A stretch of DNA of 38,198 nt from Desulfocapsaceae bacterium (GTDB lineage: Bacteria; Desulfobacterota; Desulfobulbia; Desulfobulbales; Desulfocapsaceae), in the NCBI GenBank assembly GCA_030653035.1, contig JAUSAB010000029.1, forward strand, positions 1-38,198, written 5' to 3'. The notes under the pieces were generated by a model, which was given only the letters and a program-made list of their open reading frames with translations, had not been told where the DNA came from and did no database searches. The position numbers and the translations under genes were made by a program. This document shows, one piece after another, positions 1 through 38,198 of the stretch (its first letter is position 1; every line of letters begins with the position of its first letter).

Positions 1-276
1 CCCCTTGTAATAGAGGGTGATGGAGTTGACTCCCGTCAGGGTGGCGATCAGTTCAAAGCGCAGGTCCGGGATCAGCTCAAGCGCCTTGGCCCAATAGGCC
101 CCGACCGCCTTCTTGCCCTTGAGGGTGCCGCTTGGTTCACCGGCAATCTGGACGATCACCGGCGAACTCATTTCGAAATCGTTCGTGTAGTGGGCAAGAA
201 CCCGTTCCAGGTCATGGGCATTCCACGATTCGATCCAGTCGGCGGCAAAGTGTTCGGCAAACTCCTTGTCAATCAT
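1..276 (-). CDS. NTF2-like / SnoaL-like domain protein (C-terminus cut by window edge)
   Basis: Ninety-two codons are visible, from the ATG at 274-276 to the window edge, with no stop. The N-terminus contains helix-forming FAEHFAADWIESWNAHDLER, then a strand region (HYTNDFEMSSPVIV), then GTLKGKKAVGAYWAKAL. This is the usual pattern of the cone-shaped NTF2/SnoaL fold. Family members are small and bind or transform diverse ligands, so no substrate can be named. The start is supported by a GGGAG Shine-Dalgarno a few bases upstream. The reading frame upstream of the ATG stays open into a decayed YdeI-like fragment; the ATG is preferred because family proteins usually begin close to this motif. 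Confidence 0.75.
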   Translation of the reverse strand, partial: MIDKEFAEHFAADWIESWNAHDLERVLAHYTNDFEMSSPVIVQIAGEPSGTLKGKKAVGAYWAKALELIPDLRFELIATLTGVNSITLYYKG

Positions 277-483
277 GGCGCTCTCCCTACCGGTAGTTTT
301 TTCAGTTCCGCCCTGCACCCGCCACGACATCTTCATATACACGTCGCCCCGAGCCAGTTCGTCGAACATCTGTGCCAGCCGTTTCTGTTGGGTGGCCGGC
401 TGTTTGTCCCTGGTGATCCAGCCGATGTAGTCGTTTTACTGATAGGCTGGCCGCTTCAGGCGTGTGGCTGATGGATCACTCAT
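277..483 (-). pseudogene. Remnant of a YdeI/OmpD-associated family gene (C-terminal end)
   Basis: Read on the minus strand from the ATG at 481-483, the frame gives a short peptide ending RLKRPAYQ, then a TAA (436-438), then NDYIGWITRDKQPATQQKRL and QMFDELARGDVYMKM. The part after the stop resembles the conserved C-terminal tail of YdeI/OmpD-associated ('bacteriocin-protection') proteins, where a residue such as Gln would be expected at the stop. A CAA-to-TAA change would explain it. The N-terminal domain is absent and the fragment abuts the end of tag, so this is a gene relic. The same frame runs on into the NTF2-like gene. The family assignment is from memory of the motif, not from a search. 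Confidence 0.6.
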
Positions 484-1066
484 GCTCGCCACCAAGCTCT
501 TGCCAGCGAAAGCAGTCCACAGTGTGGTCATTGACCATGCCCACCGCCTGCATGTGGGCATAGCAGATGGTGCTACCGACGAAGCGGAAGCCGCGCTTCT
601 TCAAGTCACGGCTCATGGCCTCCGACACCGGTGTTTCAGAAGGGACTTCGGCAATGCTGCGCCAGGCGTTGATGATCGGTTTGCCGTCCACAAAACGCCA
701 TTGATAGGCATCAAAGGAGCCAAACTCTTCCTGTATCTTCAGGAAAACGCGGGCATTGGTGATGGTTGACGCCACCTTCAGGCGGTTGCGGACGATGCCG
801 GGGTTGGCCAGGAGGTCTGCGACCTTGGCCTCATCGAAACGGGCCACCGACTCGGGATCGAATCCAGAAAAGGCCATGCGATAGGTTGCACGCTTGCGCA
901 GGATGGTGATCCAGGAGAGTCCGGCCTGGGCGCCTTCCAAGATCAGGAATTCGAACAAAAGTAGATCGTCATGGATCGGTACTCCCCATTCCTCGTCATG
1001 GTAGGTACGGTAAAGCGGATCATTACCGACCCAGGCGCAGCGGGTTAGGGTGGTCGCGTTATCCAT
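476..1066 (-). CDS. tag: DNA-3-methyladenine glycosylase I
   Basis: This 196-residue protein matches the normal length of Tag, a cytosolic base-excision repair enzyme that removes 3-methyladenine from alkylated DNA. The zinc-snap ligands of the family are visible with the right spacing: Cys10 (RCAWVG), His23 (YHDEEWG), His181 and Cys185 (NDHTVDC). Glu44 in ILEGAQAGLSW corresponds to the base-recognition glutamate. The protein starts at an ATG preceded by GGAGGAAT. Its last codons overlap the ATG of the YdeI-like remnant. Nothing suggests loss of function. NudC lies 81 bases upstream on the same strand, but no clear operon is evident. Confidence 0.95.
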   Translation of the reverse strand: MDNATTLTRCAWVGNDPLYRTYHDEEWGVPIHDDLLLFEFLILEGAQAGLSWITILRKRATYRMAFSGFDPESVARFDEAKVADLLANPGIVRNRLKVASTITNARVFLKIQEEFGSFDAYQWRFVDGKPIINAWRSIAEVPSETPVSEAMSRDLKKRGFRFVGSTICYAHMQAVGMVNDHTVDCFRWQELGGEHE

Positions 1067-1147
1067 CGATTATTCCTCCAGTTATATTGTCGGCCGAAAC
1101 AACTTAATATCAGGAGTAGGTTCGCATGCCAGCATCGTCATTCTTGG

Positions 1148-1975
1148 TTAGTGACTCTCCTGATCAAGCCATGACTGGATCATGCGATAGGCAATCGTCC
1201 AGGGACGTGGCAAGGCGGGCAAGTTGTCGCGCCGGAACCATTGCGCATCTTCAATTTCTTCCGCTTGCGGAACAAGTGTCCCTGCAGCATAGTCTGCCAG
1301 GAACCCCAGCATGAGGGAGTGCGGAAACGGCCACGATTGACTGCCGAACCAGCGCAGATTCTGAATCTTGATCCCGACCTCTTCCTCTACCTCACGGTGA
1401 ACACAGGCCTCCACTGACTCTCCAGATTCAACAAACCCCGCCAGCACGCTGTATATATCCGGAGTAAAATGCGGCGAGCGGGCGAGCAATACCTCGTCGT
1501 TACGGGTAACGAGCACGATGCAAACCGGCGAAATACGCGGAAAGGCGGCAAAGCCACATGCCGCGCACCTCCTGGCTGGAACCAGCGGCGACGTTTCCAG
1601 CTTGTCGCCGCAGACCCCGCAAAACTGGTTTTCGTGAAGCCAAGCCGCCAGTTGTTTGCCCCGGCTGACCGCTTCCACTAACGCCTGCGGCCAGAGGTTT
1701 ATAAGTCTTCGGAGATCGGCTTTAATCAGGCCTGCCGGAAGTTCCTGCTGAGCACTCCATAGCCGCATCTCGCAAACGGCAGCGCCGATGCAGCCGATCT
1801 TCAAGCTGTAGAGTGGTTCACCCAACGACTTAATCGCAGAAATATCAGGAATCGTATTGTTTGGCGTAACAAGCAGCGCGTCGTCGATGAAGGGTAAGGT
1901 GACGGCCTCACTTCCAGGCGCTGCCGGCCCAAACGCCGGGGAAAAGATCTCACCATAGTTGTCTATGCTCTTCAT
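1148..1975 (-). CDS. nudC: NAD(+)/NADH diphosphatase (NADH pyrophosphatase)
   Basis: This 275-residue protein has the three-part NudC layout. A divergent N-terminal domain is followed by a four-cysteine zinc ribbon (Cys119, Cys122, Cys137, Cys140) and a Nudix hydrolase domain with the Nudix box at about 180-202 (GFVESGE...REVEEEVG). The NudC signature SQSWPFPHS at about 212-220 identifies the subfamily that cleaves NADH to NMNH and AMP and, in E. coli, removes NAD caps from RNA. The protein is cytosolic. The length is close to the usual 255-300 residues, and all metal-binding Nudix glutamates are present. It lies between a transglutaminase-like gene and tag on the same strand, with 100-150 base gaps. 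Confidence 0.95.
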   Translation of the reverse strand: MKSIDNYGEIFSPAFGPAAPGSEAVTLPFIDDALLVTPNNTIPDISAIKSLGEPLYSLKIGCIGAAVCEMRLWSAQQELPAGLIKADLRRLINLWPQALVEAVSRGKQLAAWLHENQFCGVCGDKLETSPLVPARRCAACGFAAFPRISPVCIVLVTRNDEVLLARSPHFTPDIYSVLAGFVESGESVEACVHREVEEEVGIKIQNLRWFGSQSWPFPHSLMLGFLADYAAGTLVPQAEEIEDAQWFRRDNLPALPRPWTIAYRMIQSWLDQESH

Positions 1976-2132
1976 TTCCGTTATACCCGAACTTCATTTG
2001 TTTACTCCCAATGGCCAATAATTGATGTTCTAACCCCGATAAACTGGATAAGTACCTTCACGAAATTCATTTCAAAAAAGAGGAAACGAATTTCTAAGGT
2101 ACTAAATTCTTCCATGTCCATGCAAATATGCC

Positions 2133-2726
2133 TCAATCTGTTACCAGGCGAAGCAACTCCACATCAGGCAGATTTTCATGAACCGCTTCAACTGTGGTGT
2201 ACTCGGTCAGGACTTTGATTACCACCGGCAGCGGCTCGGGCCAGATCTCCGGCAGGTCGGCCTCCAGGGATTCGTCGATGCTGAAGGCCAGCCTCTCCAC
2301 CGGCGGACAAAACTGCGCATCCACCCCCGGCTTGTTGCCGCGGGCATCAATGCGGTACCAGCCGTGATCCGGCAGCCAGACGGCATTCAACCCGTGCAGG
2401 CAATAGGGTGCGCCGTTCCCTTCAAGTGAGAGCCGTTGGTAGCAGAGCCCCGCTGGGATGGTGTTGGCCCGCAGGAGTGCTGCCAGCAAATGACTCTTTG
2501 CATAGCAGTAGCCCGTTGCATGCTCCAACACCTCTGAGGCCTTACAGGTGACCGGATTCATGCGGTAATCCCAGCTGTGCCGGATCTCGTCGCGCACAAA
2601 CTCGAAACAGCGTCTGGTGATTTCAACCCGATCCTCGCCCCCGGCGGCCAGTACACGCGCCTTGGCCAGGACTGCGGGATGCAGCCAGTCAATAGTAATG
2701 TTTGATTGGAGAAACTGATTCAACAT
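2133..2726 (-). CDS. Transglutaminase-like (papain-fold) domain protein
   Basis: The frame is open from 2870, but the ATG at 2724-2726 is chosen because MLNQFLQ starts the conserved part and overlaps the stop of an upstream decayed frame (ATGTTGA). The 197-residue protein carries the transglutaminase-core triad: Cys74 in ATGYCYAKSHLLAALLR, His111 in YCLHGLNAVWL and Asp127 in WYRIDARGNK. Bacterial members are typically cysteine proteases or amide hydrolases rather than cross-linking enzymes; the substrate is unknown. No signal peptide is visible, so it is probably cytosolic. All catalytic residues are intact, although the sequence directly upstream is degraded. Confidence 0.85.
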   Translation of the reverse strand: MLNQFLQSNITIDWLHPAVLAKARVLAAGGEDRVEITRRCFEFVRDEIRHSWDYRMNPVTCKASEVLEHATGYCYAKSHLLAALLRANTIPAGLCYQRLSLEGNGAPYCLHGLNAVWLPDHGWYRIDARGNKPGVDAQFCPPVERLAFSIDESLEADLPEIWPEPLPVVIKVLTEYTTVEAVHENLPDVELLRLVTD

Positions 2727-2943
2727 GATAGTTCCATAAGCCGGCTGACTCTTTGGTTGTGTTGCGGCAATATCCGGTCCAGCAATTCTTGTCCGGCAAT
2801 GATGTTGCCCTCTGTGTCGATAACCAGAGCGATGTGGCCATATTGCCGACATATTTTTTCCCAGTCTCAACGTGGCCTCCTGCTTTTATCGCCTTTTTCT
2901 CCTCAACTGCACAGTTGGCGCATCGGAAACGCCCACATCTCAA
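2720..2943 (-). pseudogene. Frameshifted remnant of a small gene of unknown family
   Basis: Two protein-like pieces in different minus-strand frames follow each other. The first, at the 5' end, is CGRFRCANCAVEEKKAIKAG (with a TTG start option at 2941-2943). The second is DWEKICRQYGHIALVIDTEG followed by a helical stretch ending RLMELSC, whose TGA (2720-2722) overlaps the ATG of the transglutaminase-like gene. The second piece has no usable start of its own. A single frameshift near 2865-2880 would join the two, and the stop/start overlap is typical of a once-coupled gene pair. The Cys-rich N-terminus could be a metal-binding knuckle. I do not recognise the family. Confidence 0.4.
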
Positions 2944-3143
2944 ATTCTGTACCTTCCAATAAACACAAAATATTTCTCGTGCTTGATGAAATCTGCGAGC
3001 CTGGCAGTAGTTTCATCAAGGTCAAAGTGGAAGGATTGAATGCCAATTGCGTTCATAATTTCATGAAGCAATTTGCCAACCATGATAGCGACTTCATTCG
3101 CATGGTTTGTAGTTGCTTTTTGTATGGCTGTATCCATTGTCAT
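2940..3143 (-). pseudogene. N-terminal fragment of a GNAT N-acetyltransferase
   Basis: The frame encodes 67 residues from the ATG at 3141-3143. It starts with the pattern IQKATTNHANEVAIMVGKLL and continues EIMNAIGIQSFHFDLDET and KYFVFIGRY before a TGA at 2940-2942. This matches the first alpha/beta part of GNAT acetyltransferases (beta1, alpha1, alpha2, beta2). The acetyl-CoA-binding motif A (Q/RxxGxG/A) and the rest of the fold are missing, so the product cannot be a working enzyme. The following DNA encodes an unrelated fragment, which points to deletion or recombination rather than a simple stop mutation. Confidence 0.6.
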
Positions 3144-3285
3144 CTTGGGTAGTTATTGGGATTCCACTGTTAATATAAGAAGTTCTTTCGGCCTAAAACC
3201 AAGGGCACCTGCCGCTATTACAGGACTTGATTCGAAGAACGCTGCTCCCGGCGGTTAAGTTGACTCGCTTGTTCAACCTCATGAT

Positions 3286-3900
3286 TCATCGATTGGAGAT
3301 GGCAAGATCGACGGCAAGTACGGCGAAAGCTGCCGCAAAACTGCGGCGGAGCAAGGCTTGAACACGCGGGGATTCAATCACTGCTTTACGAAAGCCATGT
3401 GCCAGGAAGCCATAGGCCACAAAGACCGAAAAGGTCATAGCCATAAAGACCGCGCTCAGCACGAGTAGCTGACCAAGGGGGGAGGTTGCAGTCTGGTCTA
3501 CAAATTGCGGCAAAAAAGCCAAAAAGAAAATGGTGAGCTTCGGATTAAGGATATTAAGAAAGACCGCTTTGCCCATAAGGCCCCAGGGTGTGGATTCCAA
3601 AGGAGTGGTGCCTGCTTCAAACGGAGACTTGGTCTTCCAGGTGGCGTAAGCAACGTAGAACAGGTATGCGACACCTGCATACTTGAGTGTCTGGAATGCT
3701 AACGCACTCGTATGGAGAAGGGCAGCCAAACCAAGAATCGTTGCCATAAGATGCGGCACGATTCCAGCCGTACAGCCAATAGCGGCAAACACGCTTGCTC
3801 TCTTCCCCTGGGTAAGGCCAGTCGAAATTGTGAACAAAACACCTGTGCCGGGAATCAAGACAACGATAAGTGAGGTGATGAGAAATTCGATGCTGATCAT
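3286..3900 (-). CDS. LysE/RhtB family amino-acid exporter
   Basis: This 204-residue inner-membrane protein has the family's usual length and about six hydrophobic segments. The N-terminal motif VVLIPGTGVLFTISTGLTQG corresponds to the conserved PGP...GxxxG signature, with Gly-Thr in place of the more common Gly-Pro. A second conserved patch, NILNPKLTIFFLAFLPQFV, matches the central NPK..LFF..FLPQF motif. Family members export amino acids such as lysine, homoserine or threonine; which one cannot be told here. An AAGGAA ribosome-binding site lies about 9 bases upstream of the ATG. It is a single gene among decayed fragments. Confidence 0.9.
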   Translation of the reverse strand: MISIEFLITSLIVVLIPGTGVLFTISTGLTQGKRASVFAAIGCTAGIVPHLMATILGLAALLHTSALAFQTLKYAGVAYLFYVAYATWKTKSPFEAGTTPLESTPWGLMGKAVFLNILNPKLTIFFLAFLPQFVDQTATSPLGQLLVLSAVFMAMTFSVFVAYGFLAHGFRKAVIESPRVQALLRRSFAAAFAVLAVDLAISNR

Positions 3901-4004
3901 ACTGTTGGTTCCTTAGGCTGCATTGGTGGAAGAAGATAAAGCCCTAACAGCGACGGACGAAGAGCGCGTGCACCTTATATCTGCACGATTAGGCCTCACC
4001 AAGG

Positions 4005-4168
4005 TTATGGGTAATCTTGACGTGTCGGGCGAACAACAATGTCGCTGATGTGTACATGGGGTGGCTGAGTGATAATATAATGTATGGCATTTGCCACGTC
4101 ATCCCCTATCAACAGAGGTCCAAATTTATCATTAAAATTTTGTACCATTTCGTCACTGTAGCCTGCGC
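4005..4168 (-). pseudogene. C-terminal remnant of a short-chain dehydrogenase/reductase (SDR)
   Basis: The minus strand encodes GAGYSDEMVQNFNDKFGPLL, then IGDDVANAIHYIITQPPHVH and ISDIVVRPTRQDYP, ending at a TAA (4005-4007). The last part is the characteristic tail of classical SDR proteins of the YdfG type (…VANAIhYiitQPpHVhIsdivvrPT). The Rossmann nucleotide-binding half and the catalytic Tyr-xxx-Lys are not found upstream. This is a relic of a gene whose 5' two thirds have been lost. Confidence 0.65.
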
Positions 4169-4311
4169 CCGCCTGAAATATCTGCCAGGAGCCTGATGCC
4201 GGACGCCGTAACCACTACGGCATCTTTCTCCTCGGCTATTATCTCGGTCTGATAAGCGGGTAATTTTCTGCCGCCTTCTTGCAGAAGAACATTGGCAAGT
4301 TGGAAAATCAT
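4153..4311 (-). CDS. Possible 52-residue ORF, function unknown
   Basis: A short open frame runs from the ATG at 4309-4311 to a TGA at 4153-4155, encoding MIFQLANVLLQEGGRKLPAY and then EIIAEEKDAVVVTASGIRLL. It overlaps the start of the SDR remnant in another frame. Composition is protein-like, but no family is recognised and no strong ribosome-binding site is visible. It may be another decayed gene piece rather than an expressed peptide. Confidence 0.2.
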   Translation of the reverse strand: MIFQLANVLLQEGGRKLPAYQTEIIAEEKDAVVVTASGIRLLADISGGRRLQ

Positions 4312-4565
4312 CTTCGAATACTATGATGTTGACTGGAAATTATTTTTAAACCACATGAACCGGAACATTTTTATGATTTTTAAAGATTCAATTGATAAAC
4401 AAACTGCTGTGGCAGATGGACTTATTTGTTTACAATAGCTTGACTTTTGACCGGATGAAATGTATTTTTCAATAATATTCAGGTGTGTTTGGGCTAGGTA
4501 ACTCCTTGCAAGGGCGCAGCTCTTGATACTTTTATCTTTTTGAACTCTTCTCCCTGGAAAGACAT

Positions 4566-5060
4566 ATGAAATTCCTAAAGAAAATATATTTCTTAATGAT
4601 GATCTTCTCTTGTCTGCCTGGTAGCTATGGGATGGCAGATCAGTTCCAAGGTGGTCAGCGGACGCAGGACGTAACATTATCCAAAAATGAGGCCGCGTTG
4701 AGTTCTGATGGCCTTGGTCAACATGCGGAAGAGGTCTTGGCCACTCTTACACCCGGGGAACGTAAGTGGTTCCATCGATTTCAAGAGGGGATTCCTTGTT
4801 TTGATGGTTGGAAAAAGATAACCCAGGCGGTTGTTGAAAAATTCCCCGAGCAGGAACGGGAAAAGAGAATGGCCGCCATGCAGACGCTTGGCTTTAAAAT
4901 CGGTCATGAGTGGAGTCGGGATAATCGCGTGCGCAAGGTCAACACCGATATGTTGAGGGCCTGGGGAAGAGAGTTGCGGAAGGCCGGGGCTGAGAACCAT
5001 GTGCAACTGGCCCAGGCCTTGTATAAAATCGATAGTGAGGTAGATACCCTGTTACGTTGA
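4566..5060 (+). CDS. Secreted protein of unknown function
   Basis: The 164-residue protein starts with a clear Sec-type signal peptide: MKFLKK, a hydrophobic stretch IYFLMMIFSCLPG, and probable cleavage near SYGMA-DQ. The mature part is highly charged and helical, with LTPGERKWFHRFQEGIPCFDGWKKITQAVVEKF and a Lys/Arg/Glu-rich tail. The mature protein has a single cysteine and no recognised catalytic motif. It could be periplasmic, or lipidated if the Cys at position 16 is used as a lipobox, though the context (SCLPG) is not a good lipobox. The preceding 250 bases are AT-rich and suit a promoter. It stands alone, converging with xseA. I do not recognise the family. Confidence 0.7.
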   Translation: MKFLKKIYFLMMIFSCLPGSYGMADQFQGGQRTQDVTLSKNEAALSSDGLGQHAEEVLATLTPGERKWFHRFQEGIPCFDGWKKITQAVVEKFPEQEREKRMAAMQTLGFKIGHEWSRDNRVRKVNTDMLRAWGRELRKAGAENHVQLAQALYKIDSEVDTLLR

Positions 5061-5130
5061 GGGGCTCTGTCTCATCCTTGCTGGCTCCTCTTTCTGTTGT
5101 TTTTGTATACTTTTTCCCCTCCTTGGCAAA

Positions 5131-6516
5131 TCAAAGAACAATAACCTTATTTACCTCGCATTCCAGTCTGCCGTCATGGAGAACTATGTCGATTGCTTCC
5201 CCTGGGTGAACCTGCCCACTTCTGCTGATAATTTCTTCTTCTTTCTTTCCTGATTTTTTTCTTCTGACGATAGCATAACCCCGGGCCAGGGTGGCCAAGG
5301 GACTGACGGTATCTAAAAGCGCTGCCTGAGCGGAAAAGGCCGCGCTTTTTTGTTGCAGGAGAACCTGTATCTGCTGGCACAGTTTTTCGCTGGCATGGCG
5401 CAGCCGTTCTGTCTGGATGGTCACCCTGGTGGCTGGTGACTGGCGCTGCAATCTGGACAGGGTCTTTTCCAGGCGGAGGGTCTGTTCCTGGAGCAGCCTT
5501 TCCAGGGAGTGAGTTAGCCGGGATGTGCTATGGTCTATCTGTAAGGTGAAGTGGGACAGGGTCATTCCCAGATCCCCGAGCAGGCGTCTGTTCTGCGAGA
5601 CCTGTCTGCTGTAATCGTTGATTTTCTGCAGAAGCAGGGTGGCAAGCTGTTTTTTACAGAGAAGGATTTGGCTTTGCACCCTTGTCTTATCGGGGATGAG
5701 CTGCTCGGCAGCGCCTGTTGGCGTTGGGGCCCGTAGGTCGGCACAGAAATCGGCAATGGTGAAATCGACCTCATGGCCGATGGCCGAGACAATGGGCAGG
5801 GCAGATCCGGCAATGGCGCGGGCCACACATTCCTCGTTAAAGGCCCACAGATCTTCCAGCGAGCCGCCGCCCCGGCAGAGGACGATAATGTCTGGGCGCA
5901 GACTTGTGTCGGTTGTCTTGATTCTGTTGATCCTGGCAATGGCCTTGGCAATTTCTTCCGCTGCCCCCGCCCCTTGTACCCGTACCGGAAAGATCTGGAT
6001 GGTTGCCCCCCAGCCGCGGTTTCGCCAGATCTTCAAGAAATCATGGACAGCCGCGCCGCTGGGTGAGGTGATCAGAGTGATTTTTTTGGGAAAAGCAGGG
6101 ATTGCCTTTTTTCGTTCCTCGTCAAAAAGACCTTCTGCGGCCAGTCGTCTTTTCAACTCTTCAAATTGCAACTGGAGTAGTCCTGCCCCGTGAAAATCAA
6201 TGGTGTCAACGATGAGCTGATAGTCGCCGCGAGGCTCATAGACCGAGATCCGGCCATGACAGACCACCTGTCTGCCGTCACGGATCTCTTCAGCCAGAAA
6301 GCGCTGTTGTCCCTTGAAAAGAACGGCGCGCAATTGGGCCCCCTCATCCTTAAGGGTAAAATAGCTATGGCCCGAGTAGGGGCGGGAGAGGTTGGAGATC
6401 TCACCGCTCACCCGGACAAAACGGAATTCCCCTTCCAGCAGGTTCCTGATTGACCGGCTGATCTGCGATACGGTCAGTATCTCCGCCCCTGAAGATGTTG
6501 AGATAAAAGGTTCCAT
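5131..6516 (-). CDS. xseA: Exodeoxyribonuclease VII large subunit
   Basis: The 461-residue protein has the normal XseA length and domain order. An N-terminal OB-fold (about 13-110; LTVSQISRSIRNLLEGEF, VSGEISN, HSYFTLKD) is followed by the Exonuc_VII_L catalytic domain with ITSPSGAAVHDFL, ICRGGGSLEDLWAFN-type and IGHEVDFTIADF...RAPTPTGAAE motifs. A long helical region of about 280-390 forms the coiled coil, followed by a C-terminal segment containing LARGYAIV. With XseB it makes the bidirectional single-strand-specific nuclease used in mismatch repair and recombination. No xseB is present in this window. A Shine-Dalgarno-like CTCC-rich complement (AGGAGGAGGAG) lies just upstream of the ATG. 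Confidence 0.97.
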   Translation of the reverse strand: MEPFISTSSGAEILTVSQISRSIRNLLEGEFRFVRVSGEISNLSRPYSGHSYFTLKDEGAQLRAVLFKGQQRFLAEEIRDGRQVVCHGRISVYEPRGDYQLIVDTIDFHGAGLLQLQFEELKRRLAAEGLFDEERKKAIPAFPKKITLITSPSGAAVHDFLKIWRNRGWGATIQIFPVRVQGAGAAEEIAKAIARINRIKTTDTSLRPDIIVLCRGGGSLEDLWAFNEECVARAIAGSALPIVSAIGHEVDFTIADFCADLRAPTPTGAAEQLIPDKTRVQSQILLCKKQLATLLLQKINDYSRQVSQNRRLLGDLGMTLSHFTLQIDHSTSRLTHSLERLLQEQTLRLEKTLSRLQRQSPATRVTIQTERLRHASEKLCQQIQVLLQQKSAAFSAQAALLDTVSPLATLARGYAIVRRKKSGKKEEEIISRSGQVHPGEAIDIVLHDGRLECEVNKVIVL

Positions 6517-6732
6517 CCTGACTCTACTCCTCCTCCTCCGCGCTTAATGTTTCGGCCTACTCCAGCACTCGCTCAATCAAGATAGGTTGGAATAGACACT
6601 TTTTACCAGGTCATCATGGTTTGGGAATGGACATGAGGCACGCTATCGGGTAAATAGAAAAGTTTCTATAGAGAAATAAGAACCTAAAATGTTTGCATTG
6701 AAAGGTAAAGCAAAAAGCAAAAGGAGGTTGGC

Positions 6733-7428
6733 ATGGCAGAACAGAGCGCCTTTGATAAACAGCATATTCAAGAGAGTTCCCATAGTGAAGGCAGTGGCTT
6801 GCTTGAGCATTTGAACCTGCCCCCTGTGGTTGTCCGGTTTGTGAAGAGGAATAAAAAGAGTCTGCAGATAGGGGCTGTTGTGACAGGCGCGGTGGTCGTT
6901 TGTCTGACCCTGTACAGCTCGTATCGGTCAAACCGGATTCAGGACGGAGCGGCAGCGTTGGCGTTTGCTATGCAAGCGGCCGAGCCGGATAGACACAAGG
7001 CCCTTGTCGGTGTCACCACTGAATTTTCCGGGACTCCTTCAGCGTACTGGGCGGGTGCTGAGCTTGCCCATGAGTTGATGAAGGAGGGAAAGTTTAAAGA
7101 GGCTGCCGAACAATACGGAGCGGTGCGAAAAAAAATCAATGCTACTGATCCCCTGTTTGCCTTGCTGAGTTTTGGTCTGGCCCAGGCCAATGAGGCCGCC
7201 GGCCTTTTTGATGCCGCAGCTCTTGAGTATTCTGCCTTGCAGAAGATTGATGGTTATACGGGAGAAGGGTTTACCGGACTGGCAAGAATTTATGAAGCTC
7301 AAAAGAAGGAAAAGGAAGCTCTCGCTGTATATGAAGAGTATATATCTACCTTTACCGGACAGAATCAGAATGATCCTGCCAAGATAGCAGTTGATGAGAA
7401 AATTATCAGGCTCAAGGCCATGCAGTGA
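6733..7428 (+). CDS. Membrane-anchored tetratricopeptide-repeat protein (YfgM-like)
   Basis: The 231-residue protein begins with a charged cytoplasmic tail and a single membrane segment at about 46-64 (GAVVTGAVVVCLTLYSS). Two to four TPR-like helical hairpins follow, with A-x-Y-x-G and GxxxxAxxxY patterns such as KFKEAAEQYGAV, LFDAAALEYSALQ and KEKEALAVYEEYI. This layout resembles YfgM/ancillary SecYEG-associated proteins, which hold periplasmic chaperone partners; that role is an inference here. AAGGAGG lies 6 bases before the ATG. Its TGA overlaps the GTG start of panC (GTGA), so the two are translationally coupled even though their functions look unrelated. Confidence 0.75.
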   Translation: MAEQSAFDKQHIQESSHSEGSGLLEHLNLPPVVVRFVKRNKKSLQIGAVVTGAVVVCLTLYSSYRSNRIQDGAAALAFAMQAAEPDRHKALVGVTTEFSGTPSAYWAGAELAHELMKEGKFKEAAEQYGAVRKKINATDPLFALLSFGLAQANEAAGLFDAAALEYSALQKIDGYTGEGFTGLARIYEAQKKEKEALAVYEEYISTFTGQNQNDPAKIAVDEKIIRLKAMQ

Positions 7429-8282
7429 AACTGGTTCAAAAGCCATTTGAGATGAGTGCCCTTGCTGCCTGCTGGCGGGGGCAGGGACTAAAGATTGCCC
7501 TGGTGCCAACCATGGGCTGGTTTCATGAGGGGCATCTGGCCCTGATGCGGCGGGCCAGACAGAGCGCCGACCGGGTGGTGGTCAGTCTCTTTGTCAACCC
7601 CATTCAGTTTGGGCCTGGTGAAGACCTTGCCGCCTATCCGCGTGATCTGCAACGAGACAGCGAACTTGCCGCCGGCGTTGGGGTCGATGTCCTCTACGCC
7701 CCGTCGGTAACGGATATGTATCCTACCGGATTTCAAACCAGCATCCGGGTGGCAGAGCTTAGCAAGGGGTTGTGCGGGGCCGGCCGTCCAGGCCATTTTG
7801 ATGGGGTCTGCACGGTGGTCATGAAACTGCTGCAACAGACCCAACCCCATCTGGCGGTTTTTGGGGAAAAGGATTTTCAGCAACTGGCCGTGATCCGGCG
7901 CATGGTTCACGATCTGGATCTGCCGGTTGAGATTGTCAGTCATCCCATTGTGCGGGAAACCAGTGGGTTGGCCATGAGCTCACGCAACAGTTACCTGACG
8001 GAAGAAGAGAAGGAACAGGCCCTCTGTCTCTATCGGGCCATCCTTTTTGCCCAGGCCAAGGTGACGGGCGCAGTTCAGCCCCTTTCTGCTGAGGAAATGT
8101 GCTCAGAGATCGAGAAAATGATCCGCCAGGTTCCCGGGTGTGTGGTTGACTATGTGGAAATTGTTGATGCCGACAACCTTGAGCGTTGTGAAACGGTGAA
8201 CGAAAACAGTAGGTTGATCATGGCAATAAAGGTGCATGAGAGAGTTCGTTTGATAGATAATGCCAGACTGTGCGTAGTCTGA
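7425..8282 (+). CDS. panC: Pantothenate synthetase (pantoate--beta-alanine ligase)
   Basis: PanC joins pantoate and beta-alanine using ATP in vitamin B5/CoA synthesis. The 285-residue protein has the HIGH-like ATP-binding motif MGWFHEGH (about 30-37) and SLFVNPIQFGPGEDLAAYPR. VVMKLLQQTQPHLAVFGEKDFQQL covers the pantoate site, and KMSKS-like SSRNSYL follows. The start is a GTG overlapping the TGA of the upstream TPR gene by four bases; no other in-frame start fits the conserved N-terminus better. panD follows 31 bases downstream, so the last two steps that depend on beta-alanine are encoded together. Confidence 0.97.
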   Translation: MKLVQKPFEMSALAACWRGQGLKIALVPTMGWFHEGHLALMRRARQSADRVVVSLFVNPIQFGPGEDLAAYPRDLQRDSELAAGVGVDVLYAPSVTDMYPTGFQTSIRVAELSKGLCGAGRPGHFDGVCTVVMKLLQQTQPHLAVFGEKDFQQLAVIRRMVHDLDLPVEIVSHPIVRETSGLAMSSRNSYLTEEEKEQALCLYRAILFAQAKVTGAVQPLSAEEMCSEIEKMIRQVPGCVVDYVEIVDADNLERCETVNENSRLIMAIKVHERVRLIDNARLCVV

Positions 8283-8313
8283 ACTGTAAAAAATAATGAG
8301 AAGATAGCGAATT

Positions 8314-8676
8314 ATGTTGCGACAGATGTTAAAGGCAAAGCTTCATCGGGCGACCGTCACTGAAGCTGACCTGAGTTATGAGGGAAGTCTGACCATAGAC
8401 AAGAATTTAATGGATGCCGTGGGGATTGTCCCCTTTGAACGGGTTCATATTTATAACATTAATAATGGTGAGCGGTTTGACACCTATGCCATTGTTGGCG
8501 TGCCGGGAGCCGGGGTGATCGGGTTGAATGGCGCCGCTGCCCGCAAGGGAATGGTAGGGGACAGCATTATTATCTGTACCTATTGTTTTGCCCCGGAAGA
8601 AGAGATCGCAACTCACCAGCCTGCCATTGTCCTTCTTGATGAGCACAACGCCATCAAGGAAACGCTTACCATATGA
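8314..8676 (+). CDS. panD: Aspartate 1-decarboxylase proenzyme
   Basis: PanD makes beta-alanine from aspartate. It is a pyruvoyl enzyme that cleaves itself between Gly24 and Ser25, and that pair is present (YEGSLTID). Other family residues are visible: Lys9 and His11 near the N-terminus (KAKLHRATVTEADL), Tyr58-like in DTYAIVG, and the loop GLNGAAARKGMVGDSIIIC. The length of 120 residues is typical (about 115-127). It follows panC closely and is followed 25 bases later by a DegT aminotransferase, which suggests one transcript. Confidence 0.97.
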   Translation: MLRQMLKAKLHRATVTEADLSYEGSLTIDKNLMDAVGIVPFERVHIYNINNGERFDTYAIVGVPGAGVIGLNGAAARKGMVGDSIIICTYCFAPEEEIATHQPAIVLLDEHNAIKETLTI

Positions 8677-8701
8677 TCATTTTTTAAGGGAGATCCTGCC
8701 A

Positions 8702-9904
8702 ATGCCTGGTTATGAGATTTTTGGTGCCGAAGAAAAGAAAGAGATCATGGATGTCCTTGATACCGGCGTCCTTTTTCGTTACGAGTTTGGTGCCCAGCGC
8801 AAGGGCGTTTACAAGGTGCTCGAGTTTGAGAAGCAATTTGCTGCCTATTGTGGAACATCGTATGGTCAAGCCGTGACCTCGGGAACCGTGGCTCTGAAGG
8901 TGGCTTTGGCTGCGCTTGGTGTGGGGCCTGGTGATGAGGTTATCACCCAGGGATTTACCTTTGTTGCCACCTGGGAGGCAATTCTTGATGTCGGCGCCAT
9001 TCCGGTATTTACGGAGATCGATGCGACCTTGAATATGGACCCGGTCGATCTGGAAAAAAAGATTACCGCCAAGACCCGCTGTATTATTCCCGTTCATATG
9101 CTGGGTGCGCAGGCCCGAATCCAGGAGATCGTCACTATTGCCAAAAAACATGGCATTCCCGTGCTTGAGGATACGGCCCAGGCTGCGGGGGGTAGGATTA
9201 ACGGTCAGCATCTGGGCACCTTTGGCGACTGCGGCACTTTTTCCTTTGATGCGGTGAAGACCATGACCACCGGCGAGGGGGGGATGATCATTACTGCCGA
9301 TGAAAAAATGTGGCGAACTATGTCGGAGTATCATGACCATGGCCATGATCATGTGGTCAATCCCGGCGCCCGTGGTGGTGAAGGGAGGCGTTTTATCGGT
9401 TTTAATTATCGGATGATGGAGTTGCAGGGTGCTATCGGTCTGGCCCAGCTTGCTAAGCTTGATTCCATGATTGCAGCCCAGAAAAAGACCAAGGCGGCCT
9501 TGAAAGAGGCGGCTTCTGCTATTCCTGGCGTCCAGTTCCGACACCTTGTTGATGAGGCAGGCGATTCTGCGACCTTCTTCTGCTTTTCACTGGAAAGCAG
9601 AGAATATTGTCAGCGGGTGAATAAGGTGCTGGGAGAAAACAAGGCCGGCGCTATCAATTTTGGTGAGAACACCTGGCACTTTTATCCCCGGTGGGAGCAT
9701 CTGTTGGCCGGGTCAACTGTTGCCAAAAGCGGCTGGCCGTTTTTCGAGCCAGGCGGGAAAAGAAGGGTGATCTATGATCCGCAATCCCTGCCGGTTTCTG
9801 CTGAATTGATCGGCCGGACTCTGGTTTATCCAATTCCAGTCAAGATGGCTGATGAGAGACTCGCGGAGATGAGAGCGGCCTTGCAGCAGGCGGCAAAGGC
9901 ATAA
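8702..9904 (+). CDS. DegT/DnrJ/EryC1/StrS-family PLP aminotransferase
   Basis: The frame is open back into panD, but the ATG at 8702 follows an AGGGAGA site and begins the conserved part (MPGYEIFGAEEKKEIMDVL), giving 400 residues. The sugar-aminotransferase fold is clear: the PLP-phosphate-binding stretch SGTVALKVAL, EDTAQAAGG, and the Schiff-base lysine at Lys186 in SFDAVKTMTTGEGG. Family members transfer amino groups to keto-sugars or cyclitols. The substrate is not evident. A run of histidines (HDHGHDH) after the lysine is unusual but lies in a variable loop. It is the last gene of the apparent panC-panD unit; a role in CoA synthesis is not expected from the family. Confidence 0.9.
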   Translation: MPGYEIFGAEEKKEIMDVLDTGVLFRYEFGAQRKGVYKVLEFEKQFAAYCGTSYGQAVTSGTVALKVALAALGVGPGDEVITQGFTFVATWEAILDVGAIPVFTEIDATLNMDPVDLEKKITAKTRCIIPVHMLGAQARIQEIVTIAKKHGIPVLEDTAQAAGGRINGQHLGTFGDCGTFSFDAVKTMTTGEGGMIITADEKMWRTMSEYHDHGHDHVVNPGARGGEGRRFIGFNYRMMELQGAIGLAQLAKLDSMIAAQKKTKAALKEAASAIPGVQFRHLVDEAGDSATFFCFSLESREYCQRVNKVLGENKAGAINFGENTWHFYPRWEHLLAGSTVAKSGWPFFEPGGKRRVIYDPQSLPVSAELIGRTLVYPIPVKMADERLAEMRAALQQAAKA

Positions 9905-9953
9905 TCTTGAGACTTGCTGCGAGACTGTTAAAGGTTACAAGTCTGCAATGCAA

Positions 9954-10313
9954 TTATCGGTAAAATTTATGACTGCCGTACTGATTGATATAGGTTAGAT
10001 GGGACGACCACTTGGGAGATCTGTTTTTAAGATGAAAGTGGGTCGCACCGGCAGTGAAATCGTTGGTGTTCAGGGCAATAAAAGCCGATCGCATACATTG
10101 TAGAAAAACAGGCAGATTGTCAGGGAAATATGTTTTACCCCGGACCCATTGAAACTGGTGGGGTTGTTTTATCACCTCTTCAATGGAAATATCCTGCTGC
10201 TGGGCCCGATTCAGGGTCACATGGGCAATGGCAATCTGTCCGATCTGCGGCTCGGAACGTGCCTCATGATACACGTTCAGGGCCAGCCATAAAAAACCTT
10301 CAAGCAATGTCAT
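9954..10313 (-). CDS. SleB-like cell wall hydrolase (Hydrolase_2 family)
   Basis: The 119-residue protein begins almost directly in the conserved catalytic region. ALNVYHEARSEPQIGQIAIA contains the family glutamate (Glu17), followed by VTLNR, and later by the C-terminal GATHFHLKN. Homologues such as SleB and CwlJ open spore cortex peptidoglycan; in Gram-negatives they are thought to trim cell wall. No signal peptide or binding domain is present, so it is short for the family. It may depend on another route to the periplasm or act on phage or lysis-related material. It is divergent from ugd across an AT-rich 176-base gap. Confidence 0.8.
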   Translation of the reverse strand: MTLLEGFLWLALNVYHEARSEPQIGQIAIAHVTLNRAQQQDISIEEVIKQPHQFQWVRGKTYFPDNLPVFLQCMRSAFIALNTNDFTAGATHFHLKNRSPKWSSHLTYINQYGSHKFYR

Positions 10314-10489
10314 TTTATCTCTCCCTCAATTTATTTTAAGTTATAATAGAAATTATTATCATATTTAGCAATTTATTGCAAGTATGGCGTTATTTATGCA
10401 AGATGCTTGTTGCCGTTCGCTTCATGTTTTCTGCTTGATTGAGAAATGGAAGTATTGATTAATCATCAACAGTATAAAATAAATCCCTT

Positions 10490-11797
10490 ATGAGAATCGC
10501 TATAATTGGAACAGGGTATGTTGGTCTGGTGACAGGCGCTTGTCTGGCGGAATTTGGCCATCATATTACCTGTATGGATAAGGATGCAGGGAAGATCAAC
10601 TCCCTGCTGGAAGGGAAAATTCCTATTTATGAGCCAGGGCTGGCGGATCTGGTCCGCAAGAATATGGGTGAAGGCCGTCTTGCTTTCACCACTGAATTGA
10701 CGGACTGTGTCCCGAATGCTGCGGCTGTCTTTATTGCGGTGGGCACGCCAACTTCAAGGCGTGGTGACGGTTATGCGGATCTGACCTATATTTATGCCGC
10801 CGTTAAAGAGCTTTCTCCATATCTGACTGGTTATACTGTTATTATTGATAAGAGCACCGTGCCGGTTGGCACTGCCCGTCAGGTGGCACGCTTGATCAGA
10901 GAGGCCAATTCGGCAGCTGATTTTGATGTGATCTCTAATCCTGAATTTTTGCGGGAGGGCGCGGCACTCAATGATTTCATGCGTCCGGACCGGATCGTCA
11001 TTGGTTCTGAATCGGAAAAGGCCCAGGCCGTGATGAAGGAGATTTATGATCCCCTGTATCTTATCTCCACCCCCTTTGTCTTTACCGGACTTGAATCTGC
11101 TGAACTCATCAAGTACGCGGCCAATGCCTTTCTCTCCATCAAGATCTCTTTTATCAATGAAATGGCTAATCTCTGTGAAGAGGTGGGTGCGGATGTGGTG
11201 GATCTGGCCAAGGCGATAGGGCTGGATGGCCGCATCGGCGGTAAATTCCTCCACCCCGGACCTGGATTTGGCGGCAGCTGTTTCCCGAAAGATACCCTGG
11301 CATTATTGCGGATTGCCCAGGAATACGGTGTTTCCGCAAGATCAGTGGCGGCAGCGGTTGAGATTAACGCGGCGCAGAAGGCCGGGATGGTCAAAAAGAT
11401 CCGTGAGGCGCTGGGTGGCGATGTGGCGGGCAAAACTATCGGGGTGCTTGGTTTGACCTTTAAACCGGAGACGGATGACCTGCGTGATGCCCCAGCTCTC
11501 AGTATTTTGCCTCCGTTGCATGAAAAAGGGGCGAAAATTCAGGTGCATGATCCTCAGGGGATGGAGGAAGCGAAGAAATTATTTCCTGAATTCTCCTATG
11601 TCAATAATGTCTATGAGGCAGCTATGGGCGCCGATGCCCTGGTGCTCATGACCGAATGGAATCAGTACCGGGCGCTTGATCTTGATCGGCTTAAATCTTT
11701 GATGCGGACACCCTTGTTTATCGATCTGCGTAATGTTTATCCCCCCAAGAGAATGCAGGCGGCAGGTTTTGAGTATGTGGGGGTGGGGCGGGGGTAA
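10490..11797 (+). CDS. ugd: UDP-glucose 6-dehydrogenase
   Basis: Ugd oxidises UDP-glucose twice with NAD+ to give UDP-glucuronate, a precursor of acidic surface polysaccharides. The 435-residue protein has the N-terminal Rossmann motif GTGYVGLVTGACLAE (about 7-21), the TVPVGTA loop, NPEFLREG, and the catalytic cysteine Cys264 in GGSCFPKD. A C-terminal UDP-binding domain contains GLTFKPETDDLRDAP. Length is normal. The ATG at 10490 has only a weak upstream purine stretch. It opens the glycan cluster; galE follows after a 176-base gap that contains a long perfect palindrome. Confidence 0.97.
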   Translation: MRIAIIGTGYVGLVTGACLAEFGHHITCMDKDAGKINSLLEGKIPIYEPGLADLVRKNMGEGRLAFTTELTDCVPNAAAVFIAVGTPTSRRGDGYADLTYIYAAVKELSPYLTGYTVIIDKSTVPVGTARQVARLIREANSAADFDVISNPEFLREGAALNDFMRPDRIVIGSESEKAQAVMKEIYDPLYLISTPFVFTGLESAELIKYAANAFLSIKISFINEMANLCEEVGADVVDLAKAIGLDGRIGGKFLHPGPGFGGSCFPKDTLALLRIAQEYGVSARSVAAAVEINAAQKAGMVKKIREALGGDVAGKTIGVLGLTFKPETDDLRDAPALSILPPLHEKGAKIQVHDPQGMEEAKKLFPEFSYVNNVYEAAMGADALVLMTEWNQYRALDLDRLKSLMRTPLFIDLRNVYPPKRMQAAGFEYVGVGRG

Positions 11798-11890
11798 TGG
11801 TTTTTTTGGGGTATGGTCCTGTTGGGTTGTAGCGGTAAGGCGCCACGCAAAGAAACCGCAGTCTTTTCCGGCTGTTTCTTTGACGCGGCA

Positions 11891-11950
11891 TTAGGTGCCG
11901 TTGCAAGGCAAGCAAGAAAAAGCCCTTGCTTGCCTTGCAACGGCACCTAA
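11891..11950. repeat. Perfect 26-bp inverted repeat (palindrome family copy 1)
   Basis: The arms at 11891-11916 and 11925-11950 are perfectly complementary and separated by the 8-base loop AAAAAGCC. The outer sequence is TTAGGTGCCGTT and its complement. A run of T's (AATTTTT) follows the right arm, so it could end ugd transcripts. The stem is longer than normal terminators, and its ends are shared with the palindromes at 22199-22246 and 26664-26715. Confidence 0.85.
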
Positions 11951-11973
11951 AATTTTTCATCTGTTGTGGGTAA

Positions 11974-12951
11974 ATGAATATTCTGATTTGTGGCGGGGCC
12001 GGATATATCGGCTCGCATATGGTGAAAATGCTGGCAGGACAGGGGCATCAGGTTGTTGTTTTTGATAACCTGAGTACCGGCCACAAAGAGGCTGTTGCTG
12101 GTGGAGTGGAACTGGTTATGGGTGATCTGCTGCGCCCTGGGGATCTGGCAGCTCTTTTTTCCCGGCATCATTTTGATGCGGTCATGCATTTTTCCGCCAA
12201 ATCGCTAGTGGGTGAGTCGGTCATGAACCCGGCCCTCTATTATGCCAATAATGTAATCGGCACCATAAACCTGCTTGATGCGATGCGCAATCATGGGGTG
12301 TCCCGATTTATTTTTTCCTCATCAGCCTCTATTTTTGGGAACCCGCTCCAGGAACGGATCAACGAATCCCATCCCCAGGCGCCCATTAACCCTTACGGGA
12401 AGACCAAACTCATGGTGGAGCATATTCTGCGTGACTATCATGCAGCGTATGGACTCAGGTCGGTCAGTCTCAGGTATTTCAATGCTGCCGGCGCCGACCC
12501 AGGCGGCGAAATTGGTGAATCTCACCAACCGGAAACCCATCTTCTTCCTAATATTCTTTATTCCTTGTTGACCGGGCAGAAGGAACTCAAGGTCTTTGGC
12601 CGGGAATATAATACGCCCGATGGTACCTGTGTCCGCGATTATATCCATATCAATGACCTCTGTGATGCCCATTTGCTGGCCCTCTCCTTCTTGGAAAAAA
12701 ATGATGGTGCTCATGGATTTAACCTTGGCAATGGTAATGGTTTTTCGGTGCTTGAGATGATCCATTCTGCCGAGCAGGTAACCGGTCGGAAGATTGCCTT
12801 TACCTCGGCCCCGCCAAGATCAGGCGATCCGGCGACACTCGTGGCCGACAGCACACTGGCCGTGCGACAGCTTGTCTGGCAGCCAAAATATACAAAGATC
12901 GATGATATTATTGCCACGGCCTGGCATTGGCATCAGAATCAGAGGTTTTGA
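11974..12951 (+). CDS. galE: UDP-glucose 4-epimerase
   Basis: This extended SDR enzyme of 325 residues interconverts UDP-glucose and UDP-galactose using bound NAD+. Seen directly: the nucleotide-binding GGAGYIGSHMV at 7-17, DNLSTGH, the SSSAS stretch at 115-119, and the catalytic Tyr141-xxx-Lys145 (PYGKTK). RYFNAAGAD and VRDYIHINDL, typical of GalE, follow. Length is slightly shorter than E. coli GalE (338). Together with ugd it supplies UDP-sugars for the downstream glycosyltransferase and membrane genes. The spacing of about 65 bases to the next gene suggests co-transcription. Confidence 0.95.
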   Translation: MNILICGGAGYIGSHMVKMLAGQGHQVVVFDNLSTGHKEAVAGGVELVMGDLLRPGDLAALFSRHHFDAVMHFSAKSLVGESVMNPALYYANNVIGTINLLDAMRNHGVSRFIFSSSASIFGNPLQERINESHPQAPINPYGKTKLMVEHILRDYHAAYGLRSVSLRYFNAAGADPGGEIGESHQPETHLLPNILYSLLTGQKELKVFGREYNTPDGTCVRDYIHINDLCDAHLLALSFLEKNDGAHGFNLGNGNGFSVLEMIHSAEQVTGRKIAFTSAPPRSGDPATLVADSTLAVRQLVWQPKYTKIDDIIATAWHWHQNQRF

Positions 12952-13016
12952 GCTGGTTGTTATCAACAGAGGTATCGTATTTTTTGTCCACTCCGGGAAT
13001 CCCTGTGCAATAATCC

Positions 13017-14021
13017 ATGCAGATTGAAGAAAATATCAAGCCGTTATTGTCCGTAGTCATTCCTTGTTACAATGAGGATGAGGTTATCGGAGAGACATAC
13101 AAGCGACTCCAAGCCTTTTGTTCTGAGCTTGTCAATCTTGAGGTGGAGCTCATTTTTGTTGATGATGGCAGTCGTGACCGTACCCGTGAGCTTCTTGAAG
13201 GCTATGCCGCCGAAGACTCACGAATTCGGCTGATTGTTTTTGCCCGCAATTTTGGCCATCAGATCGCCATCACTGCCGGAATCGATGCCGCAGGAGGTGA
13301 TGCGGTAGTGCTTATCGATGCCGACCTGCAAGATCCTCCGGAAGTTGTTCACGCAATGGTTGCCAGGTGGCGGGAAGGGTACGATGTGGTCTACGGAACA
13401 CGGACGGAACGCCTCGGTGAATCTGCTTTCAAACGTCTGACTGCCCGTTGTTTTTATCGCCTGTTAAATAGACTTTCGGACGTCCCCATTCCTCTTGATA
13501 CGGGCGACTTTCGATTGATGAGTCGAAATGTCGTCGACACATTCAAGGCCATGCCGGAACAGGACAGGTTTGTCAGGGGGATGGTGAGTTGGGCAGGTTT
13601 TAAGCAGATTGCTCTTCCTTACAAGCGTGCCGAGCGATTTGCTGGAGAGAGCAAATATCCGTTAAGGAAAATGCTGCGCTTTGCAACTGACGGGATTCTG
13701 TCGTTTTCCACCAAGCCATTGCAGATGTCAGTCGGTCTCGGCATGTTTTGCGCATTTCTGGCCCTGGCAGGCATTATCTATGCCTTGGCTTTACGTTTGT
13801 TCACCAATATCTGGGTCGAAGGCTGGACCGCATTGATGCTTGCGGTCCTCTTCATCGGTGGCGTGCAGCTTATTTGCCTTGGTATTGTTGGTGAATATAT
13901 CGGTCGAATCTATAAAGAGGTTAAAAACCGGCCTCTTTATATTGTCCAGAAGTATGTAGGCTTTAAGCAAGCGGGGCCAGCCCTGTCCCGAAGTCCGGTT
14001 GTACACCAAAATGACCGCTAA
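13017..14021 (+). CDS. Membrane-bound family 2 glycosyltransferase (ArnC/GtrB/DPM1-like)
   Basis: The 334-residue protein has an N-terminal GT-A domain with VVIPCYNE (13-20), the DD pair at 49-50 (FVDDGSRD) and the DAD metal-binding motif at 101-103 (LIDADLQDPP). A DTGDFRLMSR acceptor loop follows. Two membrane segments at about 240-262 and 275-298 and a basic tail complete the polyprenyl-phosphate glycosyltransferase layout. Relatives attach glucose, mannose or aminoarabinose to undecaprenyl phosphate on the cytoplasmic face. The exact sugar is not determined. The stop overlaps the next gene by 11 bases, supporting an operon with the flippase-like protein. Confidence 0.93.
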   Translation: MQIEENIKPLLSVVIPCYNEDEVIGETYKRLQAFCSELVNLEVELIFVDDGSRDRTRELLEGYAAEDSRIRLIVFARNFGHQIAITAGIDAAGGDAVVLIDADLQDPPEVVHAMVARWREGYDVVYGTRTERLGESAFKRLTARCFYRLLNRLSDVPIPLDTGDFRLMSRNVVDTFKAMPEQDRFVRGMVSWAGFKQIALPYKRAERFAGESKYPLRKMLRFATDGILSFSTKPLQMSVGLGMFCAFLALAGIIYALALRLFTNIWVEGWTALMLAVLFIGGVQLICLGIVGEYIGRIYKEVKNRPLYIVQKYVGFKQAGPALSRSPVVHQNDR

Positions 14022-14997
14022 AAAGATAGTTCGTCTCGCCCTCAGCCTGTCTCTGGCCATATTGTTTGTCTGGCTTATCGCCCGCCAGATCAATCTGGAT
14101 GAGTTCAGAAAGGCATTTATCGGCACCACGACACTCTGGGTTATTGCCAGCCTTGCTGCCTTTTCTGTGGGCTATTCCTGTAGGATCGAACGTTGGCATT
14201 TGATGTTGCAATGTGATAATTCCAGCTTAAAATGGGTACACTGTTTTGGACCATTTTTTGCCGGTTTTGCGGCAAATAATGTTCTTCCTTTCAGGGCAGG
14301 CGATGCGTTGCGCGTCTTCGCATTCAATGGTCGGCTTGGAGTCAGTTCGGGTATCGTGCTGGCGACCTTGTTTGTTGAGCGACTCCTTGATCTGTTGATG
14401 GTACTGGTGCTGCTAGGGGTGGTGTTGACCCTGTCCGGCCTTGATATCAACGGTTTTACCGGCATTGGCAATGCCGCCCTGATAGCCATCTCGCTTGGAA
14501 TCTTGTTTTTTTTGCTATTTCCTCAGTTGTTTGCTCCTGTTGTCATCATTGCCGGCAAGTTGATTGCACGCATCGCTCCGAAATTCGGGGAAAGGCTCCT
14601 CGACGAAATCAATAAGAGCTTGGTCACTCTGGCCCATCTGGCCAAGGGCAGGATCATGATCAGGCTGGTGGCGTGGTCTGCTGCGGTGTGGCTCGCGGAA
14701 GGGTGTGTCTTCTGGTTTGCCGCTTTGGCGTTGTCATCCATCGCTTCTCCTGCTGCTGGGTGGCTGGCTTTACCGGTTGGCACACTCGCCACCCTCATCC
14801 CGAGTACCCCCGGATACGTCGGCACATTCGATTACTTCACAGTCCGGGCGATGAGCGCCCTGGGCAACAGTGTCGTTGCTTCAACTGCCTATGCGCTGCT
14901 GGTGCATGCCTTGCTCTGGCTCCCGCCCACACTCATCGGTGGATTGTACCTGCTACTGCATCCTTCCAAAAAAATAAATGAATTGAAGAACCTTTGA
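14011..14997 (+). CDS. Lysylphosphatidylglycerol synthase TM-region/UPF0104 flippase-like protein
   Basis: The polytopic membrane protein has about eight hydrophobic segments and 328 residues from the ATG at 14011; a TTG at 13999 is an alternative. Seen motifs include SCRIERWHLML, NNVLPFRAGDALRVFAF (conserved N-x-x-P-x-R-x-G-x-x-x-R pattern), LFVERLLDLLMVL and IPSTPGYVGTFDYF near the C-terminus. These are hallmarks of the LPG_synthase_TM/AglD-like family. Members are thought to move lipid-linked sugars or lipids across the membrane. Here the overlap with a polyprenyl-phosphate glycosyltransferase supports a flippase-type role, which remains an inference. Confidence 0.88.
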   Translation: MTAKKIVRLALSLSLAILFVWLIARQINLDEFRKAFIGTTTLWVIASLAAFSVGYSCRIERWHLMLQCDNSSLKWVHCFGPFFAGFAANNVLPFRAGDALRVFAFNGRLGVSSGIVLATLFVERLLDLLMVLVLLGVVLTLSGLDINGFTGIGNAALIAISLGILFFLLFPQLFAPVVIIAGKLIARIAPKFGERLLDEINKSLVTLAHLAKGRIMIRLVAWSAAVWLAEGCVFWFAALALSSIASPAAGWLALPVGTLATLIPSTPGYVGTFDYFTVRAMSALGNSVVASTAYALLVHALLWLPPTLIGGLYLLLHPSKKINELKNL

Positions 14998-14999
14998 TT

Positions 15000-16322
15000 A
15001 TGGGTCTAACGCGTACAACCCAGGTAACGATTGTCGGCGGCGGTTTCACTGGCCTGTCCGCCGCCTACGAACTTGTCAAGAAGGGTATCTCCGTGACCGT
15101 TCTCGAATCGGAGGCCGAGATTGCCGGGCTGGCATCGGCCTTCAATGTCGGCGGCGAGAAGCTCGACCGGTTTTACCATCATTGGTTTATCAATGACTTA
15201 GAGGTAATGCAGTTGATTGCTGAACTGGGTTTGAATGACCGGGTCGCCATCAATCCTACAAATACCGGCGTTTATTATGGCGGTAATTTTTTCAAGCTGT
15301 CAACGCCTTGGGACCTGCTGAACTTTACCCCCTTATCTTTTGTCGATCGAATCCGTCTTGGACTGCTTGCTTTGCGGGCACGCCGAGTCAAGGACTGGAT
15401 GGTACTTGAAGGCAAAACCGCCCATGAATGGCTGAAGGAACTTGGCGGCGAAGATGTGTATCGGGTCGTCTGGCGGCCCTTGCTCCAAGGAAAATTCGGC
15501 CCTTATGCTGAAAAGGTCTCGGCGGTCTGGTTCTGGAATAAGCTCAAGCTTCGGGGCGGCAGTCGTGGTAAAGGCGGCGAGGAGCGTCTGGCCTATTTCA
15601 AGGGAGGTTTTGTCGGTCTGGCTGATGCGCTGGCGCAGAGAATTCGCGATCTGGGTGGCCGAATCGAAACGAACGCCCCCGTTTCCAAGATAGAACCGGT
15701 TAATGGCGTCTGGCAGACAACATCAGCACGCGGGGTCATTACCTCGGACCGTGTTATTGTCACCACGGCATTACCCCTGATTGCCGACATGGTTCGTGGT
15801 TGGGCTGATCATAAGTATGTGAAACGTCTGGAAAGAATTCAATATATCGGTAATGTCTGTTTAGTGTTGGAGCTTGATCGTTCCTTGTCGAATACCTATT
15901 GGCTGAACGTCAACGAGCCGGATTTCCCCTTTGTCGGCGTTATTGAGCACACCAACTTTGAGCGGCCCGAAACCTATGGCGGGAACCATATCGTCTATCT
16001 GTCGAAGTACCTGCCCCATACCGACCAACTTTATTCCCTGAGTGCGGATGAGTTGCTGGATTACGCCCTTCCTTATCTACAAAAGATGTTTCCCCAGATG
16101 CAGCGACACTGGATTCAGCGTCATCATCTCTGGCGGGCCCGTTGGTCACAGCCCATTGTCGAAAAACATTACAGTAACCTGATTCCTGCTGAAGACGGCC
16201 CTGAAACAGGCCTGCATATCTGCTCCATGGCCCAGATCTATCCGGAGGATCGCGGAACAAACTATGCGATTCGTGAAGGGAGAAAGTTAGGTGTTCGTCT
16301 GGCTCCATTCTTCTCAAAATAA
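15000..16322 (+). CDS. NAD(P)/FAD-dependent oxidoreductase (amine-oxidase fold)
   Basis: The ATG at 15000 is preferred over a TTG at 14994; the protein is 440 residues. The FAD-binding GGGFTGLSAAYELVKKG (about 12-28) is followed by the ADP-ribose acidic residue (VLESEAE). A GLASAF-type glycine loop is followed by a substrate region and a C-terminal FAD contact region at about 410-425. The fold is that of protoporphyrinogen oxidase or phytoene desaturase-like flavoproteins. In glycan clusters such genes are common as uncharacterised oxidoreductases. The substrate may be a lipid or sugar. It starts 3 bases after the flippase-like gene and ends 10 bases before the GT-C-like gene, so it is part of the same operon. 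Confidence 0.9.
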   Translation: MGLTRTTQVTIVGGGFTGLSAAYELVKKGISVTVLESEAEIAGLASAFNVGGEKLDRFYHHWFINDLEVMQLIAELGLNDRVAINPTNTGVYYGGNFFKLSTPWDLLNFTPLSFVDRIRLGLLALRARRVKDWMVLEGKTAHEWLKELGGEDVYRVVWRPLLQGKFGPYAEKVSAVWFWNKLKLRGGSRGKGGEERLAYFKGGFVGLADALAQRIRDLGGRIETNAPVSKIEPVNGVWQTTSARGVITSDRVIVTTALPLIADMVRGWADHKYVKRLERIQYIGNVCLVLELDRSLSNTYWLNVNEPDFPFVGVIEHTNFERPETYGGNHIVYLSKYLPHTDQLYSLSADELLDYALPYLQKMFPQMQRHWIQRHHLWRARWSQPIVEKHYSNLIPAEDGPETGLHICSMAQIYPEDRGTNYAIREGRKLGVRLAPFFSK

Positions 16323-16331
16323 TGTCCTGAA

Positions 16332-18395
16332 ATGCCGTTTTCTCAAAACACACCATCTCCGAACGATCAGATTGAGCATACGCCACGCCAAAGGAACGCT
16401 TGTGGCAGACAGCAACAGGCTGCGTTGCTTCTTGGCTTTCTGGCATTCATCTGTGCCGCCATATTATTTGGGCTGAGAGCTAAAGTTGGACTCCATCTGT
16501 TTTCGTTTGGTGACGAATCAGAAAAATTTGTCGCCGCTCAAATGCTTAATCAGGGGATGCATCTCTACCGAGATATTTTTGCCCATCACGGTCCGATTCC
16601 GTACATGATTGCACACCTCTATACCAATGTTGTCAGCTCAACGGATTTTTCTCTCATTCGGCTTGCGGTTGTATTTTTGGCGGGTCTCTCCTGTCTGTCG
16701 ATAAGCTTCAGCCCAATTCTCAAAAGTTCTGCTGCCCGGGTCTGGGCGGCCGCAGTTTTCGTATCAGTTTTGTCATCGGTCTGGATGCTGCAAGGGATCC
16801 ATATGCTTCTCTATCACCAGATTGGTGGATTTTTGTTGGTGATCGCTTTGGCGCAGATGGTCATTCCCTCCCTGTTGAGTGAGAAGATGACCAGAATCGG
16901 CCTTTTTTTCTCCGGCTTTTCGTTAACGCTTGCCTGTTTTTCTGCCTATGCCTTTGGGCCGGCGGCTGTTTTGCTTGTCGTCAGTACTTTCTTGTCGCTT
17001 ATGGCCTCCCAGGAAAAGCTGGGCAGCTATGTGAAAAACTTTATTTTGGGTATTTCTTCGGCCTTCTCAATTGTTGTCTGCTGGTTGATTCTTTTTGGCG
17101 ATCTCCTTGGGTATCTTGTGTATCATTTTTATTTTAATCAGAAGATCTACGCCGCCTTCATCAGGTTTTCTCCCCGGGCAATATTCAATGCTTTTCATCT
17201 TTCGTTTGCGCCGCAGAGAAGGGTCGACACGTTCTCCGTCTCTTTTCTAATGATATGGATTGCTATTCTGATGTTCATTGCCTTGCATAAATCGCAAAAG
17301 ATCAAAAGCGCCCTGCTCAAGATCGGGGCGCTTTTTTTTCTATTTTTTGCCATACTCTTTATGAACCCACGGGGAATGTTTGGTTTTTATAGTGCCGGTG
17401 TTGTTGTTATCAATTTTGCTGTTATCTCCCTGATGGCGGCATTGCTGCTACAAAATCAGCTCAGCAAATTGTCTTGGCCACGCCTCATCCTCCCGCTGCT
17501 CTTTATGGCGCTGCTTGTTGTTGGTACTGAACAAGTGAGCCGGAATGCACTGTCTTCCCCTTACAAGGTTGCCAAAAAGGATTTTTTGGCATACGTGGCT
17601 GACCAAAAACCTGAACAGGGTGGCATCTATGATTTTATTCGTTCCATAACCAGTAAAGATGACAAGGTCTTGTCTTTGGTTTTCAACCCCTCTTTATATA
17701 TCAAGCTCGGCAGACTGCCCGCCTCCGGTCATTATTATTACTTTCCCTGGCAGGCGAAATATAACCGTGCCAGCGTATTGGGTTACAAAATCGATATCTG
17801 CAAAGATATTGTTGTCAACAGGCCTCCTGTGATCTGGTTTGACAACTGGAAGGTCTGGGGCGGATATGCGATCGGCAAGTATGAACCCTGTGTTCCTGAA
17901 CTGATTAAAAGTCGGTACACTCCATTGAACGGTGAACGTAATTATTATATCAGAAACGATATTGCCCATGAGATGATGCTGGATGTATCACCGGTTGATT
18001 ACAGGTTGCGTCCCGGTTCACAATTCACCCGGTCTACACCGACCAAGCTCTCTATGATGACGAATGATAGCGGCAATCCAACGCAACTAAAGCGGATAGG
18101 AGTGATGTTTGGGACGAGCGGCAGGCAAAATCCTGGTGATGCGGAATTGAGGTTGCATGGGCCGGAGGGCGTGGAGTTTGTGCAGCGTTTCTCCTTGCCG
18201 GATTTAACAGGCCGCAAGTATCGCTATTTTGACCTTATCCCGGCGCAGTATACAGCAGGTGAAATTGTATCGGTTACGGGTGAAGGTTTCAGTGCCTGGG
18301 AAAGCTATAATGCAACAGGTGACGTCCGTACCTGCATAATTTACGAGTATAACAACGGAACAAAACGGTTTACCCCTGGTTGTCCACTCTTCTGA
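16332..18395 (+). CDS. Large membrane protein, probable GT-C fold (PMT/ArnT-like) glycosyltransferase
   Basis: The 687-residue protein has an N-terminal hydrophobic region with about ten to twelve membrane segments and a soluble C-terminal third. After the first segment comes FSFGDESEKFVAAQ and GMHLYRDIFAHHGPIPYMIA, the Asp-Glu and LYRDIF..HGP pattern common in GT39/PMT_2-like lipid-dependent sugar transferases. The C-terminal part (from about 420) has a periplasmic look. It is the last gene of the glycan cluster. Its likely role is to transfer a polyprenyl-linked sugar on the periplasmic face, but this is an inference from topology and context, and the GT-C assignment is not proven. Confidence 0.75.
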   Translation: MPFSQNTPSPNDQIEHTPRQRNACGRQQQAALLLGFLAFICAAILFGLRAKVGLHLFSFGDESEKFVAAQMLNQGMHLYRDIFAHHGPIPYMIAHLYTNVVSSTDFSLIRLAVVFLAGLSCLSISFSPILKSSAARVWAAAVFVSVLSSVWMLQGIHMLLYHQIGGFLLVIALAQMVIPSLLSEKMTRIGLFFSGFSLTLACFSAYAFGPAAVLLVVSTFLSLMASQEKLGSYVKNFILGISSAFSIVVCWLILFGDLLGYLVYHFYFNQKIYAAFIRFSPRAIFNAFHLSFAPQRRVDTFSVSFLMIWIAILMFIALHKSQKIKSALLKIGALFFLFFAILFMNPRGMFGFYSAGVVVINFAVISLMAALLLQNQLSKLSWPRLILPLLFMALLVVGTEQVSRNALSSPYKVAKKDFLAYVADQKPEQGGIYDFIRSITSKDDKVLSLVFNPSLYIKLGRLPASGHYYYFPWQAKYNRASVLGYKIDICKDIVVNRPPVIWFDNWKVWGGYAIGKYEPCVPELIKSRYTPLNGERNYYIRNDIAHEMMLDVSPVDYRLRPGSQFTRSTPTKLSMMTNDSGNPTQLKRIGVMFGTSGRQNPGDAELRLHGPEGVEFVQRFSLPDLTGRKYRYFDLIPAQYTAGEIVSVTGEGFSAWESYNATGDVRTCIIYEYNNGTKRFTPGCPLF

Positions 18396-18456
18396 CATCA
18401 TGGTCTGGACTTCGATAGTATCTGTTGCTGATCATGAGTCAAGGGGGGAATAAGAG

Positions 18457-18490
18457 AGGGCGGATTATCATTATCTTGATAATCCGCCCT
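18457..18490. terminator. Hairpin closing the glycan cluster (probable bidirectional terminator)
   Basis: A perfect 14-base stem (AGGGCGGATTATCA and its complement) encloses the 6-base loop TTATCT. It lies between the convergent ends of the glycan cluster and the iron alcohol dehydrogenase. No long T-run follows on the plus strand, but the location and perfect pairing suit a bidirectional terminator. Confidence 0.75.
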
Positions 18491-18526
18491 GTTGTTTGTA
18501 TCCGCCTTCTTTATGCGGATAAGTTC

Positions 18527-19714
18527 TTAATAAAAAATGGCGCTGTTACCATCGTAGGCCATCTGGTAGATATTGATGACATCGTCCAGGGTTGGTTTTC
18601 GGGGGTTGTTTTCAACGGGCCTGGTCACGGTTAAGGCAATCCTGGCCATTTCGGGAATCTGGTCGTCTGGGATGTCGAGATCCTGCAGAGTGGGGGGAAT
18701 GCCCACGTCGGCATTCAGCTCAAAGAGAGCCTCCACGCAGCGCTCTGCCGCTTCTCTGGTGGTCAAGTCGTCGGTTTTTTTGCCGAGAACTGCGGCCAGG
18801 GTGGCAAATTTCTCCAGGTTGCCGATGAGATTGTACTCAATCACATAAGGCAACAGCACAGCGTTGGCCAGACCGTGGGCGATGCCGAACATGCCGCCCA
18901 TCGGATAGGCCATGGCGTGAACCAGGCCGACGCCGGCGGTGGCCAGGGCCTTGCCACCCAAAAGGCTGCCCATGAGCATGGCTGAGCGGGCCTCCAGATT
19001 GTCGCCGTTGGCATAGGCCTTCGGCAGATTGCGGCTGATCAGGTCGATGGCCTCCAGTGAATACATCTCGGAGATGGTGTGGGCCTGGGTCGAAGTGTAG
19101 GCCTCCAGGGCATGGGTCAGGGCGTCAATGCCGGTGAAGGCGGTAACGCGGGGCGGCAGGCTGAGGGTCAGCGCCGGGTCGAGGATGGCTGCTTCCGGAT
19201 AGAGCGGGGCGCCATTCATGCCGCCCTTGGAGCCTGTCTTCTCATTGATGAACACGGCGGTGAAGGTCACCTCGGCGCCGGTGCCGGCCGAGGTGGGAAC
19301 CATGATCTTGGGTACTCCGGCCTTGGGAATCTTGTCGAGGCCAAGGTAGTCAACCGCCTTGCCGCCATTGGTCAAGAGAATGGCCACGGCCTTGGCCACA
19401 TCCATGGCCGAACCGCCGCCCGCGCCGATCACGCAGTCGCAGCCTTTGGTCTTGGCCAGCTTGTATCCTTTGTCGGCGAGTTTCAGGCCCGGTTCAGGAT
19501 CAATGCTGTCGTAGATTGTATAGGGGATGCCGGCGGCCTCTAACGGCGCGGTTATCTGGTTGACAATCCCGGCCTTGACCAGACCTGGGTCGATGACCAG
19601 AAACACATTGCTGCCATTAAAATCCTGAACAGTCCTGGCCAGATTGCTGATGCTGCCAACACCAAATTGGATACGGGTTGGCTGGGTAACGGTGAACGAT
19701 TGTGAGTGCGTCAT
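18527..19714 (-). CDS. Iron-containing alcohol dehydrogenase (type III)
   Basis: The 395-residue protein matches type III Fe-ADH. The NAD-binding GGGS motif is at 99-102 (VIGAGGGSAMDVAK). The four metal ligands are Asp197, His201, His266 and His280 (GIDALTHALEAY, LVHAMAY, GIAHGLANAVLLP). Such enzymes interconvert alcohols and aldehydes, including short-chain alcohols, 1,3-propanediol and lactaldehyde. The native substrate is not evident. It begins with MTHSQSFTVTQPTRIQFG and is cytosolic. It is a single gene, convergent with the glycan cluster and divergent from ispH. Confidence 0.95.
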   Translation of the reverse strand: MTHSQSFTVTQPTRIQFGVGSISNLARTVQDFNGSNVFLVIDPGLVKAGIVNQITAPLEAAGIPYTIYDSIDPEPGLKLADKGYKLAKTKGCDCVIGAGGGSAMDVAKAVAILLTNGGKAVDYLGLDKIPKAGVPKIMVPTSAGTGAEVTFTAVFINEKTGSKGGMNGAPLYPEAAILDPALTLSLPPRVTAFTGIDALTHALEAYTSTQAHTISEMYSLEAIDLISRNLPKAYANGDNLEARSAMLMGSLLGGKALATAGVGLVHAMAYPMGGMFGIAHGLANAVLLPYVIEYNLIGNLEKFATLAAVLGKKTDDLTTREAAERCVEALFELNADVGIPPTLQDLDIPDDQIPEMARIALTVTRPVENNPRKPTLDDVINIYQMAYDGNSAIFY

Positions 19715-19918
19715 GGGAGTAAGTTGATAGGTAGAAGTTGAGGGGTGAGTATTGAGTCTTTATCATTACAGCTAACCAGAAAAAGAAGAGCTTGGAAATA
19801 AGAAAAAAGCCATATCGCCTGTAAAAAGTGATGCAGGCTCTCTCTCCCATCTGTTACGTTCATTTTGTGATTGTATATTGTTTACTGTTAATTTTTTCTT
19901 TTCACCTTACTGAAGACT

Positions 19919-20845
19919 ATGCTGAAAGAGATTATCCTGGCAAATCCTCGAGGTTTTTGTGCCGGTGTGGTGCAGGCCATTGCCACGGTACGGCTGGCCC
20001 TTGAGCAGTATGGGCCGCCGATTTATGTGCTCCATGAGATCGTGCATAACAAGCATGTCGTCCAGGAGCTGGAGCAACTTGGGGTTGTCTTCATGGTGGA
20101 ACTTGCCGATATCCCACGGGGGGCAGTCTGTATCTTCAGTGCCCATGGAGTTTCAGTGGCCGTTGAGCAACAGGCGAAGAGTCTCGGTTTGCGGACTATT
20201 GATGCAACCTGTCCCCTGGTGAACAGTGTTCACCGGATGGTGGAAAAATATCATGCTGATGGGTGTGAAGTCCTGATTATCGGCCATCACCGGCATCCGG
20301 AGGTAGATGGTGTGGCCGGCCGGGTCGCCAATCGGGTGCATGTGATTGCCTCGGAGGAGGAGGCGGAGAAGGTGCAGGTTGCTGATCCAGCGCGGGTTGC
20401 CTATGTCACCCAGACCACTCTCAGTCAGAATGATATTACCGGGATCAGGGCAAAGCTGGAGCAGCGTTTTCCGGCCATCAGGGGCCCGCGTTCAAATGTC
20501 TGTTATGCCACCCAGAATCGCCAGAACGTGGTGAAGGAATTGGCAAAGAAGGTGGATATCCTCTTGGTGGTTGGCTCGAAAACAAGTTCTAATTCCAACC
20601 GGTTGCGGGAGGTTGGCGTCAGGGCCGGGATGACAGGATATCTGATCGATGACGAGACGGATATCCGCCCGGAGTGGCTTGAGGGCCATGCAATCGTGGG
20701 GGTGACTGCCGGGGCCTCCGCCCCTGAACGGCTGGTGCGTGGGGTGGTGCAATGGTTGCAGGAGCATGGGGCAACAGTTGTTACCGAGTTGCCGGGCAAA
20801 GAGGAGCAGGTCTCTTTTCAACCTGCGGTGCTTGGGAATAATTAG
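19919..20845 (+). CDS. ispH: 4-Hydroxy-3-methylbut-2-enyl diphosphate reductase
   Basis: IspH (LytB) is the last enzyme of the MEP isoprenoid pathway and yields IPP and DMAPP using a [4Fe-4S] cluster. The three cluster cysteines are visible: Cys14 (NPRGFCAGV), Cys98 (DATCPLV) and Cys195 (SNVCYATQNRQ). Histidines of the active site occur in YVLHEIVHNKHV and later IIGHHRHPEV. The catalytic TQxT-type sequence YVTQTTLS and the C-terminal GVTAGASAPE are present. Its 308 residues are normal. The gene lies alone, convergent with dapL, separated by a repeat-rich 72-base palindromic spacer. Confidence 0.97.
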   Translation: MLKEIILANPRGFCAGVVQAIATVRLALEQYGPPIYVLHEIVHNKHVVQELEQLGVVFMVELADIPRGAVCIFSAHGVSVAVEQQAKSLGLRTIDATCPLVNSVHRMVEKYHADGCEVLIIGHHRHPEVDGVAGRVANRVHVIASEEEAEKVQVADPARVAYVTQTTLSQNDITGIRAKLEQRFPAIRGPRSNVCYATQNRQNVVKELAKKVDILLVVGSKTSSNSNRLREVGVRAGMTGYLIDDETDIRPEWLEGHAIVGVTAGASAPERLVRGVVQWLQEHGATVVTELPGKEEQVSFQPAVLGNN

Positions 20846-20917
20846 GAATTACGAATTAGGAATTACGAATTAGAGATTACGATTTGTCTTTTTCGTAATT
20901 CGTAATTCGTAATTTCT
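20846..20917. repeat. AATTACGAATTA-type repeat forming a convergent-gene hairpin
   Basis: The spacer between ispH and dapL consists of repeated AATTACGAATTA units on the left and their complements on the right. Arms at 20861-20882 and 20893-20914 pair at about 19 of 22 positions. It can act as a bidirectional terminator. The same unit occurs as direct repeats upstream of hisHF (29998-30036). Confidence 0.7.
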
Positions 20918-22141
20918 TTATTTCAGCGTTTCCCGGATACGGGCCAGGGCCTTTTCGACATTGGCCAGGGAGTTGAAAGCGGAAAGGCGGATATAGCCTT
21001 CGCCGCATTTGCCGAATCCGGCGCCCGGGGTGCAGACTACGCCCGCCTTGTTCAGCAGCATGTCAAAGAATTCCCAGGAGTCGATTTTGGCATCGATCCA
21101 GATGTAGGGCGCATTCTCGCCTCCCACAAAGTCATAACCAAGGGTTGCCATCTCCTGTCGGATCAGGTCAGCGTTGTGCATGTAAGAGGCGATAAGCTCC
21201 TTGGTTTGAGCCTGTCCCTCCTCGCTGTAGATGGCCTCGGCCGCTCGTTGTACCGGGTAGGAGACGCCGTTGAACTTGGTGCAGTGGCGGCGGTTCCATA
21301 AGGGATGGATCAATTGCCGGTTGCTTTGGGAGTCAAAGGCGGCGCACTCTTTGGGCACCACGGTGTAGGCGCAACGGGTGCCGGTGAATCCCGCACTCTT
21401 GGAGAAGGAACGGAATTCGATGGCCACCTCCCTGGCCCCCTCAATCTCGTAGATGGAGTGGGGCAGGGACTCGTCGCGGATAAAGGCCTCATAGGCGGCG
21501 TCAAAGAGGATCAGGGCTTTTTTCTCTTTGGCGTACTTCACCCATTCGCTTAACTCTTCTTTGGTAATCGTTGATCCTGTGGGATTGTTTGGGAAGCAAA
21601 GATAGATCAGGTCCACGTCTTCTGTCGGCAGGGCCGGTACAAAGTTGTTGGCCTTGGTAGAGTCGAGATAGACTAGGCCTTGATACCGACCGTCCACAAA
21701 ATCACCGGTGCGCCCGGCCATGACATTGGTATCGAGATAGACCGGATAGACCGGGTCGGGGATGGCTACTCTGGTGTCCTGGGTGAAAAGCTCCTGGATA
21801 TTGCCGGTATCGCATTTAGCCCCGTCGCTGATGAAAATCTCGTCAGAGGCGATCTCCGCGCCGCGGGCCTGGAAGTCATGTTTGGCTATGGCCTCCCGAA
21901 GGAATCCATAGCCCTGTTCCGGGCCGTAGCCGCGGAAGCTGCTATCAGTTCCCATTTCATCCACTGCCTTGTGAAAAGCGGAAATACAGGCTGCAGGCAG
22001 GGCGCGGGTCACATCGCCAATCCCCAGTCTGATAATATCTTTTTCAGGATGGGCCTGCTGAAAGACGCTCACTCGTTTGGCGATATTGGAAAACAGATAG
22101 GAGGCTTGGAGTTTGAGATAATTTTCGTTGATGGTGATCAT
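20918..22141 (-). CDS. dapL: LL-diaminopimelate aminotransferase
   Basis: DapL converts tetrahydrodipicolinate directly to LL-diaminopimelate, bypassing DapD/DapC/DapE in lysine and peptidoglycan synthesis. The 407-residue type I PLP aminotransferase has the DapL N-terminus ([16 protein letters not shown]), [35 protein letters not shown], and the PLP lysine at Lys248 in [23 protein letters not shown] lies upstream of it. This route is typical of Desulfobacterota, Chlamydiae, plants and some archaea, which supports the taxonomic guess. It is divergent from pepN. Confidence 0.96.
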
Positions 22142-22198
22142 GGGGACAATTTCTCTTTAATTTGTTATGGTGGATGGAGCTTCTCGATTGTAGAGTTG

Positions 22199-22246
22199 AG
22201 CCGTTATAAAAAGAGCAAGAAAAACTTTGCTCTTTTTATAACGGCT
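22199..22246. repeat. Perfect 20-bp inverted repeat (palindrome family copy 2)
   Basis: The arms at 22199-22218 and 22227-22246 are perfectly complementary around the loop GAAAAACT. The core begins GCCGTT and ends AACGGC, with CTAAAATT two bases beyond the right arm, as in copy 1. It lies in the divergent dapL-pepN spacer, where a simple terminator is not expected, and no T-run follows on either strand. Confidence 0.85.
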
Positions 22247-22313
22247 TCTAAAATTGCTGTCAACCGACAAGACAGCCAGATGATTGATGCACGTTAAAGA
22301 CAATGAGGAACCT

Positions 22314-24932
22314 ATGACCCAGCAGACACCGCCGACTTTGTATCGGCATGATTATACCGCACCAAGGTATCTCATTGGTGAGATTGCCTTGACTTTTCAA
22401 CTGCACCCGAATGACACCCTGGTTACGGCCAGGACTCATTGCAAACGCAACCCTGAAAAAATCTCAGATGAGAGCTCCCTGTTTCTGCATGGCCAGGAAC
22501 TGGAGCTTCTGGCCATCACCCTTGATACCAGGCCACTTGCGGCACATGAGTATGCGCTGACGAATGCCGGGATTACTCTCCATTCCGTCCCAGACACCTT
22601 TGTTCTGGAGATTACAACCCGCATCTTCCCGGATCGTAATACCGCCCTCGACGGCCTGTACCGTTCCGGCGGCAACTATTGCACCCAGTGTGAGGCAGAA
22701 GGGTTTCGTAAAATCACTTATTATCAGGATCGGCCCGATGTGATGGCCCGTTTTACTACCCGGATCGAGGCCGATGTTCAGACCTGCCCGGTCCTGCTTT
22801 CCAACGGCAATCTGGTGGAGTCCGGCAGCCTGGAGAGTGGCAGACATTATGCGGTGTGGCAGGATCCTTTTCCAAAACCCTGTTATCTCTTTGCCCTGGT
22901 GGCCGGGGATTTGGTCTGTCTTGAGGAGAGCTTTGTCACCCGATCAGGACGGACTGTTCTCCTGCAGATCTATGTAGAGGCACGGAATCTCGGAAAATGC
23001 AATCACGCCATGCAATCTCTGCAAAAGGCCATGCGTTGGGACGAGGAGGTCTTTGGTCTTGAATATGATCTGGATCGGTACATGATCGTGGCCGTTGATG
23101 ATTTCAATATGGGAGCGATGGAGAACAAGGGACTGAATATCTTTAATTCCAAGTATGTCCTCGCCAGTCAGGAAACGGCGACTGATCAGGATTATCTGGG
23201 TGTGGAAGGGGTCATTGCCCATGAGTATTTCCATAACTGGACCGGCAACCGGATAACCTGTCGGGACTGGTTTCAACTCAGCTTGAAAGAGGGCCTCACC
23301 GTGTTTCGGGATCAGCAGTTTTCGGCGGACATGAACTCGCGGCCGGTGCAGCGTATTGGCGATGTCCGGGTTTTGCGTACCTTTCAGTTCAAGGAGGACA
23401 GCGGGCCCATGGCCCATTCGGTCCGGCCTGATTCTTATGTCGAGATCAATAATTTTTACACGGTTACTGTTTATAATAAAGGGGCGGAGGTAATCCGCAT
23501 GATGCACACCCTGCTTGGCGCCGAAAGATTCCGCCGGGGCATGGATCTTTATTTTGCCAGACACGACGGTCAGGCCGTGACCTGTGATGATTTTGTGGCG
23601 GCCATGAGTGATGCTTCGGGGGTTGATCTGGAACAGTTCAAACGCTGGTACAGCCAGGCCGGTACTCCGGTTCTGCGCGTTGCTGATTCCTGGGATGGAA
23701 TGGGTGAATACACTGTGACGGTTGAACAGAGCTGTGGCCCAACACCAGGGCAGGAGGTAAAACAACCTTTTCATATCCCTATCAATATTGGTCTCTTAGA
23801 TGGCCAAGGCAAGGACATGATTGTGCCGAAAGCCCTGCTGCAGTTGCGGGAAGAGAAGCAGTCCTTCAGCTTTCCAGGCCTTGCCGAAAGGCCGGTACTC
23901 TCTTTCCTGCGGGGCTTTTCAGCCCCGGTCAGGGTGGAGCCTTTCCAGAGGCGGGAAGAGCTGGCATTCCTCATGGCCCATGACCGCGACCTGTTCAACC
24001 GCTGGGATGCCGTCAACCGGCTTAGTGAATCCATTATTCTGGAATGTGTCAACACCTTGCAGCAGGGTGGCGTTCCTGTCCTTGATCCCTTGTTTGTCGA
24101 GGCCCTGCGCCTGAATCTGCAGCAACAGGATAGTGATAAGGCCCTGCTGGCCCAGGCCCTGACCCTGCCTGCGGAAACTACCCTGGCGTTGCAGATGGAG
24201 GTGATTGATCCTGATAATCTCTATCTGGCCCGCCGGTTTGTCAGGAGTGAACTGGCCCGGCAGTTACATCAGGAGTTTCGTCAGGTCTATGAAGAGAATA
24301 GCGAAATTGGCGGTTATGCCTTGACTCCCGAGGCCATGGGGCGCAGGAGTCTGAAAAATATATGTCTTTCTTCTCTGCTGGCCATGGATCCATTGCCCGC
24401 AGATTATCTTGATCTGGCGGTGCGGCAGTATAAGCAAAAAGCCAATATGACTGATGTGATGGCCGCCCTGAGCTCCCTTGCCCATTGTCCGGTGCAAGAG
24501 CGGCAGGAGGTATTGGATGATTTTTGTCAGCAATGGCAGGATGAACCCCTGGTGGTTGACAAGTGGTTGACCTTGCAGGCCACCTCAAATCTTGATGATA
24601 CTCTGGAGACCGTGAAAAAACTGATGACTCATCCAGCTTTTTCTCTCAATAATCCTAACAAGGTGCGGGCCCTGATCGGCGCTTTCGGAACGGGCAATCA
24701 TGTGCGTTTCCATGCGGCGTCCGGTGTTGGATATACCTTTCTGGCCGAGCAGATTCTCACCCTTGACCCCATCAATCCCCAAATTGCCTCCAGATTGATG
24801 TCCCCCTTTACGAACTGGAAACGCTATGATACAAGCAGGCAGCAGTTGATGCGGGAACAGATGGAGAGGATCGCCAGGAAGCCGGGGCTGTCGGCTGGCG
24901 TCTATGAATTGGTGCAGAAAAGCCTGTTGTAA
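22314..24932 (+). CDS. pepN: Aminopeptidase N (M1 zinc metallopeptidase)
   Basis: The ATG at 22314 follows GAGGAA and matches the usual PepN N-terminus (RHDYTAPRYLI), giving 872 residues; TTG at 22284 and ATG at 22287 are weaker. The exopeptidase motif GAMEN is at 267-271. The zinc site is His303-Glu304 and His307 (HEYFH), with the third ligand Glu downstream (NRITCRDWFQLSLKEGLT). Length and the C-terminal helical domain match E. coli PepN (870). It trims N-terminal residues from peptides in the cytosol and helps complete ATP-dependent proteolysis. The divergent spacer to dapL contains the copy 2 palindrome. Confidence 0.96.
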   Translation: MTQQTPPTLYRHDYTAPRYLIGEIALTFQLHPNDTLVTARTHCKRNPEKISDESSLFLHGQELELLAITLDTRPLAAHEYALTNAGITLHSVPDTFVLEITTRIFPDRNTALDGLYRSGGNYCTQCEAEGFRKITYYQDRPDVMARFTTRIEADVQTCPVLLSNGNLVESGSLESGRHYAVWQDPFPKPCYLFALVAGDLVCLEESFVTRSGRTVLLQIYVEARNLGKCNHAMQSLQKAMRWDEEVFGLEYDLDRYMIVAVDDFNMGAMENKGLNIFNSKYVLASQETATDQDYLGVEGVIAHEYFHNWTGNRITCRDWFQLSLKEGLTVFRDQQFSADMNSRPVQRIGDVRVLRTFQFKEDSGPMAHSVRPDSYVEINNFYTVTVYNKGAEVIRMMHTLLGAERFRRGMDLYFARHDGQAVTCDDFVAAMSDASGVDLEQFKRWYSQAGTPVLRVADSWDGMGEYTVTVEQSCGPTPGQEVKQPFHIPINIGLLDGQGKDMIVPKALLQLREEKQSFSFPGLAERPVLSFLRGFSAPVRVEPFQRREELAFLMAHDRDLFNRWDAVNRLSESIILECVNTLQQGGVPVLDPLFVEALRLNLQQQDSDKALLAQALTLPAETTLALQMEVIDPDNLYLARRFVRSELARQLHQEFRQVYEENSEIGGYALTPEAMGRRSLKNICLSSLLAMDPLPADYLDLAVRQYKQKANMTDVMAALSSLAHCPVQERQEVLDDFCQQWQDEPLVVDKWLTLQATSNLDDTLETVKKLMTHPAFSLNNPNKVRALIGAFGTGNHVRFHAASGVGYTFLAEQILTLDPINPQIASRLMSPFTNWKRYDTSRQQLMREQMERIARKPGLSAGVYELVQKSLL

Positions 24933-25008
24933 AACTGGGGGCAGGGGGAGCTAAAGTGAAATTGGGTTTGAACAGTTGTGAGTGTTAAGAAAAAGTCATA
25001 TTATAACG

Positions 25009-25157
25009 TGCTTCTATAGGAAACTCAGCTATCACCTTCCTGAACTCCCGGCTATGCGGAAGTGACATAGCATTTAATTAATGTCATTCCCGGACAGGTT
25101 GAAGTCCACTATTAGTGGGGTTCTTAGGAACATTTAGCTGAGTATTGTATAGAGGCA
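25009..25157. repeat. 149-bp element with imperfect terminal inverted repeats (MITE-like)
   Basis: Terminal segments 25009-25031 and 25135-25157 are complementary at 19 of 23 positions, including a perfect inner ACTCAGCTA/TAGCTGAGT. The interior has no long ORF and contains ATGTCATTCCCGG-like sequence. It fills most of the 295-base gap between pepN and the diguanylate cyclase. The size and structure suit a miniature inverted-repeat element or a long-range RNA stem. Beyond it, an AT-rich TTATTATAAAAACTTG stretch may hold the downstream promoter. Confidence 0.45.
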
Positions 25158-25227
25158 TTTATTATAAAAACTTGATTTATAATGGAAGAGGTTAACGTGT
25201 CACGTTTTCAAGAGAGCAAAAGGGCAG

Positions 25228-26112
25228 ATGGAGAATAAACTTTTTTTAATTGCAACCGGGTTGATCTTTGGCGGCGTATTCCTCCTGATCATGTCTTTTA
25301 TCCCGATCAGAGCGATTATCCGGCAGTTGCAACCTAAGGGTGATTCCTGCGGGGTTCCTGACGGAACTTACCTGTGGAAAATTTTGTCCAGCCTTATCTG
25401 CATGTTTATTGGAGGCTATATCCTTTATGCCATTCTTCATGGCCCGGATCATATCGGCTCCATTGCTGATCTTGTCGTCCCCGGGATATTTTTGGGTGGA
25501 GCTGTTTTTGTCTATATGGTCAGTTCCCTCTCCTTGAAAACAGCCCTTGATCTGCAACGGATTTATGTCCTTGAACAGGAAAATATTACGGACCCGTTAA
25601 TGGGAATTTACAACCGTCGTTATCTTGACCGCAGGTTGATGGAAGAGTCTCTGCGAGCCACGAGATACGACCAGCCATTTTCCATATTTCTCCTTGATAT
25701 TGATCATTTTAAGAGAATCAACGACACTCATGGGCACCAGATTGGTGATATGTTTTTGAAAAAGATTGCCATGGTAATTATAGGCTCTGTGCGTGAAGTT
25801 GATGTAGTGATCCGTTATGGCGGGGACGAAATTTTGGTGATCCTGCCTAATACTACAATGGCGAATGCGGTTGAGCTGGCTGAACGGTTACGGCAGAATA
25901 TTGAAAAGATGATAATGATAGAGCCGGATTTGGATATAAAACGACCTGCCATCTATACCACCGTCAGCATCGGGGTTTCCGGGTACCAATCTGCTGACGG
26001 TTGGGATAATTCGCGATGGGTGGTAGACCGCGCGGATAAAGCCCTGTATCGGGCCAAGAGCCAGGGGCGAAACCGGGTGGTTCTCAGTGACGAACGGGAT
26101 ACCCAGTGCTGA
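25228..26112 (+). CDS. Membrane diguanylate cyclase (GGDEF domain)
   Basis: The 294-residue protein has three hydrophobic N-terminal segments (about 5-29, 49-70, 82-101), a short linker helix and one GGDEF domain from about 115. The active-site loop reads RYGGDEI at 196-202, so the final Phe is Ile; the metal- and GTP-binding Gly-Gly-Asp-Glu is intact. The inhibitory I-site RxxD (Arg189 to Asp192) lies exactly five residues before GGDEI. Other signature parts are present (DPLMGIYNRRYLD, LLDIDHFKRINDTHGHQIGD). It is predicted to make c-di-GMP at the inner membrane under product inhibition. The membrane part has no recognised sensor domain. Confidence 0.9.
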   Translation: MENKLFLIATGLIFGGVFLLIMSFIPIRAIIRQLQPKGDSCGVPDGTYLWKILSSLICMFIGGYILYAILHGPDHIGSIADLVVPGIFLGGAVFVYMVSSLSLKTALDLQRIYVLEQENITDPLMGIYNRRYLDRRLMEESLRATRYDQPFSIFLLDIDHFKRINDTHGHQIGDMFLKKIAMVIIGSVREVDVVIRYGGDEILVILPNTTMANAVELAERLRQNIEKMIMIEPDLDIKRPAIYTTVSIGVSGYQSADGWDNSRWVVDRADKALYRAKSQGRNRVVLSDERDTQC

Positions 26113-26122
26113 CGATAAACTC

Positions 26123-26141
26123 TCCCTTTTGGGAAAAGGGA
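26123..26141. terminator. Short perfect hairpin after the diguanylate cyclase gene
   Basis: An 8-base perfect stem (TCCCTTTT and its complement) closes a 3-base GGG loop, starting 11 bases after the stop codon. No T-run follows, so termination would be weak. It could instead protect the transcript's 3' end. Confidence 0.45.
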
Positions 26142-26234
26142 ACACAAGTTCTCCGGTTACCTCTGTTGCTCATCATACGCCGTAATACAGCGGCCAGCCC
26201 CTGCATTTTCTTTCCGTAAGAAACTCGTGCCGAA

Positions 26235-26390
26235 TCAGCGGGTCTCGATGTTATTTCTGCGCATTGCTTCCTTTAACCTCACTGATCGGCACCTCACAGC
26301 GATGGAAGATACCGGCGGCAAGTGCCGCCTCGACATCGGTCTCCTGAAAGACATCAACAAAATGCTGGGCCGATCCGGCGGACGCTGGTA
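26235..26390 (-). pseudogene. Duplicated and frameshifted 3' fragment of hisF
   Basis: Compared by eye with the end of hisHF (28405-28545), the stretch 26235-26376 is about 91 percent identical, with roughly 12 mismatches and one inserted base in 142. The innermost 54 bases are identical. It encodes [20 protein letters not shown] and [15 protein letters not shown], then the extra base shifts the frame before the last dozen codons. Similarity may extend to about 26390 at protein level (ASAGSAQ). It is a relic of a second hisF-like copy. It lies on the same strand as hisHF, with the two DUF1566 genes in between. Confidence 0.85.
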
Positions 26391-26663
26391 ATCCTTTTTT
26401 GTCTTTCAGTTTGTTTTCTTGTATAAGAATTTATAACATCATTGATGTTTAGGCTTTTTCTGATAGATCTTGAAGAAAATTTTTCTTGTTTTTTGCAAGA
26501 AAATAACCTGCGAAAGGCACTTGTCCCGTTTACCGGGGGGAGTTGAGTCGTTTCGGGAACGATTTTCTTCATGGTCCCTGACTTTGCCTGAAAAATACAT
26601 TTTTATCACCCTGAGCCGTCGTTCAAAAAATAACTCATACAATCCAATATCATTCACGGCATA
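26391..26663. other. Non-coding stretch with several small hairpins
   Basis: No convincing gene is seen. The region is AT-rich at first (AAGAAAATTTTTCTT) and then holds two adjacent small stems, CCCG/CGGG at 26525-26537 and TCGTT/AACGA at 26548-26562. It could be a 5' leader for the DUF1566 gene. I looked for a c-di-GMP riboswitch because of the neighbouring cyclase, but could not match the consensus. Confidence 0.3.
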
Positions 26664-26715
26664 AGGGGCCGTAAAGAAATGGATAAAAAGTAAAGGTTAT
26701 TTCTTAACTGCCCCT
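26664..26715. repeat. Imperfect 17-bp inverted repeat (palindrome family copy 3)
   Basis: The arms at 26664-26680 and 26699-26715 pair at 15 of 17 positions around an 18-base loop containing AAAAAG. The flanks are ATAAGGGGCCGTA on the left and AACTGCCCCTAAA on the right, which align with TTAGGTGCCGTT and AACGGCACCTAAA of copy 1. It lies 18 bases before the first DUF1566 start codon, just ahead of its ribosome-binding site. Confidence 0.6.
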
Positions 26716-26733
26716 AAACCAGAAGAGGTGCGT

Positions 26734-27597
26734 ATGAAAAAAAGACTGTTCGTGTCTGCTGTGCTGTTTTCTGTCATGGCGTGTGTTACCGCCAATGCCG
26801 GAGAAAAGTCGCCCATCTATTTATTGCTGAGTGGAGTTCATCCGCCTCAAACGCCTTTGCCGCCATATGTACGTTTGATACCCTTGAACGACACCGGCAT
26901 TACCTGGGGCGGCAATTATCCAAGTGGTAATAATCCCACCTGCACCGGCGAAGAGATTGGCGCCCAGGACTGCTTCCATGGCCGCGATGCGACCAATTAC
27001 GATGATTCTGATGGCCATGCCGGTTTTAGTTTTACCAAGCTAGGGGACAACGGTGTGGCGCTGGCCAATCAGGCCGTCGACTATGCCACTATGCCCTGGG
27101 CTTGTGTCAAAGACAATGTCACTGGTCTCACTTGGGAGGTGAAGACGAGTGATGGCGGTCTTCATGACCAGAATGACACCTATACCTGGTATAACACGAA
27201 TCCGGCTACTAACGGCGGGTCAAATGGTGAAGCTAATTCTTCTTATGACACCTGCGAAGGCTATGTCAGCGGAAATGCCGCTACCTATTGCAATACCGAG
27301 GCCTATGTGGCCAGAGTAAATGCTGCCGGTTGGTGCGGAAAGTCCGATTGGCGCATGCCAACTCTTAAGGAATTGGAGGGAATTGTCTCTTTTGCCACTC
27401 CTAGACCGACCATTGATAAAAACTATTTTCCCAATACTTCCCCTGATTCGGATGTTTGGTCTGGGACTCCCTATGCCCATCGTATCGGCTTTTCGGAACA
27501 TGCATGGTATGTCGATTTCTTTTATGGCTATCCGTACCACGATTATCGCGACAACTTTTACTATTATCATGTGTGGTTAGTGCGCGGCGGGCAGTGA
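26734..27597 (+). CDS. Secreted DUF1566 (Lcl C-terminal) domain protein
   Basis: The ATG at 26734 follows GAAGAGG; a GTG at 26728 is weaker. The 287-residue product has a Sec signal peptide (MKKRLFVSAVLFSVMACVTANA-G). The mature protein carries the DUF1566 pattern: DNVTGLTWEVK, WRMPTLKELEGIV, DSDVWSGTPY and a C-terminus ending HVWLVRGGQ. The last 40 residues are unusually rich in Tyr, Phe, His, Asp and Asn (FFYGYPYHDYRDNFYYYH). DUF1566 has a C-type-lectin-like fold in some proteins and occurs in variable proteins of diversity-generating retroelements; its function is otherwise unknown. A second DUF1566 gene follows 110 bases downstream. Confidence 0.85.
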   Translation: MKKRLFVSAVLFSVMACVTANAGEKSPIYLLLSGVHPPQTPLPPYVRLIPLNDTGITWGGNYPSGNNPTCTGEEIGAQDCFHGRDATNYDDSDGHAGFSFTKLGDNGVALANQAVDYATMPWACVKDNVTGLTWEVKTSDGGLHDQNDTYTWYNTNPATNGGSNGEANSSYDTCEGYVSGNAATYCNTEAYVARVNAAGWCGKSDWRMPTLKELEGIVSFATPRPTIDKNYFPNTSPDSDVWSGTPYAHRIGFSEHAWYVDFFYGYPYHDYRDNFYYYHVWLVRGGQ

Positions 27598-27707
27598 TTT
27601 TTTTTGTTTTTGTTTTGCTTATGGTTTCCATGCATCACGCAGAAACCCTATTAATGTGAACAGCCAGTGGAAAATAAAGGATCATTTCCCAAAATAGGAG
27701 CTTTATT

Positions 27708-28241
27708 ATGCATAGATATTTTTGCCTGATTTTCTGTCTCTGCTTTTTTGCACCCCTCCATACGGCACAGGCCCAGTTTTGTAACGACTATATGGCAGCC
27801 TCAACTCCGGACAGTCAACTGGCCGATAATGGTGATGGCACTGTCACCGACAGAAAGACCGGTCTGATGTGGAAGAAATGCGTGGAAGGGCAGACCGGCA
27901 GCAACTGTGAGAACGGTTACCCTGCTATCTTTTCCTGGCAGTTGGCCCTGCATCAGCCGAGGAGGATCAACAGCGGTCCTGGCTTTGCCGGTTATCATGA
28001 TTGGCGTCTACCGAATATCAAGGAGCTGAGATCCATTGTCGAGGAGAAGTGCGATGACCCTGCAATCAATCTTGTTCGGTTTCCCAATTCTACAAGTGGG
28101 GGTGTGTGGTCGGGTTCTCCCTTTTTCTCCATTTTGAACGGCGAGTCGTGGGCAATCACTTTCTTAGATGGCGGTTCGGGCAACCTTGATCGCGAGGTTT
28201 ATAACTATTTTCAGGTGCGGTTAGTGCGCGGCGGACAATGA
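27708..28241 (+). CDS. Secreted DUF1566 (Lcl C-terminal) domain protein, second copy
   Basis: The 177-residue product starts with a signal peptide (MHRYFCLIFCLCFFAPLHTAQA-Q) after a TAGGAG ribosome-binding site. It has the compact domain: DNGDGTVTDRKTGLMWKKC, HDWRLPNIKELRSIVEEK, GGVWSGSPFF and the C-terminal YFQVRLVRGGQ. The order is the same as in the upstream paralogue but without its long N-terminal insert. Four cysteines probably form disulfides outside the cytosol. The 3' ends of the two genes are nearly identical over GGTTAGTGCGCGGCGG and the stop codon, although the preceding codons differ strongly. Function is unknown; binding at the cell surface or in the periplasm is plausible from the fold. 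Confidence 0.87.
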   Translation: MHRYFCLIFCLCFFAPLHTAQAQFCNDYMAASTPDSQLADNGDGTVTDRKTGLMWKKCVEGQTGSNCENGYPAIFSWQLALHQPRRINSGPGFAGYHDWRLPNIKELRSIVEEKCDDPAINLVRFPNSTSGGVWSGSPFFSILNGESWAITFLDGGSGNLDREVYNYFQVRLVRGGQ

Positions 28242-28404
28242 CTTTTGTGTTTTTGGGTAGTTGGCGCGGCAAGAGGCAGAGATGGTCAAACCGGAAAAAT
28301 CTCAGAAGAAACATCTCGGCTATCTCTCCCCGACTTGAGAAATCTCATCTCGATTTGTAATTCCCCTGAGGCTCGCTGATGATTTGTTTTGTTCCTGGAT
28401 TTGG

Positions 28405-29997
28405 TCAGCGGGTCTCAATCTTATTTCTGCGCATTGCCTCTTTGACCTCACTGACCGGGACCTCTTGCCGATGGAAGATACCGGCAGCAAGCGCCGCCTC
28501 GACATCGGTCTCCTGAAAGACATCAACAAAATGCTGGGCCGATCCCGCCCCTGATGAAGCAATCACCGGAATGGACACCGCCCCCCGCACCTGCCTGATA
28601 AGTTCATGATCAAATCCGCTGTTGGTCCCATCCTTGTCAATGCAGTTGAGGAGAATCTCACCTGCTCCCAAGAGTTCACAAGTCGCGGCCAGTTGGACTG
28701 CGTCGATATCGCGTCCCTCCCGTCCGCCTTTGACGGTGCATTGATACCAGCAATACTTTTCACCCTGCGGCCCAGAGGTGGCCGTCTCAATGGTGTTGTG
28801 GATGGTGTCGTTTGGTGATTGCACATAAACCCGCCGGGGATCAACGGAGATGACCACGGCCTGGGCGCCATAAACTATCGATATCTGCTCGATGGCGCTT
28901 TTGCCGCTCCGCTTTCCCGCCTTCAGGTATTCTTCCACCGCATAGACCGCGTCACTGCCGATGGAGATCTTGTCCGCCCCAGAGCGAAAATATTCGGCGG
29001 CGACATCGAGCGGGGAATAATATTTACCGTTTGAATCGGTGAATTCCCGGATCCCGCCGCCGATGGTCAGCGGGACAAAGACATTCTCCGAGGTCCGTTG
29101 CAGGACTTCAAGCATTGGCTGGTCCTGCATTGGAAAGTCCCGAAAGCCGGTGATATTGAGGAAGGTGATTTCGTCCGCGCCCTCTTCATAGTAGCGGCGG
29201 GCAAGCTCAACCGGTTTGCCGAGGTTGCGCACCTCGCCTTCATTACGCACATCATATTGGTCGCCTTTGGTCACCACCAGGTCGCCCTGGTCATTGGTGC
29301 GCACGTCCAGGCAGGCAATGATCCGTTTGGCGATATGTGTCTTGTCAGTGGTAACCGGCAGGGCAGGGCGGACCGTGATCGTTTCACGCCCCTGTAAGTC
29401 CAGATAATTCTTGAGGATACCCAGTCCGGCCTCACCGCTTTTCTCGGGATGGAATTGAAAGGCGGTGACATTTCCTTTCTCGACGCCGCTAACAAAGGAT
29501 TCGCCGTAATCGGTGGTGGCCAGCAACCAGTCCGGCCCGACGTCAGCCAATGATGCCCGGTAGGAGTGGACAAAATAGAGTTTCTGGCCCTGATAGTCTT
29601 TGAGAATGGGCGATTCCTTATGACGCACAATCCCGTTCCAGCCGATCTGGGGCACCGAGAGTTCGCGGGTGGTGAACCGTTTGACCTGACCGGGCAGGAT
29701 GGCAAGCCCGGCCACGCCCGGTGATTCCTCGCTGCCTTCAAACAGGGCTTGCAGGGCGACACAGATGCCGAGGAAGGGCTTGTTGAGGCGAATGCGTTCA
29801 ATAAGCGGTTCCACCAGACCATCTTTTTGCAGGCGCTCCATCACCGAACCGAAGCTGCCGACTCCGGGGAAGATCAGCTTTTCGGCAGTCAGGATATCCT
29901 GCGGTCCCTGGACGTCACGAACCGTATAGCCAAGCCTGGCAATGGCATTTCTGACGCTGCGGACATTGCCGGCGCCGTAGTCGAGGAGTGTTATCAT
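28405..29997 (-). CDS. hisHF: Fused imidazole glycerol phosphate synthase (HisH-HisF)
   Basis: The 530-residue protein joins both subunits of IGP synthase, which makes IGP and AICAR in histidine synthesis. Residues 1-205 are the HisH glutaminase, with the nucleophile Cys79 (GICVALQ) and His183/Glu185 (FHPEKSG). Residues from about 224 are the HisF barrel, with catalytic Asp231 (ACLDVR) and Asp386 (ISVDPRR). The HisF half carries eukaryote-like insertions and motifs: YYSPLDVAAEYFRSGADKIS, GEKYCWYQCTVKGGREGR and LLNCIDKDG, as in yeast and plant HIS7. Most bacteria keep the two genes separate. It is not next to other his genes here. A repeat of AATTACGAATTA lies just upstream. Confidence 0.95.
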   Translation of the reverse strand: MITLLDYGAGNVRSVRNAIARLGYTVRDVQGPQDILTAEKLIFPGVGSFGSVMERLQKDGLVEPLIERIRLNKPFLGICVALQALFEGSEESPGVAGLAILPGQVKRFTTRELSVPQIGWNGIVRHKESPILKDYQGQKLYFVHSYRASLADVGPDWLLATTDYGESFVSGVEKGNVTAFQFHPEKSGEAGLGILKNYLDLQGRETITVRPALPVTTDKTHIAKRIIACLDVRTNDQGDLVVTKGDQYDVRNEGEVRNLGKPVELARRYYEEGADEITFLNITGFRDFPMQDQPMLEVLQRTSENVFVPLTIGGGIREFTDSNGKYYSPLDVAAEYFRSGADKISIGSDAVYAVEEYLKAGKRSGKSAIEQISIVYGAQAVVISVDPRRVYVQSPNDTIHNTIETATSGPQGEKYCWYQCTVKGGREGRDIDAVQLAATCELLGAGEILLNCIDKDGTNSGFDHELIRQVRGAVSIPVIASSGAGSAQHFVDVFQETDVEAALAAGIFHRQEVPVSEVKEAMRRNKIETR

Positions 29998-30036
29998 AAT
30001 GAATTACGAATTAGGAATTACGAATTAGGAATTACA
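29998..30036. repeat. Direct repeats of GAATTACGAATTAG upstream of hisHF
   Basis: Two tandem copies of GAATTACGAATTAG, plus a partial third, lie immediately upstream of the hisHF start on its leader side. The same unit makes up the ispH-dapL spacer at 20846-20917. This looks like a genome-dispersed simple intergenic repeat rather than an operator. Confidence 0.65.
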
Positions 30037-30136
30037 GCACTACGCCACTCTGTATTTCGGCAAAAAAAATTACAACACTTGGTCCTTCTTTCTTCCTGGG
30101 TTCCGATGTGCCGCATGGGAGCAAAAAATAATGAAT

Positions 30137-30733
30137 TTATAATTTCTGATTCGTCATTTTTGTATAATATTTCCCATGGGCACAGCCCCGGCACAGCAGT
30201 TTGCCGTCCTGCTCAACATCGCGGCAATCCTGTACCCAGTCGCCGCAGGACTGGCACTGGATCCGCTTGAGAGGTCTTCCCGGCATATCCTGTTCAGGGA
30301 TGGTCACGCTCACTTCCTCAATAGTGAAGAGTTCGTCCTGAGGCATGATCCGGTAAGCATCGAGTTGGCGGGCGTATTTGTTTTCGATCTCCGGGCAATA
30401 TTTTTTCGAGAGCTCGCGCGATTCTTCCCGGGCGACGATCCGTACCGCCTTGCCGGTTTCCAGATTAACAAAGGTGGCGGCCATGATCCCGTAATCAACC
30501 CAGCGCATGGAGCGTTTGCCCAGGCTGCATCCGGTGACGGACTGGATGGCATCGGTGGCGCAGCGGTCAATCTCAACGAGGACGTAGAGCTTTTTGCGGT
30601 CCAGACCTTTGGGGTCTTGAATGCCGATGGCCTCCAGGCCGATCATCGACATCCGCACCCCGATCACCTGACCGGCGCAGATATGGCCATGAATCTTGGT
30701 TGATATCTCAAGTAACGTCTCAAATGACTCCAT
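30137..30733 (-). CDS. FmdE-family protein with C-terminal zinc ribbon
   Basis: The 198-residue protein carries the FmdE domain (formylmethanofuran dehydrogenase subunit E family): IHGHICAGQVIGVRM at about 14-28, with the conserved His-Gly-His-x-Cys, followed by EIDRCATDAIQSVTGCSLGKR. A C-terminal zinc ribbon has Cys160, Cys163, Cys181 and Cys184. In bacteria without methanofuran chemistry the family is found near molybdenum/tungsten enzymes and formate dehydrogenases; its role there is not established. It is divergent from the hdrA-mvhD-formate dehydrogenase cluster across 466 bases, which would suit a metal- or cofactor-related accessory role (inference). Confidence 0.9.
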   Translation of the reverse strand: MESFETLLEISTKIHGHICAGQVIGVRMSMIGLEAIGIQDPKGLDRKKLYVLVEIDRCATDAIQSVTGCSLGKRSMRWVDYGIMAATFVNLETGKAVRIVAREESRELSKKYCPEIENKYARQLDAYRIMPQDELFTIEEVSVTIPEQDMPGRPLKRIQCQSCGDWVQDCRDVEQDGKLLCRGCAHGKYYTKMTNQKL

Positions 30734-30815
30734 GTTCGTCCCTCCGTACCAGTAAAATCTCTACCGCAGAACCTCGGCAACCAGATAAAAAAGGTTACTT
30801 TACTTCCGTGCCGTT

Positions 30816-30857
30816 CCGGTGTCAACCACTGGATGTCGGCGACACCGGCGTTTTTTT
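30816..30857 (+). terminator. Terminator-like hairpin with T-run, no gene upstream
   Basis: The perfect stem CCGGTGTC (30816-30823) and GACACCGG (30841-30848) encloses a 17-base loop, followed by CG and seven T's (30851-30857). This is the form of an intrinsic terminator on the plus strand. No plus-strand gene ends here, so it would end either a short leader transcript of hdrA or a small RNA starting in the fmdE-hdrA gap. Confidence 0.55.
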
Positions 30858-30901
30858 CTGGTTGTCATCTCGAAAAAAATCTGGTTAGATAGCTCAAATC
30901 T

Positions 30902-30942
30902 CAGCGCCTTATGGTCTTGTTATGCAAGATAGTCAGGCGCTG
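30902..30942 (+). promoter_or_regulatory. Nested stem-loop in the hdrA leader
   Basis: The outer stem CAGCGCC/GGCGCTG (7 bp) is separated by roughly symmetric internal loops from an inner stem TCTTG/CAAGA closing the loop TTATG. It lies about 260 bases before the hdrA start codon. The two-tier pairing is unlikely to be trivial, but no known riboswitch class is recognised. Confidence 0.4.
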
Positions 30943-31199
30943 CATCATCTTCACCTCATATCTTTGGAGAGTCATTTTGACACACAGATTGCCCCACGTC
31001 TGAGCAATACCCCGGCGCACGCCGGCCGTCCCGGTTCGGGATGGACAATATTGCGGCTCTCCTGCCTCCCATGAACGGTCTCAGGCGCTAACCAGGTAGT
31101 TCCCCTCCTTGTTCGCTGACGTTGTTTGCGGTTGCTTGCAGAGAGCCGCGGCAGATCCGGAAATGTTTTTCCGGTATAACGTACAGCAAAGGAGAAGCT

Positions 31200-34100
31200 A
31201 TGCACGCTTCTATTTCCACTTCCTCCGCTTTAAAAGCGGTCGGTGCGGTTCTGGTGGTGGGTGGCGGGGTGGCCGGAGTCCAGGCCGCCCTCGATCTCAC
31301 CGAACTCGGCTTCAAGGTCTATCTGGTTGAAAAATCGGGCGCCATCGGCGGGGTCATGGCCCGGTTGGACAAAACCTTTCCCACCAACGACTGCTCGCTC
31401 TGTATCCTTGCCCCGAAGCTGGTGGAGGCGGGACGCGATCCCAATATCGAGATCCTGACCAAGTCGGAACTGCTCTCTTTAGACGGTATTCCCGGCAACT
31501 TTACCGCCAGGATCAGAAAAGAGCCCCGGTACATCGACGAGGAAGTCTGCACCGGCTGCGGCCAGTGTACCCTCTATTGCCTCAAGCAGATCGGCGATGA
31601 CTACAACGAGAACCTCGGGATCTCGAACGCCGCCCACATCGATTACGCCCAGGCCGTACCCACCAGCTATTATATCGATGCCAAGGCCTGCCTCATGCTC
31701 AATTACCAGACCTGCGGCCTCTGCGCCGTAGCCTGCCAGGCCAAGGCCATCCGTTTTGACCAGAAAGAAGAAATCCTTGATCTGGCCGTCGGTTCCGTTA
31801 TCCTGGCGCCAGGCCTGGGCCGAATCAGTAAAGAGGTTCTGGGTCGCTATGGCTGGGGCAAGTTCGCCGATGTCCTCAGCGCCTTCGAGCATGAACGGTT
31901 GATGTGCGCCTCCGGACCCACCAACGGGGCGATCCTTCGCCCCTCGGACCACAAACACCCGAAAAAAATTGCCTTTCTCCAGTGCATTGGCTCCCGTGAC
32001 CAGACCTGCGGCAACAACTACTGTTCCTCGGTCTGCTGCATGTACGCCATCAAGCAGGCAACCCTTGCTCGCGAGCATGATCCCAGCGCCGAGATCACCC
32101 TCTTTTACATGGATATCCGCACCCACGGCAAGGGCTTTGACGCCGCCCGTGAGCGGGCCACTGCCGAAAACAACTTCCGGGTGATCTACGCCCGGCCGCC
32201 CAAGGTGGAGGATGTCTTTGACGGCGGCCTGCTGCTTACCTGGGCCACCGAGGACGGTAAGCATCACTACGAGACATTCGATATGGTCGTCCTCTCCCAG
32301 GGGATTGAGTCGCCGGATGATGCCGAGCAGCTTGGGCAGGCAGCAGGCATCAATCTGAACAGCTATCTTTTTGCCCGGACGGACACCTACGCGCCGCTTG
32401 CCACCAGCCGCCCCGGCGTCTATGTAATCGGCGCCTTTCAGGGGCCAAAAGACATCCCGGATTCAGTCACCCAGGCCGGAGGCGCGGCGGCCCTCTGTTC
32501 CGGCCAGCTGGTTGCGGCCCGCGGCACGGAGATGACCAAGGCGGTCTTTCCCGAAGAACGCGACATCTCCAAGGAAGAACCCCGCATCGGCGTCTTTGTC
32601 TGCCATTGCGGTATCAATATCGCAGGCGTCGTCGATGTACGAGCGGTGCGCGATTACGCCCGGGATCTGCCCGGCGTGGTCTATTCCACCGACAACCTCT
32701 ATTCCTGTTCTCAGGACACCCAGCAGCATCTGGTCAACATCATCCGCGAACACCGGCTCAACCGAATTGTCGTCTCCGCCTGTACCCCCCGTACCCATGA
32801 ACCGCTCTTCCAGGCCACCCTGCGGGATGCGGGCCTCAACCGCGCCCTGTTTGAGATGGCCAATATCCGTGATCAATGTTCCTGGGTCCATATGCACGAG
32901 CCCGAAGCGGCCACCGCCAAGGCCAAGGATCTGGTGCGCATGGCCGTGGCCAAGGCGGCCCATCTCACCGCCCTGCCGGAACAGCGGCTGCCGGTAACTC
33001 CTGCGGCACTTGTCATCGGCGGCGGCCTGGCGGGCATGACTGCGGCCCTGACCATTGCCGAGCAGGGATTCCCGACGACCCTGGTCGAGCAGGGGGAGAC
33101 ATTGGGCGGATCGGCCCTGTTACTGACCGCTGACCGTTTCGGTCGCGATCCGCGTAAGGCCATAGCGGATCTGGCCCACAAGGTGAAAACCCATCCCCAA
33201 ATCAGTGTGCGCACTCAGGCCACGGTGGCCAGTGTCTCCGGCTATGTGGGTAACTTCACCACCACAGTCGCCACAACAACCGCCGAAAAGGCGGGCACTG
33301 AAGTAATCAATCACGGGGTCATGGTGATCGCCACCGGTGGCAGGCCCTATACGCCGAAACAATATCTGCACGGCGAGTCTGAGCGGGTGCTGACCCAGCT
33401 GGAACTGGAAGCCCGGCTGGCCTCCGGTCGCCCGCTCTCTGCCAAGATGAAACAGGTGGTGATGATTCAGTGTGTCGGCTCGCGCGGCGCGGATCTGGCC
33501 TATTGCAGCCGGGTCTGCTGCGGTCAGGCGTTGAAGAACGCCCTGCGTCTCAAGGCCATGACCCCCGAGCTGACCATCTTCATCTATTACCGCGACATGC
33601 GGGCCTACGGCTTCCTGGAGGATGATTACCTCAAGGCCCGTGAGCTGGGCGTGATCTTCATCCGCTATACCCCGGAGAATCCGCCGAGAGTCGCCCCAGG
33701 GCGCAGTAAGTCGAGCCCGCTGAAGGTGGTGGGCTATGATCTGCTCATGGGAGAAGAGATGGAGCTCGATACCGATCTGCTGGTGCTGTCAGTGGGCATT
33801 GTCCCGGAAGATCCCTCGATCTTATCAAGGATGCTCAAGGTGCCGGTGACCGCCGACAAGTTTTATCTGGAGGCCCACGTCAAACTGCGGCCGGTGGATA
33901 TGGCGGTGGACGGGATCTTTGTCTGCGGCCTGGCCCATGCCCCCAAATCGATGGACGAGACCATTGCCCAGGCCCAGGCCGCAGCCGGTCGGGCATGCCA
34001 GCCACTGGCCAAGGGCTCGATTTCACCCGAGCCCATTGTCTCCCATGTCGATGCCGAACTGTGTATCGGTTGCGGCGCCTGCGAGACCTTCTGCCCGTAT

Positions 34101-34280
34101 AAGGCCATCACCATTGACAAAGAGGTCAAGCCCCGCAAGGCTCGAACCCTGACCGCCTCCTGCAAGGGATGCGGCGTCTGCGCAGCCCGTTGTCCGACCA
34201 TGGCCATTGACATGGGGCGCTTTACCTTGGAAGGTATTCGGGCGCAGATCGCGGCCTTTGGCTCTGAAACAGGTGTTTAG
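31200..34280 (+). CDS. hdrA: Double-module HdrA (heterodisulfide reductase subunit A-like)
   Basis: The ATG at 31200 follows GGAGAAGCT; an earlier start at 31122 is less likely. The 1026-residue protein is much longer than usual HdrA (about 650). The N-terminal module has an FAD-binding GGGVAG (21-26), the HdrA cysteines in NDCSLCIL (Cys65, Cys68), [4Fe-4S] sites Cys117/120/123/127 and Cys164/172/175/179, and LQCIGSRDQ...CSSVCCMYA. After a linker, a second module repeats these elements: ICHCGINI-type VCHCGINIAGVV, VIGGGLAGMTAAL near 605, IQCVGSR...CSRVCC, and two ferredoxin sites near 954 and 987. HdrA houses the bifurcating flavin. Its location before mvhD and a formate dehydrogenase supports electron bi- or confurcation. 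Confidence 0.93.
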   Translation: MHASISTSSALKAVGAVLVVGGGVAGVQAALDLTELGFKVYLVEKSGAIGGVMARLDKTFPTNDCSLCILAPKLVEAGRDPNIEILTKSELLSLDGIPGNFTARIRKEPRYIDEEVCTGCGQCTLYCLKQIGDDYNENLGISNAAHIDYAQAVPTSYYIDAKACLMLNYQTCGLCAVACQAKAIRFDQKEEILDLAVGSVILAPGLGRISKEVLGRYGWGKFADVLSAFEHERLMCASGPTNGAILRPSDHKHPKKIAFLQCIGSRDQTCGNNYCSSVCCMYAIKQATLAREHDPSAEITLFYMDIRTHGKGFDAARERATAENNFRVIYARPPKVEDVFDGGLLLTWATEDGKHHYETFDMVVLSQGIESPDDAEQLGQAAGINLNSYLFARTDTYAPLATSRPGVYVIGAFQGPKDIPDSVTQAGGAAALCSGQLVAARGTEMTKAVFPEERDISKEEPRIGVFVCHCGINIAGVVDVRAVRDYARDLPGVVYSTDNLYSCSQDTQQHLVNIIREHRLNRIVVSACTPRTHEPLFQATLRDAGLNRALFEMANIRDQCSWVHMHEPEAATAKAKDLVRMAVAKAAHLTALPEQRLPVTPAALVIGGGLAGMTAALTIAEQGFPTTLVEQGETLGGSALLLTADRFGRDPRKAIADLAHKVKTHPQISVRTQATVASVSGYVGNFTTTVATTTAEKAGTEVINHGVMVIATGGRPYTPKQYLHGESERVLTQLELEARLASGRPLSAKMKQVVMIQCVGSRGADLAYCSRVCCGQALKNALRLKAMTPELTIFIYYRDMRAYGFLEDDYLKARELGVIFIRYTPENPPRVAPGRSKSSPLKVVGYDLLMGEEMELDTDLLVLSVGIVPEDPSILSRMLKVPVTADKFYLEAHVKLRPVDMAVDGIFVCGLAHAPKSMDETIAQAQAAAGRACQPLAKGSISPEPIVSHVDAELCIGCGACETFCPYKAITIDKEVKPRKARTLTASCKGCGVCAARCPTMAIDMGRFTLEGIRAQIAAFGSETGV

Positions 34281-34315
34281 ACTGAAGGCCGAAGACTGAA
34301 GAACAAAGAACGAAA

Positions 34316-34416
34316 GACTGGAACCCCGTACTGGTGTGCGGCGCGGGCTTCAAACCCGTGATGCCTCCGTCTGATACGCGGATGAGTTGTGGGTTCGATT
34401 CCCACTCCAGTCTCCA
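34316..34416 (+). tRNA. selC: tRNA-Sec (anticodon TCA) candidate, selC
   Basis: The features expected of bacterial tRNA-Sec are present. A 6-bp D stem (CCGTAC/GTGCGG) closes a 4-base TGGT loop. The anticodon loop is CTTCAAA, with anticodon TCA and a 5-bp stem GCGGG/CCCGT. There is a long extra arm (TCCG/CGGA) and a T arm GTGGG-TTCGATT-CCCAC. The acceptor pairs GACTGGA with TCCAGTC, followed by T and an encoded CCA. An additional A-T pair at 34315/34413 would give the 8-bp acceptor usual for Sec tRNAs but would leave no discriminator base, so the end is atypical. It lies between hdrA and mvhD on the same strand. Confidence 0.78.
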
Positions 34417-34477
34417 TTGTTTATAAAAAATTACAACGAATTCTCGGGATGAGAATATTTCCGTATTGGAGCATAAC

Positions 34478-35086
34478 ATGTCAGATTATCAACCAAAAAT
34501 TCTTGGCTTCCTCTGCAACTGGTGCTGCTACACCGCTGCCGATTCAGCAGGCGTGGGCCGCTACCAGTACCCGCCGAATCTGCGGGTCATCCGCATGATG
34601 TGCTCAGGTCGCCTCGACCCCTCCTTTCCCCTGGAAGGACTGGCCCAGGGAGCGGATGCCATTTTTGTCGGCGGCTGTCATCCGGGTGAATGCCACTATC
34701 AGGACGGAAACTACCACGCCCTGGTCACCGCCGCCCTGGTGCATGAGACCCTGGCCAGGCTCGGCGTAAACAGTCAGAGGTTCCTTATTGACTGGGCCTC
34801 AGCCGCGGAGGGTCCGAACTTTGTCAAGATCATCACCCGGTTCACGGAACAGGCTGCAATTCTGGGCCCGCTTGGGACAAGCGAAGGCATCGATGCAACA
34901 CTGCTGCGTGAGAAGTTAGCGCAGGCGGCGGAAACGGCCAAAGACCGCAAGCTCAGAATGAACTTGATCAGCGCCTCTAAAGAGATGATGAAGAACGGGG
35001 ATTTCTCGCGCTCAACCATTGCCGGACTGGTCCATGACAAGTGCGACAAAATCTTGACCGAGTTGATAGGGGCATCGGTTCCATGA
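34478..35086 (+). CDS. mvhD: MvhD-like [2Fe-2S] electron carrier subunit
   Basis: The ATG at 34478 follows a GGAG site; a TTG at 34466 is not needed. A small hairpin (ATTCTC/GAGAAT, 34440-34456) lies in the leader. The N-terminal half of the 202-residue protein is MvhD: CNWCCYTAADSAGVGR with Cys13, Cys16 and Cys17, MMCSGR (Cys42), and GGCHPGECHYQDGN (Cys67, Cys72). The C-terminal half is an extra helical extension. MvhD links hydrogenase or formate dehydrogenase to HdrA and carries a [2Fe-2S] cluster. Some homologues use Sec at a cysteine position; here all are Cys. Its TGA overlaps the next start (ATGA), indicating coupled translation with the dehydrogenase. Confidence 0.93.
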   Translation: MSDYQPKILGFLCNWCCYTAADSAGVGRYQYPPNLRVIRMMCSGRLDPSFPLEGLAQGADAIFVGGCHPGECHYQDGNYHALVTAALVHETLARLGVNSQRFLIDWASAAEGPNFVKIITRFTEQAAILGPLGTSEGIDATLLREKLAQAAETAKDRKLRMNLISASKEMMKNGDFSRSTIAGLVHDKCDKILTELIGASVP

Positions 35087-38000
35087 GCAGCAGCAAGATA
35101 TCCTTGAACATCAATGGACAACCGGTGACTGTCCCTGCGGCCACCACTATCATGGAGGCCGCACGCCAGTCGGGAATCGAGATTCCGCACCTCTGCCACC
35201 TTCCCGGCAAGGCCGACGCCAAACGCCCTTGTCTCCTGTGTCTGGTGGAGGCGGATGGCAAACAGCTCCGTTCCTGCCGGACCCCGGTTCGGGAAGGAAT
35301 GGTTGTCGAGACTGCCAGCCCGGCGTTAAAAAAACACCGGACTGAACGGCTGCAGCAGCTTGACGCTGTCCATTACGGTGACTGCAAGGCCCCGTGTAAC
35401 CTCACCTGCCCCGGTGGGATCAATGTGCAGGGCTATGTCAACCTCATCGGCCAAGGCCAGTATGAGGCCGCGCTGCGCCTGATCAAGGAAAAAAATCCCC
35501 TGCCGGGCATAGTTTGCCGGGTCTGCCCCCGTTTCTGCGAGACCCGCTGCCGCCGGGTGCTGATCGATGAACCGGTGGCCATCAACCATCTTAAGCGATT
35601 TCTGGTGGAGCATGCCAATAAACACGGACTATTAGTCGATAAACCTAAACAGGCTACCGGCCATAATGTGGCCATTATCGGTGGCGGACCGGCCGGATTA
35701 TCTGCGGCCTATTCTCTGCGCAAGCAGGGACACAGTGTCACCCTTTTTGAGGCGGCTGCGGAATTAGGCGGATTGACCCGTTATGCCATTCCCGCCTTCA
35801 AACTCCCCAGAAAAGTGCTTCGCCGCGAAATAGACAATATCCTGGCCATGGGCGTTCACGTTCGCACCGGCAAAAAATGGGGCCGGGATTTCGTGCTCCG
35901 TGATCTTCAAGATCAAGGGTTCAGGGCAATTTTTATCGCCATTGGCATGGGTCGGCAAAAAACGCAAGCCGCGCCCGGAGGCGAAGCCGCGCTCGATGGC
36001 CTCCAATTTCTTGAACAAGTGGCGACTGATACCCTGCATGAGTTGCCCGGCAAAATTTTAATTATTGGCGGCAGCAAGGTCGCAATAGAAACGGCGCGGT
36101 GCGCAGTCCGTCTTGGCGCCGCCGAGGTTACCGTCATCCATGATCGTTCACGAACGGAAATGGCCGCCCACCAGCGGGATATCATTGAGGCGGAAAAGGA
36201 AGGAGTGAAGTTTTTCCTGATGGCCGCTCCTCTTGCCATCCACAAAAAAGCTGACGCGGGCTTCGATGTTGAGATGGCCAGGACCGTGCTTTCCGAACCC
36301 AACGGCGCAGGAAGCCGCAGGCCGGTTCCAGTTGCCGGCTCCAGTCTGACCTGGAGTGGGGAGACCGTCATCAACGCCCTGGGCCAGGAGGCGGACGGAG
36401 GGTTCCATAATTATGGGGAACTGGAAGCGGAACTTATACTCACGCCCAGACAGACGATCAAGTCCGATCCCACCACCATGCAGACCAACTTGCCGGGGAT
36501 CTACGCCGGTGGCGAGGTTGTCAGCGGGCCGCGTTCAGTGATTCAAGCCGTGGATGCCGGACGGCGGGCGGCGGAAACGATTCACCAACAATTGGGAGGT
36601 GTTGATGATCGACCAGATGATGGTCGTTTCAACTTCAGTAAGGGCAAAAAGTTTGAAGAAGTGGATATGCGCAACTTTAACGGCTTTCCGATCCATCTGA
36701 GCGAGCAGATGCCGGTTCGGCCACCAGAGCGGCGCATTGGCGATTTTGCTGAGGTGGAACTGGGCTTTACCGAAGAGATGGCGGTGCGGGAGGCTAAACG
36801 CTGTCTGGCCTGCGGTTGCCTGGGTCTGGCCAAGTGCGAGCTGCGTCCGCTCTGTGGTGAGCACAAAATAAAGAGTTCAAGTGCCCCGGAAAAACGGATC
36901 CATGCCCCTGATGATTTGCATCGTTTCATCGCCATTGATCCGAACCGCTGCGTTGTCTGTCAACATTGTGAGCGCGTTTGTGAATTTGAGGCCATTTCCG
37001 TTTCCTGCGAGGAAGAGAACGGGCAAGAGAATGGAAAGCCGGCCAATATTCAGCTTGTCATTGGAGATACCTGCGTCTCCTGCGGGGCCTGCGTCGATGC
37101 CTGTCCCACCGGGGCCCTGACCAAAAAGCAGCTCTTTTTGCCCCTTCTCCCCGGCGAGGCCGAGGAGGTACAGAGCGTCTGCACCTACTGCGGCACCGGC
37201 TGTACTGTAAATCTTCAGGTCAAACAGGATGTGCTTCTTGAGGTCAAGGCCCGGCACGAGGCCCCGCCGAACCATGGTGATCTCTGCGTCAAGGGCCGAT
37301 TCGGTTTTGACTTTTATCGACATCCCGAGCGGTTGACCCATCCCCTGATTCGAGAGCGGCTTGATGAACCGCTCCGCCGTGCCACCTGGGAAGAGGCACT
37401 TGATTTTGCTGCCCACCGTTTCGCCCATATCCATGAATATCACGGCCCCGAAGCCCTTGGCGTCCTGTCTTCCTCCCGCTGTGAGAACGAGGTTAACTAT
37501 CTGGCCCAGAAATTCTGTCGGTTGGTTTTGAAAAACAACTCGGTGGACAACTGCGCTCGAGTCTGTCACGCACCCTCAGTCAGCGGCCTGCACATTGCCT
37601 TGGGCAGCGGGGCGGCCACCAATTCGCTGGCCGATATCGAAGGGGCCGAGGTTATTCTGATCTGCGGCTCCAACACCAGCGAGGCCCATCCGGTGGTGGG
37701 CATGAAGGTGCGGCGGGCCGTGCGCAATGGCGCCCAGCTTATCGTCATCGATCCCCGGCGCACCGAGATGGCGGCCATGGCCGATCTCTGGCTGCGGCTG
37801 GTGCCGGGCACCAACGTTCTGCTCCTGAACTCGCTGCTCCACGCCATTCTTGATGAAGGACTGGAAGACAGGGAGTTTATTGCCGCGCGGACCGAAAACC
37901 TGGAGGCGGTGCGGCAGCATGTGGGCGCTTATAGCCCGGAGACCATGGCGGAATTGACAGGAGTTGCCCCTGATCTGGTACGGGCTGCGGCCCGCCTCTA

Positions 38001-38198
38001 CTGCTCTACCCGCAAAGGTATGATCCTTTATGGCCTGGGGGTCACCGAACACCGTAACGGTACTCAGGGCGTCATGGGGCTGGCCAATATCGCGCTTGCC
38101 TCCGGCAATGTCGGCCGCCCTCATGCCGGTATTTGTCCTCTGCGGGGTCAGAATAATGTCCAGGGTTCCTGTGATATGGGGGCTCTGCCCTATGTGCT
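35083..38198 (+). CDS. fdhA: Formate dehydrogenase alpha subunit fused to 2Fe-2S and GltD-like modules (C-terminus off window)
   Basis: The frame is open from the ATG (ATGA overlap with mvhD) to the window end, giving 1038 visible residues. In order: a plant-type 2Fe-2S domain (Cys38, Cys50, Cys53, Cys66); a GltD N-terminal iron-sulfur region (GDCKAPCNLTC, CRVCPRFCETRC); an FAD/NAD(P) oxidoreductase module with GGGPAGLSAA near 196 and IIGGSKVAIETA near 325; two ferredoxin sites near 622 and 664; CTYCGTGC near 700; and the molybdopterin domain. The catalytic position is Cys828 (NCARVCHAPSVSG), where many relatives have Sec. It probably oxidises formate or reduces CO2 and exchanges electrons with NAD(P) and, through MvhD, with HdrA. 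The cofactor side of the last part is cut. Confidence 0.93.
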   Translation, partial: MSSSKISLNINGQPVTVPAATTIMEAARQSGIEIPHLCHLPGKADAKRPCLLCLVEADGKQLRSCRTPVREGMVVETASPALKKHRTERLQQLDAVHYGDCKAPCNLTCPGGINVQGYVNLIGQGQYEAALRLIKEKNPLPGIVCRVCPRFCETRCRRVLIDEPVAINHLKRFLVEHANKHGLLVDKPKQATGHNVAIIGGGPAGLSAAYSLRKQGHSVTLFEAAAELGGLTRYAIPAFKLPRKVLRREIDNILAMGVHVRTGKKWGRDFVLRDLQDQGFRAIFIAIGMGRQKTQAAPGGEAALDGLQFLEQVATDTLHELPGKILIIGGSKVAIETARCAVRLGAAEVTVIHDRSRTEMAAHQRDIIEAEKEGVKFFLMAAPLAIHKKADAGFDVEMARTVLSEPNGAGSRRPVPVAGSSLTWSGETVINALGQEADGGFHNYGELEAELILTPRQTIKSDPTTMQTNLPGIYAGGEVVSGPRSVIQAVDAGRRAAETIHQQLGGVDDRPDDGRFNFSKGKKFEEVDMRNFNGFPIHLSEQMPVRPPERRIGDFAEVELGFTEEMAVREAKRCLACGCLGLAKCELRPLCGEHKIKSSSAPEKRIHAPDDLHRFIAIDPNRCVVCQHCERVCEFEAISVSCEEENGQENGKPANIQLVIGDTCVSCGACVDACPTGALTKKQLFLPLLPGEAEEVQSVCTYCGTGCTVNLQVKQDVLLEVKARHEAPPNHGDLCVKGRFGFDFYRHPERLTHPLIRERLDEPLRRATWEEALDFAAHRFAHIHEYHGPEALGVLSSSRCENEVNYLAQKFCRLVLKNNSVDNCARVCHAPSVSGLHIALGSGAATNSLADIEGAEVILICGSNTSEAHPVVGMKVRRAVRNGAQLIVIDPRRTEMAAMADLWLRLVPGTNVLLLNSLLHAILDEGLEDREFIAARTENLEAVRQHVGAYSPETMAELTGVAPDLVRAAARLYCSTRKGMILYGLGVTEHRNGTQGVMGLANIALASGNVGRPHAGICPLRGQNNVQGSCDMGALPYV

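Follow-up and report, generated by a model that had tools for sequence, protein, structure and literature searches.

In the window, the whole 38,198-nucleotide stretch of Desulfocapsaceae DNA analysed here, an hdrA gene, a tRNA gene, mvhD and the gene for a fused formate dehydrogenase (FDH) follow one another on the + strand (Table 1). Judged by its sequence and as far as it is visible, this operon corresponds to a set of three selenoproteins (FDH, HdrA and MvhD), with cysteine in place of each selenocysteine. An earlier note on this DNA had reported hdrA, mvhD and a third open reading frame of more than 1038 residues in that order, the last two sharing an ATGA; all are present, with the overlap at 35083-35086, and the hdrA-mvhD-fused FDH cluster is real. 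That reading had missed the tRNA gene and the relation of the operon to the selenoproteins. The window is the entire contig (C55), which ends at 38198, and the 3' end of the FDH gene lies beyond reach in this genome; in complete relatives the FDH stop-to-stop frames are 1372-1385 aa long. A scan for promoters and terminators gave no useful signal.

Table 1. Features of the operon in the window
Feature	Coordinates	Strand	Details
hdrA, two-FAD form	31200..34280	+	Cys at residue 68 (TGT 31401-31403), Sec in relatives
tRNA gene, tRNA-Sec-like	34316..34413	+	anticodon UCA 34350-34352; U73 = 34413; encoded CCA 34414-34416
mvhD (FlpD family)	34478..35086	+	Cys codon TGT 34676-34678, Sec in relatives
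fused FDH (2Fe-2S, GltD-like FAD/NAD(P), ferredoxin and Mo/W-bisPGD FDH parts)	35083..38198	+	Cys at 828 (TGT 37564-37566), Sec in relatives; open at contig end

A domain search of the 1038 visible residues of the FDH chain finds Fer2_4 (residues 4-79), Fer4_20 (100-182), Pyr_redox_2 (195-493), a 4Fe-4S dicluster domain (about 622-678), Molybdop_Fe4S4 (695-744) and Molybdopterin (from 750), while PRK12814 spans residues 5-635 and Fdh-alpha 699-1036. The presence of NuoG-like, GltD-like, ferredoxin and FDH parts in a single chain, as proposed earlier, is thereby supported. At the active site the chain aligns with other FDHs, E. coli FdhF among them. The claim that it is "unusually fused" is not supported: StnC-type chains, which match nearly all of its visible length (9bov_A, E 2.6e-167; 8oh5_C, E 3.1e-163), have the same layout, and the available text of a study of Desulfurivibrio dismutans describes a fused FDH beside HdrA and MvhD (PMC12142623), so that such a fusion is already in print and is not new. 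Neither hdrB nor hdrC is evident by eye in the downstream ORF lists of five related loci (L043-L047). A query for HmcF/TmcB-like proteins, which are HdrD-like and not true HdrB, has no match within 6 kb in 11 window-type loci, two of which (the window and L042) have less than 5 kb of downstream sequence. Since the one-chain domains stand beside HdrA and MvhD and no HdrBC is seen, the remainder of the earlier proposal, a device in which formate, NAD(P) and a low-potential carrier exchange electrons, fits the cluster.

In each of the three proteins the window has a Cys codon exactly where 13 complete Sec loci have an in-frame TGA. The same genome also carries its own Sec versions, with in-frame TGA codons in fragments on contigs C8, C86 and C46. 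A SECIS-like hairpin lies 3' of the TGA in 13/13 HdrA, 13/13 MvhD and 4/13 FDH genes, and 3' of the Cys codon in none (0/13, 0/11 and 0/8, respectively), by a rule that was set after the groups had been viewed; two of the three FDH hairpins printed have 4 pairs. Folding energy after the Sec or Cys codon does not separate the two groups. The Sec and Cys loci also differ in their surroundings. Genes for CO-dehydrogenase/acetyl-CoA-synthase adjoin 17 of the 18 Sec FDH loci versus none of 16 Cys loci, a count that includes the window, omits L042 and represents at most 15 places, as L043 and L054 apparently lie on one contig (G004:C158, 77979 bases). In the HdrA tree the Cys and Sec forms make up old, separate clades. 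The FDH tree leaves one Sec row (L050) unresolved among Cys rows and does not show a single origin of the Cys FDH; three outgroup rows are less than half filled.

The tRNA gene between hdrA and mvhD scores 62.3 bits against Rfam RF01852 (cut-off 47), although ARAGORN reports no tRNA in the window. A match to isrK in the window (21.6 bits, cut-off 50) was taken as chance. The genome also has a canonical selC, on contig C35 (68.3 bits), which carries the discriminator G73, in contrast to U73 in the window tRNA; U73 is present in 15/15 aligned genes. Five relatives have the Cys anticodon GCA in place of UCA. The consensus fold contains a 6-pair acceptor stem and a 5-pair T stem, and visual inspection suggests that the window tRNA could form one more acceptor pair, the seventh. 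Compensatory changes occur at 12 of the 25 predicted pairs. The published selC* geometry, as given in the accessible part of a review, is 8/4 for acceptor and T stems with a bulged A51a (PMC7609411); because the consensus stems are 6/5, delivery of the tRNA by SelB is not assured. No selB or cysS is found in the window cluster, and the single SelB above cut-off in the genome is on contig C13. As a whole, the window tRNA resembles the published selC* tRNA-Cys class, and it may be charged with Cys and decode UGA. This class is also called tRNA-ReC. UCA is not the usual CysRS anticodon, and its presence in the window tRNA counts against the Cys-charging reading.

A tRNA search of 60 genomes of the family yielded 14 lower-scoring matches above the RF01852 cut-off. 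Three of these (G048:C120 35885, G004:C114 and G052:C48; 47.2-47.6 bits) are by eye other tRNAs and were dropped, leaving 11 window-type tRNAs, one of which (G004:C62) is a degenerate copy with no clean U73 end. Each of the 11 has hdrA, mvhD or a gene of the HmcF/TmcB-like type as a same-strand neighbour, the nearest match being 27-111 nt away. For canonical selC, examined in the window's family only, the corresponding count is 0/21, with some short flanks among them (e.g. 628 bases upstream in G031). Canonical genes were assigned by their higher score and length, and all 21 that were fetched and checked end in G before CCA. Loci L042-L047 belong to the full linked set (16/16) but were found through FDH similarity; thus, linkage there is not independent, and only the 11 loci from the tRNA search are counted as evidence.

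The association is also seen outside the family, where the tRNA takes other positions relative to the genes. It recurs in G088 and G148; G088, from another family, has Cys hdrA-mvhD-FDH genes followed by a U73 tRNA and then by an additional selB, and encodes a Sec FDH at a different place. A selB gene lies downstream of the tRNA in G088, G133 and G166. Among the matches with a locus in the wider tRNA search there are 30 loci (the window and 29 others), 16 with U73. In three U73 loci (G117, G340 and G192) no queried gene lies within 3 kb, and in a fourth (G307) the sole hit is a weak one to FDH (1.3e-12). The neighbour queries YedE, YedF, SelD, DUF3343-like and NiFe hydrogenase were drawn from the outside loci after inspection, so these loci match their own queries; the canonical control used identical queries.

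The cluster probably encodes the selenium-independent twin of a formate dehydrogenase that works by flavin-based electron bifurcation or confurcation, and comes with a tRNA that would place Cys at UGA. In such an enzyme formate or CO2 would react at the Mo/W site of the fused FDH, and Fe-S clusters of the same chain would connect this site to the GltD-like FAD, which would handle NAD(P)H. MvhD would join the FDH chain to HdrA, whose FAD would split or merge electrons with ferredoxin. The role of higher-potential partner would fall to NAD(P), as no HdrBC is seen. The position of the matching Sec genes within the CO-dehydrogenase/acetyl-CoA-synthase cluster suggests that the reaction runs from CO2 to formate for the Wood-Ljungdahl pathway. 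Under selenium shortage the operon would make the Cys forms of HdrA, MvhD and FDH, and its tRNA, which would receive Cys and travel with SelB, would allow Cys to enter at the UGA codons of other selenoproteins. More tentatively, and with odds that we would put somewhat below even, the operon could be one selenium-starvation module with two jobs, providing a ready Cys formate-dehydrogenase set and a tRNA through which UGA is read as Cys instead of Sec in the remaining selenoproteins, such that CO2 fixation through formate survives. Several genomes speak against the preferred explanation: the Cys hdrA-mvhD pair has no tRNA in its gap in G043 and G044, the tRNA copy is degenerate in G023 and at G004:C62, the Cys hdrA is broken in G058, and in G021, G054, G058 and others Cys hdrA-tRNA-mvhD lacks an adjoining Cys FDH.

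It is less likely that the Cys operon encodes a second formate enzyme with a constant job of its own, such as oxidising formate instead of reducing CO2, and that the tRNA is simply co-transcribed, with selenium irrelevant. The contrast in CO-dehydrogenase/acetyl-CoA-synthase linkage implies that the physiological roles of the Cys and Sec sets may differ, and the old separation of the HdrA clades and the Cys hdrA-mvhD pairs that lack the tRNA agree with such a division. Against this reading stand Cys at all three Sec positions and the linkage of the tRNA in all 11 family cases from the tRNA search and again in G088 and G148.

Two further alternatives concern the tRNA itself. Its UCA anticodon and tRNA-Sec-like body would suit a working minor tRNA-Sec with an altered discriminator, charged with Ser that is converted to Sec, which would boost selenoprotein synthesis; a Pelotomaculum UCA variant reportedly permits some Sec insertion. 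This is improbable given U73 in all 15 aligned genes, the GCA anticodon in five relatives and the fact that the linked proteins are Cys forms; G73 is named as a SerRS identity base in the part of the review at hand (PMC7609411). The degenerate copies in G023 and G004:C62 and the empty gaps in G043 and G044 could instead mark the tRNA-like gene as a relic, or as a transcript processing signal, with no role in translation. We regard this as very improbable, since two-sided changes preserve pairing in the fold, CCA is encoded in the window and the tRNA recurs in other families at other positions.

According to reviews available in part, tRNAs of the selC* type decode Sec UGA with Cys, and a role in selenium scarcity is posited (PMC11415595, PMC9437257), "posited" being the description in the latter. 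A tRNA of this type inside an operon of three Cys counterparts, in a genome that also has the Sec versions, offers independent genomic support for that role, as does the comparable gene set of a second family, which has a selB of its own. It would also mean that an entire electron-bifurcating complex is maintained in two parallel gene sets, one Sec and one Cys. No mention of a linkage of such tRNAs to hdr, mvhD or fdh genes was found in the literature covered, which was accessible in part and lay outside Mukai 2017 and Vargas-Rodriguez 2018.

The window tRNA shares with selC* tRNA-Cys a tRNA-Sec-like body, U73, a GCA or UCA anticodon and a canonical tRNA-Sec in the same genome, as far as the consulted sections describe that class (PMC7609411, PMC11415595, PMC9437257). 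Unlike it, the window gene lies inside an hdrA-mvhD-FDH operon, has no adjoining selB* or cysS* and belongs to a group whose consensus stems are drawn with 6 and 5 pairs; downstream selB*/cysS* genes are reported, in the sections seen, for some delta-proteobacterial subgroups and not for the whole class (PMC7609411). The closest gene cluster is that of D. dismutans AMeS2, in which, from the available text, a fused FdhAB (RS08735), HdrA/HdrL (RS08730) and MvhD (RS08725) are proposed to reduce CO2 to formate (PMC12142623). In both, MvhD and a two-FAD HdrA accompany an FDH to which NAD(P)H/FAD and ferredoxin domains are fused. However, the gene order in the window differs, and the AMeS2 cluster adjoins Wood-Ljungdahl genes, like the Sec loci here, whereas the window copy is away from them. 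For its part, the window copy has Cys alone in all that can be seen of it and contains a tRNA. StnC of the Sporomusa Stn transhydrogenase (8oh5) likewise combines NuoG-like, GltD-like, ferredoxin and FDH-like parts in one chain, but its FDH domain is reported, in the portion consulted, to be inactive and its partner is StnAB (PMC10482914), whereas the window chain keeps the FDH active-site region and has hdrA, the tRNA and mvhD as neighbours. The HdrA, MvhD and FDH catalytic chains of the methanogen HdrABC-FdhAB-FlpD/MvhD complex (7bkb) all have matches in the window, where, in contrast, no HdrBC is seen, FDH is fused to a GltD-like module and HdrA has an extra FAD module. Finally, the methanogen Vhu/Vhc isoenzyme pairs provide a precedent for related redox enzymes that exist in a Sec and a Cys form; the paper that mentions them suggests, in its accessible part, replacement under selenium limitation for Desulfobacterium autotrophicum (PMC2702500). 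The window differs in that three proteins are paired in this way and the Cys set includes a selC*-like tRNA.

The order of hdrA, mvhD and a fused formate dehydrogenase (FDH) gene read in the earlier note was confirmed by genes on the + strand of the window, and a tRNA gene is present between the first two (see the table). The window spans contig C55 in full, which belongs to a draft genome of 3.41 Mb, and its FDH gene is broken by the assembly at 38198; in complete relatives, the stop-to-stop frames are 1372-1385 aa. Upstream of hdrA, and divergent from it, is a 198-aa gene that looks FmdE-like by eye, for which an NCBIfam match at 1e-5 was not found; a similar gene is also upstream in G058, a genome of the same genus.

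Coordinates of the Cys operon and of associated genes
Feature	Location	Coordinates	Strand
hdrA	window	31200-34280	+
tRNA gene	window	34316-34413 (CCA to 34416)	+
mvhD	window	34478-35086	+
fused formate dehydrogenase	window	from 35083, cut by contig end	+
198-aa gene	window	30137-30733	-
Sec FDH gene, broken	G000 (own genome), C8	1-2520
Sec FDH gene, broken	G000, C86	1-1705
second CysRS-like gene	G000, C14	7703-9085
split Cys hdrA	G058, C4 (L076)	8148-11193
small IscA/HesB-family gene	L043	13114-13596
small IscA/HesB-family gene	L075	9223-9609
small IscA/HesB-family gene	L073	9214-9594

The visible FDH chain contains a 2Fe-2S domain, a GltD-like FAD/NAD(P) module, a 4Fe-4S dicluster part and a Mo/W-bisPGD domain, and the 12 aligned relatives show no variation at 27 of its Cys columns. 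Residues with catalytic roles (the Cys-His motif, the CVKG lysine and the PLRGQNN arginine) line up with those of FdhF from E. coli and of further FDHs. StnC-type chains, StnC being the fused subunit of the Stn transhydrogenase, match over nearly the full visible length (structure entries 9bov_A and 8oh5_C). MvhD is an ordinary FlpD-family protein; in HdrA, the parts are in a rearranged order relative to methanogen HdrA, with residues 16-345 resembling the FAD region, 459-613 the N-terminus, and 841-1017 the C-terminal part. The domains and the aligned motifs support in part the formate/NAD(P)/HdrA device proposed from sequence alone, but not the fusion as something new: chains of this kind are already known from StnC and from Desulfurivibrio dismutans.

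Relatives carry the same three proteins in a selenocysteine (Sec) set with the order FDH-HdrA-MvhD, which are ~47, 56, and 49% identical, respectively, to those of the window. In-frame TGA codons of this set face window Cys residues at FDH 828, HdrA 68 and MvhD 66. Among the 13 Sec loci with all three proteins complete, a hairpin of 5 or more pairs with a GGT or AGT loop comes after the TGA of HdrA in 13, of MvhD in 13, and of FDH in four; none was found after the corresponding Cys codons (HdrA 0/13, MvhD 0/11, FDH 0/8). CO-dehydrogenase/acetyl-CoA-synthase genes, named by NCBIfam on the own genome's copy, accompany 17 of 18 Sec FDH loci and are beside none of 16 Cys loci. Cys HdrA proteins are separated from Sec HdrA in a tree (100/99 support), and in the FDH tree the Cys rows group together with one unresolved Sec row. 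The window copy looks like a selenium-free spare of the Sec set. The own genome also contains the Sec set, split over the ends of three contigs (C8, C86 and C46); its FDH gene is likewise broken, and the C8 and C86 matches overlap around the active-site TGA. A locus labelled Aquabacterium (NZ_JAUSAR010000213.1), 93-95% identical to the window proteins, is probably a mis-binned contig.

Rfam assigns the window tRNA to tRNA-Sec at 62.3 bits (cut-off 47), and the canonical tRNA-Sec of the own genome, on C35, scores 68.3 bits. The discriminator base is U in the former versus G in the latter. All 15 aligned genes have U73, including five with GCA, the Cys anticodon, and compensatory changes are seen at 12 of 25 predicted pairs. 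In reviews, G73 is given as a SerRS identity base, and selC* tRNA-Cys is described as tRNA-Sec-like, with U73 and a GCA or UCA anticodon (PMC7609411), a description that the window tRNA fits by its sequence; selC*-type tRNAs are reported to read Sec UGA codons as Cys (PMC11415595), and a role under selenium scarcity has been posited (PMC9437257). A second CysRS-like gene (frame about 710-800 aa) is present in the own genome and relatives; of 15 family genomes searched for it, 12 have a match above the cut-off, among them G043 and G044, both without a tRNA in the hdrA-mvhD gap.

Searching 60 family genomes for the tRNA yielded 11 such genes, one of them degenerate and the other 10 intact. Each of the 11 has hdrA, mvhD or an HmcF/TmcB-like gene as a same-strand neighbour, with the nearest match 27-111 nt away; within 6 kb of canonical selC in the same family, queried genes were found at 0 of 21. 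The place of the tRNA in the cluster varies, which favours a functional linkage over a single fixed junction. Within the genus, the tRNA is present in five of eight sampled genomes (G000, G004, G021, G054, G058). Counting against linkage, G043 and G044 have a Cys hdrA-mvhD pair without the tRNA, the G023 copy is degenerate, and Cys hdrA looks broken in G058, where it falls into two frames with a TAG. The tRNA and mvhD of G058 look intact despite the split hdrA. G004 has two Cys hdrA-tRNA-mvhD loci (C158, L054; C62, L081), and the tRNA of the one without FDH is degenerate (47.6 bits). A small IscA/HesB-family protein with a Cys-rich tail (NF038090, checked in L043 and L073) is encoded near the tRNA in several loci; in L043 an arsenite-methyltransferase-like gene with a Cys-rich end comes after it.

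In G088, which belongs to another family, Cys hdrA-mvhD-FDH is followed by a U73 tRNA and then a second SelB gene; elsewhere this genome has a fusion FDH and MvhD with TGA at matching sites. Genes for selB, selD, yedE/yedF, Hdr/MvhD, FDH or a DUF3343-like protein are within 3 kb of 13 of 16 U73 genes outside the family, using queries drawn in part from these same loci and names checked in part by NCBIfam; the same queries gave 0 of 21 within 3 kb of canonical genes. In the literature searched, seen in part, no account was found of a selC*-like tRNA within an all-Cys twin operon, together with a related arrangement in a second family; the linkage itself may have been noticed earlier.

In the proposed working, the fused chain would connect formate/CO2 with NAD(P) by electron transfer and, through MvhD, with the HdrA flavin, where the electrons would be split or merged with ferredoxin. 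As HdrBC was not seen, the branch of higher potential would be NAD(P). The tRNA would insert Cys at UGA, and the operon may be controlled by selenium. SelB is the candidate carrier; the stems of the window-type tRNA fold differently from the published 8/4 drawing of selC* tRNA-Cys, so SelB delivery is putative. StnC is the same type of chain; however, its FDH domain is reported to be inactive (PMC10482914), whereas the window FDH keeps motifs aligning with FdhF. In Desulfurivibrio dismutans, a fused FDH with HdrA and MvhD, proposed to convert CO2 to formate, lies beside Wood-Ljungdahl genes (PMC12142623), the same kind of genomic place as that of the Sec loci.
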